From: Leeia oryzae DSM 17879
GTDB taxonomy: Bacteria; Pseudomonadota; Gammaproteobacteria; Burkholderiales; Leeiaceae
Length of the DNA: 64,000 nt
Assembly (NCBI RefSeq): GCF_000376945.1
Contig: NZ_AQXU01000025.1
Location: 62,001 to 126,000 of the forward strand
Direction of reading: 5' to 3'
The notes beneath the pieces are model-generated. The model was not told the origin of the DNA, ran no database searches, and saw nothing but the letters and a program-made list of their open reading frames with translations. Positions 1 to 64,000 of the stretch are shown here, in pieces. A program made the position numbers and the translations under genes. The stretch's first letter is position 1. Every line of letters begins with the position of its first letter.

Positions 1-418
1 AGTCTGCCAGCAAGGTAAAGGATTTTTTCAGTTTCTCGGGTTCGTTGGCAGGTACCGGCAGCATGTAGACGGTCTCGTTAAAACCGGTATAGGCATTGGA
101 GTCTGGCCCGATACGCATGCCGAGCGATTCGATGAATTGGCCCACGCTTTGCTTCTGGAAATGGCGGGTGTGCTGGAACGCCATATGCTCGACAAAGTGG
201 GCATAGCCGCGCTGCTGTTCGGTTTCTCCGATGGACCCGGCCTGCATGACCAGCCGCAGTTCCAGTTTGTTGGCCGGCAAGGCATTTTTCTGGATCAGGT
301 ACTTCACCCCGTTGGGTAACTGGCCTTGCAGAATATCAGGATGGGGTTGCAATGTTGCGGCCTGCAACCAGACAGGCACGCTACTTAACAGCGCAAGAAA
401 GAACCGGCGAAGAACCAC
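1..418 (-). CDS. M16 family zinc peptidase, N-terminal part (runs off window)
   Basis: This is the amino-terminal part of a pitrilysin-type (M16) metalloprotease; the rest lies left of the window. Translation from the GTG at 418 gives a secretion signal (VVLRRFFLALLSSVPVW, ending near LQA), then the typical opening (LPNGVKYLIQKN) and the inverted zinc motif HFVEH followed by MAF. A GGAG box six bases upstream supports the GTG start. The signal peptide suggests a periplasmic enzyme, as in other proteobacterial M16 zinc proteases that clear peptides. It lies downstream of tgt on the same strand, with a strong hairpin between them, so it may be transcribed separately. Its substrate cannot be inferred. 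Confidence 0.85.
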   Translation of the reverse strand, partial: MVLRRFFLALLSSVPVWLQAATLQPHPDILQGQLPNGVKYLIQKNALPANKLELRLVMQAGSIGETEQQRGYAHFVEHMAFQHTRHFQKQSVGQFIESLGMRIGPDSNAYTGFNETVYMLPVPANEPEKLKKSFTLLAD

Positions 419-463
419 AAGAGACTCCGATATCAGGTAATTACAGCAGCATACAATAAACAA

Positions 464-509
464 CGCCCAAATGATGCACGCAGGTACTGCACGCTGCATC
501 ATTTGGGCG
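464..509 (-). terminator. 15-bp perfect hairpin between tgt and the M16 peptidase gene
   Basis: Arms 464-478 and 495-509 are perfect inverted repeats (CGCCCAAATGATGCA and its complement) around a 16-nt loop. Read on the minus strand, the stem is followed by a moderately T-rich stretch (TTGTTTATTGTAT). It sits after the tgt stop, so tgt termination is the simplest role. The long loop and interrupted T-run leave an mRNA-stabilising hairpin possible. Confidence 0.5.
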
Positions 510-572
510 ATTTGCCCGGTACCCCTGCAAAACAGACATGCAGCAGGGTTACCGGATTAGAAAGACGGGCGG

Positions 573-1757
<1,185 letters not shown>

Positions 1758-1830
1758 TCAACGCCCACACACGATATGTGCGGCAAAAAAACGTTATTTT
1801 ACACCAAGTTGGCGCTGCCTGACCGTTTGA

Positions 1831-3084
1831 TCAGCCGTAGCGACGGGCGGCATCAATGGCCAGCCCGGCACCGATACTGCCGAACAGGTCGCCCTCTACG
1901 TGCCGGGCTTCCGGCAGCACGGCGGCAATCTTGGCGCGCAGATGCGGGATCCCGCTGGAACCCCCGGTAAAAAAGACGGTGTCGATATGCGCGGCCGACA
2001 AGCCGGCGGTTTTCAGCATCTCGTCCACGGTGGCGGCAACACGGTCCACTTCCGGATCGATGGCCTGGAAGAAATCCTGTTGGGTGATGCCATGGGTCAA
2101 GCCCGGTTCTGCCAGATCCAGATCAATGTCGGTTTGCTGATCGCTCGACAAGGTGATTTTGGCGGCCTCAATGCGCATGGCCAGTTCGTGTCCGGCCTTG
2201 TCATCAATCAGTTTCAGCAGACGATTGAACTTGACCGGTTCGGCCACATCCCGCAAGACATCTTGCAGCTCAGCCCAGACTTTGCGGGTATAGGCAAAGT
2301 TGATGGTGTGCCAGGTCGCCAGATTAAAATAATAGCTGGAAGGAATTTCAGCATTGCGGTGCTTGAGCCCGGTGCGGTAGCCCAGCAAGGGCATGACGGT
2401 TTCCAGGCTCAAACGGCGGTCAAAGTCGGTCCCGCCAATGTGCACACCGGCGTTACCCAGAATATCTGCCTTGCGGTCGACTTGCCGACGACGCTCAGGC
2501 GACAGGCGCACCAGCGAGAAGTCCGATGTCCCCCCGCCGATATCCACAATCAGCACCAGCTCCTCAGAGGAAATCTGCTGCTCGTAATCGAAGGCAGCGG
2601 CAATCGGCTCGAACTGGAAACTGACCTCTTCAAACCCGCAGGCACGGGCGATACCGGCCAGCGTGTCTTCAGCCAGCTGGTCGGCCTTGGTATCGTCATC
2701 CACAAAGTGCACCGGACGCCCCATCACCACCTGACGGAATTCATGCTTGCCGGCGGCTTCGGCACGGGTTTTCAGCTCGCCGATAAAATAGCTTAGCAGG
2801 TCACGAAACTTCAGCGCCCGCCCCATCACCTCGGTCTGGCCTTCGATCAGGCTGGTACCCAGAATGCTTTTCAGCGACCGCATCAGGCGGCCTTCATAGC
2901 CGGTCAGGTATTCGTTAAGCGCATCGCGACCAAAATGGGCGCTGTTTTCCTCGGCATTGAAGAACACCACACTCGGCAAAGTAACTTTCCCGTCTTCCAG
3001 CGGGAGCAGGATGGGCGCATCCGGCCGCAGCCAGCCGACTGTCGAGTTAGAAGTGCCAAAGTCAATGCCACAAGCGCGTGCCAT
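1831..3084 (-). CDS. yegD: Hsp70-family protein of the YegD type
   Basis: This is an actin/Hsp70-fold ATPase. The N-terminus GIDFGTSNSTVGW is the phosphate-1 loop of Hsp70 proteins, IVDIGGGTSDFSLV is phosphate-2, and FFTGGSSGIPHLRAKI near the C-terminus is the adenosine motif. At 417 aa it carries the nucleotide-binding region but no full DnaK substrate-binding and lid domains, as in E. coli YegD (about 450 aa). YegD is a poorly understood putative chaperone; partners and clients are unknown. It is transcribed away from rlmJ and toward tgt, with 139 bp before tgt. The ATG at 3084 has only a weak purine stretch upstream. Confidence 0.85.
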   Translation of the reverse strand: MARACGIDFGTSNSTVGWLRPDAPILLPLEDGKVTLPSVVFFNAEENSAHFGRDALNEYLTGYEGRLMRSLKSILGTSLIEGQTEVMGRALKFRDLLSYFIGELKTRAEAAGKHEFRQVVMGRPVHFVDDDTKADQLAEDTLAGIARACGFEEVSFQFEPIAAAFDYEQQISSEELVLIVDIGGGTSDFSLVRLSPERRRQVDRKADILGNAGVHIGGTDFDRRLSLETVMPLLGYRTGLKHRNAEIPSSYYFNLATWHTINFAYTRKVWAELQDVLRDVAEPVKFNRLLKLIDDKAGHELAMRIEAAKITLSSDQQTDIDLDLAEPGLTHGITQQDFFQAIDPEVDRVAATVDEMLKTAGLSAAHIDTVFFTGGSSGIPHLRAKIAAVLPEARHVEGDLFGSIGAGLAIDAARRYG

Positions 3085-3220
3085 CCAGTGTGTCCATTCT
3101 TGAAAAGGGCCGCGTAGGTTAGCAGAAATCTGCCGCCATTTGCGTTTTATAGCATCCGGATTGGTGAGGATACGACAGCATACAGTACAATCTGCTTTTA
3201 CCCGTTAAAGCCTGAGTATC

Positions 3221-4081
3221 ATGCTAAGTTATCGCCACGCCTTTCACGCCGGCAACCACGCCGATGTCCTTAAGCATCTGGTCTTGCAGGAACTGCTTCT
3301 TTACATGAACCAGAAGGACAAACCCTGGTGGTACATTGATACCCATGCTGGCGCTGGCCGGTATGACCTGTCGACCGGCTTTGCCACCAAAAACGCTGAA
3401 TTCCAGAGCGGGATCGCCCGTTTGTGGAATGAGCCTGCCCTGCCGGCCCCGCTGGCCCGCTTTGTCGAGATCATCAAGCAGGATAACGCCAAGGGCCAGT
3501 TGCAGCTGTACCCGGGTTCCCCGTGGGTGGCCAAACACTGGTTACGACTGGATGACAAGATGCGTCTGTTTGAGCTGCATCCGTCGGATGTTGAGCTGCT
3601 GAACGCGACGTTTGACGAGCTGCACATGCTGGGTTCCGGCCGGCCGGTACTGGTACAGCACGGTGACGGCTTTGCCGGACTGAAAGCCGTATTGCCGCCG
3701 CCCACCCGCCGGGCCGTGGTGCTGATCGACCCGCCTTATGAAGACAAGCAGGATTACCAGACCGTGGTCAAAGCGATGCAGGAGGCCATCCGCCGTTTTG
3801 CTACCGGCACCTACGCCATCTGGTATCCGCAGTTGCAGCGTCCGGGCTGGCAGCAGATGGTCGACAAACTCAAACAACTGCCTGTCAAAGGCTGGATCAA
3901 TGTATCGCTGCAGGTCGATACACCACGCGAGGACGGCTTTGGCATGTATGGTAGCGGCATGTTCATCGTCAACCCGCCCTATACGCTGGAAGCCACACTA
4001 AAAGACTGCATGCCGGTTCTGAAAAAACTGCTGGGCAATGACCGTGGCGCAGATTTTGTGCTGGAGTCTGCCAGCAGCTAA
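3221..4081 (+). CDS. rlmJ: 23S rRNA (adenine2030-N6)-methyltransferase
   Basis: RlmJ (formerly YhiR) methylates N6 of A2030 in 23S rRNA using S-adenosylmethionine. The 286-aa protein has the characteristic N-terminus MLSYRHAFHAGNHADVLKH, where the HAGN-ADVLKH signature begins the SAM site, and the catalytic N6-methyltransferase motif DPPY (in VVLIDPPYEDK). It stands alone, divergent from yegD and convergent with the glutamine synthetase-like gene. Its length matches the family. Confidence 0.95.
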   Translation: MLSYRHAFHAGNHADVLKHLVLQELLLYMNQKDKPWWYIDTHAGAGRYDLSTGFATKNAEFQSGIARLWNEPALPAPLARFVEIIKQDNAKGQLQLYPGSPWVAKHWLRLDDKMRLFELHPSDVELLNATFDELHMLGSGRPVLVQHGDGFAGLKAVLPPPTRRAVVLIDPPYEDKQDYQTVVKAMQEAIRRFATGTYAIWYPQLQRPGWQQMVDKLKQLPVKGWINVSLQVDTPREDGFGMYGSGMFIVNPPYTLEATLKDCMPVLKKLLGNDRGADFVLESASS

Positions 4082-4109
4082 GCCCTGTCTGTTTGCTCAT
4101 CCTGTAACA

Positions 4110-4147
4110 CACCATCGGCAAAGGTCTACCGGCCGTTACCGATGGTG
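4110..4147. terminator. possible bidirectional hairpin between convergent genes
   Basis: CACCATCGG (4110-4118) pairs with CCGATGGTG (4139-4147) between the converging rlmJ and glutamine synthetase-like genes. The 20-nt loop and lack of a clear T-run make it a weak terminator candidate. Confidence 0.35.
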
Positions 4148-4159
4148 CAATCCCCTTCC

Positions 4160-5479
4160 CTACACAGCGTGGGTCAGGTAGCGCATCTCCCAAGGCGTGA
4201 CTTCCCGGTTAAACGCTTTCAGTTCCGTGGTTTTCAGTTCACAGTAGGTTTTCACAAAATGCGGCCCCAGCATGTCGGCCAACGCATCAGCGGCTGCCAA
4301 TCGGTCGATGGCCTCGTGCATCGTCCTAGGGAAGGCAAACGGGCGACCATAGGCGCTGTCTGTCAGTGCCGGTGTGGGCATGAGTTCCTGTTGCATGCCC
4401 AGGAGCCCGCAAGCCAGCGTAACGGCCATTGCCAGATACGGGTTGGCATCGACACCCGGCAAACGGTTCTCTACCCGACGCGCCGCCGCAGAACTTCTGG
4501 GTACACGCAGACCGCATGTACGGTTGTCTACCCCCCACTCCACATTGATCGGCGCCGCCGTATAAGGCGCCAGCCGCCGCAACGAATTCACATAGGGCGC
4601 CAATAACAGGATGGCATCCGGCAAGTAGCGTTGCAGACCGGCAATGTAGTGGGCAAAGCGGGGGGCATCGCCGCCATCTGGGGTACTGAAAGCATTCCGC
4701 CCGGTCTTGGCGTCTACCAGACTCTGGTGGATGTGCATGGCGCTGCCGGCGTCTTCCGCAAACGGTTTGGCCATAAAGGTGCAAGCAAGTCCGTGCTGAC
4801 GAGCCGCCTCTTTGACGACCCGCTTGAACAGGAAGGTCTGGTCGGCCAAGGCCAGGGCATCGCCATGCAACAGGTTGATTTCTACCTGCCCGCGCCCGAC
4901 TTCATGCAGGACGGTATCGGCCTGAATATTCAACTGCTGGCAGTAACGCTGGATGTCATCCAGTACCGCTTCCAGACTAGCCAGGGTCTCGATCGAGTAA
5001 GGTTGCCGTACCTCGCTGCTGGCTGTGCCAACCGGCGGGCTCAGTGGTTCGTCGGCGTGGGTTCTGGCCGCCAGAAAGTAAAATTCCATTTCGGGTGCCA
5101 CCACCGGCTGCAGGCCGATGGCCTCATAGCGGGCCAGCACCCGCTTCAGCACATTACGCGGCGCCAGCTCTACCAGCGAGCCGTCTTCATGCACACAGTC
5201 ATGAATCAGCAAGGCGGTGGGCTCCTTGGCCCAAGGGATTTGTCGCAACGACCCGGTATCCGGCACCAGGATCATGTCTGGGTCCACTTCTGGCACCAGC
5301 TCTTGCAAACAGTCGCCAGTGACGCTCTGTACCACGCCCACCATCGGGAAGCGCAGCTCCGAAAGATTGCGAAAGGTTTCTATTGGTAAAGATTTGCCAC
5401 GGGCAGTCCCCGTCATGTCCGGGAACAAACATTCGATTTTGCGAATGGCATGGGCTTCCAGCCAGGCATTCATATCCAT
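4160..5479 (-). CDS. glutamine synthetase family protein, gamma-glutamylputrescine synthetase-like
   Basis: This is a glutamine synthetase-fold ATP-dependent ligase of 439 aa, shorter than GlnA (about 470) and near PuuA length. Metal and substrate landmarks are visible: PEMEFYF, HEVGRGQVEIN, SAMHIHQSL, and NRTCGLRVP followed by ENRLPGVDANPYLAMA. The GlnA adenylylation-loop sequence is not evident. This pattern fits the PuuA branch, which joins glutamate to putrescine or other amines. No other puu genes are beside it, though a polyamine uptake operon lies near 52-57 kb. An upstream leader ORF (5583-5714) may regulate it. Two in-frame ATGs (5479, 5473) are possible starts. The amine substrate is not determinable here. 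Confidence 0.8.
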   Translation of the reverse strand: MDMNAWLEAHAIRKIECLFPDMTGTARGKSLPIETFRNLSELRFPMVGVVQSVTGDCLQELVPEVDPDMILVPDTGSLRQIPWAKEPTALLIHDCVHEDGSLVELAPRNVLKRVLARYEAIGLQPVVAPEMEFYFLAARTHADEPLSPPVGTASSEVRQPYSIETLASLEAVLDDIQRYCQQLNIQADTVLHEVGRGQVEINLLHGDALALADQTFLFKRVVKEAARQHGLACTFMAKPFAEDAGSAMHIHQSLVDAKTGRNAFSTPDGGDAPRFAHYIAGLQRYLPDAILLLAPYVNSLRRLAPYTAAPINVEWGVDNRTCGLRVPRSSAAARRVENRLPGVDANPYLAMAVTLACGLLGMQQELMPTPALTDSAYGRPFAFPRTMHEAIDRLAAADALADMLGPHFVKTYCELKTTELKAFNREVTPWEMRYLTHAV

Positions 5480-5582
5480 ATCAGGGTTTCCATTTCATGG
5501 TCGATAAGGCATGCAGCAAACGCCACATGCAAAAAATGTACGATGAATGAATCAGGCCAACGGGATGTCAGCCAGAGAAACC

Positions 5583-5714
5583 CTAGTAACCGACGGAGGT
5601 AAACGGCTGAACAAAAAAGCCGATGGATAATGCGGGCGCAAAGCGCGAAGGCGCGGGGAGATGGTGCGGCAGGCAACGGGGAACCACAAAGGCATGCGTG
5701 TTGCGTAACTGCAT
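5583..5714 (-). CDS. putative 43-codon leader peptide upstream of the glutamine synthetase-like gene
   Basis: An ATG at 5714 is preceded by a strong ribosome-binding site (GGGGAGG, five nt away) and opens a 43-residue frame ending in TAG at 5583. The peptide starts MQLRNTHAFVVPRC and ends IGFFVQPFTSVGY. It is rich in Pro, His, Arg and Phe and resembles no protein I know. The strong RBS, an upstream consensus-like promoter and its position 103 nt before the synthetase start suggest a translated leader controlling that gene. It has no predicted membrane segment or signal peptide. Function is inference; it could also be a free-standing small protein. Confidence 0.5.
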   Translation of the reverse strand: MQLRNTHAFVVPRCLPHHLPAPSRFAPALSIGFFVQPFTSVGY

Positions 5715-5756
5715 GTGTCGCCTCCCCTTTGGTAAGTTGCCGGATAATGAATGGTG

Positions 5757-5785
5757 ACGTTAACGATTAACGCACTGGCTGTCAA
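5757..5785 (-). promoter_or_regulatory. promoter with overlapping palindrome for the leader ORF and glutamine synthetase-like gene
   Basis: On the minus strand a perfect -35 TTGACA (5785-5780) is followed by a 17-nt spacer and TAACGT (5762-5757) as -10. A 15-bp inverted repeat, CGTTAA-N3-TTAACG (5758-5772), overlaps the -10, so it could be an operator. Transcription would begin about 40 nt upstream of the leader ATG. In the 410-bp interval 5480-5889 this promoter, the leader ORF and the terminator at 5821-5854 are all I can identify. Confidence 0.5.
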
Positions 5786-5820
5786 CCTTGCGACCGATGA
5801 TATGACCGCACCAAGAAAAA

Positions 5821-5854
5821 TCCCCCTGCTGCCGGTTAGCGGGCAGCAGGGGGA
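5821..5854 (-). terminator. rho-independent terminator of the secreted-protein gene
   Basis: A 13-bp perfect stem (5821-5833 with 5842-5854, TCCCCCTGCTGCC) with an 8-nt loop is followed on the minus strand by TTTTTCTT. It lies about 35 nt past the stop of the upstream small secreted-protein gene. Confidence 0.85.
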
Positions 5855-5889
5855 TTGTATATGACAGCCAGCATCACGCCAGGTATCCG

Positions 5890-6282
5890 TTACTCACCCA
5901 GCAAAATGCGCTCGATAGAAGCAGCCGTTGCTTTGCCACTGCAGAGCTGGTGGTTCAACACAGACACAACCGTGCCTTCTTCCGGTACGGCATGCTTGAC
6001 TTCATCGCCCGTGGTGGGCTGGTAGCCTTGCGGCCCGGTTTTCTTGTGGAAGAACACACGCGGGAAGTGGGTATCACCGGTTTTGCAGTTGGTTTCGATC
6101 TCGGTAAACACGTATTCTTCGGGCGGGGTCGGGCTATCCCAGCGGATGGCGTAGGTCAGCAGGTCACCGTTGCGTTTGACGGCATCCAGATCGACCCGGT
6201 TATCGTTGCCGACCGAGATCCAGTTTTCGGCCCCGGCCGTCAAGGCACACAGCATTAACGCGACAGGTAAGAGTTTGCGCAT
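5890..6282 (-). CDS. small secreted protein, possibly surface-adhesin E-like
   Basis: The 130-aa product has a clear signal peptide (MRKLLPVALMLCALTAGA, cleaved before ENW). The mature part opens WISVGNDNRVDLDAVKRNGD, a pattern seen in small periplasmic or surface proteins of the surface-adhesin protein E family. Two Cys (in ETNCKTG and HQLCSGK) could form a disulfide. The ATG at 6282 is preferred because it starts the signal peptide; an upstream in-frame codon would add a non-signal extension. It has its own terminator. Function is not known; the family assignment is tentative. Confidence 0.6.
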   Translation of the reverse strand: MRKLLPVALMLCALTAGAENWISVGNDNRVDLDAVKRNGDLLTYAIRWDSPTPPEEYVFTEIETNCKTGDTHFPRVFFHKKTGPQGYQPTTGDEVKHAVPEEGTVVSVLNHQLCSGKATAASIERILLGE

Positions 6283-6397
6283 AGGATTTCCATGAGTAAG
6301 TAAAAAATCTGACGACCTAGCCAATAGAGCGGTTACACGCAGGCATGGTTCCATGCTTTAACCGCTTTTACGGCAATATCGTCAAAGCTTACTCTGT

Positions 6398-7537
6398 TTA
6401 ACGCAATGCACTGATCATTCGCTGACGATTGGCGGCAATGATTTTTCCCGTCAGGACAAACCCGGTCATCAGCCCGGCCTGATTAATGAACTGCCAGATG
6501 CTGCCGCCTTCCGCGACCTCCTGCTGCCATTCACCCGTTTCGCCTCTGGGCGGCGGGTTTACCAGCAGCGGGCAGGCCGGGGTTTTGACCAGCACCGGCA
6601 TGGCCGGAAAGTGAACCGGGGTCTCGGTTCCGTGCAGCGTTTGTGCCAGCGATCTGGCTGCCGTGGTGATGGGCATCACATACGGACGCCATTGTCCGTC
6701 AATTTCGGCACAATCACCGATGGCATACACGTCGTCAGCCACACGCAAAGTGGCATCCGCCACTATGCCACGATTAGTCGGTAAGCCGGCAGACTGGGCC
6801 AGCGTGGTCCGTGGCCGCAACCCAACGGCGGACAAGACGATATCGGTATCCAGAATGTCGCCGTTGTCTTCTGTCAGGGTAAAACCATCGCCATCGGCTG
6901 CGATATCGGCCACCTGGACACTACGACCGAAGTGAAACTGCACACCGAGGCTTTCCAGCGCCTGTTGCACTTCCTGCCCCGCACCTTGCGGTATCAGACT
7001 CGACAACGGATGCGTACCGGGGTCTACCACGGTGACCTGATAACCCGCACTTGCCAGATCGTTGGCAAACTCACAGCCAATCAGGCCGCCCCCCAGAATC
7101 GTGACATGCTGCTTGCCCTCCAGACGCCCGCGGAATACGCCATAATCGGCAATATCGTTGACCGAGAGTACCTCGTCCGCACCGTTGCCGCCCAGCGGCA
7201 GGCGGATCGGGTCTGCGCCGATGGCCAGCACCAGCTTGTGGTAGGGCAAGGCGTCATTCACGGTGTGCACGGTTTTGCCAGCCACATCAATGCTGACCAC
7301 CCGGGTATGCGCCAGAATGGTTAACTGGTGTTGTTCTGCCATTTTTTCCATTGGTGTATTCACCAGCTGGGGGGCATTTTTCCCCTGGGCAAAGGCGTTG
7401 GACAACATGGGCTTGGCGTAGAAATCCCCGGCATCGGCGCTGATGAGCGTGATAGGTTGCGCCGGATCGAGCTTGCGGAGCTCTCTGGCGACACTGTAAC
7501 CCGCCAGACCGGTACCGATGATGATGACAGGGTGCAT
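6398..7537 (-). CDS. FAD-dependent rubredoxin reductase
   Basis: This 379-aa flavoprotein belongs to the pyridine nucleotide-disulfide oxidoreductase group without a redox disulfide, as in AlkT/RubB rubredoxin reductases. It shows an N-terminal FAD fold (IIIGTGLAGYSVARELRKL), a central NAD(P)H fold (TILGGGLIGCEFAND) and the late FAD motif DDVYAIGDCAEIDG. It starts 82 bp downstream of rubredoxin on the same strand, so electrons probably flow NAD(P)H to reductase to rubredoxin, and on to rubrerythrin encoded just upstream. AGGAAG before the ATG supports the start. Confidence 0.93.
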   Translation of the reverse strand: MHPVIIIGTGLAGYSVARELRKLDPAQPITLISADAGDFYAKPMLSNAFAQGKNAPQLVNTPMEKMAEQHQLTILAHTRVVSIDVAGKTVHTVNDALPYHKLVLAIGADPIRLPLGGNGADEVLSVNDIADYGVFRGRLEGKQHVTILGGGLIGCEFANDLASAGYQVTVVDPGTHPLSSLIPQGAGQEVQQALESLGVQFHFGRSVQVADIAADGDGFTLTEDNGDILDTDIVLSAVGLRPRTTLAQSAGLPTNRGIVADATLRVADDVYAIGDCAEIDGQWRPYVMPITTAARSLAQTLHGTETPVHFPAMPVLVKTPACPLLVNPPPRGETGEWQQEVAEGGSIWQFINQAGLMTGFVLTGKIIAANRQRMISALR

Positions 7538-7619
7538 GGTGCTTCCTTGTGTGGGTGCAGAGACCGGATACGTTTAAATGCCCTCTGGCACGATGGATCG
7601 CACCAGAGGGGAAAGTTCA

Positions 7620-7784
7620 TCAGATTTCGACCATCTCGAAGTCTGCTTTGGCGACGCCGCAATCCGGACAGGCCCAGTCGTCGGGTACGTCATCCCAGCG
7701 GGTGCCGGCAGCAATGCCGTGATCCGGATCACCTGCGGTTTCATCATAAATATAGCCACATACAATACATTGCCAAGTTTTCAT
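7620..7784 (-). CDS. rubredoxin
   Basis: This is a 54-residue one-iron electron carrier. Cys6 and Cys9 (CIVCGY) and Cys39 and Cys42 (CPDCGV) form the Fe(SCys)4 site, and the family core [19 protein letters not shown] lies between them. AGGAG lies seven nt before the ATG. It sits between rubrerythrin (upstream) and the reductase (downstream), so it probably carries electrons between them in peroxide detoxification. A role with an alkane hydroxylase is not supported, because none is nearby. Confidence 0.97.
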
Positions 7785-7832
7785 TCTGGATTCTCCTGAT
7801 ATCGGTCTGATTTAACAAGTTCTGTGTTCGGA

Positions 7833-8312
7833 TTAGCGTGCGTTTACTTTGTCGAGCTGTGCCTGGTAGGCATTGGCGTGCCGTTCTTCTACCTTGGCCA
7901 GTGCGGCAAAACGCTTGGCGGCTTTTTCCAGCGTGGCCTGGAAGAACGCTGCGTGTTCTCTGGATTCTTCGATCTGCTCGTCGATCTCTGATACGGCAGC
8001 CGCGTTGCCTTCGCTAACAGCGGTCTCGCGGAACTTCGGATACATCTCGGTGTATTCGTAGGTTTCGCCTGCAATTGCCATTTCCAGGCACTTGGCCGGT
8101 GTCAGGGTCGATTTCGGGTACAGCAAATCCAAATGGCCAAAGGCATGCATGACTTCCTGATCGGCGGTTTCTTCAAATGCTTTGGCAGTGGCTTCGTCAC
8201 CTTGCGCTCTGGCAATCTTGGCGAAGTAGCGGTATTTGATATGTGCCATGGATTCACCGGCAAAAGCGGCTTCGAGGTTCTGGATGGTTTTGATTTCCGG
8301 GCGTGTCGTCAT
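7833..8312 (-). CDS. rubrerythrin-type ferritin-like diiron protein without rubredoxin domain
   Basis: The 159-aa protein is the four-helix diiron domain of rubrerythrin, which reduces hydrogen peroxide. Ligand-bearing stretches are visible: NLEAAFAGESMAH, EETADQEVMHAFGH, GETYEYTEMY and EERHANAY. Classical rubrerythrin (about 190 aa) has a C-terminal rubredoxin domain. Here the chain stops after the second ExxH and a separate rubredoxin gene follows 48 bp later, so the electron donor is encoded in trans. AGGAG precedes the ATG. A promoter and palindrome lie upstream at 8358-8405. Confidence 0.93.
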   Translation of the reverse strand: MTTRPEIKTIQNLEAAFAGESMAHIKYRYFAKIARAQGDEATAKAFEETADQEVMHAFGHLDLLYPKSTLTPAKCLEMAIAGETYEYTEMYPKFRETAVSEGNAAAVSEIDEQIEESREHAAFFQATLEKAAKRFAALAKVEERHANAYQAQLDKVNAR

Positions 8313-8357
8313 GATGAACTCCTGTGGGTGTTAGCTGTTAAGTGATTCGATGGAGTG

Positions 8358-8405
8358 AGTATAGGGACGCCAAAACAATTAATCCAATTTATAATAAATA
8401 AATTG
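8358..8405 (-). promoter_or_regulatory. rubrerythrin promoter with AT-rich palindrome
   Basis: On the minus strand TTGGAT (8387-8382) and TATACT (8363-8358) are spaced 18 nt apart. A perfect inverted repeat, CAATTTAT-N5-ATAAATTG (8385-8405), abuts and overlaps the -35. The position suits a regulator such as a Fur/PerR-type peroxide or iron sensor, but the half-site does not identify which. Confidence 0.5.
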
Positions 8406-8442
8406 TTGATTGTTTTTAGCTATCATACAAACAACAGGAATA

Positions 8443-8471
8443 CTTGCCTGCACAATCAATGCACAGGCAAG
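8443..8471 (-). terminator. possible terminator of the orphan binding-protein gene
   Basis: CTTGCCTG (8443-8450) pairs with CAGGCAAG (8464-8471) with a 13-nt loop, about 20 nt beyond the stop of the gene ending at 8491. The following bases are only weakly T-rich. Confidence 0.35.
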
Positions 8472-8490
8472 CAGGTCAGACAGTCACGAC

Positions 8491-9396
8491 CTAACTGCCC
8501 GGGGTATACCAGTATTGGAGATTATCGTAGGGCTGACTGGTCGTCAGCGTCGGGTTGGCAATGCGGAACAAGCGCCGGTGCCGCAGGTTCAGGGACGCCA
8601 GTACCTTGCCGAATTCTTCCTTGAACATCCGGTCGAGCGTACCGTTCTGCACCAGCAACTGCATGCCGGCCGTCACCCGGCGGGCGTACCGCAGGCCTTC
8701 ATCGGTTTTCGGAAAGAAGAAGTACTCTGGCATGGGGTAATACACGAGCAGGCTGTTCTCGATCATCATGTCCGGATAGGCTTCGCCAAACATGGCCATT
8801 TCGTTGGCAATTTCACTCACCCCGCGGCCAATGGCATCAAACCGCTTGGCCGCCAGCATGGGAAACAGGCTTTCATAGGTAGCGGCTGGTACGACCTTGA
8901 AACCTGCCGCCCGATAGATATCCACTTCCGACCAGTCAGCCCCCTGCCCGATCGAGAATCGTTTCAGGTCTTCCAGTGACTGGACACTGGCAAAGCGCGG
9001 CTGGTCTTCACTGCGGATCAGAAACACCCGGTAACCGATAATGCCTTTATCAATCGGAATTTTGACCGGGTAGAGGTTGTTTTCGAGCGTATTTGTCGAA
9101 TCATGTACCAGGGTATTGATCATCCCCCGCCGGTTCTGCATTTCCAGAATCTGCCGGGTTTCAGACATGTACTTGGCCGACGTCATGCGATACGGGCCAA
9201 AGTCTTTGACCGTTGCATCCAGCGCCGCCTGGAGTACCCGCCAGTGATAATCGTAACGATGATCCTTGCTGCCCTCCGGGCCATTGTGGATAAAGTGCCA
9301 GACGGGCTGTCCCTGCGCCTTCACGGCAGACACGGGTGCCACCCCTGCGCACAGGCACAGGATCAGGCATGTCTTGATTAACACCGTTAGCTTCAT
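8491..9396 (-). CDS. orphan periplasmic solute-binding-like protein
   Basis: The 301-aa product begins with a signal peptide (MKLTVLIKTCLILCLCAGVAPVSA). The mature part looks like a type 2 periplasmic binding fold: a segment like YRVFLIRSEDQPRFASVQSLEDLKRFSIGQG (lobe 2 entry) and a C-terminal GMQLLVQNGTLDRMFKEEFG, which parallels family 3 amino-acid binding proteins. No ABC permease or ATPase is adjacent, so it may serve a distant transporter or act as a sensor-type binding protein. The ligand is unknown. ATG 9396, the start of the signal peptide, is chosen over an in-frame start at 9414. Confidence 0.75.
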   Translation of the reverse strand: MKLTVLIKTCLILCLCAGVAPVSAVKAQGQPVWHFIHNGPEGSKDHRYDYHWRVLQAALDATVKDFGPYRMTSAKYMSETRQILEMQNRRGMINTLVHDSTNTLENNLYPVKIPIDKGIIGYRVFLIRSEDQPRFASVQSLEDLKRFSIGQGADWSEVDIYRAAGFKVVPAATYESLFPMLAAKRFDAIGRGVSEIANEMAMFGEAYPDMMIENSLLVYYPMPEYFFFPKTDEGLRYARRVTAGMQLLVQNGTLDRMFKEEFGKVLASLNLRHRRLFRIANPTLTTSQPYDNLQYWYTPGS

Positions 9397-9521
9397 AGCC
9401 ACCTGTTCAAACAAGAAAAAAGAGGATGCATCACCAGACAGAGTATAGACAGGCTTTGGGGGATTTGCAGCTTCTACCTGAATCCCCGGTCAGTCGGCAG
9501 TGCCTCGGTCCTGCAAACAAC

Positions 9522-9543
9522 CAGGCCCCGTCACCGGGGCCTG
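9522..9543 (-). terminator. terminator of the chemoreceptor gene
   Basis: A GC-rich 9-bp stem (9522-9530 with 9535-9543, core GGCCCCG) with a tetraloop follows the chemoreceptor stop by about 33 nt. On the minus strand it is followed by GTTGTTTG. Confidence 0.65.
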
Positions 9544-9575
9544 TCGTGTACCACCTATGATTATCTATCGTCCGG

Positions 9576-11192
9576 TCAGGCAATCTTGAATCGGGCCGCA
9601 ATGCCTTTCAGTTCGCCAGCCATCTTGTCGACCTTGCTGGCGCCACTGGAGGCCACGCCCACCTGGCCGTCAATCTGGGCAGATTCGTCTGCAATTTTTT
9701 CAACGTGCGTGGCGATATCGCCAATGGCTACGCTCTGCTCTTCCAGCGCACCGGAAATATCGCTGACGATGCGGATCACCTCGCGTGCGCCCTCGGTAAT
9801 CTCGGTAATGGCGGCTGAGGCTTTGTCGGCCAGTGCCACGCCTTTTTCGACGCTATGTACCACGCCCTGCATTTCGCTGGCCGCGCTGGCAAAACCGCCC
9901 TTGATTTCCGATACCAGACGAGAGATCTCCTGGGTCGACAGCGTGGTTCGCTCGGCGAGCTTGCGCACTTCGTCAGCCACCACGGCAAAGCCTCTGCCGC
10001 TTTCGCCGGCACGCGCGGCCTCAATGGCTGCATTGAGCGCCAGCAGGTTGGTCTGGTCGGCGACCTCCTTGATCACGCGCACCACTTCAAAGATGCTCTC
10101 GGACTGCACTACCATTTGTTCGACAAAGCGGGCTGCACCGTTGGCCTTGTTGGAGATGGTCTTGATCTCGTCGACCGCATCGTTAATGACACCAGCGCCT
10201 TCGCGGGCGTTGTCGGCAGAACGTTCGGCCAGCGATTCGGCTTCTTTGGTGTGTTCGGCAATCTGGTGTACCGATACCGAGATTTCTTCGGTTACCGAGG
10301 CCATTGCATGTGCAGACTCGGCCTGCAATGCGGTGCTGGCCTTGACCTCTGCTGCCGTTTGCGACAACAGGACTGCATCGCCAGACAGTTTGTGCGAGGC
10401 CTCACCCATCTTGCTGACCACGTCCCGGAAATACCCCAACAAGGCATTGAAATCGCCGGATAGCGCGGTCAGTTCATCCTTGCCTTCAAGGCCAACCTGC
10501 AAGGACAGGTCGTTATGGCCGCGGATATGCGACATGGCGGCAGACAGGACCGACAAGCGGGACGTAATGGCACGAATCAGGCGGAACAACACCACCATGA
10601 CGGCAAACAGCACCACGGAAACGCCAACCCCGGCTTCCCGGACCCGGGCCCAGAACGCCTGGTTCACGTCATCCACATAAATGCCGGAACCGATGACCCA
10701 GCCCCAGTCAGGCACTGCTTTAACATAGGAGATTTTTTCCAGCGCTTCGGTACCGCCCGGTTTGGTCCAGTGATACTTCACCAGCCCCTCGCCCTCGGTC
10801 TTGCCGACTCTGGCAAACTCGCGGAACAGGTAAACGCCATCGGCGTCCTGGATATCGGCGCCGGAGGTATTGTCGAGTTCGGGCTTCATCGGGTGCATCA
10901 GCACCTTGGCATCAAAATCGTTGATCCAGAAATAATCATTCTGGCCGTAACGCAAGCCGCGGATGGTATCCATGGCTGCTTTTTGGGCCTGGGCATCGGT
11001 CAGCTTGCCAGCCTTGGCTTCCTGCTGATACTGGCTGGCAATGGTAAAGGCAGACTCGACGAGGTGACGGGTTTTGAGTTCGCGTTCCCGGTACAGATCG
11101 GTGCGGTATTGCACCAGCAACCAGGCAAACAGACAAAGCACTACAATAAAATTGAGCGCAAAAACAAGCCACAGCTTGCTCTTGATCTTCAT
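9576..11192 (-). CDS. methyl-accepting chemotaxis protein with single Cache domain
   Basis: This is a 538-aa chemoreceptor. An N-terminal membrane segment (residues about 8-28) leads into a periplasmic sCache domain (roughly 35-185, with [22 protein letters not shown] and the [13 protein letters not shown] end). A second membrane segment (about 188-208) follows, then a HAMP-like region and the cytoplasmic signalling domain. The hairpin tip [22 protein letters not shown] and [18 protein letters not shown] are diagnostic. Related sCache receptors sense small organic acids, but the ligand here is unknown. It ends without a CheR-tethering pentapeptide. AGGG precedes the ATG, and an unusual repeat lies upstream at 11251-11274. 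Confidence 0.97.
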
Positions 11193-11250
11193 GATACCCT
11201 CCGGATTTTTTGAAACTGCTGAACGCCTGCCTTGGTTTTTGTGCAGGTCT

Positions 11251-11274
11251 CATTAGATGTCATCTAATTAGATG
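11251..11274 (-). promoter_or_regulatory. three-copy TTAGATG repeat upstream of the chemoreceptor gene
   Basis: The 7-mer TTAGATG occurs at 11253-11259 and 11268-11274, and in inverted form (CATCTAA) at 11261-11267. The last two create a perfect 14-bp palindrome, CATCTAATTAGATG. The block lies 60-80 bp upstream of the chemoreceptor start, where a regulator could bind. The regulator is unknown; the AraC gene ending at 11423 is the nearest candidate. Confidence 0.4.
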
Positions 11275-11422
11275 ATGTTAGCAGTACATTATGACATTCA
11301 TGTGTTGGATACTGCGGGAAATGACTCATTCGTCATTTGATCCAGCGCAACAAATGCCGTTATTTCAAAGAAAATCCGGCGCGTACCGTTTACAACAAAC
11401 GTTATTTATGACCTCCAAGTCA

Positions 11423-12385
11423 TCAAGGTTGCGGCTTGCGTTCCCCTCTTACCTCTCTGGGGGCACAGCCAAACGCCTGCTTGAAAGACCGGCAAAACTG
11501 CGACTGGTCCGAAAATCCCCACTGGTAGGCAATCGTCGCGACCGAATAACTGGCCGGCATGGATTGCAAACTGGCGTAGGCTCCTTTGAGCCGCTGCTCT
11601 TTCAGCCATTGGGTCACCGTCTGTCCGGTGTCCTTGAACAGCACATGCAGATAGCGGGTAGAAATATGGCAGGCAGTGGCAATCCGGTCTGGCGACAGAT
11701 CGCACTCGCTGATGTGCTGGCGCACGTAATGTTCGACACGCCGCAGGTGAGCCATGCGCACCGCAGATTCTTGCGAATTGAGGATCCTCGGATCGGCCTC
11801 GATGGCAGCGGCCAGCAGGTCAATCAGCTGTTGCCCCAGAATCGGCTGGGTGAGGCTCTGGGTATCGTCCAGATGGGTTGCCAGCAGGCGGACGTATTCG
11901 GAAAACAGTTTGCCCACGCCACGGCTGGAATCCAGCTGCAAGGCACAGTAATAATCTGGCGCACGCAAACGGGCCCGCAGAGCCTGCCCCGGCACTTTCA
12001 TCACCCACATGGCGTTGTCTTTGGCGTAACTGAATTCGTAGGGTTCGTCGCTACGCTCCAGGATAAACCCGCCAGGGCCACACTCGACCGTGCGTCCCTG
12101 CTGGCTAAAGTGCACCGTCTCCCGCTCCGGCATGGTCACCAGAAACTGTTCTGCGGCATCGTCTGCCTGGTGCAAGTGCTGGCGCAACCGCTGATAGCAG
12201 AGCGCGCTGGACTCTAGCCGCGACAACGACACATTGCCCAGCTCCCACGACATGAGGTTGCCCTCGAAGTTGGCGGGGTCCTTGAATTGCAAATTGAGAT
12301 GAAAATAGGTTTCCCCTATGGCGTTCTGCCAGAAACGATGTCGTTCCAGTGGCGGCTGGCCATCGGTAGTAAATAGCTGCGCCAT
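11423..12385 (-). CDS. AraC-family regulator with FeaR-like N-terminal domain
   Basis: The 320-aa protein has an N-terminal AraC-binding-like domain of the FeaR type (residues about 10-190) and two C-terminal helix-turn-helix motifs. The first spans CDLSPDRIATACHISTRYLH; the second spans SVATIAYQWGFSDQSQFCRSFK, followed by GCAPREVR. Regulators of this type often control amine or aromatic catabolism genes. It is transcribed in the same direction as the hydantoinase genes but lies beyond their terminator, so it may control them, the chemoreceptor or a distant target. AGGAGAG before the ATG supports the start. Confidence 0.93.
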   Translation of the reverse strand: MAQLFTTDGQPPLERHRFWQNAIGETYFHLNLQFKDPANFEGNLMSWELGNVSLSRLESSALCYQRLRQHLHQADDAAEQFLVTMPERETVHFSQQGRTVECGPGGFILERSDEPYEFSYAKDNAMWVMKVPGQALRARLRAPDYYCALQLDSSRGVGKLFSEYVRLLATHLDDTQSLTQPILGQQLIDLLAAAIEADPRILNSQESAVRMAHLRRVEHYVRQHISECDLSPDRIATACHISTRYLHVLFKDTGQTVTQWLKEQRLKGAYASLQSMPASYSVATIAYQWGFSDQSQFCRSFKQAFGCAPREVRGERKPQP

Positions 12386-12589
12386 GCTCTCTCTCCTTTA
12401 ACAGCAAAACACAGTCATCAGAATGTCTGACGATAGAATGTCGGGTATTTTTATAGGGTTATGTCCCACGGGTCATTGTTCACGGTTTCTTGTGCGTTTT
12501 TATTGAACAAAGCCCAGATCTACAGACCTGATCTACTATATGTATTTCCTTATAAAACAATAACATGTTGGTCAGTAACCTACCACCAA

Positions 12590-12624
12590 TTAAATACCCC
12601 CATCGCTTGGATGAGGGTATTTAA
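12590..12624 (-). terminator. terminator after the hydantoinase genes
   Basis: A 15-bp stem with one mismatch (12590-12604 with 12610-12624, TTAAATACCC outer part) lies about 28 nt beyond the hyuA stop, in the 266-bp gap before the AraC gene. The A-rich base lets it act on either strand. Confidence 0.6.
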
Positions 12625-12651
12625 TCAGCTTAATACACACCAGTCTGGTGA

Positions 12652-14736
12652 TCAGCCGGCCCAGTGAGTGACACGGTAGCAACCGGACTCATGCAGGGTG
12701 GCCTGCCAGCCGGGACGGATTACCAGCGTGGTGGTGGGTTCCTCGATCACGGCAGGGCCGGTGACGGTATGGCCGGCCGCCAGCTTTTCGCCCATGTACA
12801 CGGGTGCAGAGACCACCGTTCCCTGGTCATCAAACAGCATGTCGCGGTAGCTCTCCAGCGCATCGCTCACATCACTGGCGCTTGCGGCCAATGACGGTAG
12901 AGAAGGCTTGTCGACCAGCCCGGTTACGGTGCTTTCCAGGTTAACCAGCTCCACGGCGCTGCCCGGTTCGCTGTAGGTAAACAGTGCTTCGTGACGGCGG
13001 TGGAAGGCGTCCAGCAATTCATGGATGCGCTCCGGCGTAATGCGGCCCGGGCCGATGTCCACACGGCATTCATGAATCTGCCCTACGTAGCGCATTTCCA
13101 GACTGCGGCTCACCCGCACACGTTCGGCACCGATGCCGTCATCCGCCAGCTGGGCACGGCCTTTCTGCTCCATCTCGTCAAACAGGCGGTTCAGTTCTTC
13201 CAGCGGTGAACTGGCGCTCAGGCGCATTGGCGAACTGGCCAGGAAGTTGTATTTCACGTCCGAAATCACCTGGCCAAACGCACACATGCAAGAAGCCAGT
13301 TTAGGCACCAGCACGGTTTCTACGCCCAACTCTTCCGCCAGCGCGGTAATGTGCATGCCGGTAGCCCCGCCAGCGCAAATCAGCGCAAAGTCACGCGGAT
13401 CATATCCGCGCTCGATCGAGACGCGGCGGATGCCGTTGGCCATGTTCAGGTTAACAATGGTACTGATGCCATAGGCCGCACGTTCAATGCTGATGCCTAG
13501 CGGTTCGGCCACCCCGGTCTGAATGGCCCGGCGGGCTTTCTGCTCGTCCAGCACGATGGTACCGCCCAGCACGGCGTTCGGCCGCAGATAGCCCAGTGCC
13601 AGATTGGCATCGGTCACGGTCGGGTTTTCGCCGCCCTTGCCGTAGCAAGCCGGGCCGGGTGTGGCACCTGCACTTTGCGGGCCGACTTCCAGCATGCCGA
13701 AGGTGTTGATATGAGCAATCGAGCCACCACCAGCACCCAGTGTTTCGACCTGGATCATCGGTACGCCGATGCGGTAACGCAAGAAATCGATATCGTGGTT
13801 CAGGTTAGTCTGTCCGCCCTTGGCCAGCGTGATGTCGAACGATGTCCCGCCCATGTCCACGGTAATCACGTTATCAATGCCGAACGGCTGGGCAATATAC
13901 AACCCGGCTTGCGGTGCGGAAGCCGGTCCGGAGTTGATCGCGTTCACGGCCCGTTCCTGCATGATGCGCCCGGTGGCCAGACCGCCGTTGGACTGGAAGT
14001 AACGCACTGGCGACTTGGCTCCCAGCTCCTTGAAGTACTGGTCGATGCGGCGAACATACTTGGCCATGACCGGGCTTAGATAGGCGTTCACCACCGTAGT
14101 CGAAGTACGGGTGTATTCGCGGACTTGCGGGTGAACCTCGCTACCGGTACACGCAAACACGCCAGGCAGGTGCTGCTCTACCAAGGCTTTGGCACGGGCC
14201 TCGTGTTCCGGATGGCGAACCGACCAGACAAACGAAATGGCCACGGCTTCGACTTCCTGGCGGCGGAAGTACTCAATCGCTGCCATGATGTCGTCTTCGT
14301 TCAGCGGGGTGTGGACGGAACCGTCCGCCAGCACCCGGCCCCGCACCGGTTTGCGCAAGTGGCGCGGTACCAGCATTGGAGCCGGCGGGTAGCTGGCATC
14401 GTAGCGGTAGCCTTCTTCTTTGTGCCCCAGACGGATCTCGATACTGTCTTCGTGGCCGTCGGTACACAACAGGCCGACCTTGACGCCCTTGTGCTCGATC
14501 AGCGCGTTCAGCGCCACGGTGGTGCCATTAATGCACAGGTCGCATTCCTGGATCAGTTCCGGAATCGACCGGCCCATGGCGTTGGAAATCTGGGTCAGGC
14601 CGGCATGGATGGCGCGGGTGCCGTCATCCGGGGTTGACGGGCTTTTAAACAGGTGGACAGCACCACTGTGCTCGGCCAGCACAAAGTCGGTAAAGGTGCC
14701 ACCTGCGTCGATGCCTAAACGGTATTTGTAGTTCAT
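12652..14736 (-). CDS. hyuA: hydantoinase/oxoprolinase subunit A
   Basis: This is the ATP-binding subunit of a two-part ATP-dependent amidohydrolase of the N-methylhydantoinase/5-oxoprolinase/acetone-carboxylase superfamily. The 694-aa chain opens with the actin-like phosphate loop LGIDAGGTFTDFVL. It also has VDMGGTSFDITL (second phosphate loop) and ICAGGATGMHI (adenosine loop), and matches usual HyuA length. It starts 17 nt after hyuB, so the two subunits are co-transcribed and presumably form a complex. AGGAG fixes ATG 14736 rather than the longer frame. Substrate (hydantoin, 5-oxoproline or another cyclic amide) cannot be read from sequence. Confidence 0.92.
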   Translation of the reverse strand: MNYKYRLGIDAGGTFTDFVLAEHSGAVHLFKSPSTPDDGTRAIHAGLTQISNAMGRSIPELIQECDLCINGTTVALNALIEHKGVKVGLLCTDGHEDSIEIRLGHKEEGYRYDASYPPAPMLVPRHLRKPVRGRVLADGSVHTPLNEDDIMAAIEYFRRQEVEAVAISFVWSVRHPEHEARAKALVEQHLPGVFACTGSEVHPQVREYTRTSTTVVNAYLSPVMAKYVRRIDQYFKELGAKSPVRYFQSNGGLATGRIMQERAVNAINSGPASAPQAGLYIAQPFGIDNVITVDMGGTSFDITLAKGGQTNLNHDIDFLRYRIGVPMIQVETLGAGGGSIAHINTFGMLEVGPQSAGATPGPACYGKGGENPTVTDANLALGYLRPNAVLGGTIVLDEQKARRAIQTGVAEPLGISIERAAYGISTIVNLNMANGIRRVSIERGYDPRDFALICAGGATGMHITALAEELGVETVLVPKLASCMCAFGQVISDVKYNFLASSPMRLSASSPLEELNRLFDEMEQKGRAQLADDGIGAERVRVSRSLEMRYVGQIHECRVDIGPGRITPERIHELLDAFHRRHEALFTYSEPGSAVELVNLESTVTGLVDKPSLPSLAASASDVSDALESYRDMLFDDQGTVVSAPVYMGEKLAAGHTVTGPAVIEEPTTTLVIRPGWQATLHESGCYRVTHWAG

Positions 14737-14753
14737 GAGAGTCTCCTGGCGGT

Positions 14754-16505
14754 TTAGCAGCAAACCGCGCGCAATTGTTCTGTCTGGGCCAGATCCACGA
14801 TCAGGCTGTTGTCTTTCAGTACCACGCCGTATTCGATTCTGGCGGCCTCGCGGGATACCAGTCCGTTACGCACGTCGTTCACCACGGCATCGACCGGGCG
14901 TTTGAACGGGTGGCCAAATCCGCCGCCACCGGGGTTGATGTTGCGAGCACGCTCGCCCTGCTTGATTGTGGTAATGGTGTTTTGGCGGTAGATGCGGGCA
15001 TCTTCACCGTCTACTTCCAGGCGGCCCAGTTTTGGCTCGATCATCACGTCGCGGGCACCAGAGGCCCCCATGGTCGGAATCTGGCGGCCTTCGCCAAAGG
15101 CAATCACGGTCATTTCATGGCCCAGCGGCTCGACTTCCCAGACCGTGCCGCTGCCGCCACGCATCTGACCAGCGCCGCCGCTGTCGGTCGACAAACCGTA
15201 GCGGTGGATCACGATCGGATAGGCGTACTCCAGCAGCTCGATATCGCCAGAACTCAGCGCGCCAAAGCAGCACAGCGGGCCGCAGGCATGCCAGCCATCC
15301 ATCTCGCGGGTCGCGCCTGCGCCAGAGATGATCGAAGCCAGCACCATGGTCACGTATTGTTCGCCAGTACGCGGGTCAATCCCGGCAATGTTGACCCCGC
15401 TGGCGTGCCCCCAGGAGGCCGTCACGCGGTCTGGTGCAGCGGCTTCAAAGGCTTTGCGCACTGCATCTGTCAGGGTTTCCATCGGCGTGGTCGTACAGTT
15501 GACGTGCGGCGCAGGTTCTTTGGCATTGCACAGCGTGCCCTCCGGCCCCAGATCCACCGTTACGCAGCGATACAGGCCTTCGTTGTAGGGCGGCGGCACC
15601 TGCGCAAACATCATCAGCCCCAGATAGATACCGGACATGGAATTACCGGCATACGAGTTGATGAAATATGGGACTTGCGGCGGGCTTTGCACCTGGATAT
15701 GCACCTGGTCGTCCTTGACCGTCACCTTGGTCCGAATGGTCAGCTCGCCGTGACCGTGACCGGCGTCTTCCAGCACCGCTTCCCCGGCATATTCGCCATC
15801 CGGAATGCTGCGAATCAGCGTGCGCATGTGGCGGTCGGCCATGTCTTTCAGTTCGGCAATGGCAGCACGCACGGTAGCCACACCGTATTTGTCCAGCAGG
15901 GCGATCAGGTTACGTTCGCCCACGCGGCAGGCACCAAACTGGGCATTCAGGTCGCCTTCCTGATCGCGCCGGGCACGCATATTGGTCAAGAGCAGGTTCA
16001 CCACGTCTTCGCGACGGCGGCCCTGGTCCCACAGCTTGACGGGCGGAATGCGCAAGCCTTCAGCGTAAATTTCCGTGGCAGCCGGGTTATAACCGGCAGG
16101 TACCGGGCCACCAATGTCGGTCAGGTGGCCTTTGCACACGGCCCAGAACACCAGCTCACCGTGGTAAAACACCGGTTTGTACATGCAGCAGTCCAGAATA
16201 TGGCTGCCTTTGTAGGCCGGGTCGTTGTGATAAATCACGTCGCCTTCGTGGATGTCGTCGCCGAAATATTCGGCCACGGCCTTCATGGCGGGGATCAGCG
16301 AGCCCAGATGGATTGGAATGTCCTGGCCTTGCAGGATCATTTCCGGATGATGGTCAAACAGCGCATTACTGTAATCGTGCGCCAGGTTAAATACGCTGGA
16401 ACGACCGGTCTTTTCCAGTGTCAGCGTCATTTCGCGTTGGGCGGTTTCCAAGGCACCACGGACAACGGCCAGTGTGATCGGGTCTATCTTCCCTGAGGTT
16501 TGCAT
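14754..16505 (-). CDS. hyuB: hydantoinase/oxoprolinase subunit B
   Basis: The 583-aa protein is the partner subunit of HyuA. Typical features are the start KIDPITLAVVRGALE, the HDYSNALFD and YHNDPAYKGSHILD motifs of the metal-linked catalytic region, and a glycine-rich end NINPGGGGFGHPFKRP. A ribosome-binding site (GGAGAG) precedes ATG 16505; longer in-frame starts lack one. It is the first gene of the hyuBA pair, separated from the upstream permease by a terminator and 352 bp, so it probably has its own promoter. Confidence 0.92.
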   Translation of the reverse strand: MQTSGKIDPITLAVVRGALETAQREMTLTLEKTGRSSVFNLAHDYSNALFDHHPEMILQGQDIPIHLGSLIPAMKAVAEYFGDDIHEGDVIYHNDPAYKGSHILDCCMYKPVFYHGELVFWAVCKGHLTDIGGPVPAGYNPAATEIYAEGLRIPPVKLWDQGRRREDVVNLLLTNMRARRDQEGDLNAQFGACRVGERNLIALLDKYGVATVRAAIAELKDMADRHMRTLIRSIPDGEYAGEAVLEDAGHGHGELTIRTKVTVKDDQVHIQVQSPPQVPYFINSYAGNSMSGIYLGLMMFAQVPPPYNEGLYRCVTVDLGPEGTLCNAKEPAPHVNCTTTPMETLTDAVRKAFEAAAPDRVTASWGHASGVNIAGIDPRTGEQYVTMVLASIISGAGATREMDGWHACGPLCCFGALSSGDIELLEYAYPIVIHRYGLSTDSGGAGQMRGGSGTVWEVEPLGHEMTVIAFGEGRQIPTMGASGARDVMIEPKLGRLEVDGEDARIYRQNTITTIKQGERARNINPGGGGFGHPFKRPVDAVVNDVRNGLVSREAARIEYGVVLKDNSLIVDLAQTEQLRAVCC

Positions 16506-16664
16506 TTCGTCTCTCCTGTGACTGTGACGTTCAGATGTGTCACGCGTAAGAGAAAGATATGCCTTATCCGGCGCTTGTTCTTGCAGCACAGCGCACCAAG
16601 ATTTGACTGTAGGTGCATAGCGCATTTTTCCCGCAACCAGCGGACAAACGGTGGTCAGTAACCC

Positions 16665-16709
16665 CAAAAAAACAGGGTGTATCGGCCTTGCGGAACCGAA
16701 ACACCCTGT
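16665..16709 (-). terminator. terminator between the permease and hyuB
   Basis: ACAGGGTGT (16672-16680) pairs with ACACCCTGT (16701-16709), with further pairing TCGG/CCGA inside. On the minus strand the stem is followed by TTTTTTGGGG. It therefore separates the permease transcript from hyuBA, either fully or as a partial attenuator. Confidence 0.75.
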
Positions 16710-16763
16710 CGCTTTCTTGCTACGTATGGGACTGGTTTGCTGGGGGACTTTTAACGGCAGCTT

Positions 16764-16843
16764 GGTGTATATCGCTGCGCGCCATACACCCTACCCAACC
16801 AGCCCGCTCAACCGGCCCCGCAGGACGGAAGGCGCGCAGCGAT
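16764..16843 (-). promoter_or_regulatory. overlapping, mutually exclusive hairpins downstream of the permease
   Basis: ATCGCTGCGCGCC (16771-16783) is perfectly complementary to GGCGCGCAGCGAT (16831-16843), 47 nt away. The first arm also lies in the loop of a second perfect stem, GGTGTAT (16764-16770) with ATACACC (16784-16790). The two folds compete. Together with the terminator at 16665-16709 they account for most of the 352-bp space between the permease and hyuB; the remainder (16510-16660) presumably holds the hyuB promoter. Confidence 0.45.
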
Positions 16844-16857
16844 GTCCGCCAAGCCCC

Positions 16858-18198
16858 TTAGGCGGATGCGCCTTCCAGTGCCGCCTGTTTGGCTGAGTAG
16901 GTCAGCATCCGGTAGGCCAGTACCGATACACCCAATGTAATCGGCGCAGACCAGTCCGCCAGTACGCCACCGGCCAGCATGCAGCCGATGCCGACACCAG
17001 ACGACAACACCCAGGCGGTAAAACTCAGGCGACGATGCTTGGGTGACTCCAGGTCTTCCAGCGACGCGTGGTCGACCAGAATGTAGGTCATGGCAATACC
17101 TACCCACGACACCACAAAAATGCCCTGATACGCCAACGCCTGCAGGATGAAACTGAACACATTGGTCAGCATCAGCAGGTACACTACCACACCCACCACA
17201 GACGCCCAGACAATGCGGGGAGCCTGAATGCCCATGGTGCGGTCAAAGAAGGTTTGCATGTTGTCAGTGGCCAGATGGAAGTTGGCGGTGTTGATACGCG
17301 TCTGGCTGACCCACACAAACAGCAGCCCGGCAAAGCCCATCAGTTTCAGCAAGCCCAGCACCACCGATACTTCGGTCACCGCGCCGATATGCGGAATGCT
17401 GGTGGCCAGGAAAATGCCGGCTGCGCCGTTCAGCACAAACGTAAACACATAAAACGGCATGCCGAAATTCAGCCGTGCATGGTAGTCCGCATCTTCACGC
17501 TTGCCAAAACGGGCGTAATCCCAGGTGTACATCATCAGAATCCATACGCCCATGAAATAGGTAAAGCAGCGCCACCAGCCGTCTGCCGGTGCACCACCTG
17601 CTGGCGCCAGTTGCAGCCAGGCATCGCTATAACCGTAGTTGCTCAGAGTCAGTACGACGGCCGCCAACAAGCCCAAAATGTAAAACGGCAGCAACACACC
17701 GTTCAGCTTGTCCAGCCATTGCTGCACGCTGCCAAACACCAGCGGTGCGCTATACAGCACCACAATCAGGTAAGCCATTTTCAGGCTGATGCCCGGCCAG
17801 TACGCATTGATCGCCACCGCAATCACCGACCCCTCGAATACACCGTAATAAATGGCCGTGGCAAAAAACACCAGTGTGGCGAGTGCTGCACCGCCGCTGC
17901 CAAACAGCTTTCTGGAAAACAGCGCCACGGACAAACCACTCTTGATGGCATGCCGGGCCAGCACTGCGTTGATCACGCTATAGACCACGGCAGACAATAC
18001 CAGGCCAATCAGGGTATTTACTGCCCCGTAATACAATGCCAGGGTGGCCGAGACCACCAGCCAGAACATGGCACTGCACACGGCCCACCAGGCCATGGTC
18101 AGTGCACCGCGCGACATGCGCGCATCATGAGGCACAGCCAGTGCGGCAATATCCTTGCCGGTGTGCGCGCCTCCCTTGGACGTTTGAATTGATGCCAT
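16858..18198 (-). CDS. NCS1-type nucleobase/hydantoin permease
   Basis: The 446-aa integral membrane protein resembles the nucleobase:cation symporter-1 family (cytosine, allantoin and hydantoin permeases). About 12 hydrophobic segments are visible, and the stretches MAWWAVCSAMFWLVV and MMYTWDYARFGKREDADYHARLNFG resemble CodB-like carriers. Lying upstream of hyuBA in the same direction, it probably imports the substrate of that enzyme. GGGAGAG precedes ATG 18198. A terminator follows, so it can be expressed separately. The transported compound is inferred only as a cyclic amide or nucleobase-like molecule. Confidence 0.85.
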   Translation of the reverse strand: MASIQTSKGGAHTGKDIAALAVPHDARMSRGALTMAWWAVCSAMFWLVVSATLALYYGAVNTLIGLVLSAVVYSVINAVLARHAIKSGLSVALFSRKLFGSGGAALATLVFFATAIYYGVFEGSVIAVAINAYWPGISLKMAYLIVVLYSAPLVFGSVQQWLDKLNGVLLPFYILGLLAAVVLTLSNYGYSDAWLQLAPAGGAPADGWWRCFTYFMGVWILMMYTWDYARFGKREDADYHARLNFGMPFYVFTFVLNGAAGIFLATSIPHIGAVTEVSVVLGLLKLMGFAGLLFVWVSQTRINTANFHLATDNMQTFFDRTMGIQAPRIVWASVVGVVVYLLMLTNVFSFILQALAYQGIFVVSWVGIAMTYILVDHASLEDLESPKHRRLSFTAWVLSSGVGIGCMLAGGVLADWSAPITLGVSVLAYRMLTYSAKQAALEGASA

Positions 18199-18507
18199 AA
18201 GACTCTCCCAGTCTGTGATTGCTGCCCCGTCCACCCTTGGACGGGTTTAGCGAAATGCATGACAGTCACCGGTTTGGCAAAACACCGGCAACCATCGTGT
18301 CATCCATGCTAGGGAGTCGGCGGCTTTACCGCTTGCAGCAGGAGGAATAAAAATTTGTCTTTCCGCGCACCTTTTTCGATTCGCATACACACCACGCGCC
18401 TCAGCAGTACCGAAATATCCGTGTCCGGCTAACGCAGCAGGGGCAATCTGTCATAAAATCGGGCATCCCGACATTTGTATGCATTCATGCACCGACCTGC
18501 AGCGACC
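18199..18507. other. divergent intergenic region, permease and mutS promoters
   Basis: This 309-bp gap separates the minus-strand permease from mutS. Near the permease start, CCGTCCA and TGGACGG form a 7-bp hairpin with a CCCT loop (about 18228-18245), and CCGGT/ACCGG (18269-18288) form another. Toward mutS, a TAAAAT-like -10 lies near 18455 without a good -35. No ORF or known riboswitch is recognisable. Confidence 0.5.
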
Positions 18508-21117
18508 ATGACCACAGAAAATACCCCAACCTCTTCCACGGAAGCCATCAAGCACACCCCGATGATGCAGCAGTACCTGGCCCTGAAGGCAGACCATCCG
18601 GACAAGCTGCTCTTTTACCGGATGGGGGATTTCTATGAGCTGTTCTATGGTGATGCAGAAAAAGCCGCCCGTCTGATGGACATTACCCTGACCGCCCGCG
18701 GGCAAAGCGCCGGGCAGCCGATTCCGATGGCGGGCATTCCTTATCATGCGGCCGAGCAATATCTGGCCAAACTGGTCAAACTGGGTGAATCGGTCGCCAT
18801 TTGCGAACAGGTCGGCGACCCCGCCACCAGCAAAGGGCCGGTCGAGCGCAAGGTGATGCGGGTGGTCACGCCCGGTACGCTAACCGACGCCGCCCTGCTG
18901 GACGATAAAAAAGACAACCTGCTGCTGGCCGTGCTGCCGCTAAAAGGCAAACTGGGCCTGGCCTGGCTGTCACTGGCATCCGGCCGCTTCTCGCTGCTGG
19001 AAACCCGGATCGACCACCTGTTATCAGAACTGGAGCGCCTGCGCCCGGCCGAAATCCTGATGCCGGAAGACCTGGACATCTCCCTGCTACAGCAGACCGG
19101 TGCCCCGACCAAACGCCTGCCGGTCTGGCACTTTGATGAAAAAGCCGCGCATCGCCAACTGTGCAAGCATTTTGGTACCCAGGATCTGGCAGGCTACGGT
19201 GCAGAAGAACTGACCCTGTCGGTTGGCGCTGCCGGCGCCTTGCTGCAATATGCCCGCAGCACCCAGGGGTCTGAGCTGCCGCATGTGCAAGGCCTGAATG
19301 TGGAGACCCGCGGCCAGTATGTCGAGCTGGATGCGGCCACCCGCCGCAATCTGGAACTGACAGAAACCATTCGCGGCGAACCCGCGCCGACGCTGGCATC
19401 AATCATGGACAGCTGTGTCACCAGCATGGGCAGCCGCTTGCTGCGCCACTGGCTGCACCATCCGCTGCGAGACCGGCAGAAACTGGCACATCGCCATCTG
19501 GCCATCGAAGCCCTGATCGATTCTGGCAAGCTGACGTCTGTGCGTCAGCAACTGAAGAGCATTGTCGACATCGAGCGCATCGTCAGCCGGATTGCGCTGC
19601 GCAGTGCCCGCCCGAGAGACTTGTCTGGCCTGCGGGACAGTTTGCGCGGGCTGACCAGTCTGACCCCCCTACTGGATGGCATTGATGCCCCGCTCATTGC
19701 CGAGCTGGCCCGCCACCTGCAGCCCCCTGCCGATGTGCTGGCCCTGCTGGTCGCCGCCATCTTGCCCGAGCCAGCCACCCTGATACGCGACGGCGGCGTA
19801 ATCAATCAGGGTTACTCGCCGGACCTGGATGAACTGCGCAACATTCAGAACAACTGTGATGAATTCTTGCTGGCACTGGAAGCCCGCGAACGCGAGCGTA
19901 CCGGCATTGCCACCCTGAAAGTAGAGTACAACCGCGTACACGGGTTCTATATTGAGGTCAGCAAAGCCCAAAGCGATAACGTGCCGGACGATTACCGCCG
20001 TCGCCAGACGCTGAAAAACGCCGAACGCTATATCACGCCCGAGCTGAAAACCTTCGAAGATAAGGCGCTATCTGCCCAGGATCGTTCGCTGGCGCTGGAA
20101 AAGCAGCTCTATGAAGCCGTACTGGATGCGTTGCAGCCGCATCTGGCCAATCTGCAACTACTGGCACAAGCGGTAGCGGGGCTGGATGTACTGGCTTCGT
20201 TTGCCGAGCGAGCCGATGCACTCGGCTGGCGCAAACCCGAGTTTGTCGAAGACCACATCATCCAGATCGAAGAAGGGCGTCACCCGGTCGTCGAAGCGCA
20301 GGTTGACCATTTCATTTCCAATGGCACCTCCCTGTCGCTGCTGCGCAAACTGTTGCTGATTACCGGCCCGAACATGGGCGGTAAATCGACCTATATGCGT
20401 CAGACCGCACTAATCGTCCTGATGGCGCATGTCGGCGCCTTTGTGCCGGCCACCAGTACGCGCCTGGGGCCGATTGACCGTATCTTCACCCGTATCGGCG
20501 CATCGGACGATCTGGCCGGGGGCCGCTCAACCTTTATGGTGGAGATGACGGAAACCGCCAACATTCTGCATAACGCGACTGAGCACAGCCTAGTACTGAT
20601 GGATGAAGTAGGTCGCGGGACATCGACCTTTGACGGTCTGGCACTGGCCTATGCCATCGTGCGGCAGCTGGTCGACAAGAATCGCAGTTACACGCTGTTT
20701 GCCACCCACTACTTCGAGCTGACGCGGTTGGCACAGGACTACCCGCAGATTGCCAACGTACATCTGGATGCTGTCGAGCACAAAGATACCGTGGTGTTTC
20801 TGCACGCGCTGAAAGATGGCCCGGCCAGCCAAAGTTACGGGCTGGCGGTAGCTCAACTGGCCGGCGTGCCCGGCAGTGTCATCCGCGTTGCCCGCCGCCA
20901 CTTGCAGCAGCTAGAAGCCATGAGCATCGGTGCGGGCGGCCCGCAAGCCGACATGTTTGCCATGCAGGCCCTGGAAGACCTGCCAGAGCCTGCTGCCCCT
21001 GCGTCTGAAGCCCTGCGGTATCTGGATGACATCCAGCCGGATGAGCTAAGCCCGCGACAGGCGCTGGAACTGTTATATGAACTGAAAAAGAAACGCGAAG
21101 CGGATTTGGATGAATGA
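18508..21117 (+). CDS. mutS: DNA mismatch repair protein MutS
   Basis: MutS recognises mispairs and, with MutL, starts strand-specific repair. The 869-aa chain matches the E. coli length (853). The mismatch-binding Phe motif is in [11 protein letters not shown] (domain I). The ATPase domain carries Walker [10 protein letters not shown], then the Walker B region [16 protein letters not shown] and the ATHYFELT motif. The C-terminus ends with a helix-rich tail ([16 protein letters not shown]) typical of the tetramerisation region. ATG 18508 (MTTENTP) fits homolog starts better than the in-frame ATG at 18475, but neither has a strong ribosome site. It converges with a 40-aa membrane protein gene only 6 bp away. 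Confidence 0.97.
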
Positions 21118-21123
21118 AGCGAG

Positions 21124-21246
21124 TTAACCCGTCACGGTGATGAAAATCAGATAAAAGCCCACCAGGGTCGAGGCGGTAAATACCATTTTATCGCCCAGGG
21201 TAGACAAACGGGCAGAATCACCGGTAATCTGACGGATATAGTTCAT
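21124..21246 (-). CDS. 40-residue single-span membrane protein
   Basis: AGGAG seven nt upstream points to the ATG at 21246; an in-frame ATG two codons earlier lies too close to that box. The product begins MNYIRQITGDSARLSTLGDK, a polar and slightly basic segment, and ends with one hydrophobic helix (residues about 21-40, VFTASTLVGFYLIFITVTG). It is transcribed from a consensus-like promoter whose spacer is a 22-bp palindrome, so it looks like a regulated real gene. I do not recognise the family. Candidates include a stress-induced small membrane protein or a modulator of a larger membrane complex. Confidence 0.7.
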   Translation of the reverse strand: MNYIRQITGDSARLSTLGDKMVFTASTLVGFYLIFITVTG

Positions 21247-21281
21247 GGCCATGCTCCTGAAGTGGTTGAGACGATGACTTT

Positions 21282-21309
21282 ATTATAGAACGATCGTTCT
21301 ATAAGTAAA
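21282..21309 (-). promoter_or_regulatory. sigma-70 promoter overlapped by a 22-bp perfect palindrome
   Basis: On the minus strand TTTACT (21309-21304) and a perfect TATAAT (21287-21282) are 16 nt apart. The palindrome at 21283-21304 (half-site TTATAGAACGA) fills the spacer and touches both boxes. A bound repressor would block polymerase directly. The form resembles TetR-family operators, which is inference. It lies about 37 bp upstream of the 40-aa membrane protein gene. Confidence 0.75.
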
Positions 21310-21386
21310 GGGGTTTCATCCACTTTTATGGCCAGAAAATGTTTATTGGTATTTTTGCAACTCGCAGCTTGCCCGCCCGAACCGGT

Positions 21387-22022
21387 TCAGACCGGGCGTA
21401 CCTTGTACCAGCCGGTAATGCTGACCCGGTCCTTGCACGATGGCAACACTTCATGCCAGAAACGTTCCGATAAAAAGATCACCGCCGTACCGGCCGTCGG
21501 TTCGATATCGATAAAATCCGTCTCGCCTTTTTCATCCAGATACAGCCGCAACTCCCCGCCATCGCCCAGATGCCAGTCCGGGTTCAGGTAATACACCACT
21601 GTCACCACCCGGCCTTTGTCGCCACGGAACGCATCCAGATGCTTCTTGTAGTAAGCGCCTTCGTCATAAATGGCAAAGTGGCCTTCAAACTCGAACAACC
21701 CCAGATACAAGCCCTGATTGATCTCGCGCTGCAAAGCATCCAGTCGCTCGAAGTATTGCCGCTGGGTTGGCGTAGCAGTGCTAGCATCCAGCCACATCAC
21801 TTCGTCAGAACGGATGCCTTCCCTGACGGTAAAATCACCGCCACGGCCAATGCCTGCCACATGAAAACCGCCCTGACGATGCGCGACCAGGCATTCTTCG
21901 CGCAACCTGGCCACCGTTTCAGCCGGCAACAAACCCCGCGTAACCGCCCAGCCCTTCTCGGCCAGTGCGTCCACCACCGCAGACAATCCATCCGGAGAGG
22001 ATAAATCCAGCATCTGACTCAC
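21387..22022 (-). CDS. 2-oxoglutarate/Fe(II)-dependent oxygenase (SM-20-like)
   Basis: The 211-aa protein has the double-stranded beta-helix signature of prolyl-hydroxylase-like oxygenases. HLD (in YYKKHLDAFRG) and a distal His (RFWHEVLP) would bind iron, and the Arg in DRVSITGWYK would bind 2-oxoglutarate. The spacing fits the SM-20/PHD branch, whose bacterial members hydroxylate proteins such as EF-Tu in some Pseudomonas. The start is a GTG at 22022 with GGAG upstream. It follows tlyA by 51 bp on the same strand, so a role linked to ribosome or translation modification is possible but unproven. Confidence 0.88.
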   Translation of the reverse strand: MSQMLDLSSPDGLSAVVDALAEKGWAVTRGLLPAETVARLREECLVAHRQGGFHVAGIGRGGDFTVREGIRSDEVMWLDASTATPTQRQYFERLDALQREINQGLYLGLFEFEGHFAIYDEGAYYKKHLDAFRGDKGRVVTVVYYLNPDWHLGDGGELRLYLDEKGETDFIDIEPTAGTAVIFLSERFWHEVLPSCKDRVSITGWYKVRPV

Positions 22023-22073
22023 TTCATGAACTCCCGTCTTCCCGCGGTCCGGTCATCGGGCCGGTTGCGCTTG

Positions 22074-22832
22074 TTAACGGCTTGCATACAGGAAAAACTC
22101 GCGGTTGCCGTCGCCACCCAGAATCGGGCTGTCGAACCAATCGTTCAACATCAGTCCATGCTGGGTCGCACATTGCTCGATCTTGTCCTTGACGCTGCCG
22201 TACAAAGCAGTATCGCGCACGATACCGCCTTTGCCCAAGCCTTCGCGGCCGACTTCAAACTGAGGTTTGACCAAACTCAGTATCCAGCCGCCTTTTTTCA
22301 GCAAGACCGGCAATTGCGGCAAAATCAGGGTCTGGGAAATAAACGAGACATCCATCACGATCCCGTCAAACCCGGTAGCAGGCAAATGGTCGCCCAGCAT
22401 GTCCGGGGTCAGGTTCCGGGCATTGATGCCTTCAATGCAGACAATCGCAGGATCGTGTCGCAAGCGCTCAGCCAACTGGCTATGCCCCACGTCCACTCCG
22501 ACCACCTTGGCGGCCCCTGCCTGGCGAGCGCAATCGGTAAAGCCCCCGGTCGACATGCCGACATCCAGCAGCGTAGCACCTTGCAAAGACACACCCGTAT
22601 GCGCAATGGCCCCGGCCAGTTTCAGGCCGCCACGGGACACATAGCGGTCGCCTTCATCAGGCAATACCTCAAACACCGTATCGTCGAGCAGCTTTTGTGA
22701 CGACTTGCTCACCCGTACCGGTGCGCTGCCCGACACATGGCTGACCCGCCCGGCCTCGATCATCTGCTGGGCGTGGCTGCGCGACTGCGCCAGCCCCTTT
22801 TCAACCAGTAATACGTCGACTCGTTGCAGCAT
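22074..22832 (-). CDS. tlyA: TlyA-family rRNA 2'-O-methyltransferase/hemolysin-like
   Basis: The 252-aa protein combines an N-terminal S4 RNA-binding domain (QRVDVLLVEKGLAQSRSHAQQMIEAGRV) with an FtsJ-like Rossmann methyltransferase domain. SAM motif LDVGMSTGGFTDC and the later LVKPQFE are visible. TlyA proteins methylate ribose in 16S and 23S rRNA; the name hemolysin is historical. Its ATG overlaps the TGA of rluF by one base (TGATG), which implies translational coupling. The rRNA target in this organism is not determinable here. Confidence 0.9.
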   Translation of the reverse strand: MLQRVDVLLVEKGLAQSRSHAQQMIEAGRVSHVSGSAPVRVSKSSQKLLDDTVFEVLPDEGDRYVSRGGLKLAGAIAHTGVSLQGATLLDVGMSTGGFTDCARQAGAAKVVGVDVGHSQLAERLRHDPAIVCIEGINARNLTPDMLGDHLPATGFDGIVMDVSFISQTLILPQLPVLLKKGGWILSLVKPQFEVGREGLGKGGIVRDTALYGSVKDKIEQCATQHGLMLNDWFDSPILGGDGNREFFLYASR

Positions 22833-23563
22833 CAGAAACGCTCGTCTGCACGCAGATAGCGCCATTGGCCTTGCGGCAGATCACCCAGCATCACCCGGCC
22901 CACGCGCACACGCTTCAGGCCCACGACCCGCAGACCGACCATTTCGCACATGCGGCGGATCTGACGTTTTTTGCCTTCCTGCAGGATAAACCGCAGCTGG
23001 TCCTGGTTTTGCCACCAGACACGGGCCGGCTTGAGTGCCTCGCCATCCAGCGACAACCCATGGTTCAGCTGGCGCAAGCCTTGGTCGGACAAGCGACCGC
23101 TCACCCGCACAAGATACTCTTTTTCCAGTTCAGAGGTTTCACCGATAATGCGTTTGGCCACCCGGCCGTCTTGCGTCAGCACCAGCAAGCCCACCGAATC
23201 AATATCCAGCCGGCCGGCTGGCGCCAGACCCACCAGGTGTTTAGGCGTGAACTCGATGCCGCTGGTATCACCGGCAAAGTGGTTTTCGGGCGTAACCAGC
23301 GTCACCGCCGGTTTGTACCCTTTTTCGGCCTGGCCGGACACAAAGCCAACCGGCTTGTTGATCAGGATGGTGACGCGCTGCGCCTGTTTGGCTTCTGCCT
23401 TGCGATCCAGCACAATGTTCTGGTTCGGCAATACTTTGCTGCCCAGCTCGCTGATGACCACACCGTCGACTTTCACCCAGCCCTTGGCAATATAATCATC
23501 GGCCTCCCGGCGGGAGCACAGGCCGAGCTCGGCCATTCGTTTACTGAGTCGGATGGGTTCCAC
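22832..23563 (-). CDS. rluF: RsuA/RluB/RluF-family rRNA pseudouridine synthase, RluF-like
   Basis: The 243-aa enzyme has an S4 domain ([22 protein letters not shown]) and a catalytic domain with the nucleophilic Asp in [15 protein letters not shown] late motif, [28 protein letters not shown], resembles RluF, which acts on U2604 of 23S rRNA. Unlike E. coli RluF it lacks a long basic tail. The start is GTG 23563 with AGGAG seven nt upstream. It is the first gene of a likely rluF-tlyA-oxygenase operon. Assignment within the family (RluF against RluB or RluE) is tentative. Confidence 0.85.
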
Positions 23564-23676
23564 CGCGATACTCCTGTGATTTGATTCAATCCGGTATTAT
23601 AGCCTATCGGGATCGCAATAAAGGATCGCATCCGGACGACCTGCGTCCGGATGGTGGCTTGCAAGGGTTCGCGGGC

Positions 23677-26037
23677 TTAGCCCTGGCGCTGACGAATGCC
23701 CAGTACCGCCTGGTTGCGCAAGGTTTTGAGCAAGGTCAGCGATTTGGGCGACAGGTTGAGGGTATTGGCGTCGGGTTGGTCGCCATAAAACATGCCGATG
23801 ACTTTCTTGTCGATCACCACCGGCAAGACCACGAACGCCTTCGCTTTGACATGGGTATTAAACCAGGCGGGTACGCGGTCGGCGAGCGACCCGGTACTGA
23901 CATCATCAATCTGCACATCCAGATTCTTGTTCAGCGAAAGCTGGAAAACATCGTGTACGCCGTCCAGCGGCACCACAAAAAACTGCTTCATCTCGGGGAT
24001 GCCTTCCCCATAGCCAAAACGGGCTACCAGCTGGTTCTTGCGCACATCCCGCATGCAGAACAGCACACGGCGGAACCCCACACCGCGATACATGGCTTCC
24101 AGAATCATGTTGATCAGGTCGTTGAGCTTGAAATCGCTCACCAGCGTGTTGGTAATGTCTTGAACACCGGCAGACAGAATGCCTTCTGCATCCGGCTTGT
24201 CCTGCGTCATGGCCTGGACTTCAGCCTCCTGGAAGGCATGGCTGACCCGCTCCAGCGTATCCATCGGCGCACTACTGGCAGCCGTGGCCGGGGCTGCACT
24301 TGCCATACCGGCAAACTGCTTCATCTTGGTCAGTAGCTGGCCTTTGCTGGCATCCAGCCCAAAATAATGTGCTTCTGCCACCAGGTCTTTCAGGCCATCC
24401 TGCAAAAACGTGATCTGGTCATTACTGCTGATGCCTGAGGCTTCGCCATACTTCTGGGTAAGTTCAGCCAGGCGTTTGTCCCGGTCAGCTACCTGGGTAC
24501 CCATTGCCAGTTGTGCCAGTTCCCCGGCAAAATTGGCTGTCAGACGGGTGCGATCTGCATCTGACTTCAGCGCAGGCACTTTACCGTGATACGGCATGAT
24601 GGCGTTCAGCAATTTGTCCGGGAAGCGCCATTCACGGGCCACGCCGATACCCAGCGCAGAAAACTCCACCCCCAGCACCTGCGAGGCGGCCTGGTTTTCC
24701 GGCATGCCTTGCTGCACGCGGCGGGTAATCTCCTGAAACTCTTCGTTCAGGTAGTAAGCGGTCAGCAACTTGCCCATGTGGTAAAACATGCCGCCAATAA
24801 AACTTTCTTCCACGCCCCGCAGCCCTACCTTCTTGGACACCTTGCGGGCAATCAGGCCGCTGAGGAAGCTCCCCAGCATCAGGTCTTTCAGGTTGACGGC
24901 CTGATTCCGGTTTTGCAGATGTTCAAACACGATCAGACCGATTGCCAGGTTACGAACCGTCTCGAAACCCAGAATCAGTACCGCGCGCGAAATGGTGCTA
25001 ATCGTGCCGCCAAACTGGCCATACACGGCAGAGTTGACCAGCCGCAGCAGTTTATTGGTCAGCGAAAAATCGTGCAGGATGGTTTCTGCCAGCCGGTGAA
25101 TACTTTCGGCATCGGCCGCCACCAGCTTGTTGATGGAGCTGACCGATTGCGACAATACCGGGAAGTCTTGCGAATGCTTGAGACGACGCAACAGAAAATC
25201 GATGGTAGCCGAGCCGGAACTGTCCTGCCCACTTTCACCGGGCGCCAGATACTGCTCGATGGCGGCCAGCATCTCGGCCGCCGTCTGGTAGCGTTCGCCA
25301 GCGTCTTTGTTCAGCGCCACCATGATGACGTGTTCCAGCGCCACCGGCACCGAAGCGATCAGCTGCGATGGCGGTGACACCGGAACATTGGCAATCCGGT
25401 TTAACACCTCAAAATGGTTACTGCCTTCAAACGGGTTTTTACCGGTCAGCAATTCGTAACCCAGCACGCCGACGGAGAACAGGTCAGCATTCACCCCGGC
25501 CGGGCGGCCGGCCACATACTCGGGGGCCATGTACTGCAAAGTACCGGAGACTTCCGGCTGTCCTTTGGCATTGGCTGGCACGGCAATGCCAAAGTCCATC
25601 AGCCGGGCACGGTCTTCCTTGTCCAGCATGACATTGGCTGGCTTGATGTCCCGGTGCAAAATGCCTTGGTCGTGTGCGGCGCACAGGCCGGACAATACAT
25701 CTCTTAATACGCTGGCGGCCTGCCCGGCCTCCATCTGATGGTGCTGCACCAGCCAGTCTTTCAGGGTCAGGCCATCGACAAACTCGAATACCAGCACGTG
25801 CTGCTGCTGGTGCTCCACTACGTCAAACAGCTGCACAATATTGGGATGCTGCAATTTGCTGACAACGCGGGCTTCATTCAGCAAGGCGGCTCTTTGCTGC
25901 TCATTGGCCCCGGCAATACGCATCTGCTTCAAGGCGACCTGACGTCCAAGTACCGGGTCATTGGCCAGAAATACTGTCCCCTGAGCGCCATGCCCCAACT
26001 CGCGTACCCGTTCAAATCGCCCGATATGTTCTGCCAT
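23677..26037 (-). CDS. Ser/Thr protein kinase fused to HDOD and GAF-like domains
   Basis: This is a 786-aa signalling protein. Residues about 8-265 form a eukaryotic-like kinase: Gly loop G15-H-G-A-Q-G20, catalytic Lys37, Glu55, HRD at 128-130, Asn135, DFG at 148-150 and an APE-type motif (MAPEYV). All needed residues are present, so it is probably active. Residues about 285-480 form an HDOD domain (VNSAVYGQFGGTISTISRAVLILGFETVRNLA). The C-terminal 150-160 residues look like a GAF-type sensor (NDLINMILEAMYRGVGFRRVLFCMRD). No membrane segment is seen, so it should be cytoplasmic. Signal and substrates are unknown. A GGAAA box precedes the ATG. Confidence 0.92.
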   Translation of the reverse strand: MAEHIGRFERVRELGHGAQGTVFLANDPVLGRQVALKQMRIAGANEQQRAALLNEARVVSKLQHPNIVQLFDVVEHQQQHVLVFEFVDGLTLKDWLVQHHQMEAGQAASVLRDVLSGLCAAHDQGILHRDIKPANVMLDKEDRARLMDFGIAVPANAKGQPEVSGTLQYMAPEYVAGRPAGVNADLFSVGVLGYELLTGKNPFEGSNHFEVLNRIANVPVSPPSQLIASVPVALEHVIMVALNKDAGERYQTAAEMLAAIEQYLAPGESGQDSSGSATIDFLLRRLKHSQDFPVLSQSVSSINKLVAADAESIHRLAETILHDFSLTNKLLRLVNSAVYGQFGGTISTISRAVLILGFETVRNLAIGLIVFEHLQNRNQAVNLKDLMLGSFLSGLIARKVSKKVGLRGVEESFIGGMFYHMGKLLTAYYLNEEFQEITRRVQQGMPENQAASQVLGVEFSALGIGVAREWRFPDKLLNAIMPYHGKVPALKSDADRTRLTANFAGELAQLAMGTQVADRDKRLAELTQKYGEASGISSNDQITFLQDGLKDLVAEAHYFGLDASKGQLLTKMKQFAGMASAAPATAASSAPMDTLERVSHAFQEAEVQAMTQDKPDAEGILSAGVQDITNTLVSDFKLNDLINMILEAMYRGVGFRRVLFCMRDVRKNQLVARFGYGEGIPEMKQFFVVPLDGVHDVFQLSLNKNLDVQIDDVSTGSLADRVPAWFNTHVKAKAFVVLPVVIDKKVIGMFYGDQPDANTLNLSPKSLTLLKTLRNQAVLGIRQRQG

Positions 26038-26203
26038 AGATTTCCAGATGCCTGATCATTCTTGTCAATACGCATTGCTGGCATATTTCTGCCAGTGCTG
26101 TTTCATGTTTCAGTGTAAACATATTCTGGACCAATCGACAAACAAAATGGCAAAAAAAGCCCTCTGAATGCCCTTCAGCAGTAGGTTTGTAAACAAAATT
26201 CAT

Positions 26204-26235
26204 AAAAAAACCGCCCTGTTGGCAAGACAGGGCGG
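26204..26235 (-). terminator. terminator of the RND efflux operon
   Basis: CCGCCCTGT (26211-26219) pairs with ACAGGGCGG (26227-26235), followed on the minus strand by seven Ts (26210-26204). It lies about 30 nt beyond the outer-membrane factor stop. Confidence 0.92.
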
Positions 26236-26265
26236 CTGGTAGATCACGGTATCGACAGGCAATGA

Positions 26266-27639
26266 CTAGTCGTTCATTTTCCCGCCCAATACCTGGAACA
26301 GGTACATGCTGTTTTTCTGCTTTTGCAATAGCTGGTTAATCTGGCTGATGCGCGCAGCATCAACGGTCCGCTGTGCATCCAGTAGCGGCAGATAACTGTC
26401 CAGACCCTGTGTATACCGGGCCTCTGCCAATACTTGTGCCCGTTCTGCCGCTTTCAACTGGCCATCCACCGCATCTTGCTGCTCGGTCAGCTGGCTGCGT
26501 AATGCCAATGCATTGGCAACTTCCTTGAACGCGGTCTGAATGGTTTTCTCATAACTGGCAATCTGCTGGTTCTTGCGCACTTCCGCCAGATCCAGACTGG
26601 CCTGATTCTGCCCTGCATTAAACAGCGGCAGGCTGATTTGCGGGACAAAGCGCCAGATACCGGAACCATTGTCAAACAAACCATCCAGACTGCTGCTGGC
26701 AGAACCGGCAAAACCGGTTAGCGTAATTTTCGGGAAGAAAGCCGCTTTGGCTGCCCCGATATTGGCGTTGGCTGCTTTCAGGTTATGTTCTGCCTCTACA
26801 ATGTCGGGGCGTCTGGCCAACAGGTCGGACGGCATGCCAGCCGGCACATCCGCCAGCAGCGGCTGTTGCAGCGCATGAGCATCCGGCAGCAGGTTCTCCG
26901 GTACATCCGCCCCCACCAGCAAGCGCAGGGCATTCTTGTCTTGCGCAACCTGGCCCTGATACCCGATCAGGCTGATACGGCTAGCCTGCAAGGCAGTTTC
27001 TGCCTGACGGACATCCAGCTCGCTTGCCACCCCGCGAGACTGCCGGGCGCGGGTCAGTTCCAGCGTCTTCATGTGGGCATTCAGGCTGTTGCGCGTCTGC
27101 TCTACCCCGTTCAGGTCGGCAGATAGCTGCATCCACGCCTGCACGGTAGACGTCACCAGCGACATCTGCACTGTCTGGTGCGCGGCTTCCGATGCCAGAT
27201 AGCTGTCCAGCGCGGCGTTCTTCAGGCTACGGACCCGCCCGAAGAAATCCAGCTCGAAAGACGGTACGCTCACACCCACCTCATAAGCATGGGAGGTATT
27301 GCCACCATCGAGCGATCCGGTCGCCGTATTGGTGCCCGTTGCGTTGACTGCCGGGAAGCTGTCCGCCCGGGTAATCTGGTACTGAGCTTTGGCCGCCTCG
27401 ATATTCAGGGCAGAAATGCGAATGTCGCGGTTATTCTGTAGCGTCAGTGCAACGAGTTGCTGCAGCTGCGGTTGCAGGATGACCTGCTTCCAGGCCGCCA
27501 GCTCGGCACGCTGGCCCCCGGCTTCACCCGGGTAGCTTTGCGGTACCGGCGCATCCGGTCGTTTGTACTCTGGCGCCATTGAACCGCAACCGGTCAATAG
27601 CAGGCCCGAGGTAACGAGGGTTAATGCAATATGTTTCAT
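26266..27639 (-). CDS. RND efflux outer-membrane lipoprotein (NodT/OprM type)
   Basis: The 457-aa TolC-like channel has a lipoprotein signal with lipobox LLTGC (Cys18). Duplicated outer-membrane efflux domains follow, with hallmark [30 protein letters not shown] and an aromatic-rich channel segment. It would trimerise in the outer membrane and dock with the adaptor and pump encoded just upstream. Its ATG overlaps the pump stop by four bases (ATGA), so the two are co-translated. It is the last gene of a complete adaptor-pump-channel operon closed by a strong terminator. Confidence 0.95.
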
Positions 27640-30600
27640 CGAGCGGACTCCTCGTTAGCGTCTACACTTGCCTGATCATCAGTGTGATGAACCGCTTTTT
27701 GCTTGAATACTTTGCGTACCAGCACAAAGAACAGTGGCACAAAGAACAGGCCTAAAATCGTCGCCGACATCATGCCGCCCAGCACGCTGGTACCAATGGC
27801 ATGCTGGCTACCGGAACCGGCACCGGAGCTGATCGCCAGCGGCATCACCCCCAGCGCGAACGACAGTGACGTCATCAGGATCGGACGCAACCGCAACCGC
27901 ACCGCCGCCAGGGTGGCTTCTACCAGCCCCTTGCCCAATTCCAGCTGGTGTTGGGCAAACTCGACGATCAGAATCGCGTTCTTGGCCGACAAACCAATAG
28001 TCGTCAGCAGACCTACCTGGAAGTAAATGTCGTTGGACAAACCGCGACCATACGCCGCCAGCAAAGCACCCAGTACCCCCAGCGGTACGATCAGGATCAC
28101 CGCAAACGGCACCGACCAGCTCTCGTACAACGCCGCCAGCGACAGGAACACCACCAGAATCGACAGTGAATACAGCAAAGGTGTTTGCCCGCTGGAAGCC
28201 TGCTCTTCTGACGACACACCGGTCCATTCATAGCCGATGCCTGGTGGCAGTTTGGCAATCATGGCCTCCATGGCTTTCATTGCCTCGCCGGTACTCTTTC
28301 CTGGCGCGGCCATCCCCTGCACGTTGACAGACGACATGCCGTTGTAGCGTTCCAGGCGCGGAGAACCATAGTCCCAGGTGGTAGAAGCAAATGCGGACAT
28401 CGGCACCATCTCGCCCTTGTTGTTACGCACATGCCACTTGCCTAGGTCTTCCGGCGCCATGCGGCTATCGGTTGCCCCTTGCAGATACACTTTCTTGACC
28501 CGACCGCGGTCCACAAAGTCGTTCACGTAGCTGGCACCCCAGGCCGTCGAAATCACATCGTTGATATCCGAGGTCGACAAGCCCAGTGCCTGCGCCTTGT
28601 TCTGGTCAACATCCACCCGGAACAGCGGGCCGTCTTCCTGGCCGTTCGGGCGTACCGCCATCACGTCCTTGCTTTGAGAGGCCACGCCCAGCAACATGTT
28701 GCGGGCGTTCATCAGGGTTTCATGTCCCAGTCCGGCCCGGTCCTGCAACTGCAAGTCAAACCCGTTGGCGCTGCCCAGCTCCAGCACCGCTGGCGGCGCA
28801 AAACTGAAAACGAATGCATCCTTGATGGCAGACAGCATCATCATGCCGCGCCCCGCCACCGCCGCCACCGACTGGTCCGGCCGTTGACGTTTGGACCAGT
28901 CCTTCAGGCGCACAAACGCAAAGCCCGCATTCTGGCCATTACCGGCAAAGCTGAAACCGGCGACCGAGAAGATACTGTCGACGTTCTCTTTCTCTTGATT
29001 CATGTAATGCTGCTCAACCGCCTTCACCACCTTCAGTGTCCGCTCTTGCGTGGCGCCGGCTGGTAGCTGGATCATGGTGAACATGATGCCCTGGTCTTCA
29101 TCCGGCAAGAACGAGGTTGGCAGACGCACGATCAGGAACCCCATCACCGCCACCAGGCCACCATACACCAGCATGAAACGGACTCCACGCTTCAGAATGC
29201 CACCCACCCAGCTCTGGTAGCGGTTGCTGCTCCGCTCGAACCAGCGGTTGAACATGCCAAAGAAGCCTTTTTGCGTATACACATGGCCTTTTTCGGCCGG
29301 TTTCAGCAAAGTGGCACACAGGGCCGGTGTCAGGGTCATCGCCACCAGAATCGACAGCACCATGGAAGACACGATGGTGATCGAGAACTGACGGTAAATC
29401 ACCCCGGTAGAACCGCCAAAGAACGCCATCGGTACAAACACGGCCGACAGCACCAGCGCGATACCGATCAGCGCACTGGTAATCTGGCTCATGGATTTGC
29501 GGGTAGCATCGCGCGGCGACAAGCCCTCTTCGGACATGATCCGCTCGACGTTCTCCACCACAACAATCGCATCATCCACCAGCAAACCGATGGCCAGCAC
29601 CATGCCGAACATGGTCAGCGTGTTAATGGAATACCCTGCGGCAAACAGCACGCCAAACGTCCCCAGCAACACCACCGGCACGGCAATGGTCGGGATCAGG
29701 GTAGCGCGGAAGTTCTGCAGGAACAGCCACATCACCAGGAACACCAGCACAATCGCTTCGGCCAGGGTTTTCACCACTTCTTCAATGGAAATCTTGATGA
29801 ACGGCGTGGTGTCGTAAGGAATCACTGCATTGATGCCCGACGGGAAGAACGGACGCAGTTCATCCAGTTTGGCTTTAACCCGCTGGCTGGTACTCAGCGC
29901 ATTGGCGCCGGATGCCAGCTTGATCGCCACACCGGCGGCCGGCTGGCCGTTAAAGCGGGACACAATGTCGTAACTCTCGGACCCGATGCCGATACGCGCC
30001 ACATCACGCAAGCGCACCGTCGCACCAGAAGCCGACGTTTTCAGCAGGATGTTGCCAAACTCTTCCGGTGTTTTCAGCCGGCTCTGTACCGTGACCACGG
30101 CGTTGAGCTGCTGCCCCTGTGTCGCAGGCAGGCTACCCAGCTGACCGGCAGAAATCTGGGTATTCTGGGCCAGCAAAGCCGTCTTGATGTCCGCCGGCGT
30201 CAGCTGGTAAGACAACAGTTTGGCCGGGTCCATCCAGATGCGCATCGCGTATTGGGCACCAAAAAGCTGCACGTCGCCCACGCCTTCCACCCGGCTCAGC
30301 ACATCCACCACGTTACTGGCGGCATAGTCGGCCAGATCGATGTTGCTGCGCTTGCCATCGGTCGATACAAAGCCGATCACCATCATGAAGTTCATGGTGG
30401 CCTTGCTGACCTGCACACCTTGCTTTTGCACCTCTTGCGGCAGCAGCGGGGTAGCCAGTTGCAGTTTGTTCTGCACCTGCACCTGCGCGATATCCGGGTT
30501 GGTACCGGCCTCGAACGACAGGGTAATGTTCACATTGCCCGCGCTGTCGCTGTTAGACGACATGTAGCGCAAACGGTCAATCCCTTTCATTTTCTGCTCG

Positions 30601-30794
30601 ATCACCTGGGTGACGGCATCTTCGGCAGACTTGGCCGATGCACCAGGGTAGCTGGCATGAATGGCAATCGCCGGCGGCGCAATGCTGGGGTACTGGGATA
30701 CCGGCAGCGAGGTGATCGAAAGCACCCCCGCCAGCATGATCAGAATCGAGACCACCCATGCAAAAATGGGACGGTCAATAAAAAAACGTGCCAT
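27636..30794 (-). CDS. RND multidrug efflux pump, inner-membrane subunit (AcrB/MexB type)
   Basis: The 1052-aa HAE1-type transporter uses proton flux to extrude drugs. It opens [26 protein letters not shown] and has 12 expected membrane segments. The proton-relay region [18 protein letters not shown] in TM4 contains the paired Asp, and PSSFLPDED-type and [14 protein letters not shown] motifs are present (here PTSFLPDED). Both large periplasmic loops are intact. Neighbours supply adaptor and channel, and a divergent TetR gene lies at 32173. Substrates cannot be deduced; closest in style to AcrB/MexB/BpeB-type pumps. Confidence 0.97.
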
Positions 30795-30806
30795 GACGCG
30801 TTATCC

Positions 30807-31970
30807 TTATGGTTTAGCCGGTGCTTTGCCTGGGGCGGCGATCGTGACTTCTGCGCCCGGTGCAATTTTCTGCAGGCCTTCCACCACCACTTTATCGCCT
30901 GCCTGCACACCACCGCTTACCAGCCACTGGTTGCCAATGGCCCGCTCTACTTTCAGTACACGTGGTTCGATCTTGTTGCCTTTGCCAACCACCATTGCCA
31001 CCGCATCGCCCGTCGGGGTGCGGCTAACGCCCTGTTGCGGCACCAGCAGCGCATCCTTGCGCACGCCTTCGTCCAGCATGGCTTTTACAAACATGCCTGG
31101 CAGCAGTTCATGCTTGGGGTTCGGGAACACGGCGCGCAAGGTCACGGTACCGGTGCTCGGGTCTACCGTCACGTCTTTGAAGGCCAGCTTGCCGGCTTGC
31201 GGGTACACGGAGCCGTCTTCCAGTTTCAGATGCACTTTAGCCTCGCCTTCGGCCTGCAATGCGCCGGAAGCCAGTTGCTGTTTCAGTGCCAGCAGTTCTT
31301 TGGAAGTCTGGGTCAGGTCGACATAGATCGGGTCAAGTTGCTGTACGGTCGTCAGGGCTGTCGCCTGGCTCGCTGTCACCAAAGCCCCTACCGTCACGGA
31401 GGATTTGCCGATCTGGCCAGAAATCGGTGACACGACTTTGGTATAGTTCAGGTTGATGCGGGCAGACTGCACCGCGGCCTTGCTGGTGGCAATATCGGCC
31501 AGCGCAGTTTTATAGGCAGCGGCGGCATCATCGGCATCCTGCTTGCTGACGGCATTGATCTTGACCAGTTCGGACAAGCGTTCTGACTTGGATTTGGCCG
31601 ACACCAGATTTGCTTCAGCACGCGCCAGCGATGCGGCAGCACTGTCGTAATTGGCCTGAAAGCTGTCCGGCTCGATCTGGTACAGCACCTCGCCCGCCTT
31701 GACGCTACCGCCTTCGGTAAACAGGCGCTTGCGGATAATCCCGCTCACCTGTGGCCGGACTTCTGCAATTTCGGTCGCCGATGTTCTACCGGCCAGTTCA
31801 GAGGTCATGGTCACCGGTAACGGCTTGATGTCTGCCACTACCACCTCGGGCTTGCCGCCCCCCATGCCCTGACCACCCTGTCCTTGCTGCTGGCCACACC
31901 CGGCCAACAGCACGCCAGAAAGGCCCAGCACCCAGATCCATGACGATTGTTGTATGTCCCTTTTACTCAT
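30807..31970 (-). CDS. RND efflux periplasmic adaptor lipoprotein (AcrA type)
   Basis: The 387-aa membrane fusion protein has a lipobox LLAGC (Cys25) and then a Gly/Gln-rich linker. A split biotinyl-lipoyl domain (EVRPQVSGIIRKRLFTEGGSVKAGEVLYQIEP) flanks an alpha-helical hairpin, and a beta-barrel and membrane-proximal domain follow (STGTVTLRAVFPNPKHELLPGMFV). It bridges the pump to the outer-membrane channel. It is first in the operon, 12 bp before the pump, with a 28-bp operator-like palindrome about 40 bp upstream. GAGG precedes the ATG. Confidence 0.96.
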   Translation of the reverse strand: MSKRDIQQSSWIWVLGLSGVLLAGCGQQQGQGGQGMGGGKPEVVVADIKPLPVTMTSELAGRTSATEIAEVRPQVSGIIRKRLFTEGGSVKAGEVLYQIEPDSFQANYDSAAASLARAEANLVSAKSKSERLSELVKINAVSKQDADDAAAAYKTALADIATSKAAVQSARINLNYTKVVSPISGQIGKSSVTVGALVTASQATALTTVQQLDPIYVDLTQTSKELLALKQQLASGALQAEGEAKVHLKLEDGSVYPQAGKLAFKDVTVDPSTGTVTLRAVFPNPKHELLPGMFVKAMLDEGVRKDALLVPQQGVSRTPTGDAVAMVVGKGNKIEPRVLKVERAIGNQWLVSGGVQAGDKVVVEGLQKIAPGAEVTIAAPGKAPAKP

Positions 31971-32009
31971 TGCTGGCCTCGTATTTCATCATTGTTTGCG
32001 ACAGATCAA

Positions 32010-32037
32010 AATTTAGATTGAGCGTTCATTCTAAATT
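32010..32037. promoter_or_regulatory. 28-bp near-perfect palindrome between the efflux operon and TetR gene
   Basis: Outer arms AATTTAGA (32010-32017) and TCTAAATT (32030-32037) are perfect. The inner 12 bp pair except for two positions per half. Located in the 202-bp divergent region and close to the adaptor start, it is the obvious operator for the adjacent TetR-type repressor. Confidence 0.6.
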
Positions 32038-32172
32038 GGTTTATAGTTTTGTTCAACAGCACAAATGTAAAAAATTTTCAGATGTCATATGGACAAACAT
32101 CCAGATAGAAAAAATGTTTACTCAGAAATCCGGCACAAAATCCGTTAGAATAGCCCCCCTCAGGAGAGCCGT

Positions 32173-32781
32173 ATGAACCAGGAAACCGCAAAAAGCACCA
32201 GTCGAAACGAACAGCGCTGCGAGCAGATACTTGCCGCCGCCTCGACGTGTTTCCGCCAATATGGCTTTCACAAGGCCAGTATGTCCATCATCGCCAAAGC
32301 CGCCGGCATGAGCGTGGGACATATTTATCATTATTTTGAGAATAAAGAAGCCATCATTACGGCCATTTCCGAGAAGGATCAGGCCAAGCACAATGAATTG
32401 TTCGACCGCTTCAGCGAAGCAGATGATCCGCTCGCTTCCATGCTCAGCCACATGGCAGAAGGCGTTTCCGACTGCACCGACCCGGAGCAGACCAGCCTGA
32501 TGGTCGAAGTCTGGGCAGAAGCCAGCCGCAATACCGCCTTGCACGATATCCTGTTGCACTTTGATCAGGCCATCCGCCAGAAACTGCACGACCTGATTGC
32601 CATCTCCATCCAGAAACAGGGGTTGCCTATGCCGGACGAAACCCTGCTGACCTCCAAGGCCAACATGATGATGGCCCTGTTTGAAGGCCTGATGGTCCGC
32701 AGTCACATGGACCCGACCCTGAACCGCCAGCACATGATCATCGAGATGCAGGCACTGGTCAAAGCCTTGGTATTGTCCTAG
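32173..32781 (+). CDS. TetR/AcrR-family repressor of the efflux operon
   Basis: The 202-aa regulator has an N-terminal helix-turn-helix (ILAAASTCFRQYGFHKASMSIIAKAAGMSVGHIYHYFENKEAI) and an all-helical ligand-binding domain. It is divergent from the adaptor-pump-channel operon, the usual arrangement for local efflux repressors. Binding of pump substrates would release it from DNA. CAGGAG lies before the ATG. Its TAG stop overlaps the TAG stop of lolD on the other strand within CTAG. Confidence 0.93.
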   Translation: MNQETAKSTSRNEQRCEQILAAASTCFRQYGFHKASMSIIAKAAGMSVGHIYHYFENKEAIITAISEKDQAKHNELFDRFSEADDPLASMLSHMAEGVSDCTDPEQTSLMVEVWAEASRNTALHDILLHFDQAIRQKLHDLIAISIQKQGLPMPDETLLTSKANMMMALFEGLMVRSHMDPTLNRQHMIIEMQALVKALVLS

Positions 32782-33473
32782 TGCCCTGCTGACACGGGAC
32801 TCAATATCCCGTCTTGCAGACGGAACACATCCTGCATTTTGGCCGCCAGTTCCATGTCATGCGTCACCAGCAAGAGCGCCGTGCCCAGCCGGTCGTTGAG
32901 TTCCAGCATCACGTCAAACACCCGGTTCGCGTTTTCCCGGTCCAGATTGCCGGTTGGCTCATCGGCCAGCAAACACGACGGCTGAGTCACCAGCGCGCGG
33001 GCAATCGCCACCCGCTGCCGCTCCCCGCCCGATAATGCCCCCGGCTTGTGATCTGCCCGGTTTGCCAGCCCCACCGCCTTCAGCATGTCCAGTGCTTTCT
33101 GCATCGCGGCAGCTTTGTCCATGCGGCGAATCCATAGCGGCATGGCCACGTTTTCTTGCGCGGTCAGTTCTGGCAGCAAATGGTGAAACTGGTACACAAA
33201 CCCCAGCGACTGGTTACGCAACCGTCCCCGGGCTGCTTCCCCAAGACCGGACAATACCTGCCCTTGCAACACCACCTGCCCGCTATCGGGCTTGTCCAAC
33301 CCGCCCAGCACATGCAGCAAAGTGCTCTTGCCAGAGCCGGATGCACCCACAATGGCTGCCCGCTGACCATGCGCCAGCGTCAGGTTCACCGATGTCAGCA
33401 CCTCGACAGCGGTACTCCCCTTGCCAAACCGCTTGCTAACAGACGTTGCCTGCAAAATGACCGGCTTATTCAT
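32778..33473 (-). CDS. lolD: lipoprotein-releasing ABC transporter ATP-binding protein
   Basis: The 231-aa ATPase powers release of outer-membrane lipoproteins from the inner membrane to LolA. Walker A GASGSGKST, signature LSGGERQR, Walker B LLADEPT and the switch His (VTHD) are all present, and the Q-loop region VYQFHHLLPELTAQENVAMPL is characteristic of LolD. It starts at ATG 33473 inside the last codons of lolC (8-bp overlap), which shows tight coupling. Confidence 0.95.
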   Translation of the reverse strand: MNKPVILQATSVSKRFGKGSTAVEVLTSVNLTLAHGQRAAIVGASGSGKSTLLHVLGGLDKPDSGQVVLQGQVLSGLGEAARGRLRNQSLGFVYQFHHLLPELTAQENVAMPLWIRRMDKAAAMQKALDMLKAVGLANRADHKPGALSGGERQRVAIARALVTQPSCLLADEPTGNLDRENANRVFDVMLELNDRLGTALLLVTHDMELAAKMQDVFRLQDGILSPVSAGH

Positions 33474-34707
33474 AGCGCAGTGCCTCCGCAGGTTGCACGC
33501 GGGACGCCCGCCAGCTTGGGTAAATCGTCGCCAGCAGCGACAGCAACAAGGCAATGACGGTAATCACGCCAACATCGCCCCAATGCAAATCACTGGGTAA
33601 CTCGCTCACAAAATAAACCTCTTTCGACAAAAAGTGAATCCCCAGCAAACGCTCCAGCCACGGTACCACCACATCAATATTCAACGACAACGAGACACCA
33701 CCCACAACCCCCAGCAAGGTACCGATAAAACCGGTCAGCGTCCCTTGCACCATGAAGATGCCCATGATGCTGGACGGGCTGGCCCCCAGGGTTCGCAAAA
33801 TGGCAATGTCTGATTGCTTGTCGGTCACCGACATCACCAGTGTCGACACCAGATTAAACGCCGCTACCGCCACAATCAGCGTCAGGATGATAAACATCAT
33901 GTTCTTTTCGATCTGCACCGCGCGGAAGTACGTGGCGTTCTGCAAGGTCCAGTCGGTGGCATACGCCTCTTTGGGTAAATCCCTCAATATCATCTGGCGG
34001 ATGGCGGGCGCCCGGTCAGGATCATCCACCTTGACCCGAATCCCCGTGACCGCATCCCCCAGCCGGTACAGCCGCTGTGCATCCTTGATATGGATCATCG
34101 CCATGCCGGCATCGTACTCGAACAAATCCATGTTAAAGATGCCGCTCACGCGGAACTGCTTCATGCGCGGCATCACCCCCGCAGGCGTTACCTGCCCGTC
34201 AGGCGCTACCAGCACCACTTTGTCGCCCACAAACACACCCAGCTGCCGTGCCAGCTCGCTCCCCAGCACGATATTGAACTTGCCGGGCGTCAGGCTATCC
34301 AGCCGGCCTTGCTGCATGTGGCTCCCCACGTCCACCACCCGGCCTTCAATGGCCGGATCAATGCCGCGGATCATCGCCCCGCGTACATTGGACTCCCAGG
34401 TCAGCAAGCCTTGCGAGAACACATACGGCGCGGCGCCCGTCACATGTTCTTGCCGGCTGACCGCCGCCAGCACCTGGGGCCAGTTGTCCAGTTGCGGGTT
34501 GCCGCCCACCTCGATATGCGACGCCCCGCCCAGCAGCTTGGCACGGATGTCTTTCTGGAAACCGTTCATGACCGATAGTACAGTAATCAGCGCCAGCACC
34601 CCCAGCGCGATCCCCAGCATGGAAGCCAGCGAAATGAACGAGATAAAATTATTGCGACGCTTGGCGCGCGTGTAGCGCAGCCCCAGCAGAATTTCAAAGT
34701 AATGCAC
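33466..34707 (-). CDS. lolC: lipoprotein-releasing ABC transporter membrane subunit LolC/LolE type
   Basis: The 413-aa protein has four membrane segments: one N-terminal (after RRNNFISFISLASMLGIALG) and three in the C-terminal FtsX-like domain. A large periplasmic domain lies between them. It partners LolD. E. coli uses two paralogs (LolC and LolE); only one is encoded here, so it may work as a homodimer as described for LolF-type systems, or LolE may lie elsewhere. The start is a GTG at 34707 giving MHYFEILLGLRYTRA. There is no strong ribosome site. Confidence 0.93.
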   Translation of the reverse strand: MHYFEILLGLRYTRAKRRNNFISFISLASMLGIALGVLALITVLSVMNGFQKDIRAKLLGGASHIEVGGNPQLDNWPQVLAAVSRQEHVTGAAPYVFSQGLLTWESNVRGAMIRGIDPAIEGRVVDVGSHMQQGRLDSLTPGKFNIVLGSELARQLGVFVGDKVVLVAPDGQVTPAGVMPRMKQFRVSGIFNMDLFEYDAGMAMIHIKDAQRLYRLGDAVTGIRVKVDDPDRAPAIRQMILRDLPKEAYATDWTLQNATYFRAVQIEKNMMFIILTLIVAVAAFNLVSTLVMSVTDKQSDIAILRTLGASPSSIMGIFMVQGTLTGFIGTLLGVVGGVSLSLNIDVVVPWLERLLGIHFLSKEVYFVSELPSDLHWGDVGVITVIALLLSLLATIYPSWRASRVQPAEALRYE

Positions 34708-34928
34708 ACATCACCATGTTCGACCAAAGAGTCAGGTCGCCAGTGTGCCATAAGCCTAGACGCGATGACACTGGTTTAAAGGAAAACGACATGGATAAGG
34801 ACAAGGCTGCGCCCGCTTAATTCCACCCGCGGTCAAGAAAATATGCGGTCAGATATGCAGCAGATCACACACCGGCCCTGGCTATGGTACATTTTCTGAC
34901 GCCCACCCCCTTACGTGCAGACTGTTAA

Positions 34929-35531
34929 ATGACAACATCCCTCGTCACCTTATGTGCGCAAGTACGTGCCTGCACCCTGTGCGCGGCTCACCTGCCACTT
35001 GGCCCACGCCCGGTCTTGCAGATTCATGAAAAGGCCCGCATCCTGATTGCCGGGCAGGCCCCCGGCCGCAAAGTGCACGCATCCGGCATTCCGTTTGATG
35101 ATGCCAGTGGCGACCGCTTGCGTGCCTGGATGGGCATATCGAAAGAAGACTTCTACGACGAGACCAAAGTGGCCATTTTGCCGATGGGGTTCTGTTATCC
35201 GGGTACCGGCACATCCGGCGATCTGCCCCCGAGGCCGGAATGCGCCACCACCTGGCGACAGCCATTGCTACAGCAGTTGCCTGACCTTGCATTGACGCTG
35301 GTGATTGGGCAATACGCCCAGGCCTATCATCTGCCAGATGCCAGCACATCCGTCACCCGGACGGTCGCCCAAACGCTATCACATTCGCAACAGCATCCGG
35401 CCAGCATGATCGCCCTGCCCCACCCGAGCCCGCGCAACAACCTCTGGCTCCGCAAAAACCCCTGGTTTGAAACGGAGGTCATTCCGTACCTGCGCCGACA
35501 AGTACAAAAGGCGCTGCGCGCCTCCTGCTAA
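34929..35531 (+). CDS. uracil-DNA glycosylase superfamily protein
   Basis: The 200-aa protein shows UDG-superfamily features: an N-terminal Cys pair (VRACTLCAAH), the motif ILIAGQAPGRKVHASGIPFDDASGDRLR in the place of motif 1, and a C-terminal LPHPSPRNNLWLRKNPWF in place of the HPSP motif 2. The GQAPG loop differs from GEAPG/GQDPY of proven UDGs. Small proteins of this group are found widely in proteobacteria and their activity is poorly defined. It stands alone, divergent from lolCD. No ribosome-binding site is evident before its ATG. Confidence 0.85.
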   Translation: MTTSLVTLCAQVRACTLCAAHLPLGPRPVLQIHEKARILIAGQAPGRKVHASGIPFDDASGDRLRAWMGISKEDFYDETKVAILPMGFCYPGTGTSGDLPPRPECATTWRQPLLQQLPDLALTLVIGQYAQAYHLPDASTSVTRTVAQTLSHSQQHPASMIALPHPSPRNNLWLRKNPWFETEVIPYLRRQVQKALRASC

Positions 35532-35586
35532 CGGGTCACCTGCCACCCCTCTCCGCCAACACCAGACAGAGAGAGGCTCACGCAGG

Positions 35587-36366
35587 TCAATCCGCGGAAA
35601 TATCAAAATCAAAATACTTTTTCATCAAGCGATCATACGTACCATTGGATTTCAGGCGCGCAAAAGCCGTATTCAGCGCATTTTTTAACGATGCATCCCC
35701 CTTGCGTACCCCCAAACCAACCCCTACACCGAAAATGGCCGGGTTTTGCAGCCTTGGGCCCGCGAATGCAAACCCCTTGCCAGCCGGTTTTTTCAAGAAT
35801 GCATCGCTGGCAGAGATGGCATCTACCAGTGTCCCTTCCAACCGGCCATTCGCCAGATCGGAATAAACCAGATTCTGGTCCTGATAAGAGACGACCTCGA
35901 CACCCGCAGGCGACCAGACGGTCTTGGCATAGTTTTCCTGCACAGAGCCTTGCAACACCCCAATCCGTTTACCTTTCAGGGCATTCGCATCCGGCAAGAG
36001 CTGGCTGCCTGTTCTGGCGACCAATCGGGTAGGCGCTACATAAAGTGGAACGGTAAAATCAATATTCTTCAGCCGCTTTTCTGTAATGTTCATTGCTGCA
36101 CTAATCACGTCAAATTTTTTGGACTGCAACGCAGGAATCAACCCATCAAAGCTGGACTCGACCCATTCGCACTTGGCTTTGAGTTCTGCGCACAAGGCAT
36201 TGCCCAGATCAATATCAAAGCCAATCAACTCCCCCGAGGGCGACTTGGACTCAAACGGGGCATATGACGCCTCGGTGCCAAAACGGATGGTTTTAAGTTC
36301 TGCCGCCTGCACATGACCAAGGCTCATGCAGAGCAACACCCCTAACGGAATGGATTTAAGATTCAT
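35587..36366 (-). CDS. amino-acid/opine ABC transporter substrate-binding protein
   Basis: The 259-aa family 3 binding protein has a signal peptide (MNLKSIPLGVLLCMSLGHVQA) and matches HisJ/ArgT/OccT/NocT-like proteins: IRFGTEASYAPFESKSPSGELIGFDIDLG, the central GKRIGVLQGSVQENYA and the end LKSNGTYDRLMKKYFDFDI. It is the last gene of a run with an opine-dehydrogenase-like gene and a LysR regulator, so an opine or basic amino acid is a plausible ligand. No permease or ATPase is adjacent. A GGAGAG box precedes ATG 36366. Confidence 0.9.
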   Translation of the reverse strand: MNLKSIPLGVLLCMSLGHVQAAELKTIRFGTEASYAPFESKSPSGELIGFDIDLGNALCAELKAKCEWVESSFDGLIPALQSKKFDVISAAMNITEKRLKNIDFTVPLYVAPTRLVARTGSQLLPDANALKGKRIGVLQGSVQENYAKTVWSPAGVEVVSYQDQNLVYSDLANGRLEGTLVDAISASDAFLKKPAGKGFAFAGPRLQNPAIFGVGVGLGVRKGDASLKNALNTAFARLKSNGTYDRLMKKYFDFDISAD

Positions 36367-36438
36367 GATGTCATCTCTCCTTTGTTATACCGGGTAAGTA
36401 CCCGGCGAATTCACAACCAGTAACACTGTTTCAACGCT

Positions 36439-37539
36439 TTAACACCGTTCCAAGACTTCCACCGCCTTCAAGCCAGCCAGCCCGAGCGAGTCCAGTGTCC
36501 GGCCCTGCGCCAGGTAATCCGTCCCGTTGAGGGTACTGGCAAGCTGAACACAGGCTTCAAGCACTGGCGTTTCCACCCCAGCCAGTCTGGCCAGCGCCAG
36601 GCACGGCACCAGCAGATAAGGCACGTCTTCCGTGATGTATCGCGAATCCGCACTTGCAGGCGCCGAATTAATCTTTCCATGCGTTTCACTGCCTCGATTG
36701 AGTTCATACACACTGGAAAAATCTGTGCCATACAACGCATTCATGGCAGCCAGCTCGGTTTTCAGGGTCAAGCCAAAGGCACGGCCGACCGACAGTCTTT
36801 CCTGGTCCAACTTGTCGGCAACCCGGGCAATGGAGGGTGAACAGCAGTCGCGGTAAAAATTAAAGTCGCCGGCAAAGTTTTCCAGTAAACCAATATTGCA
36901 AATGGTCATTAATGGATGGCCGCCAAAATTGATGTTTTCCAGACCAGCCTCTATCACATTAGCCAGTGGTGTAAATGGCAGACCAAACAGTGAAGATAAA
37001 CGCGCCAGAATAGGCTCGCTGCGGTTGGCAGGCAGCGTGGCGGCGGGCAACTGCTGCTTCATGCCATAAATGGCCAGCTGTGCTGGCCCTACCAGACGCG
37101 TGGCCCAAGGGATGGAAATACAATCCACAAAATCCAGCATGAGATGCCCATAGCCTGCCTGCTGCTGGATATGCCTCAAGGCCAATGAGCCATAATTTCC
37201 CGGCATGAGGCAGATTGTCTGGCCACTTTTCAAAAATGGCAGTATCTGCCGAAACACTGGCACCTGCGCAAACGACGGTACCGGCATGATCATCAGATCC
37301 GCAAACGAAACAGCTGTTTGGATATCCGTGGTCAAGGTATGCGGGCTGGCTTTTCCTGGCAGAATCAGTGCATTGCCTTCATGGTGAGCCAATGCTTCTA
37401 TACCGCCTGCTTCATGGATGTCCTGCAACGGCTTTTCATAACCCGGCATGCCAAACAGACAGACATCCACCCCGTTGCGGGCCTGATGATACGCGGCTGT
37501 AATTGCCGCATTGCCAGTCCCCAAAACCGTTACCCGCAT
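36439..37539 (-). CDS. NAD/NADP octopine/nopaline (opine) dehydrogenase family protein
   Basis: The 366-aa oxidoreductase has an N-terminal dinucleotide fold (VTVLGTGNAAITAAYHQARNG) and the opine-dehydrogenase domain. Features include FGGHPLMTICNIGLLE near the catalytic region, where the His may serve in catalysis, and GLTLKTELAAMNALYG. Enzymes of this family reductively join or split amino acids and 2-oxoacids. Metallophore-type dehydrogenases such as CntM differ and lie beside nicotianamine-synthase-like genes, which are absent. The context (LysR upstream, binding protein downstream) suits opine uptake and breakdown. A 10-bp hairpin abuts its ribosome-binding site. Confidence 0.88.
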   Translation of the reverse strand: MRVTVLGTGNAAITAAYHQARNGVDVCLFGMPGYEKPLQDIHEAGGIEALAHHEGNALILPGKASPHTLTTDIQTAVSFADLMIMPVPSFAQVPVFRQILPFLKSGQTICLMPGNYGSLALRHIQQQAGYGHLMLDFVDCISIPWATRLVGPAQLAIYGMKQQLPAATLPANRSEPILARLSSLFGLPFTPLANVIEAGLENINFGGHPLMTICNIGLLENFAGDFNFYRDCCSPSIARVADKLDQERLSVGRAFGLTLKTELAAMNALYGTDFSSVYELNRGSETHGKINSAPASADSRYITEDVPYLLVPCLALARLAGVETPVLEACVQLASTLNGTDYLAQGRTLDSLGLAGLKAVEVLERC

Positions 37540-37550
37540 GATGTACCCCG

Positions 37551-37577
37551 TCTTTCCAACCGTGTGTGTTGGAAAGA
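37551..37577 (-). promoter_or_regulatory. 10-bp hairpin abutting the opine dehydrogenase ribosome-binding site
   Basis: TCTTTCCAAC (37551-37560) is perfectly complementary to GTTGGAAAGA (37568-37577), with a 7-nt loop. It ends 11 nt before the ATG, next to GGGG. It could be a translational control fold, an operator for the LysR protein, or a partial terminator after the LysR gene; no T-run follows. Confidence 0.5.
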
Positions 37578-37637
37578 TTATGCGAGTGCAGCCAAGGCCT
37601 CACAAATGCCAGAATCAGCACAACCCATACCAAAAAG

Positions 37638-38612
37638 TTATGGCTCCGTCACTTCCCATGGCATGTTGCACTCAAACAAGGCCCTTACCGATGCCGATTC
37701 TGCTACATGCAGATGAATGCCCTCATCTTTGGCATTCTCGAAAAACAGTGTCAGAAATTGCCGCACGGCGGAGGCAAGCGGACGTAGCGCCGGGAACAAG
37801 AGATAAAACTCGAACGGTAAACGGGGAGAAAAACGATGAATCGTGACCTGCTCGTTCTGGTTACGGGCGATATGTGCTGTAAACGGGTCTGTAATCGCGC
37901 CACCCAATCCGCCAGCCACCAGACTGGCTAACGAGCTGGCAAAAGATACCTCGATGAAATCCTGCTGGTGAATGCCAGCTTCCTGCATGGCTTGGTCTAG
38001 CAGGTTTTGAGCCGGATCTTTCTCGTTACGAATAAACGAAGTCCCTGCCAGCATGGGTGGGGTCAGTTCCCCCGGCATGTCCGCCAGCACATGCCCCGGC
38101 GGTAATATGCACACGCAATCACATGAGACTTTCAGGCCGGTCACGCCCGCGCCAAACTCTGTATCCAGCACAAAGCCGAGATCGCATGCCTGAATGGCGA
38201 CTTGCTGAGCAACCTCTTCACTGCGAAAGGTACGCAAACTGATCATGCCAGGCGATTCGTCTCTGGCATAACGGATCAAGACATCGGGTAAAAACAGGTT
38301 GGATAACAAGGGCATGGCGGCAATGGTCAATGACCCCAGTCGCTGCTGGCTGATCACCCTGGCACTTTTTTTCAGGCGATCCAGCCCGAGAAAAGACCTT
38401 TCAACTTCGTGATAAAACGCCTGCCCCTCCTTGGTAGGAAGCAACCGGCCTTTGATACGTTCAAACAGATGAAACCCGACATCCCGTTCCAGCGCAGCAA
38501 TCAGTCGGCTGATGGCCGGTTGCGTTACATGCAGGTAATCTGCCGCTGCGGTGACGGTACCCAGCTCAAAAACCGCTTTGAATGCACTGATTTGCTGAAA
38601 TTTCATGTCCAT
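37638..38612 (-). CDS. LysR-type regulator of the OccR/NocR kind
   Basis: The protein (about 324 aa) has an N-terminal winged helix (FKAVFELGTVTAAADYLHVTQPAISRLIAALERDVGFHLFER) and a LysR effector domain. The variant GRLLPTKEGQAFYHEVERSFLGLDRL resembles OccR/NocR opine-catabolism regulators. It is transcribed in the same direction as the opine dehydrogenase, 98 bp upstream, rather than divergently as is usual for LysR pairs. Three clustered in-frame starts (38618, 38612, 38606) make the exact N-terminus uncertain. Confidence 0.9.
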   Translation of the reverse strand: MDMKFQQISAFKAVFELGTVTAAADYLHVTQPAISRLIAALERDVGFHLFERIKGRLLPTKEGQAFYHEVERSFLGLDRLKKSARVISQQRLGSLTIAAMPLLSNLFLPDVLIRYARDESPGMISLRTFRSEEVAQQVAIQACDLGFVLDTEFGAGVTGLKVSCDCVCILPPGHVLADMPGELTPPMLAGTSFIRNEKDPAQNLLDQAMQEAGIHQQDFIEVSFASSLASLVAGGLGGAITDPFTAHIARNQNEQVTIHRFSPRLPFEFYLLFPALRPLASAVRQFLTLFFENAKDEGIHLHVAESASVRALFECNMPWEVTEP

Positions 38613-38781
38613 CACCATCCGGCGTTAACAACCGTCAGTTTACTATGCACCCGGCGTTTAGTCGTCACGAGCCAGAATTGCCCCGCCGCCAACCAGACAA
38701 AGACAATCCTGCCTGCCCTGTTTATAATTGGCACTCGTCCTCCCATTCCCACTTTGCTGCACGTAAGTGATCATCATCCAC

Positions 38782-39675
38782 ATGCCTACATTTGCAACGC
38801 ATCTCCAGTCCGCCCGCCCGCAATTCTTTACCCTAAGCCTCTCAGGTTTGCTGCTGGGTCTTGGTCTTCAGGTCAGTAGCGGCCATCCGCTGCCGTTGGT
38901 CGACGACTTGCTCGCCATCATCACGGTGCTGCTGGTGCACGCAGGCGCCAATCTGATCAACGACGTTGCCGACGAACATAACGGCACAGACCGGCTGAAT
39001 ACCGACCGTATCAGTCCATTCACCGGCGGTAGCCGCTTCATCCAGAACGGCATACTGCAGTTAACACAGGTGCGCCGCAACGCCCTGGTCTGCTTCGGCT
39101 TGGCCATCCTGTGCGGTCTGACCTTGCTTGCCCGATATCCATCACTCTGGCTGATGGGTCTGACCGGCATCGTACTGGCTTGGGGTTATTCTAGTTCCCC
39201 CTTACGGCTCAATAGCCGCGGTCTGGGCGAACTGTCTCTCGCAATTGCGTTTGGCCTGATCCCATTTGGTCTCGCCAGCATGCTGCACACCCGGCTGGAA
39301 GACGCATTACCGGCCAGCCTCTATTTCGGGCTGCAGGCCACGGCTGTCCTGTTTCTCAACCAGTACCCGGACCGCAAGGCCGACAAGGCCGCAGGCAAGC
39401 ATCATTGGGTCGTGCGCCTGGGCGCAGGCAAAGCCAGCCTGATCTACCTGGCGCTCATCCAGTTCAGCTTTATGGCACTGGTAGCCAGCGGCCTCTTTGG
39501 ACAGCACTGGCTCAATATGCTGGCCGTCATCGGCTTGCTGCCACAAATGTGGAGCCTGATCCGTACATGGCAAATCAAAGGGGAACCTGCGCAGATGAAA
39601 GAAGCACTAATTGCTAATCTGCTCGGGGCCCATATCGGGCCTGTTATCCTGGCAGGTGTGCTGCTGGTGCATTGA
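38782..39675 (+). CDS. UbiA-family prenyltransferase, MenA-like
   Basis: The 297-aa integral membrane enzyme has about eight or nine hydrophobic segments. It shows the two aspartate-rich motifs of UbiA prenyltransferases: NLINDVADEHNGTD and QYPDRKADKAAGK. The N-terminal ARPQFFTLSLSGLLLGLG and the NGTD ending of motif 1 resemble MenA, which prenylates 1,4-dihydroxy-2-naphthoate for menaquinone. No other men genes are here, and the substrate may differ. ATG 38782 is preferred; an in-frame GTG at 38767 is possible. Confidence 0.85.
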   Translation: MPTFATHLQSARPQFFTLSLSGLLLGLGLQVSSGHPLPLVDDLLAIITVLLVHAGANLINDVADEHNGTDRLNTDRISPFTGGSRFIQNGILQLTQVRRNALVCFGLAILCGLTLLARYPSLWLMGLTGIVLAWGYSSSPLRLNSRGLGELSLAIAFGLIPFGLASMLHTRLEDALPASLYFGLQATAVLFLNQYPDRKADKAAGKHHWVVRLGAGKASLIYLALIQFSFMALVASGLFGQHWLNMLAVIGLLPQMWSLIRTWQIKGEPAQMKEALIANLLGAHIGPVILAGVLLVH

Positions 39676-39707
39676 TTTACGTCGTTGCATCCAGAGGGGT
39701 GGCCTAC

Positions 39708-40370
39708 ATGCGTAACCGTTTGATCATGTCGCGGCAAGCCCTGATGCTGGCAGTTGTCTTGGCTCACGGTATCCCAGCAAACGCCATGACCTTCAAGACC
39801 GTCGATGACACTCTGTTTCTGGAAGGGGAAATCATCGACACTGACTACGTCAAATTCAACGCTGCCTTTAGCAAGCAGATTCACAAAGTCACCTTGCTGA
39901 ACTCGCCGGGTGGCGACTTATGGACCGGCATGGCGCTTGGGCGTGCCATCAAGAGTCGTGGCGATGTAGATACTATTGTGGCCGGACAATGTCTCTCTGC
40001 CTGCGCCACCATATTCATGGGGGGCAAGAACCGTTATTTTTTCCCCGGCTTGCCACTGGGAGCAGAAGCCATCGGCATCCACTTCCCGTATGAGCAAACC
40101 TTTGGCGATGCCATCCCGCGTGTCACCGCCATGTCCAACCTCTGGTTCAAAACCCAGTCGCAAGACAAACTCCAACCCTTGCTGGACCACTATCACGCCG
40201 ACCTGCTCACCCACGGTGGCGGCCTGTTCATCTTTCCCCAGCCCTTGCCTCCGTTCAATGCCCCGGTCCTGCACTGCAAGGATGACCTGACAGTAGAAAC
40301 CTGCCAGCCAGTCGAGAACGCAACGGCGCTGAGTATTGGTGTCGTTACGACCGAGCCACCCGCACAGTAA
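39708..40370 (+). CDS. secreted ClpP/crotonase-fold protein of unknown function
   Basis: The 220-aa product has a signal peptide (RQALMLAVVLAHGIPANA) and a ClpP-like fold: VTLLNSPGGDLWTGMALGRAIKSRG is the typical NSPGG-substrate-groove motif, and AGQCLSACATIFMGGKNRYF carries a Ser in the position of a catalytic nucleophile. Such periplasmic proteins are widespread but uncharacterised; hydrolase activity is possible. GGGGTGG supports ATG 39708. It follows the UbiA-like gene by 32 bp, so they may share a transcript, and ends at a bidirectional terminator. Confidence 0.8.
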   Translation: MRNRLIMSRQALMLAVVLAHGIPANAMTFKTVDDTLFLEGEIIDTDYVKFNAAFSKQIHKVTLLNSPGGDLWTGMALGRAIKSRGDVDTIVAGQCLSACATIFMGGKNRYFFPGLPLGAEAIGIHFPYEQTFGDAIPRVTAMSNLWFKTQSQDKLQPLLDHYHADLLTHGGGLFIFPQPLPPFNAPVLHCKDDLTVETCQPVENATALSIGVVTTEPPAQ

Positions 40371-40391
40371 AAGAAAATACGGTACAAACAA

Positions 40392-40416
40392 ACAAGGACG
40401 CATAAAGCGTCCTTGT
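40392..40416. terminator. bidirectional terminator between the secreted-protein gene and ftsX
   Basis: ACAAGGACGC (40392-40401) and GCGTCCTTGT (40407-40416) form a perfect 10-bp stem with a 5-nt loop between convergent genes. The minus strand continues TTGTTTGT, so it fits ftsX termination best. Confidence 0.8.
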
Positions 40417-40444
40417 CATGTATTGCATGGAGAATCCATCGTCC

Positions 40445-41344
40445 TTACTTTGGCATGAACGATCGCAAATGCCGGGTGACGGCAATCCACGCTCCTGTCC
40501 AGGACAACAACAGCACCAGCACCAGCAACACAAGCCCGTCCAGCAAGGGCAGACCGGTCAGGGCCAGGTCGGTACCGTACAGCTTGGCCAGCTTTGTCAC
40601 CGGGCCATGCAACTGTGAAATCGCCAGCGTGACCAGCCCCCAGGCAACCGCGCCGCCCAGCAGGCCTTGCAAGGCTGCAAAATACAGGAATGGCCGACGA
40701 ATGAACCGGTTCGTGGCACCAATCAGCTGGCTGACTTCGATTTCATCCTTGCGCAGCAGAATCTGCAGCCGCACGGTATTGGCCATGATCACCAGCAACC
40801 CGACGCCCAACAACCCACCCAACCAGATCACGATGGTACGGCCAAGGCGAGCAAACGCATACAGGCGCTCAACCCAGGCCGCATCATGAATCACCTCTTC
40901 GACTTCTGGTCTGGCTTCCAGCTGTGCCAGGTATTGCGCCGGAGCAGCCATATCATCAAATTTCAGTACGATGGCGTCCGGTAGCGGATTATCCGGCAAG
41001 GCTTCACCCAGCTCGCCCAACTGACCGCGCTTGATCAGGTCCTGAAAAGCTGCATCACGGTCTACCGGTTCTACCGTCACACCCGGCAACTTTTTCAATC
41101 CCTCGATCAGCGGCTGCGCGGCTTTGAGACGCACATCCTGCTTGAGCATCAGGGTCAGCTGCGGTGTCACCGGCATGTTGGCCACCACTTTTTCGCCATT
41201 ACTGATCAAGACCCACAACAGGGCAGGAATGGCCAACGCCACCCCGATCACCAGCAACGTCATGACCAGCGCCACGGGCTGGCGCATCAATGCACGCACA
41301 CTGGCCCCTAGTGCCATTTTATGAGCCCACCACCATGCTTTCAT
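40445..41344 (-). CDS. ftsX: cell division ABC transporter-like permease FtsX
   Basis: The 299-aa membrane protein has four membrane segments and a periplasmic loop between the first two. FtsX with FtsE controls septal peptidoglycan amidases through their activators. The N-terminal HKMALGASVRALMRQPVALVMTLLVIGVALAIP and the late IRLQ/LLRKDEIEVSQLIGATNRFIRRPFLYFA segment are family hallmarks. Its ATG overlaps the ftsE stop by four bases (ATGA), and GGAGG lies eight nt upstream. Confidence 0.96.
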   Translation of the reverse strand: MKAWWWAHKMALGASVRALMRQPVALVMTLLVIGVALAIPALLWVLISNGEKVVANMPVTPQLTLMLKQDVRLKAAQPLIEGLKKLPGVTVEPVDRDAAFQDLIKRGQLGELGEALPDNPLPDAIVLKFDDMAAPAQYLAQLEARPEVEEVIHDAAWVERLYAFARLGRTIVIWLGGLLGVGLLVIMANTVRLQILLRKDEIEVSQLIGATNRFIRRPFLYFAALQGLLGGAVAWGLVTLAISQLHGPVTKLAKLYGTDLALTGLPLLDGLVLLVLVLLLSWTGAWIAVTRHLRSFMPK

Positions 41345-42000
41345 GCGACCAGCCTCCCTTTGTCCAGATGCAGACGCCGCTCGCTGTAGCGGGAGAGGAT
41401 GCCCTCATCGTGCGTTGAAATCACCACGGTGGTACCCACCTGATGAAATGCCTTGAACAGTTGCATGATTTCTTCTGCGTATTCGGCATCCAGATTACCG
41501 GTCGGTTCGTCGGCCAGCAGAATACCGGGGCGATTAACCACCGCACGGGCAATGCACAGGCGCTGCTGCTCCCCGCCAGACAGGGTAATCGGCAACGCCT
41601 TTTCACGGCTCAGCAACCCGACCTTGTCCAGTGCTGCACGCACCCGCTTGGCGGCCTCGGAAGGCGGATAGCCGATAATCGATAACGGCAGCATCACGTT
41701 GTCAAAAATGCTGCGGTCAAACAGCAGTTTATGGTCCTGGAAAATCAAGCCCAGATTACGGCGCAAGAACGGAATCGCCACCGGCTTTAACGTCGCCAGG
41801 TTCTGGCCAGCCACCACCACACTACCCGAGGTTGGCCGTTCGATCGCGGCCATCAGCTTCAGCACGGTACTTTTACCTGCACCGGAATGGCCGGTCAGGA
41901 ACACCATTTCACCCGCAGCAATTTCCATACTGACGTTTTGCAACGCCTGATGGCCATCCGGGTAACGCTTGTTGACCTGGCTCAGTTTAATCAATGACAT
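41341..42000 (-). CDS. ftsE: cell division ATP-binding protein FtsE
   Basis: The 219-aa ABC ATPase partners FtsX at the divisome. Walker A GHSGAGKST, signature LSGGEQQR, Walker B ILLADEPT and the switch His (STHDE) are present. The short opening IKLSQVNKRYPDGHQALQNVSMEI is typical. It lies 70 bp downstream of ftsY and overlaps ftsX, giving the conserved ftsYEX order. Confidence 0.97.
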   Translation of the reverse strand: MSLIKLSQVNKRYPDGHQALQNVSMEIAAGEMVFLTGHSGAGKSTVLKLMAAIERPTSGSVVVAGQNLATLKPVAIPFLRRNLGLIFQDHKLLFDRSIFDNVMLPLSIIGYPPSEAAKRVRAALDKVGLLSREKALPITLSGGEQQRLCIARAVVNRPGILLADEPTGNLDAEYAEEIMQLFKAFHQVGTTVVISTHDEGILSRYSERRLHLDKGRLVA

Positions 42001-42070
42001 GCATTCACCTTACTTGCACCGTCTTTTTATCATGTAAGAATGGGACAACACCGGCATGCAACTGGCCGGT

Positions 42071-43108
42071 TTACTCTTCATCAAAGAGCGCATCCACAAA
42101 ATCGCTCGCCACAAATGGGCGTAAATCATCCAGCGTCTCGCCCACCCCGATAAACCGCAGTGGTACCGGGCGAATCTTGGCGATTGCCGCAATCACGCCG
42201 CCCTTGGCCGTACCATCCAGCTTGGTCAGGATCAGGCCACTCAGCCCCAGCGCGTCATCAAATGCCTTGACCTGCTGTACCGCGTTCTGCCCGGTATTGG
42301 CATCCAGTACCAGCAGGATCTCATGCGGCGCAGAAGGATCAGCCTTGGTCACCACCCGTTTGACCTTCTTGATCTCTTCCATCAGGTTCAGCTGGGTTGG
42401 CAAACGGCCAGCGGTGTCGACCAGGACGACATCAATGCCGCGCGCCTTGGCTGCATGAATGGCGTCAAATGCCACGGCAGCCGGGTCTCCACCCTCTTGG
42501 GCAATCACGGTCACATTGTTACGTTCCCCCCAGGCGGCCAGCTGCTCGCGGGCAGCGGCACGGAAGGTATCCCCGGCCGCCAGCAAGACTGATTTACCCT
42601 GGCTCTGGAAATAGTGGGTCAGCTTGCCGATGCTGGTGGTTTTACCTGCACCGTTGACCCCGACCATCATGATCACGAACGGATGATGGGTTGTGACGTC
42701 CAGAGGCTGCTCCAGCGGCTTGATCAGCCCGTTCAGCGCATCCTTCAGCTCTGCCTTCAACGCATACGGGTCTTTCAGGTCACGAAGCGTGACATTATCC
42801 CGCACGGTTTTCAGCAGGCTTTGTGTCGCATCCACACCCATGTCGGCTGTCAGCAGCACGGTTTCCAGCTCTTCGTAGAGCGCTTCGTCAATCTGCCCGC
42901 CGCCAAACAGGCCAGCCAGCTGCTTGGTAAATTGCTGACGGGTCTTGGACAGGCCCTGTTTTAAGCGGGCAGCCCAGCCCAGCCTGGGTGTTTCCGGCTC
43001 GGCAACGGGTGTAACAACCGCTGGTTCTGGCTGGCTGGCTAGTGGTGTATCGGCAGCAACGCCCGCATCAGGCGTTTTGTTTTTGTCTTTTTTAAAAAAA
43101 CTGAACAT
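42071..43108 (-). CDS. ftsY: signal recognition particle receptor FtsY
   Basis: FtsY is the membrane-associated GTPase that receives SRP-ribosome complexes. The 345-aa protein has a short acidic/Pro-rich A region (about residues 8-45), an N helical domain, and a G domain with MVGVNGAGKTTSIGKL (P-loop), DTAGRLPTQ and TKLDGTAKGG motifs. The A domain is shorter than that of E. coli (497 aa in total), as in many other bacteria. rsmD lies divergently upstream, an arrangement seen in many proteobacteria. Confidence 0.97.
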   Translation of the reverse strand: MFSFFKKDKNKTPDAGVAADTPLASQPEPAVVTPVAEPETPRLGWAARLKQGLSKTRQQFTKQLAGLFGGGQIDEALYEELETVLLTADMGVDATQSLLKTVRDNVTLRDLKDPYALKAELKDALNGLIKPLEQPLDVTTHHPFVIMMVGVNGAGKTTSIGKLTHYFQSQGKSVLLAAGDTFRAAAREQLAAWGERNNVTVIAQEGGDPAAVAFDAIHAAKARGIDVVLVDTAGRLPTQLNLMEEIKKVKRVVTKADPSAPHEILLVLDANTGQNAVQQVKAFDDALGLSGLILTKLDGTAKGGVIAAIAKIRPVPLRFIGVGETLDDLRPFVASDFVDALFDEE

Positions 43109-43314
43109 CCGGTGTTCCTATCACACCCATCAATTCACCGGGTAGGTTATAATGGTGTGTTTATTAAAGTAATTTTAAGTGGTTGCTGTAAATCAGGTCG
43201 CATTCAACCTACGGGATTTTGCGACGGTTTTGTCAGTCGCTATTGTACGGAGCGATTGACTACTCCGCCACCATAAGCCTGCTATTTTCATGCTAGAAGT
43301 TGTATTCATCCATC

Positions 43315-43869
43315 ATGTTGCGTAACCAGATCCGGATTATTGGCGGCCGTTGGCGCCGTCAGTTGCTTTCTTTTCCGGATGGGGACGGACTGCGGCCCAC
43401 CAGCGACCGGGTGCGTGAAACCCTGTTTAACTGGCTGGGGCAGGACTTGCACGGCCAGCATTGCCTGGACCTGTTTGGCGGCAGCGGTGCATTATCCTTT
43501 GAAGCAGCCTCCCGGTTTGCCGAGCGTGTACTGACCTTTGAGCTCAATCAACACGCCTACCGCCAGTTGCAGGATAATCGCAAAAAACTGGATGCCCGCA
43601 TGATTGAGGTACGTCAAGGCGATGCCTTGCGACAACTGTCAGGCTTGCAAGAACGGTTCGATGTCATTTTTGCAGACCCGCCCTTTGCAGCCAACCTGCT
43701 GCCGCAGGTACTGGCTGGCGCAGCCCGGGTGCTGAAACCACATGGTTATCTGTATATAGAATCTGCCGCTTTGCCGGAGATTTCCGCACCATGGGAAATC
43801 CACCGGCAGGGCAAGGCCGGACAAGTGCATTACGCATTGCTGCAACTTGTCCACGAAACAGCGGTCTGA
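43315..43869 (+). CDS. rsmD: 16S rRNA (guanine966-N2)-methyltransferase
   Basis: RsmD methylates N2 of G966 in 16S rRNA. The 184-aa protein opens MLRNQIRIIGGRWRRQLLSFPDGDGLRPTSDRVRETLFNWL, the standard family start. It has a SAM loop (CLDLFGGSGALSFEAASR) and the catalytic DPPF. The ATG at 43315 begins this motif directly; an upstream in-frame TTG at 43300 is less likely. It is divergent from ftsY and followed 51 bp later by the ferredoxin gene. Confidence 0.95.
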   Translation: MLRNQIRIIGGRWRRQLLSFPDGDGLRPTSDRVRETLFNWLGQDLHGQHCLDLFGGSGALSFEAASRFAERVLTFELNQHAYRQLQDNRKKLDARMIEVRQGDALRQLSGLQERFDVIFADPPFAANLLPQVLAGAARVLKPHGYLYIESAALPEISAPWEIHRQGKAGQVHYALLQLVHETAV

Positions 43870-44172
<303 letters not shown>

Positions 44173-44273
44173 AATTTAGCAGGCAGTACCCGGCCAGATA
44201 CCCTCTGGCCACCCTCCCTTGTCTAGCTGCACCACTTGATGGCACCGTCAAAAGTTTTGGTCACGAACGGAAC

Positions 44274-44311
44274 TATAAACAGACTTAGCACTCTGACGTG
44301 AAGAGTGCTAA
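44274..44311 (+). promoter_or_regulatory. rpoH promoter -10 and perfect CIRCE operator (HrcA site)
   Basis: TTAGCACTC (44285-44293), a nine-base spacer and GAGTGCTAA (44303-44311) match the CIRCE consensus exactly. HrcA, the repressor of chaperone genes, binds CIRCE. A TATAAA -10 lies at 44274-44279, so CIRCE covers the expected transcription start, where repression would be direct. No good -35 is visible. The element lies 60-86 bp upstream of the rpoH ATG. Confidence 0.93.
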
Positions 44312-44370
44312 ACTTGTTACTGATTAAGTAATAATTCCTTCTGACAATTGATGTAATGGAGGCTTACCTG

Positions 44371-45228
44371 ATGACCGTTAACGCTACGCTCCCCGTTGCG
44401 CTGCATGCCGGCAACCTGGAAAGCTATATTCATAGCGTGAATCAGATGCCCATGCTGACCCAGGAAGAAGAAACTTCCCTGGCGGAAAAACTGCAGGCAC
44501 ACAATGATGTTGAAGCTGCGCGCCAGCTTGTGTTGTCACATCTGCGCGTTGTGGTATCCATTGCACGCAGCTATTCCGGCTACGGCTTGCAACAGGCTGA
44601 CCTGATCCAGGAAGGCAATATCGGCCTAATGAAGGCTGTCAAACGCTTCGACCCGACTCGTGGCGTGCGTTTATTCTCGTTTGCCGTCCACTGGATCAAA
44701 GCTGAAATCCACGAATTCATCCTGAAAAACTGGCGTCTGGTGCGGGTGGCTACCACCAAGTCCCAGCGCAAGCTGTTTTTCAACCTGCGTAGCATGAAAA
44801 CCGGTTTCGCCTCTTTGACTTACAAAGAAGCCCAGGACATTGCGGACCAACTGGGCGTCAAAGCGGAAGAAGTGCTGGAAATGGAAACCCGTTTGAGTGG
44901 TCAGGATATTTCGATTGAACCGCTGGAGTCGGATGAAGACGACTTTGTGGCGCCCATCGCCTATCTGGCAGACCATGATAACGAGCCAACCCGTCAGATC
45001 GAAAACCGCGCAGTGGCACACCTGCATGGCGAAGGCCTGCTAAATGCCCTGGACAAACTGGACCCGCGCAGCCGTCACATTGTCGAATCTCGCTGGTTGG
45101 GTGATGAAGGCGGCGCTACGCTGCATGAGCTGGCCGCCGAGTATGGTGTCTCTGCTGAGCGCATTCGCCAGATTGAAGTAAAAGCCTTGCAGAAAATGAA
45201 GCAGGAGCTGGTTGCACTCGCTGTGTAA
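44371..45228 (+). CDS. rpoH: RNA polymerase heat-shock sigma factor, sigma-32
   Basis: The 285-aa sigma factor directs transcription of heat-shock genes. Region 2 (QQADLIQEGNIGLMKAVKRFDP) and region 4 (LHELAAEYGVSAERIRQIEVKALQKMK) are clear, and the RpoH box SQRKLFFNLR identifies it as sigma-32 rather than a housekeeping or sporulation sigma. GGAGG eight nt upstream supports ATG 44371, not the frame start at 44356. A perfect CIRCE site upstream predicts HrcA repression, and a strong terminator follows. FtsYEX lie close by but on the opposite strand. Confidence 0.97.
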   Translation: MTVNATLPVALHAGNLESYIHSVNQMPMLTQEEETSLAEKLQAHNDVEAARQLVLSHLRVVVSIARSYSGYGLQQADLIQEGNIGLMKAVKRFDPTRGVRLFSFAVHWIKAEIHEFILKNWRLVRVATTKSQRKLFFNLRSMKTGFASLTYKEAQDIADQLGVKAEEVLEMETRLSGQDISIEPLESDEDDFVAPIAYLADHDNEPTRQIENRAVAHLHGEGLLNALDKLDPRSRHIVESRWLGDEGGATLHELAAEYGVSAERIRQIEVKALQKMKQELVALAV

Positions 45229-45256
45229 TCCTGCAGCCATTACGCTGCATCAAGAC

Positions 45257-45282
45257 AAAAAGCCTGCTTTCGCAGGCTTTTT
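45257..45282 (+). terminator. rpoH terminator
   Basis: AAAAAGCCTGC (45257-45267) pairs with GCAGGCTTTTT (45272-45282) around TTTC, followed by TTATTTT. It lies 28 nt after the rpoH stop and may also terminate the convergent SCO gene. Confidence 0.92.
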
Positions 45283-45322
45283 GTTATTTTGGGGTTTGCG
45301 CGAGTAACAACGCCTCCGCCAC

Positions 45323-45907
45323 TCAGGCATCCAGCAGCAATTTCAAGTCATGCACCCAGTTGTCTACGCCAAAACCCAGTGGTACATATAGCCTGACTTT
45401 GCCCGTGGCATCCAGCACATAGCAGCCCGCGCTATGATCTACAGAGTACCCTTCCTGCCCCGCCTCCTGATGTTTGTCAGACACAAACTTGTAGCGCTTC
45501 TTGAAATCTTCAAACGCGGTGCCGGTAGCCCTTAGGGCCAAAAAGTCCGGATTAAACAGATGCACGTAGTCTTTCAGCACTTTTGTGGTATCTCGTTCCG
45601 GGTCTGCGCTCACAAACAGCACTTGTACCTTTTTGAAATCTGGCCCCATTTTCTTGGCCACTTGCGACAGCTCCCCCAGCGTGGTGGGGCAGACATCCGG
45701 GCAATGGGTGTACCCAAAGAACACAATCACGACTTTGCCCTGAAAGTCTTTCAGCGACCTTGGCTGGTCATTCATGTCCGTCAGACGGAAATCCCCGCCG
45801 ATATCGCCCCCCGTGACATCCGAGGCCGTGAAATCCAGCTTTTTCGAACACGCCATCAGCAGTCCGCAGATCAGCAGCAGCACACCACCCAGATACCATC
45901 GCTTCAT
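45323..45907 (-). CDS. SCO1/SenC-family copper/thiol lipoprotein
   Basis: The 194-aa protein is a membrane-anchored periplasmic thioredoxin-fold chaperone for the CuA site of cytochrome oxidase. A lipobox with Cys20 (LLMACS) ends the signal peptide. The CxxxC pair (Cys69, Cys73 in HCPDVC) and a distal His (DHSAGC) are the copper ligands. The start at 45907 is chosen because it opens the signal peptide; the upstream in-frame extension has no start support. No oxidase genes are adjacent. Confidence 0.94.
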   Translation of the reverse strand: MKRWYLGGVLLLICGLLMACSKKLDFTASDVTGGDIGGDFRLTDMNDQPRSLKDFQGKVVIVFFGYTHCPDVCPTTLGELSQVAKKMGPDFKKVQVLFVSADPERDTTKVLKDYVHLFNPDFLALRATGTAFEDFKKRYKFVSDKHQEAGQEGYSVDHSAGCYVLDATGKVRLYVPLGFGVDNWVHDLKLLLDA

Positions 45908-46124
45908 TCCTGTTTTCCTTTTTACCTTGGCAGGTTTTGATTTGTCCAACCATGCAACGGACAACATCCGGAGCGCACAGCCATCATTGACGTTATCCTG
46001 CACGGGTTTCCGCCCAAAGTATAGTGATTCAGCATGAGATGCCGGTGCGACATGTTGACGCAGGCAGACTGGCGGGAGGAGATTTGTCGCAGCAGGAAGT
46101 CGCGACACTCGGCAAGGACAGGGG

Positions 46125-46820
46125 TTATTGAATGGCTTCAAGCCACTTTGGCAGCATATCGACACACCACTGCGCCAGTTGCAAGGCGAACGCAGGTGTG
46201 TCATTGGCGGGAATGCCGGTTTGCTGTTGCAGGAAATACTCGGAAAGCCCTAACAATTGCTGCAATAAATGACGATCCTGACGGAACATCATGGCAATCC
46301 GCTCGGGTGTAGGTGCCTGATAATCGCCCATCCAGGCCTGCCACTGTACCAGCGTACGATAGCGGCACAGCTCTAGTACCGCATGCAAGAAATGGCCGCT
46401 ACCGGCCGGACCGGCAAACCACAAGGGCAACACACCCTCAAAGAATGGCTGAATGGCTGCCACAAAACGCTGGTACACCACCGCATCCCCCGACAACACC
46501 CACGGCATGCCTGCAGTAAAGGCATCTGGCGGACACTGGTCCAGGTAAGCGATATGGCGCTCATGAAAGTGCCTGCCATCGGTGAGTACGTCGTCCAGCC
46601 ACAAGGCCCGGGCATCAATCACCAGCAGGTCTTTGGCACCTGTCAGCATCTCTGGCTGTAGCCAGTGCTCGTCCCCCACCCTCACCAGCACTCCTGGTCC
46701 GCCACCAAGCCACGTTTCCAACTGTGCGGGTGTAATGCAGTCTGCTACTGGCAAAGCTGCTGGCACGGCCGTCATCCACCATTGCCGGGGCAAACCAGAG
46801 AAAGTATGAGCAATCCGCAC
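46125..46820 (-). CDS. uncharacterised 231-aa protein
   Basis: This gene has no family I recognise. GGAG six nt upstream of a GTG at 46820 supports that start rather than the GTG at 46832. The protein is soluble-looking and rich in Trp, Leu and Gln, with stretches such as KDLLVIDARALWLDDVL and FFEGVLPLWFAGPAGSGHFLHAVLELCRY. The GPAGSG stretch looks superficially like a nucleotide loop but lacks the following Lys-Ser/Thr. There is no signal peptide or membrane helix. It lies between the SCO gene and a LysR gene, all on the minus strand. Confidence 0.6.
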   Translation of the reverse strand: MRIAHTFSGLPRQWWMTAVPAALPVADCITPAQLETWLGGGPGVLVRVGDEHWLQPEMLTGAKDLLVIDARALWLDDVLTDGRHFHERHIAYLDQCPPDAFTAGMPWVLSGDAVVYQRFVAAIQPFFEGVLPLWFAGPAGSGHFLHAVLELCRYRTLVQWQAWMGDYQAPTPERIAMMFRQDRHLLQQLLGLSEYFLQQQTGIPANDTPAFALQLAQWCVDMLPKWLEAIQ

Positions 46821-46837
46821 CAGACACTCCACCAGAA

Positions 46838-46857
46838 GTTATAGCAGAAACTATAAC
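46838..46857 (-). promoter_or_regulatory. inverted repeat before the uncharacterised gene
   Basis: GTTATAG and CTATAAC (46838-46844, 46851-46857) flank six bases, 18 bp upstream of the GTG start. The minus strand contains TATAGT, a possible -10, inside it. It could be an operator overlapping the promoter. Confidence 0.35.
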
Positions 46858-46908
46858 AGACCCTCTGTAGCCCATGTCAGCTTTTTTGCACTGCAATAAA
46901 CCAGATAA

Positions 46909-47832
46909 TCACCCCTGCCTGGCATGTTGCAGGCATGACACAGCTTCTGCACGGGCCCAATCACAAAAGGATTTTACGGCAGGCCGGCACTCTGCATCCG
47001 GTAGTCGTAGCAAGTGGTAACAATAGGGGCCGCGCACCCGCTGCGGCAACACTTCGACCAGCCGGCCGGCACGGATGTCATCAATTACCGTTGGTAATGA
47101 GGCAATGGCCACGCCTTGCCCTGAAATAGCTGCCTCGATGGTCAGATACGTGTGCGAGAAACGCAAACCGGTGGTTCCTGCAGGTAGCTTGACCCCCAGC
47201 GCAGCCAGCCAGCGGAACCAGTCTATCTGCTCTGGAATGCGGTTTTCCGCCTCATCAAACAGCAATGGCAGATGGATCAGGTCTTTGGGGGCATTAATTT
47301 TTTTGTTCTTTTTGAGAAAAACCGGGCTGGCGACAACGCAAAATTCTTCGGCCATTAATATGTCTGACATGACGCCGTGATAAGGACCACTCCCCAGACG
47401 AATAGCCACATCCGTACCATCACGTAGAAAATCCACTGGCGCTACGGATGCCAGCAGCCTTAATTCAACTTCGGGTTCCTTTTCCCGCCACTGCCCCAGT
47501 CGGGGCATGAGCCAGCGGGTCACCAGACTGGGTGTTGCAGACACGGTTACCAGCCGGTCTTCCCCCCGGCGACTTTGCACAGTTTTCGACAGCGTCTCGA
47601 TTTGCGACAAGTGAGGGCGAATGCTGTCTGCATATCGCTTGCCCGCCGGCGTAAGGACAATGCCCCTGGCTTGCCGTAAAAACAGCGCCACACCCAGCCA
47701 GTTTTCCAGCTGCTTGACCTGATGGGCGACAGCGCCTGCGGACAGGAACAGCTCTTGCCCGGCCCGCTGGAAGCTTTCATGCCGTGCTGCCACTTCAAAT
47801 ACCCTGACCGCCGCAATGGGGAGTGCAGACAT
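46909..47832 (-). CDS. LysR-type regulator of the GcvA kind
   Basis: The 307-aa regulator opens ALPIAAVRVFEVAARHESFQRAGQELFLSAGAVAHQVKQLENWLG, the style of GcvA/AmpR-like LysR proteins, and has a full substrate-binding domain. It is divergent from an EamA-family exporter at 48183 across a 350-bp gap. A regulator-exporter pair is likely, with the exported metabolite as inducer. The effector is unknown. Confidence 0.93.
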   Translation of the reverse strand: MSALPIAAVRVFEVAARHESFQRAGQELFLSAGAVAHQVKQLENWLGVALFLRQARGIVLTPAGKRYADSIRPHLSQIETLSKTVQSRRGEDRLVTVSATPSLVTRWLMPRLGQWREKEPEVELRLLASVAPVDFLRDGTDVAIRLGSGPYHGVMSDILMAEEFCVVASPVFLKKNKKINAPKDLIHLPLLFDEAENRIPEQIDWFRWLAALGVKLPAGTTGLRFSHTYLTIEAAISGQGVAIASLPTVIDDIRAGRLVEVLPQRVRGPYCYHLLRLPDAECRPAVKSFCDWARAEAVSCLQHARQG

Positions 47833-47944
47833 AACCCTTAGCCCTTAAAATTTTGTGTCTCACGCACAAAAATATCCGTTTGCGCAACACTATGCAAGTC
47901 TTTAGAATCCGTTTTGAGTTTGCAAGAACTCGACTCTCTCCTCC

Positions 47945-47978
47945 AGGGGCCGGCGGTAGCGATACCGCCGTCACCCCT
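47945..47978 (+). other. strong GNRA-capped hairpin in the LysR/EamA intergenic region
   Basis: CGGCGGTA (47951-47958) and TACCGCCG (47963-47970) form a perfect 8-bp stem closed by GCGA, a GNRA tetraloop. An outer stem AGGGG/CCCCT (47945-47949, 47974-47978) extends it. The structure is about 205 nt before the EamA start. It could be part of a structured leader, but no riboswitch class matches. Elsewhere in 47833-48182 there is only a weak hairpin near 48130-48152. Confidence 0.4.
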
Positions 47979-48182
47979 GACTTACACCGCCAGTCGCCCG
48001 CCATCACAATAACAAGCGACATGTAGTACCTTCCACTGACTGCCAGACAACGTAGACAAGTAGCAACCGGTTTTGTTGGGATCCATTGACGATCCAGCTT
48101 GACCCTGCCGCTATTTTAGCTTGCCATATCATGCGCTTTGTTCATGACAAAACGCTTAACGTGACTACATTGCCGGGTAAAC

Positions 48183-49082
48183 ATGCCAGATTCACAACAC
48201 ACGTCCAAACATACTTTTGCCGGAATCATCCTGATTCTGACGTCCGCAGCCTGCTTTGGCAGTATGGCCTTGTTCGCCAAGCTAGCCTACGCGGATGGTG
48301 TCAGCCGTTCATCGCTACTGCTGCTGCGCTTTGGCATTGCCGCCCTGATGGTATTGCCGATTGTATTGCTGCAAAAAGGCCGCGTGCCGGAACGCAAACA
48401 TTTTATCGGCTTTTGCATCATGGGGGGCGTTCTCTATACCCTGCAAGCCCAGTCCTATTTTGGCGCACTACAGTATGCCAGTAGCGGGTTAGTCGCTTTA
48501 TTGCTGTATACGTTCCCGGTCATGGTCACTTTAATTACAGCTGCACTGGGTTGGGAGAAACTGACCCTCAAACGTGTCATCCCGCTGGGGATAGCCCTGC
48601 TGGGCACCCTGCTGACGCTGGATGGCCAGTTAGGCGGCTCGCCGCTGGGCATCATGCTGGGCATGGGGGCGGCCGTTGCTTATTCTGTCTACATTGTCAT
48701 GGGTAGCCGGCTGAAGGGAGACCCGATGGTCGGGACGCTGATCATCCTGACCACGGCCTTTATGACCAATTCGGTGTTTGCCTTCAGGGAAGGCCTGCAC
48801 CTGCCCAATACTGCACAGGGCTGGTGGCCGGTACTCGCCATTGCAGCCATCTGCACTGTCCTTGCCGTATCCACATTCTTTATGGGCATGCGCCACGTTG
48901 GCCCCAGCCAGGCTTCCATCCTGTCGACCTTTGAACCGGTCGTTACCATCACGCTGGGCGCCCTCTTCCTGAACGAGCATTTCAGCTTGCAACAAGGGGC
49001 TGGCGGGGTCATGGTCTTGTTTGCAGTGGTGATGCTGGCCAGAAGCACCCACAAGCCCAAGCCCGGTATTCAGAAAAAATGA
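48183..49082 (+). CDS. DMT-superfamily EamA transporter (putative metabolite exporter)
   Basis: The 299-aa protein has ten expected membrane segments arranged as two EamA repeats. Conserved points are the first-repeat ALQYASSGLVALLLYTFPVMVTLI and the second-repeat GPSQASILSTFEPVVTITLGALFLNEHFS. Members export amino acids and other small metabolites. The divergent LysR gene probably regulates it. The substrate is not determinable. No clear ribosome site precedes ATG 48183. Confidence 0.92.
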   Translation: MPDSQHTSKHTFAGIILILTSAACFGSMALFAKLAYADGVSRSSLLLLRFGIAALMVLPIVLLQKGRVPERKHFIGFCIMGGVLYTLQAQSYFGALQYASSGLVALLLYTFPVMVTLITAALGWEKLTLKRVIPLGIALLGTLLTLDGQLGGSPLGIMLGMGAAVAYSVYIVMGSRLKGDPMVGTLIILTTAFMTNSVFAFREGLHLPNTAQGWWPVLAIAAICTVLAVSTFFMGMRHVGPSQASILSTFEPVVTITLGALFLNEHFSLQQGAGGVMVLFAVVMLARSTHKPKPGIQKK

Positions 49083-49235
49083 ATAATTGCGTCGCAACAT
49101 TGTTATCCGCTAAATCACGAATTGCGGTTAAAATAGCGGTCAAATTAGACTTATCTTCAGCAAAATTCATCTAAAAGGCTGGGTTTATACCGCAATGCGG
49201 AACAACACCACCTGAACAGCAGGAAAGGGACTGGC

Positions 49236-50885
49236 ATGGAACGTGAATATATGGATTACGACGTGGTTGTCGTGGGTGGCGGGCCGTCCGGGCTGGCCTC
49301 TGCAATCCGTCTGAAACAACTGGCCAACGAAAAAGGCCAGGAACTCTCCGTTGTCGTGCTGGAAAAAGGGTCCGAAATTGGCGCACACATCCTGTCTGGC
49401 GCCATCATGGATCCGCGCGCCCTCTCTGAGCTGATCCCTGACTGGAAAGAAAAAGGCGCACCGCTGAATACACCGGTGACCGAAGACCGTTTCTTCTTTC
49501 TGACCGAAACCGAAGCGACACGTGCCCCGAACTGGCTACTGCCATCTACCCTGCACAACGATGGTAACTACATCATCAGTCTGGGCAATGTCTGCCGCTG
49601 GCTGGCGCAGGAAGCCGAAGCACTGGGCGTGGAGATTTTCCCCGGCTTTACGGCCTCGCAAGTCCTGTTTGACGATGAAGGCACCTGTGTTCGCGGCGTC
49701 ATTACCGGCGACATGGGCGTGGCCAAAGACGGTAGCCAGAAAGGCGAATACACCCCGGGCATGGAACTGCGCGGCAAGTACACCCTGTTTGCCGAAGGTT
49801 GCCGTGGCCACCTTGGGAAGCAGCTGATCAAGCACTTTGGCCTGGACGAAGGCAAAGATGCACAAAGTTACAGTATCGGCATCAAAGAGCTGTGGGACAT
49901 CGACCCGGCCAAACATCAGGAAGGTCTGGCCATCCACACCGCTGGCTGGCCATTGTCTACCGACACCTATGGCGGCAGCTTCCTGTATCACGCAGAGAAC
50001 AACCAGGTCTCCATCGGTATGGTAGTAGGTCTGGGGTACAGCAACCCGTACCTGTCTCCATTTGAAGAATTCCAGCGTTACAAGCAGCACCCGGCCATCC
50101 GCCAGTATCTGGAAGGGGGGCGTCGGGTGGCTTATGGTGCCCGTGCCATTGTGACGGGTGGCATTCAGGCACTGCCGGAACTGAGCTTCCCGGGGGGAGC
50201 ACTGGTAGGTGACGATGCCGGCATGCTGAACGTACCGCGCATCAAGGGTAGCCATGCCGCCATCAAGAGCGGCATGCTGGCGGCCGAAGCCGCATTTGAA
50301 GCGCTCGTGGCAAAACGCAGCCAGGACAAACTGACCGGCTACACCCAGCGTTTTGAAGACAGCTGGCTGGCCGAAGAATTGCACCGCGCGCGTAACTTCA
50401 AGCCGTGGATGAGCAAAGGCGGTCTGTGGTGGGGTACTTTGCTGGCCGGGATCGACCAGAAAGTACTGGGCGGCAATGCGCCATGGACCCTGCACAACCG
50501 CAAACCGGACAACGAGAAGCTGAAACTAGCCGCCGAGTGCGAGCGTATCCAGTACCCGAAACCGGATGGCAAGATTTCGTTTGACCGTCTGTCATCGGTA
50601 TTCTTGTCCAATACCAACCATGAAGAAGACCAGCCTTGCCATCTGACCCTGAAGGATGCAGGGGTACCGATCAAGGTGAATCTGGCCAATTTTGACGCGC
50701 CCGAGCAGCGCTACTGCCCGGCCGGTGTGTACGAGATTGTGCAGGAGGCCTCTGGCGAATCCCGCTTGCAGATCAATGCGCAGAACTGCGTGCATTGCAA
50801 GACCTGTGACATCAAGGATCCAACCCAGAACATCAACTGGGTGGTGCCTGAAGGTGGTGGCGGTCCTAACTACCCGAACATGTAA
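49236..50885 (+). CDS. electron transfer flavoprotein-ubiquinone oxidoreductase
   Basis: The 549-aa ETF-QO passes electrons from ETF (fed by fatty-acid and amino-acid dehydrogenases) to ubiquinone. It has an N-terminal FAD fold (VVVVGGGPSGLASAIRLKQ), the ubiquinone-binding central region, and a C-terminal 4Fe-4S site. The Cys residues are in RYCPAGVYE and QNCVHCKTCDIKDPTQNINW. The length is standard. AGGAAAGGGA precedes the ATG. The etfAB genes are not nearby. It is monocistronic, with a terminator after the stop. Confidence 0.97.
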   Translation: MEREYMDYDVVVVGGGPSGLASAIRLKQLANEKGQELSVVVLEKGSEIGAHILSGAIMDPRALSELIPDWKEKGAPLNTPVTEDRFFFLTETEATRAPNWLLPSTLHNDGNYIISLGNVCRWLAQEAEALGVEIFPGFTASQVLFDDEGTCVRGVITGDMGVAKDGSQKGEYTPGMELRGKYTLFAEGCRGHLGKQLIKHFGLDEGKDAQSYSIGIKELWDIDPAKHQEGLAIHTAGWPLSTDTYGGSFLYHAENNQVSIGMVVGLGYSNPYLSPFEEFQRYKQHPAIRQYLEGGRRVAYGARAIVTGGIQALPELSFPGGALVGDDAGMLNVPRIKGSHAAIKSGMLAAEAAFEALVAKRSQDKLTGYTQRFEDSWLAEELHRARNFKPWMSKGGLWWGTLLAGIDQKVLGGNAPWTLHNRKPDNEKLKLAAECERIQYPKPDGKISFDRLSSVFLSNTNHEEDQPCHLTLKDAGVPIKVNLANFDAPEQRYCPAGVYEIVQEASGESRLQINAQNCVHCKTCDIKDPTQNINWVVPEGGGGPNYPNM

Positions 50886-50915
50886 GCAAGACGGCCCAAT
50901 AGGCGCCATAGGCAA

Positions 50916-50950
50916 ACAAAAAGCCGCTCGTTTACCGGGCGGCTTTTTGT
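50916..50950. terminator. bidirectional terminator after ETF-QO
   Basis: ACAAAAAGCCGC (from 50916) pairs with GCGGCTTTTTGT (to 50950), extended by three more pairs including one G-T. T-runs lie on both strands, between convergent genes. Confidence 0.88.
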
Positions 50951-50969
50951 TTGTTGCCGCTTTTGGGTA

Positions 50970-51728
50970 TTACGGCGTAAATGAGGACGGGGCCATCTCT
51001 GCCATCACGTCATCAAACACTTTCTGCGCATTGATTTTGGCAATGCCCTGGTTAAACAGGTTACGCAGGCGCAGGCCCTGTGGCGTCTTCTGGAAGAAGA
51101 TATATACGGGCTTTTCATCCAGCACTTCCCCCTGGAACCTCAATAACTTTGCATTGACACCCAGCGAGGCTGAGTGCGACAGATAGTAATTGAACACATA
51201 CAAGTCGATCAGGGCCAGATCAATCCGGTTGGCGGCAAGTTTGGTCAGATTGTTCTCATCGGAGACGGCCATGTCGATGGAAAAATTCCTGTCACTGGCC
51301 CGGCGATCAAATTCAGGCGTATTGACATAGCCCTGCACCAGCCCGACACGAGTTGACGGCAGCAGTCTTGCTGTTGACCAGAAAACCGGTTTGGCGCGTT
51401 GTTCGGCAAACCCGACCCGGCTGGCAGCAATTTTCTCGGAGATATACCCACTGAGTGCACGTGACTGAGAGTAATAGGCAGGCATATAGCCGGCATATTT
51501 GGGATTGCTTGTCCCGTCCTGTACGGTCCGTTGCCATGGCAGGAAGTCATAGCGGATATCAATGTCCATGGCCTTGAACGCAGCCGTGACTACGGCAGTG
51601 GCAGCCCCCTGTCTTGGCAAGGTGGCGCCCATATATGGTGGCCACTCTGTTCCTGCCATCACGACGGTTTCTGCCCTGCCACACATACCCGTCAACAACA
51701 GTAATAAGGCCACACAACCACGACGCAT
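50970..51728 (-). CDS. family 3-type periplasmic substrate-binding protein
   Basis: The 252-aa product has a signal peptide (MRRGCVALLLLLTGMCGRA) and starts the mature part with ETVVMAGTEWPPYMG, a common form for family 3 binding proteins. The region GYMPAYYSQSRALSGYISEKI and the ending IAKINAQKVFDDVMAEM are also typical. The pattern resembles orphan binding proteins that act with signalling or distant transporters. GGGGGA precedes ATG 51728. No permease gene is adjacent and the ligand is unknown. Confidence 0.82.
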   Translation of the reverse strand: MRRGCVALLLLLTGMCGRAETVVMAGTEWPPYMGATLPRQGAATAVVTAAFKAMDIDIRYDFLPWQRTVQDGTSNPKYAGYMPAYYSQSRALSGYISEKIAASRVGFAEQRAKPVFWSTARLLPSTRVGLVQGYVNTPEFDRRASDRNFSIDMAVSDENNLTKLAANRIDLALIDLYVFNYYLSHSASLGVNAKLLRFQGEVLDEKPVYIFFQKTPQGLRLRNLFNQGIAKINAQKVFDDVMAEMAPSSFTP

Positions 51729-51898
51729 TTTTCCCCCAAGCAAGATTCAAAAGGCATGTCTAAATAATATTAATTCATATTCAGCATATGAGAGCCCGCT
51801 GCATGGGTCAAGTGTAAGTTAGAAATTAATGCGCACACCAGCCTGCATGTCAGAACAAAATGTCTGTTGACAGACCCGTTGACAGAGACGGCACCATG

Positions 51899-51932
51899 AA
51901 GAAAAACCTCACGCATCGGTGAGGTTTTTCTT
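51899..51932 (-). terminator. terminator of the polyamine operon
   Basis: AAGAAAAACCTCAC (51899-51912) pairs perfectly with GTGAGGTTTTTCTT (51919-51932) around a 6-nt loop. It lies about 40 nt beyond the amidohydrolase stop, ending the minus-strand operon. Confidence 0.9.
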
Positions 51933-51970
51933 GGTTACGACAAGTTACATCGGCTACTGCTTGCAGAAGA

Positions 51971-53002
51971 TTATCGCCCCTCATACCCCAGCAAAACATT
52001 CACGGCATTGATGCCGATGTCTTCTACCGCATAGCCACCTTCCATAACAAACAGGGTCGGGCAGCCAATATCCTTGATGTATTGCCCCATTTTCAGGTAA
52101 TCATCGTTTTCCAGCTTGAACTGGCTGATCGGGTCATCCTTGAAGGTGTCTACCCCCAGAGAGATCAGTAACACATCCGGTGCATAGACTTTCAGCTTGC
52201 GGACAGAGTCAGCCAGCGCAGCTTCATAGACTTTCCAGTCTGACCCGTGCGGCAGCGGATAATTGTGGTTAAAGCCAAAGCCAGGGCCGGCACCGTATTC
52301 ATCGGCAAAACCCAGGAAGTGCGGGTATTCCACCAGCGGGTCTCCATGAATCGACACAAACATCACGTCCGAACGGTCATAGAAAATGCTCTGGGTCCCA
52401 TTGCCATGGTGATAGTCGACATCCAGGATGGCGACTTTTTTGGCGCCACGGTCCAGAAAACCCTGGGCGGCAATGGCCACATTGTTCAGGTAGCAATAGC
52501 CCCCCATATAGTCGGCAGCGGCATGGTGGCCTGGCGGACGGCACAGGGCAAACGCGCTCTGCTCGCCGTTTACCATGGCTTGCATGGCCGTCAGAGCCAC
52601 GTTGGCACTCTGGCGAATGGCTTCCCATGTACCGGCGGTAATCGGTACGCCAGCGTCCATGGCAAAATACCCCAGCTGGCCATCAATATCAGTCGGGATG
52701 CGGTCTGTACGCAAACCGCGGACCGGCCATACCAGTGGCAGGGCATCATGGGTACGCCCCAGCGCGCTCCATTGTGCCCAGGCGGTTTCCAGAAACTGGA
52801 CGTACGCTGCAGAGTGCACGCGCAGCAATGGCGACTTGCCAAATTCGTCCGGGCCGCGCACATCACCGAGACCTACCTTTTTTACCCGTTCCAATACCAT
52901 GTCGGCGCGGCTTGGCATCTCGAAGCAGGGCTGCAGTTTTCCGTCCATCAATTCAGCCTGCCCGTGATGCAGGCGATGGGTATCACTATATATGCTGAGC
53001 AT
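51971..53002 (-). CDS. acetylpolyamine amidohydrolase (histone deacetylase family)
   Basis: The 343-aa zinc hydrolase belongs to the HDAC-like superfamily. Catalytic features are the tandem His of RPPGHHAA, the metal ligands DVDYHHGNGT, and the late LISLGVDTFKDDP (metal Asp) and MEGGY motif. The first residues (MLSIYSDTHRLHHGQAELMDGKLQPCFEMPSR) match bacterial acetylpolyamine amidohydrolases, which deacetylate acetylputrescine, acetylcadaverine or acetylspermidine. It is the last gene of a polyamine ABC-transport operon, which supports that substrate. GGAGAA supports ATG 53002. Confidence 0.93.
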   Translation of the reverse strand: MLSIYSDTHRLHHGQAELMDGKLQPCFEMPSRADMVLERVKKVGLGDVRGPDEFGKSPLLRVHSAAYVQFLETAWAQWSALGRTHDALPLVWPVRGLRTDRIPTDIDGQLGYFAMDAGVPITAGTWEAIRQSANVALTAMQAMVNGEQSAFALCRPPGHHAAADYMGGYCYLNNVAIAAQGFLDRGAKKVAILDVDYHHGNGTQSIFYDRSDVMFVSIHGDPLVEYPHFLGFADEYGAGPGFGFNHNYPLPHGSDWKVYEAALADSVRKLKVYAPDVLLISLGVDTFKDDPISQFKLENDDYLKMGQYIKDIGCPTLFVMEGGYAVEDIGINAVNVLLGYEGR

Positions 53003-53055
53003 AGGTTCTCCAGTCGTCTTGGGTAACATGGTTACCGGTAAAAATGCGTAGCCCT

Positions 53056-53107
53056 CCCCGTCACCCCCTGACCTGCAGGGGGCTAGTCGGTTTCAGTCAC
53101 GACGGGG
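53056..53107 (-). promoter_or_regulatory. nested hairpins between potF and the amidohydrolase gene
   Basis: CCCCCTG (53064-53070) pairs with CAGGGGG (53076-53082), and an outer CCCCGTC (53056-53062) pairs with GACGGGG (53101-53107). On the minus strand a five-T run follows about 12 nt later. It may be a partial terminator or an mRNA-processing site lowering amidohydrolase output relative to the binding protein. Confidence 0.45.
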
Positions 53108-53118
53108 ATAGGGGGAAA

Positions 53119-54153
53119 TTACTTCTTCAGCTTGGTCCAGACCTTGTCACGCAAGGCCAGGGCTTTGGGTGAACAGACCTTGTTAGGTACAAACCGGCTC
53201 TTGAAGGCTGCTGGGGTATTCACGGCCGGATCACTGCGCAGTGATTCATCCATGAACTTGTCAGAGCCTTTAATGGCGTTGTTATAGCCGGTAAAATTAG
53301 ATGCAATGGCAATGTTTTCTGGTGCCATCATCCAGTTGATGAATTTCAGTGCGTTGTCTTTGTTCTTTGCCCCTTTCGGAATGGCAAAGTTATCGTTCCA
53401 GAACGGCATGCCTTCTTTCGGATAGACAAACACGGCCGTTTTCAGTTTCTCTTTGGTGCGGTGGGCGGCGCCGTTCCACTGGTGATGCATGATGACCTCT
53501 TTGGCCTGCATCCGTTCGATGGTGCCGTCAGAGTTGTACATGGCCAGCATCGGCTTTTGTTTCATCAGGGTGTCCAGAATTTTCTGGGCTTGCTTAGGGT
53601 CTTCGGTGCACTGATCGATCTTCAGGTACAGCGAGGCGGCCACAAACATGTCGTTCATGTCGTTAAGCGCTACAACCTGCCCTTTCAGCTCTGCTGGCGG
53701 TTCAAAGAACGACTTCCAGCTGTCTGGCAATTTGCCGCCCGGTACGCGGGCAGAGTCATAGGTAAAGCCGGTCACGCCCCACATGTATGGTGCAGAGTAA
53801 GAACGGGTCGGGTCGAAGAACGGTTTGTTTAGCGGTGCGGTGACATTCTTGAAGTTGGGCAGCTTGTTGATTTCCACCTTGTCCAGCAGCCCCTCGGCCA
53901 CCATGATCTTGACCATGTAATCCGATGGCACGATCACGTCGTAACCGGTTGCGCCGGCTTTGAGCTTAGCCAACAGCGATTCATTGCTGTCGTAGACGTC
54001 CAGGTTAACCTTCACGCCGGTGTCTTTCTCGAATTTTTTCAAGAGATCCAGCGGAATGTAATCCGACCAGTTATACAGGTTCAGCTCACCACCAGCGTGT
54101 ACCACGCCAGAAAATGCGAATGCAGTCATCAGGGCTATTGCACGACGTTTCAT
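53119..54153 (-). CDS. potF: polyamine ABC transporter substrate-binding protein (PotF/PotD type)
   Basis: The 344-aa periplasmic protein has a signal peptide (MKRRAIALMTAFAFSGVVHA) and a mature start GGELNLYNWSDYIPLDLLKKFEKDTGVKVNLD, nearly diagnostic for PotF/SpuD proteins. YDVIVPSDYMVKIM and the Trp/Asp ligand residues follow. It captures polyamines, possibly acetylated ones given the downstream amidohydrolase. It lies after the permease genes (order GHI-F), unlike E. coli potFGHI. GGAGAG precedes the ATG. Confidence 0.95.
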   Translation of the reverse strand: MKRRAIALMTAFAFSGVVHAGGELNLYNWSDYIPLDLLKKFEKDTGVKVNLDVYDSNESLLAKLKAGATGYDVIVPSDYMVKIMVAEGLLDKVEINKLPNFKNVTAPLNKPFFDPTRSYSAPYMWGVTGFTYDSARVPGGKLPDSWKSFFEPPAELKGQVVALNDMNDMFVAASLYLKIDQCTEDPKQAQKILDTLMKQKPMLAMYNSDGTIERMQAKEVIMHHQWNGAAHRTKEKLKTAVFVYPKEGMPFWNDNFAIPKGAKNKDNALKFINWMMAPENIAIASNFTGYNNAIKGSDKFMDESLRSDPAVNTPAAFKSRFVPNKVCSPKALALRDKVWTKLKK

Positions 54154-54233
54154 CTTTGACTCTCCTCATCAAGTACGCAAGAAATGACTACTTGTTAACA
54201 GCAAAACACGTTCTCACTGCACAACCGAAAAAC

Positions 54234-55025
54234 CTACTGCTTGACCCGGCCTACCAGCCAGGACAGGATCACGAACAGGATGGACACCAGCAACATCATG
54301 GCTGAAATGGCATTGACCTCCGGGGTAATGCCCATGCGGATCATGCCGAAGATATACACCGGCAGGGTCGTCGCCCCTGCGCCCGCCACAAAGAAGGTGA
54401 TCACAAAATCATCCAACGAAATGATGAACGCCAGCATCGCACCGGAGACCACACCCGGCATCAGCAAAGGCAAGGTAATGCGCCAGAAGGTGGCCCAAGG
54501 GGTGGCGTACAGGTCGGACGCGGCTTCTTTATAGCGCGGGTCCATGCCTTCCAGGCGGGCACGGATCGGCATGTAGGCAAACGGGATGCAGAACACCACG
54601 TGCGCCACCAGCACCGACAACAGACCAAGCTCCATGCCGATGGCCAGAAAGAACAACAGCGAAGCCACCGCAGTGACGATTTCCGGTGCCAGCAGCGGCA
54701 AACCCAGCATGGCATTGATGACCGACTGGCCACGGAATGTCGGTCCGGACATCGCCAGCGCCGCCAGCGTGGCAAACACGGTGGAGACCACGGTAGCGCA
54801 AGAGGCGATGATCAGCGAGTTTTTGGCGGCCCGCATGATATTGGGGTTATCCAGCACCACGCTGTACCATTGCAGGGAAAACCCGCTCCAGATGGTGGCC
54901 ACCTTGTTGGCGTTGAACGACAGCACGATCAGGATCAGGATCGGCAGGTACAGGTACACCATGGCGAACCATGCGGTACCCGCCACGCCGCGGAAGCGCC
55001 ATAAAGGATTCACGGAAGTTGTCAT
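54234..55025 (-). CDS. potI: polyamine ABC transporter permease PotI
   Basis: The 263-aa inner-membrane permease has about six hydrophobic spans. It contains the binding-protein-dependent permease EAA motif (EAASDLYATPWATFWRITLPLLMPGV). Together with PotH it forms the channel for PotF-delivered polyamine. Its ATG overlaps the potH stop (ATGA). An 80-bp gap separates it from potF. Confidence 0.94.
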   Translation of the reverse strand: MTTSVNPLWRFRGVAGTAWFAMVYLYLPILILIVLSFNANKVATIWSGFSLQWYSVVLDNPNIMRAAKNSLIIASCATVVSTVFATLAALAMSGPTFRGQSVINAMLGLPLLAPEIVTAVASLLFFLAIGMELGLLSVLVAHVVFCIPFAYMPIRARLEGMDPRYKEAASDLYATPWATFWRITLPLLMPGVVSGAMLAFIISLDDFVITFFVAGAGATTLPVYIFGMIRMGITPEVNAISAMMLLVSILFVILSWLVGRVKQ

Positions 55026-55909
55026 TTGTCTGCTCCCGGTGCACGTTTAAACCGCAGGTTATAGGCAATCATGGTGACCATCACCACCGTCAGCAGCGCG
55101 AACGATAGTGCCGCCCCAAACGGCCAGTTGCGGGAGGCTCCGAACTGGTTCTGGATCAGGTTGCCGATCATCAGGCTTTTGCCGCCCCCCAATAGCTCCG
55201 GAATGAAGTACGACCCCAGTGCCGGAATCAGCACCAGCATGCAGCCAGCCACAATGCCTGGCATGGCCAGCGGCAGGATCACCCGGCGGAACGCCATCCA
55301 GCGGTTGGCTCCCAGATCAAACGCTGCTTCGACCAGTTTCCAGTCCATTTTTTCCAGACTGGTGTAAATGGGCAAAATCATGAACGGCAGGAAAGAGTAC
55401 ACCAGCCCGATGGCCACCGCTGTCGGGGTATACAGGATGTTGAGCTCTTCCTTGACGAGCCCGATAGACGACAGGAACTGTTCTGCCAGCCCGCCGTTTC
55501 TTAGCAACAACATCCAGGCAAAGGTCCGTACCAGCAGGTTGGTCCAGAACGGGATGGAAATCAGCAGAATCCAGCGGTTGCGCGCTTTTTCATCTTTTAG
55601 CGCAATATACAGCGCGGTCGGGAAACCGATCAGCAAGGTCGCCAGCGTGGCGCCGCCTGCCAGCAGAAAAGACCGCAGGAAAATCCCCACATAATCGGTG
55701 TTGAGTACCAACTGGTCATCCAGATCCCATTCATACAGGAACTGGATATAACTCTTGGCCGAATAATGCCCCCATTGCACGCCACCATAGGTGCCGGGCT
55801 CCAGAAACGACATCCAGGCCATCAGCCCCATCGGCAACACCATGAACACAAACAGGGTGATGACGGTAGGTGCTAGCAGGCCGGTACGACGTACAGACGC
55901 TGATAGCAT
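55022..55909 (-). CDS. potH: polyamine ABC transporter permease PotH
   Basis: The 295-aa permease has six expected membrane segments and the EAA motif (EAAFDLGANRWMAFRRVILPLAMPGIVAG). Its ATG at 55909 lies two bases after the potG stop, so the long in-frame upstream extension is not the start. It pairs with PotI and is driven by PotG. Confidence 0.95.
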   Translation of the reverse strand: MLSASVRRTGLLAPTVITLFVFMVLPMGLMAWMSFLEPGTYGGVQWGHYSAKSYIQFLYEWDLDDQLVLNTDYVGIFLRSFLLAGGATLATLLIGFPTALYIALKDEKARNRWILLISIPFWTNLLVRTFAWMLLLRNGGLAEQFLSSIGLVKEELNILYTPTAVAIGLVYSFLPFMILPIYTSLEKMDWKLVEAAFDLGANRWMAFRRVILPLAMPGIVAGCMLVLIPALGSYFIPELLGGGKSLMIGNLIQNQFGASRNWPFGAALSFALLTVVMVTMIAYNLRFKRAPGADK

Positions 55910-55911
55910 GA

Positions 55912-56976
55912 TCAATCCTCCAGCACGCGAATGGAATCGGCCAGTACACCGACCTTGACGCTGTTGCCGATCTGATAGGCTGCTTGCGCGCCGTAATCGT
56001 TCTGCAAACGTACATGCATGCCGGGCTGGTCTTGCAGCGAGATGTGATAGATGGTGTCCGTCCCCATATAGACGACGTTTTCGACCACGCCAGGCAAACC
56101 ATCCTCTGAAAAACACAGGCGTTCGGGCCGCAGGGCCAGGGTCACTTTGCTGCCGAGGCCAAGCTTGCTGACCGGATAAGGCAGCGTGCCCAGTTTGCCC
56201 AGGTCAAACCCATCGGTAACCACCACGGCATTCAGGAAGTTGGTTTCGCCAATAAAGTCGGCCACAAAGCGGTTGACCGGACGATCGTAGATATCCGCCG
56301 GCGCGCCGACCTGCTGCACCACCCCGCCCGACATGACCGCAATCCGGTCAGACATGGTCAGTGCTTCTTCCTGGTCGTGGGTCACAAAAATGAAGGTAAT
56401 ACCGGTTTCGCGTTGCAGGCGCTTGAGCTCGACCTGCATTTCTTTGCGCAGTTTCAGATCCAGCGCAGAAAGGGACTCATCCAGCAGCAAGACCTTGGGG
56501 CGGTTGGCCAGCGCACGGGCCAGTGCCACACGCTGTTGTTGCCCGCCAGACAACTGATGCGGACGGCGATTGGCAAAACCTTTCAGCTTGACCAGCGCCA
56601 GCATCTCTTCCACGGTGGCGTCGATTTCGTTTTGCGGTTTCTTCTGCATTTCCAGACCAAAAGCGATATTTTTGGCCACAGTCAGATGCGGGAATAAAGC
56701 ATAGCTCTGGAAAACGGTATTGATGGGGCGCTGGAAAGGCAAGGTGCCTTCCAGACGCTGACCGTAAAGCTGCAGGTGGCCGCTGGTGGGTTGCTCGAAA
56801 CCGGCAATCAGCCGCAGCAAGGTGGTTTTTCCACAGCCAGATGGCCCCAGAAGGGTAAAAAACTCGTTTTCCAGGATATCCAGAGACACCGAGTCCAGGG
56901 CAGTGACCTGCTCTGCCCCTTGCCCAAAGCACATGGATACCTGATCGATATGAATGGCGACTTGCCGCTGCTGCAT
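55912..56976 (-). CDS. potG: polyamine ABC transporter ATP-binding protein PotG
   Basis: The 354-aa ATPase contains Walker [10 protein letters not shown], signature LSGGQQQR, Walker B VLLLDES and the switch His, followed by a C-terminal TOBE domain ([28 protein letters not shown]). It matches PotA/PotG length. The Walker B Glu-equivalent is ES in place of the commoner EP. GGGAGAGAG supports ATG 56976. It is the first gene of the potGHI-potF-amidohydrolase operon. Confidence 0.95.
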
Positions 56977-57146
56977 CTTGCTCTCTCCCTGCGTGATGTG
57001 ATTACGGCGGTACAGACGCATTCTGACAGCAGACCTACCTGATGCAATAAGAGTGTAAACGGCCACGAAGGGGATAATTACGGCCAATGTGATTGACAAT
57101 GACGAAAAGCAGTCGGTGTTTCGCAAGCGAAATATTTTCTACCCGG

Positions 57147-58181
57147 CTAAACGTAGTTTCGCCAGTCGCTGGGGACTTTGCCGGACCAGCGCAAAAAGGC
57201 ATGCCGGAAACTGGCCGTTTCGCTATACCCCAAGCGTTCGGCAATTTCAGCAATGGTCAGTTTGGTGTGACGCAGGTAATCCTGGGCCAGTTCATAGCGA
57301 ACGCGATCCAGCAGCGCCTGGTAGGACGTATTGGCATCGGCCAGTCGCCGGCGCAAGGTTCGTTCGGACATGTGCAGCGCATCCGCCAGCATGTTGAGCG
57401 CACTGTACCGGCGCGGCTCTGCGTGTAATAACCGCAAGGCCTTGGCCACCACGCTATGCCCGCTGGCGGTTTCCCATTCGCTGGCCAGTTGCGCACACTG
57501 CCGTCTGGCCATCAGGTAACTTACCGGTTCTGCCAGCGGCAGCGCCCGCTCCAGCCAGGCAGTCGGGAAGACCAGCGCATGATGATCGGCATCAAAAGTG
57601 CCTTCCACACCGAATACCTCCAGATAGCGAGCCGCATGCACAGGCCGTCCATGCGCCACGCGCACTTCTACCGGAGACACCGGCGCAGCCATCACGTCGC
57701 GGACAATTGCCCATAGCGATGACAGGCACATCTCGGAATTCACGGTGTACAAATCCGGCCGATAACCATAGTTTCTGGCGGTCAGCGCGGTCAGCTCGCC
57801 TTCGTTTTCTAGCGCTACCTTGAAGTAGCTACCCAACAGCAACGGGAAATCCAGCGCACACCGCAAGGCCTCCCCCAGTGTCGGGCTGACCAGCATGGAA
57901 TACCCCAACATGCCGTAGCTGGAAATATGCATGTCGGAACCGATATCCAGCCCGATGGCAGAATCGCCGCTCAGTTGGTAGGCGTTGGCAAACACGATCA
58001 GCTCTTGTGCATGCGTGATCATCACCGACGGCTGTTTCAGGTCGTCCTCTGCAATGCCGCTGCCGTGCAGCAGATCGGCCACCTGCAAGCCGCGCTTGAG
58101 CATCATGGAGACAGTCAGCGCGACCGTATGCAGATTGGCCGGCATTTGCGCCGCATTCGTGTTTTCAATCCCTTGGGGCAC
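57147..58181 (-). CDS. AraC-family regulator, OruR-like
   Basis: The 344-aa protein has an N-terminal arabinose-binding-like domain of the OruR/ArgR-associated type (residues about 20-220) and a C-terminal double helix-turn-helix (LNMLADALHMSERTLRRRLADANTSYQALLDRVRYELA and TIAEIAERLGYSETASFRHAFLRWSG). It lies 170 bp upstream of the polyamine operon in the same direction, making it the obvious candidate regulator. The start is a GTG at 58181; an in-frame ATG at 58145 is the alternative. Confidence 0.9.
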   Translation of the reverse strand: MPQGIENTNAAQMPANLHTVALTVSMMLKRGLQVADLLHGSGIAEDDLKQPSVMITHAQELIVFANAYQLSGDSAIGLDIGSDMHISSYGMLGYSMLVSPTLGEALRCALDFPLLLGSYFKVALENEGELTALTARNYGYRPDLYTVNSEMCLSSLWAIVRDVMAAPVSPVEVRVAHGRPVHAARYLEVFGVEGTFDADHHALVFPTAWLERALPLAEPVSYLMARRQCAQLASEWETASGHSVVAKALRLLHAEPRRYSALNMLADALHMSERTLRRRLADANTSYQALLDRVRYELAQDYLRHTKLTIAEIAERLGYSETASFRHAFLRWSGKVPSDWRNYV

Positions 58182-58311
58182 GGTATGGTTCCGGTGTCAT
58201 GATGCACTGAAGATACCGGACAACACTGTATTGCGACAAGCAACTCATGTGTCCCTACCCTCAACCGGTGAACGCGCGTAAAATACAGGGCAATTGTTCA
58301 TTGAGGTACGC

Positions 58312-58926
58312 ATGGTGTCTTCTGCACTGCAAAAACTGGTCATGGCCAGCAATAACAAAGGGAAACTTGCCGAGTTCTCTGCCCTGCTGTCGCCGCTGGA
58401 TATCGAGGTGATTCCCCAAGGCGCACTGAATGTGCCTGAAGCAGAAGAACCCCATGTTACGTTCCTGGAGAACGCGCTGGCCAAGGCACGCCATGCCAGC
58501 CGGATCACCGGACTGCCCGCCCTGGCGGATGATTCCGGCATCTGTGTCCCGGTGCTGGGCAATGCGCCAGGCGTGCTGTCTGCCCGTTATGCAGGGGAAC
58601 CCAAGTCTGACGAACGCAACAACCAGAAGCTGGTTGCCGACCTGGTCAACCAAACCGACCGGCGGGCATTTTACTATTGCGTGCTGGTTCTGGTACTGCA
58701 TGCAGATGACCCGCGCCCGATCGTGGCCGAAGGCATGTGGCATGGCGTGGTGCAACAGCATCCGGCAGGTGACGGCGGCTTTGGCTACGACCCGTACTTC
58801 TGGCTGCCAGAACATGGCTGCACCGCCGCCGAAATGCGCAAGGAAGACAAGAACGCCATCTCTCACCGGGGACAAGCCATCCAGTCCCTGTTGATCAAAC
58901 TGAAAGAAAGCGGGCTGGTCGCATGA
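58312..58926 (+). CDS. rdgB: XTP/dITP diphosphatase (non-canonical purine NTP pyrophosphatase)
   Basis: The 204-aa enzyme removes ITP and XTP from nucleotide pools. The opening KLVMASNNKGKLAEFSALL, the ALADDSGICVPVLGNAPGVLSARYAG core and GDGGFGYDPYFWLPEHGCTAAEM are all hallmarks of the RdgB/HAM1 family. GAGG is five nt before ATG 58312. It overlaps the next small gene (ATGA) and forms an operon with hemW. Confidence 0.97.
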   Translation: MVSSALQKLVMASNNKGKLAEFSALLSPLDIEVIPQGALNVPEAEEPHVTFLENALAKARHASRITGLPALADDSGICVPVLGNAPGVLSARYAGEPKSDERNNQKLVADLVNQTDRRAFYYCVLVLVLHADDPRPIVAEGMWHGVVQQHPAGDGGFGYDPYFWLPEHGCTAAEMRKEDKNAISHRGQAIQSLLIKLKESGLVA

Positions 58927-59144
58927 GTTTTAATCCACCCATCTGGTGCAAATCTGACGGCAGCCCCGTCTCTTGTGTCGAAAAAATCAAGGTACTGAAC
59001 GAGAACATCGAAGAACTGCGCCAGATGGCGCAAGACGCGCTGGAAGATGCCGTGCTGCTGGAGTGTACAGAAGCCCAGATCCGTCAGGCATTGCACGACA
59101 TGATCGACAGCCTGGTGAACCCGTACAAGGAAGCCGGCAAGTGA
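58923..59144 (+). CDS. small conserved-looking protein between rdgB and hemW
   Basis: The 73-aa product overlaps rdgB by four bases (ATGA) and its TGA lies within the GTGA of the proposed hemW start, so all three are translationally coupled. It opens MSFNPPIWCKSDGSP and continues as acidic, helix-forming sequence (KIKVLNENIEELRQMAQDALEDAVLLE). There is no signal peptide. Its function is unknown; the coupling suggests a role near nucleotide clean-up or heme handling, which is inference. Confidence 0.75.
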   Translation: MSFNPPIWCKSDGSPVSCVEKIKVLNENIEELRQMAQDALEDAVLLECTEAQIRQALHDMIDSLVNPYKEAGK

Positions 59145-60328
59145 CCCAGACCGTCGCCATGCCCATCGGCACGCGCAACTGGCAAATGACCAGCCTGCCG
59201 CCGCTGTCGCTGTACGTGCATATTCCGTGGTGTCTGAAGAAGTGCCCATACTGCGACTTCAACTCGCACGAGAAAAAGGGCGAACTCCCCGAAGCCGAGT
59301 ATATCGACGCCCTGATTCTGGATCTGGAATCTGCGCTGCCGCTGATCTGGGGCCGCCGGGTGGTATCGGTATTTTTTGGCGGGGGCACTCCCAGCCTGCT
59401 ATCCGCCCAAGGGCTGGACCGGCTGCTGGAGGCCTTCCGTGCACGGCTGCGCCTGCATTCCGATGCAGAAATCACGCTGGAAGCCAACCCCGGTACGTTC
59501 GAGATCCAAAAATTCAAGGATTACCGCAGCGCCGGCATCACCCGCCTGTCGATCGGCATCCAGAGTTTCAACGAGCGTCACCTGAAGGCGCTGGGCCGCG
59601 TGCATGATGCCAATGAAGCCAGACGCGCTGCCGAGATTGCCGCTACCACTTTTGATACCTTTAACCTGGACCTGATGTACGGCTTGCCACAGCAGACACT
59701 GGAAGAGGCCCTGACGGACGTCGAGACCTCGCTAGCCTTCGGGCCCAAGCATTTGTCCTGCTACCACCTGACCCTGGAACCCAACACGCTGTTTCATCGC
59801 TATCCGCCTGATTTGCCGGATGACGACCTCTCTGCCGACATGCAGGAACAGATCGAACAGCGACTGGAAAGCGCTAGCTTTCTGCATTATGAAACCTCCG
59901 CATTTGCCCAGCCCGGCCACCACTGCCAGCACAACCTCAACTACTGGGGATTTGGCGACTATCTGGGCATTGGCGCGGGCGCCCATGGCAAGCTGTCTTT
60001 CCACGACCGGATCATCCGGCAAATGCGCTACAAACAGCCCGCCAGCTACTTAAGCCATACCGCTGCCGGTACGCAGGTACAGGAAGAACACCAGATCGAC
60101 CTTAAGGAACTGCCCTTCGAGTTCATGATGAATGCGCTGCGGCTGACCGGCGGGTTTCCGGTCGAGCTGTTTACCCAGCACACCGGCTTGCCGATTTCCC
60201 GGGTCGAAAAAACACTTCAACTTGCCGAATCTGAGGGTTTGATCACCCGGAATCATGAGATCATTGCACCAAGTCCGAAAGGACAGCGGTTTTTAAACAC
60301 TTTATTGCAACAGTTTCTGCCTGCCTGA
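59141..60328 (+). CDS. hemW: heme chaperone HemW (radical SAM)
   Basis: The 395-aa protein is a HemN-like radical SAM protein. In bacteria it acts as a heme chaperone, not as coproporphyrinogen oxidase. The 4Fe-4S motif is Cys31-x3-Cys35-x2-Cys38 (CLKKCPYCDFNSH). The core shows FGGGTPSLLS, SIGIQSF and MYGLPQQTLE, and the HemN C-terminal domain follows. The GTG at 59141 overlaps the upstream stop and has AAGGAAG seven nt before it; the ATG at 59159 is the alternative start. Confidence 0.95.
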   Translation: MTQTVAMPIGTRNWQMTSLPPLSLYVHIPWCLKKCPYCDFNSHEKKGELPEAEYIDALILDLESALPLIWGRRVVSVFFGGGTPSLLSAQGLDRLLEAFRARLRLHSDAEITLEANPGTFEIQKFKDYRSAGITRLSIGIQSFNERHLKALGRVHDANEARRAAEIAATTFDTFNLDLMYGLPQQTLEEALTDVETSLAFGPKHLSCYHLTLEPNTLFHRYPPDLPDDDLSADMQEQIEQRLESASFLHYETSAFAQPGHHCQHNLNYWGFGDYLGIGAGAHGKLSFHDRIIRQMRYKQPASYLSHTAAGTQVQEEHQIDLKELPFEFMMNALRLTGGFPVELFTQHTGLPISRVEKTLQLAESEGLITRNHEIIAPSPKGQRFLNTLLQQFLPA

Positions 60329-60379
60329 TGCCGGTGCGCATCAACCCAGTGCAGAACCAACCCCCAACCGGAGTAAACC

Positions 60380-60760
60380 ATGGCAAAAACCATCATCCAT
60401 ACCGACAACGCCCCTAAAGCCATTGGCGCGTATTCCCAAGCCGTCAAAGCCGGCGACACCGTTTACCTGTCTGGCCAGATTCCATTGGACCCTGCCACCA
60501 TGGAAATCGTTGAAGGTATCGACGCACAGATCCATCAGATGTTCAAAAACCTGGCAGCTGTTGCAGAAGCCGCTGGCGGCTCGCTGGCTGACCTGGTCAA
60601 ACTGAACATTTTCATGGTGGACCTGGCCAACTTCGCCAAAGTAAACGAAATCATGGCTCAGTACGTACCACAGCCATTCCCGGCACGTGCAGCCGTTCAG
60701 GTGCCTGCATTGCCACGCGGCTCCCTGATCGAAGCAGACGGCGTATTGTTCCTGGGCTAA
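60380..60760 (+). CDS. ridA: RidA family reactive intermediate/imine deaminase
   Basis: The 126-aa RidA protein hydrolyses enamine and imine products released by PLP enzymes such as threonine dehydratase. Family motifs are [24 protein letters not shown], the catalytic Arg in [18 protein letters not shown], and the trailing EADGVLF. GGAG precedes the ATG. It follows hemW by 51 bp and ends at a strong terminator. Confidence 0.95.
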
Positions 60761-60779
60761 TTTCCAGCCAGCAAGCGCC

Positions 60780-60809
60780 ACAAAGCCCGCCCGCAATGGC
60801 GGGCTTTGT
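60780..60809 (+). terminator. terminator after ridA
   Basis: ACAAAGCCCGCC (60780-60791) pairs perfectly with GGCGGGCTTTGT (60798-60809) around 6 nt, followed by TGTTTC. It closes the rdgB-hemW-ridA unit and may also act on the convergent LysR gene. Confidence 0.85.
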
Positions 60810-60842
60810 TGTTTCTGCCTTGTGCTGGCGGCATGCCCACAT

Positions 60843-61748
60843 TCACGGATAGGTATAGCTCATCGAAAAAGCCTGCACCAGCCAGTCAAAGGTGGTACGT
60901 ACCCTCACAGACACGGGTTCCCTTTGTGGCCGGAAAATGCTGAGCGGCCACGGTGACGGAGATTCATCTGCCAGCACCGGCACCAGCGTGCCCGCCTGCA
61001 GATGCGGACACGCCAGAAACCCCGGTAACTGGGCAAACCCCATCCCCTGCAGCACCGCGGCACATTCGGCACTGGCGCTATTACTCAAGAAAGTTTGCTG
61101 ACTTGGCAGCCACTGCTGCCCTTCCCGGAACAGCCATGGCCACGGTTTGCCGGTACCCGGGTCCAGTGTGCCGGTCACAGGCATGGTCATCAGTTCAGCC
61201 AGAGAGGTTGGCGTCCCTACACGCTGGATCAAGGCAGGTGCTGCAACGATGTAGTAAGGCACCATGGCAACACTGCGGGCCACAAAACGGCTATCGCGCA
61301 TCACACCATGGCGGATGCCGATGTCGATTTTTTCATCCACCACATTGGTTTCTTCATCTGCCAGATGAAGGTCAAACCTCAAGCCCGGATGCTGCCTTTG
61401 TAACCCGGCCAACACCACGACCAGACTATCCTGCCCGATCACTTCCGGGGCTGTAATCCGTACCAGTCCGTCGATCTCGGCCTCTGCAAAGGACGACTTT
61501 TGCCGGAACACGCGATCAATGGCTGCCAAGCCTGCCTCTGCCTCAATGGCCAGTTGTTCGCCCGCCTCGGTAATCCGGCACTGTCGCGTATTGCGATGAA
61601 ACAGGACTTCCCCCATTTGCAGCTCAAGTTCGCGTACCGCCCGTGTGACCGCCTGGGGAGAAATGCCTAGTCGCTGTGCGGCCTCCTTGAAGTTGCGTGA
61701 GGCAGCCGCCACGCTAAAGATGCGCAACATGTCCAGCTTGTTCTGCAT
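60843..61748 (-). CDS. LysR-type regulator divergent from lysO
   Basis: The 301-aa regulator has a winged helix (LRIFSVAAASRNFKEAAQRLGISPQAVTRAVRELELQMGEVLFHRN) and a full effector domain in the style of the DsdC/PA-type LysR group. It is divergent from the putative lysine exporter, 169 bp away, so it probably controls it. It is not the ArgP protein that regulates lysine export in some other bacteria. The effector is unknown. Confidence 0.92.
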   Translation of the reverse strand: MQNKLDMLRIFSVAAASRNFKEAAQRLGISPQAVTRAVRELELQMGEVLFHRNTRQCRITEAGEQLAIEAEAGLAAIDRVFRQKSSFAEAEIDGLVRITAPEVIGQDSLVVVLAGLQRQHPGLRFDLHLADEETNVVDEKIDIGIRHGVMRDSRFVARSVAMVPYYIVAAPALIQRVGTPTSLAELMTMPVTGTLDPGTGKPWPWLFREGQQWLPSQQTFLSNSASAECAAVLQGMGFAQLPGFLACPHLQAGTLVPVLADESPSPWPLSIFRPQREPVSVRVRTTFDWLVQAFSMSYTYP

Positions 61749-61917
61749 GAGGTGTCCAGATCATTTCGATCGCCACAGTATTCCATAAAATGGAATTTTA
61801 AAGTCAAAAAACCATCATTTTCTGGTGTACTGGTATTTGAAATAATACCTGCCTAGCCTCCTTACCCGGGGGAGGATCACCACCAACCGTCAACGAATCT
61901 GGCAGGACCTTCATTGT

Positions 61918-62841
61918 ATGGAAAGCATACTGACATCTTTGTTTCCGCTGCTGCTGGCGATTGGCGCCGGCTATAGCATCGGTTTTTACTTGCCAGCCAG
62001 CGTCATCCAGCTGGCCAACCAGCTGATTAACCCGCTGGTCTGGCTGATGCTGTTTTATAGCGGCCATGACTTTGGGCATGTGCTGAACGACGCACACGTG
62101 ATCCGCATGGGGCTAAACCATGCCCTCATCTTCTCCGTCCTGACCAATGCTTTGTCGTCCCTGCTGGTGTTCTGGTTACTGAAATCAGGCAACACCCGGG
62201 ATACCCAGGGCGCTGATACGCAACATTCATGGGGCGCGCTGGGTAAAGCCGCAAAAGAATGCATGCTCGCCCTGAGCCTGATCGCTGCAGGCATACTGGC
62301 GGCTGGCCTTGACCTGCCTCCCTTCGTCGATGCCATTTTTCAGCTCAATGTGAACCAGCTACTGTACGCAATGATATTTGTGGTCGGCATTGACCTGACC
62401 CGCATCCGGCTGGGTAACCTGTTTGGCTCGGTCAGGATTCTCTACCTGCCTGCGCTGGTGGTTGCCGGTTCTTTGCTGGGTGGCATCATCGCCGCCCTGT
62501 GGACGGGTGACAGCATCAGGACCGGGTTGGCCCTTGCCAGCGGTTTTGGCTGGTTTACCTTATCCAGTGTACTGGTCAGCAGCCAGCTGGGTGAGGCCTA
62601 TGGCGCCATCGCCCTGCTGACTGACCTGTTCCGGGAGCTCATGGCCGTGATCATGCTGTATATGCTCGGCAACCGCTTTGCACAAGAAACCATTGCTGCC
62701 TGCGGCGCCACCGCGCTGGATGCCAGCCTGCCACTCATCAAACAGAAATGTGGTCTGGAGAGCGTCTCAGCGGCGCTGGTCAGCGGGCTGATTCTGACCA
62801 TTGCCGGACCAGTGATGATTATCCTGTTCTTGCATGTTTAG
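61918..62841 (+). CDS. lysO: LysO-family lysine exporter
   Basis: The 307-aa membrane protein resembles E. coli LysO (YbjE), a lysine and thialysine exporter. It shows the conserved RTGLALASGFGWFTLSSVLVS, DLFRELMAVIMLYML and CGATALDASLPLIKQKCGLESVSAALVSGLIL segments. About eight to ten hydrophobic segments are present, and the first Glu/Asp-bearing segment (FVVGIDLTRIRLG) is in place. The N-terminal half is more divergent, so substrate range could differ. It is expressed divergently from a LysR gene. Confidence 0.88.
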   Translation: MESILTSLFPLLLAIGAGYSIGFYLPASVIQLANQLINPLVWLMLFYSGHDFGHVLNDAHVIRMGLNHALIFSVLTNALSSLLVFWLLKSGNTRDTQGADTQHSWGALGKAAKECMLALSLIAAGILAAGLDLPPFVDAIFQLNVNQLLYAMIFVVGIDLTRIRLGNLFGSVRILYLPALVVAGSLLGGIIAALWTGDSIRTGLALASGFGWFTLSSVLVSSQLGEAYGAIALLTDLFRELMAVIMLYMLGNRFAQETIAACGATALDASLPLIKQKCGLESVSAALVSGLILTIAGPVMIILFLHV

Positions 62842-62910
62842 CAGATGACATCCACCTGAGCTTACGCACGAACATGGCGTGCTACCCTCCGGTCCCGATG
62901 CTGGTTTTCA

Positions 62911-62939
62911 TTGATATAAAATGCCAATTGAATAATAAT
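62911..62939 (+). promoter_or_regulatory. putative promoter of the Sel1-like secreted gene
   Basis: TTGATA (62911-62916) and AATAAT (62934-62939) are 17 nt apart in an AT-rich stretch 25 bp upstream of the ATG at 62964. No repressor site is evident. Confidence 0.4.
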
Positions 62940-62963
62940 ATTCTTTTGACATAATATTTCATC

Positions 62964-63791
62964 ATGAAAACCAGTTTGCTCCCCCTCTTGGTCTCGCTCG
63001 CCCTCTTACCTGCCACCATGTCCTGTTATGCCGGAGATGCCAGGCCCAATCACTACACCCAGCCACCCTGCGACCTGACGGATACCGATGCGCGCAGTTG
63101 TAAGGCCACCCTTCAGGCCGAAAGTCGGCAACTGGACCAGCGCGAGGCAGAATTAAAACGTTCGCGCGCCACGCCACCAGCGACACCCGACTACCGTCAG
63201 TGGCTCATCAGCCTTCCCAAAACCTGTGGCAGCATCGCCAAAACTTATCAGATTGCCGCACCCTGGCTAGTCCACTTTGAAACAGCTTGCCGCTACAGTC
63301 TGGTACACGACCGGTTAAGCCGCCTGACAGCCCCGGGAAAGCCAACGCAGACTGACAAGCCGTTTACTGCCGCCAAATATGCGCAGCAAGACACCATGCT
63401 CGTCATCGAACAGCAATCTCTCCTGTATCTGCTGTTTGACCATGACCCGCATAAAGATGCCTGGGTCGCCCACAACCTGCTCCCCGCAGCTACCTATTAC
63501 TTGCGACAGAATCGCAACGGCCTGCCCAACCGCTGGGATTCGCACTGGGCCTTTAGCCTGACGGGCTTGATGTTTGAGCAAGGCAGAGGCGGATTGTCTA
63601 TCGATGGCCAGAAAGCGGCCAATTGGTATCTGGCAGCCGCCAATGAGACAGAAGCCGGCTCACAAGATGCCTTCCCGACCCTGTCATTGGCCAGAATTTA
63701 CCAACACGGACTGCCTGGCCTACCAGCCAACCCGTCACTGGCCAGACAATACCAACGGCAAGCGGCTCAAATGCTAAAACAATCGCAATAA
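62964..63791 (+). CDS. secreted protein with C-terminal Sel1-like repeats
   Basis: The 275-aa product has a signal peptide (MKTSLLPLLVSLALLPATMSCYA). A charged middle segment follows (KATLQAESRQLDQREAELKRSRA, likely coiled coil). The C-terminus resembles two Sel1/TPR-like units (TGLMFEQGRGGLSIDGQKAANWYLAAAN and LARIYQHGLPGLPANPSLARQYQRQAA). Sel1 proteins mediate protein interactions in the periplasm or at the cell surface. There is no strong ribosome-binding site. Function is unknown. Confidence 0.65.
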   Translation: MKTSLLPLLVSLALLPATMSCYAGDARPNHYTQPPCDLTDTDARSCKATLQAESRQLDQREAELKRSRATPPATPDYRQWLISLPKTCGSIAKTYQIAAPWLVHFETACRYSLVHDRLSRLTAPGKPTQTDKPFTAAKYAQQDTMLVIEQQSLLYLLFDHDPHKDAWVAHNLLPAATYYLRQNRNGLPNRWDSHWAFSLTGLMFEQGRGGLSIDGQKAANWYLAAANETEAGSQDAFPTLSLARIYQHGLPGLPANPSLARQYQRQAAQMLKQSQ

Positions 63792-63832
63792 AAGGCGGTA
63801 ACGGATTTTTAATCACATCACGGATAGCAAGA

Positions 63833-64000
63833 GTGGACAATTCTATTCAGAAACAGCAGAACCAGCGAATTATTGATGTGGCACTTGCTCACTTCCAGCC
63901 TGGAGAATTTGAGTATGGTAGGCCGGACGTGGCCTATTCACACAAACAGCAACAGGGCAATAAAGACATCTATCGGGACGAACGGGATGGGCCGGACAGT
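63833..64000 (+). CDS. partial ORF of unknown function (runs off window)
   Basis: From the GTG at 63833 the frame stays open for 56 codons to the window end, so this is the N-terminal part of a longer gene. It begins VDNSIQKQQNQRIIDVALAHFQPGEFEYGR and has no signal peptide. It is rich in Gln and charged residues. The ribosome site is weak (GGA eight nt upstream), so the start is uncertain. No family is assigned. Confidence 0.45.
   Translation, partial: MDNSIQKQQNQRIIDVALAHFQPGEFEYGRPDVAYSHKQQQGNKDIYRDERDGPDS

Follow-up and report, generated by a model that had tools for sequence, protein, structure and literature searches.

The window, by which we mean the whole 64,000-nucleotide stretch of Leeia oryzae DSM 17879 analysed here, contains on its minus strand a 40-codon gene (ORF 21246-21124, stop codon 21126-21124) that encodes MNYIRQITGDSARLSTLGDKMVFTASTLVGFYLIFITVTG. 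Its promoter consists of TTTACT, a 16-nt spacer and TATAAT, and a 22-bp perfect palindrome fills the spacer and covers five bases of the -10 hexamer. The original prediction had placed such a palindrome between these two hexamers, and it is present exactly as described; it is the only 22-bp perfect palindrome in the window, against ~0.015 expected. TTTACT/TATAAT on the minus strand is also the single promoter-like site in the intervals 21050-21500 and 20600-21400, and its -10 hexamer lies ~35 nt from the ATG. An alternative 42-aa form starting at 21252 is possible, with an ATG only 1 nt from AGGAG. The features are collected in Table 1.

Table 1. Features of the 40-codon gene and its control region, in window coordinates.
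Feature	Position	Strand	Basis
LexA operator (SOS box), perfect 22-bp palindrome TTATAGAACGATCGTTCTATAA	21283..21304	none	copies before SOS genes; matrix consensus
-35 hexamer TTTACT	21304..21309 (21309-21304)	minus	sequence; position matched in G002 and G001
-10 hexamer TATAAT	21282..21287	minus	overlapped by operator
Shine-Dalgarno AGGAG	21254..21258	minus	7 nt ahead of ATG at 21246
40-codon gene, SOS-controlled single-pass membrane peptide (predicted)	21124..21246	minus	codon pattern; genus homologues
Predicted transmembrane helix, about residues 21-39	21127..21186	minus	hydropathy, helix model

Homologues in the genus, MKYIRQLTSDTNRLSSLGDAIVFAVSSMVGIYLLAGMIFPA in G002 and MLTARPHVDRSTHTGDRAVFVATLLIGFMLLGSSLMV in G001, each lie directly behind the same box with the same promoter layout, the -35 equivalents being TTTACA with a 16-nt spacer in G002 and TTGACG with a 17-nt spacer in G001. 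When the gene is compared with its G002 homologue, codon positions 1, 2 and 3 are identical in 25, 28 and 15 of 35 codons and 10 of the 20 shared residues use different codons; this combination of codon-position identities and synonymous changes indicates a coding frame, and together with the well-placed AGGAG it bears out the predicted well-translated gene. A homologue of 37-41 aa behind the same promoter-operator occurs in 3/3 genus genomes and in 0/396 other genomes of the order. A scan of all 399 genomes with a combined pattern (box, -10, 65-95 nt, GD..VF) matched these three and no others, with 0 matches for the reversed control. Profile searches of the same 399 genomes likewise returned no box-associated member beyond the genus, the weak matches (E 0.005-0.1) being without boxes. 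The G001 member is weak on sequence alone (E 0.74) and was accepted because it shares the operator. The peptide diverges fast: the two genus homologues are 50% and 32% identical to it versus 91% and 77% for LexA. No homologue was found by tblastn against phages and plasmids, and no relative emerged when 84,980 genomes, a set that may omit near relatives of the window's genome, were scanned with a peptide pattern. Scanning with the neighbouring oxygenase recovered distant relatives only.

The predicted single C-terminal membrane helix is supported by the hydropathy of residues 21-39 (1.89) and by a structure model in which residues 3-39 form one helix (mean pLDDT 89), though the model of a lone helix adds little and a structure search with it gave no match, as expected. 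In all three genus proteins a short N-terminal part of net charge +1 precedes a C-terminal hydrophobic stretch whose tail is uncharged, which suggests N-in insertion; the topology is thus probably N-terminus in, with a single C-terminal helix in the inner membrane. The helix core is devoid of charged residues. Identical and similar positions gather on a single face of the helix, D19-V22-S26-V29-G30-L33, which starts just ahead of the transmembrane helix (permutation p 0.004, or 0.02 when only identities among the three sequences are counted), and this conserved face suggests a specific partner in the membrane, possibly another helix.

The identity of the operator emerged from its other copies in the genome. 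The palindromic form is like that of TetR operators, and it had been proposed that the gene is under a TetR-family repressor, with a copy of the site before a TetR gene as the support to be sought. We collected all genome sites that differ from AGAACGATCGTTCT at two positions or fewer and read the gene downstream of each. These sites precede recA, lexA, three umuD genes (each with a polymerase V gene downstream), alkZ and the 40-codon gene; the sole other site, within an EAL-domain gene, looks like a chance match. Pfam confirms RecA, Peptidase_S24 and AlkZ-like domains among the genes behind the sites. A census with a looser pattern adds a site before uvrD (a UvrD-like helicase, named from its protein start), and the remaining GAACRNNYGTTC matches examined sit within long ORFs. 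None of the genome sites examined has a TetR gene behind it, and the same motif lies ahead of lexA in most relatives that carry this LexA; a ligand-responsive TetR operator thus retains next to no probability and was rejected, since the site copies form a LexA/SOS regulon. From their sequences the genes behind the copies are those of the SOS regulon, and because the copies precede recA, lexA, umuD, alkZ and uvrD we take the palindrome to be a LexA box. The expected signal for the gene would then be DNA damage rather than membrane or drug stress in itself.

A scoring matrix built from 29 boxes that precede recA, umuD, imuA and lexA genes in relatives, leaving out every box of the window's genome and all small-ORF boxes, points the same way. 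The operator at 21283-21304 is the exact matrix consensus and reaches the matrix maximum of 35.6 bits, the best of the sites scored in its genome (recA, 31.2; lexA, 23.1; alkZ, 28.5; umuD sites, 30.3-34.3 bits). The second-best site in the window scores 11.1 bits, and 4 Mb of simulated DNA yielded at most 19.3 bits. As here, the operators of recA and umuD occupy the spacer and reach into the -10, a position suited to block the promoter; the operator/-10 junction GTTCTATAAT is common to recA, two umuD genes, the G002 homologue and the 40-codon gene, and that of the G001 homologue is GTTCTATTAT. The assignment of the palindrome as a LexA (SOS) operator of the GAACN4GTTC type is therefore well supported, and from it we infer that LexA binds the site in vivo and that the gene is DNA damage-inducible.

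The trans-acting repressor implied by the original prediction for a small operator-controlled membrane protein would accordingly be LexA, the only one of the genome, a 194-aa protein encoded 66 kb from the window operator (C25:16755-17339; L019 6755-7339) by a gene that has a box upstream of itself. It contains an S24 domain (Peptidase_S24, E 1e-26), and in its sequence the Ala-Gly cleavage site is retained as VRAGLP, the Ser position lies in GDSM and the Lys position is kept too. Like relatives at L061-L090, this short divergent LexA scores just below family cut-offs, with 20-22 bits for the DNA-binding domain in Pfam (cut-off 23.7) and 104.7 for TIGR00498 (cut-off 110.95). Relatives with E < 1e-35 are found in 52/200 genomes of the order. 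GAACN4GTTC lies directly upstream of lexA in 28 of the 30 loci read, the other two being one with TGTACGTTCGTACA and one that is not orientable, and in relatives the box is also found ahead of recA, umuD, imuA, recN, recG and SRAP-like genes (named from protein starts). In many of the order's families the short divergent LexA apparently runs a complete SOS regulon. lexA and SOS boxes have been stated to be absent in Laribacter and Chromobacterium (PMC3135505), a statement that may merit a recheck with the divergent LexA and the GAACN4GTTC box.

Several further genes were seen behind boxes of this type. An AlkZ-like DNA glycosylase is under a LexA box in G000 (L018 6882-8165) and G001 (L150 1474), which suggests that interstrand crosslink repair may be SOS-induced. 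Three genomes have strong boxes ahead of similar 90-130-aa proteins (..PRFRFSE/LS..) of unassigned family (L123 1538-1810, L138 1517-1789 and L133; family f5), probably another uncharacterised SOS gene. In G099 (L124 1497), a strong box 125 nt ahead of a gene for an RND-type membrane fusion protein possibly indicates an SOS-linked efflux pump. G002 has a second small membrane ORF of 62 aa (MWFFDWVAGLFGIARGELFIYLGLGLFGLSFLNG..., L155 1580-1768) behind a good LexA box, with no Pfam match. No convincing small membrane ORF was seen behind the boxes read in other families that have this LexA.

The 40-codon gene and mutS are convergent, 6 nt apart (window 21117-21124), with no good terminator between them, and transcription induced by SOS could run on as antisense RNA into the 3' end of mutS. 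It might be supposed from this arrangement that the relevant product is that RNA, which would lower mismatch repair, and that the ORF is incidental. The frame, however, is conserved with a coding pattern, and the arrangement is absent in G001 and G002: the G002 locus keeps the oxygenase and tlyA neighbours with a GGDEF/EAL gene in place of mutS, and the G001 neighbourhood is unrelated. As synteny is not kept while the frame is, we rejected the antisense reading as very improbable. Of the expected conservation of the frame downstream of mutS, frame and operator held within the genus but the mutS neighbour did not; the peptide gene travels with its operator, and its position downstream of mutS is incidental.

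Taken together, the sequence evidence points to the 40-residue protein, a predicted membrane peptide, as an SOS-response member that had not been described before. The peptide family is new and genus-restricted; SOS-induced small membrane proteins as a kind are already known. By analogy with these, the most likely effect of the peptide is to stop the cell from dividing or growing during DNA repair, and we consider the best explanation, with a probability of roughly 0.55, to be an SOS-induced inner-membrane peptide that blocks cell division in the manner of SidA. As long as the DNA is undamaged, LexA dimers would occupy the spacer and -10 and keep the promoter shut. RecA filaments on damaged DNA would trigger LexA self-cleavage (Ala-Gly site, Ser/Lys dyad), the promoter would fire, and the 40-aa peptide would insert in the inner membrane as a single C-terminal helix whose conserved face could dock on a membrane partner in the division machinery, holding back septation until the DNA is repaired, as SidA of Caulobacter does via FtsW.

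Since Pfam, NCBIfam and PHROGs gave no family match at a meaningful score for the peptide, the division target is assigned by analogy, and given SOS control the chances that it is the division machinery are about even. SulA (PF03846) was not found in any of the three genomes of the genus, with a positive E. coli control, and the predicted regulon contains no other division-inhibitor candidate. A more detailed proposal, in which a fast-evolving, genus-restricted checkpoint peptide under a rewired betaproteobacterial LexA replaces SulA and binds a divisome membrane protein through its conserved face, is tentative and falls somewhat short of even odds. The conserved face would suit any specific partner, and many small single-pass proteins work by modulating another membrane protein; an SOS-controlled modulator of a transporter, protease or sensor kinase, neither toxic nor connected with division, nevertheless seems distinctly unlikely, as there is no linked partner gene and the neighbours vary between genomes.

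The main rival, which we regard as unlikely but clearly ahead of such a modulator, is a peptide that self-assembles in the inner membrane and lowers proton motive force and ATP, leading to growth arrest or persistence as with TisB or DinQ. In length, in having a single helix and in its tight LexA site, the 40-aa peptide matches those two. Among E. coli LexA boxes, that of tisB is the closest to consensus, for a toxic membrane peptide that is induced late (PMC9040746), and the box here is similarly the best of those scored in its genome; by this precedent a perfect box fits a product that is harmful to healthy cells. TisB and DinQ loci, however, carry antisense RNA antitoxins and processed mRNAs, whereas here the -10 is close to the ATG and the 20600-21400 interval has no opposing promoter-like site, bearing in mind that consensus scans miss many promoters. 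The uncharged helix core and the conservation of one face also speak against depolarisation. Three points lead us to favour the SidA-like division inhibitor: one helix face is conserved, SulA is missing and no signature of an antisense antitoxin was seen.

How division is arrested under DNA damage without SulA has been solved in few species, mostly with unrelated small proteins, and the 40-aa peptide is now a specific candidate for this role, apparently from Betaproteobacteria, whose operator is defined and of which there are three orthologues. The order comprises more than 50 families, and the proteins read seem to fit Betaproteobacteria (Burkholderiales as GTDB defines it). The divergent LexA and its GAACN4GTTC box can also reveal SOS genes too small for normal annotation. 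A noncanonical betaproteobacterial LexA-binding motif close to GAACGAACGTTC was reportedly described by Sanchez-Alberola et al. in 2015 (J Bacteriol 197:2622). That system resembles ours in that a betaproteobacterial LexA binds a motif that is not CTGT-N8-ACAG, and it may differ in lineage and in the 40-codon target gene found here. For Betaproteobacteria, SOS control through a noncanonical LexA motif is already on record (cited in PMC8565304 and PMC13148647).

Known SOS-controlled membrane proteins of several types can be compared with the peptide. YneA and SosA consist of a membrane helix plus an extracellular part. The 40-aa peptide differs from them in ending within or just after its own helix. 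YneA of B. subtilis and SosA of S. aureus are SOS-induced membrane division inhibitors (PMC13396833, PMC6851548), and they share with the peptide LexA control and a membrane anchor. TisB and DinQ of E. coli, the latter a 27-aa single-helix toxin, are LexA-controlled type I toxins that depolarise the membrane (PMC9040746, PMC3567139); LexA control, a short single helix and, for TisB, a near-perfect operator are held in common, but here we found no antisense antitoxin, long leader or family match, and the promoter-ATG distance is short. SidA of Caulobacter crescentus is a 29-aa LexA-controlled inner-membrane division inhibitor that acts via FtsW (PMC4211646). Our peptide, which has a longer N-terminal part, is like SidA in being LexA-controlled and, by prediction, a tiny single-pass inner-membrane protein; a SidA-type target is proposed for it by analogy, and its LexA box is GAACN4GTTC in contrast to the GTTC-N7-GTTC of Alphaproteobacteria (PMC8565304).
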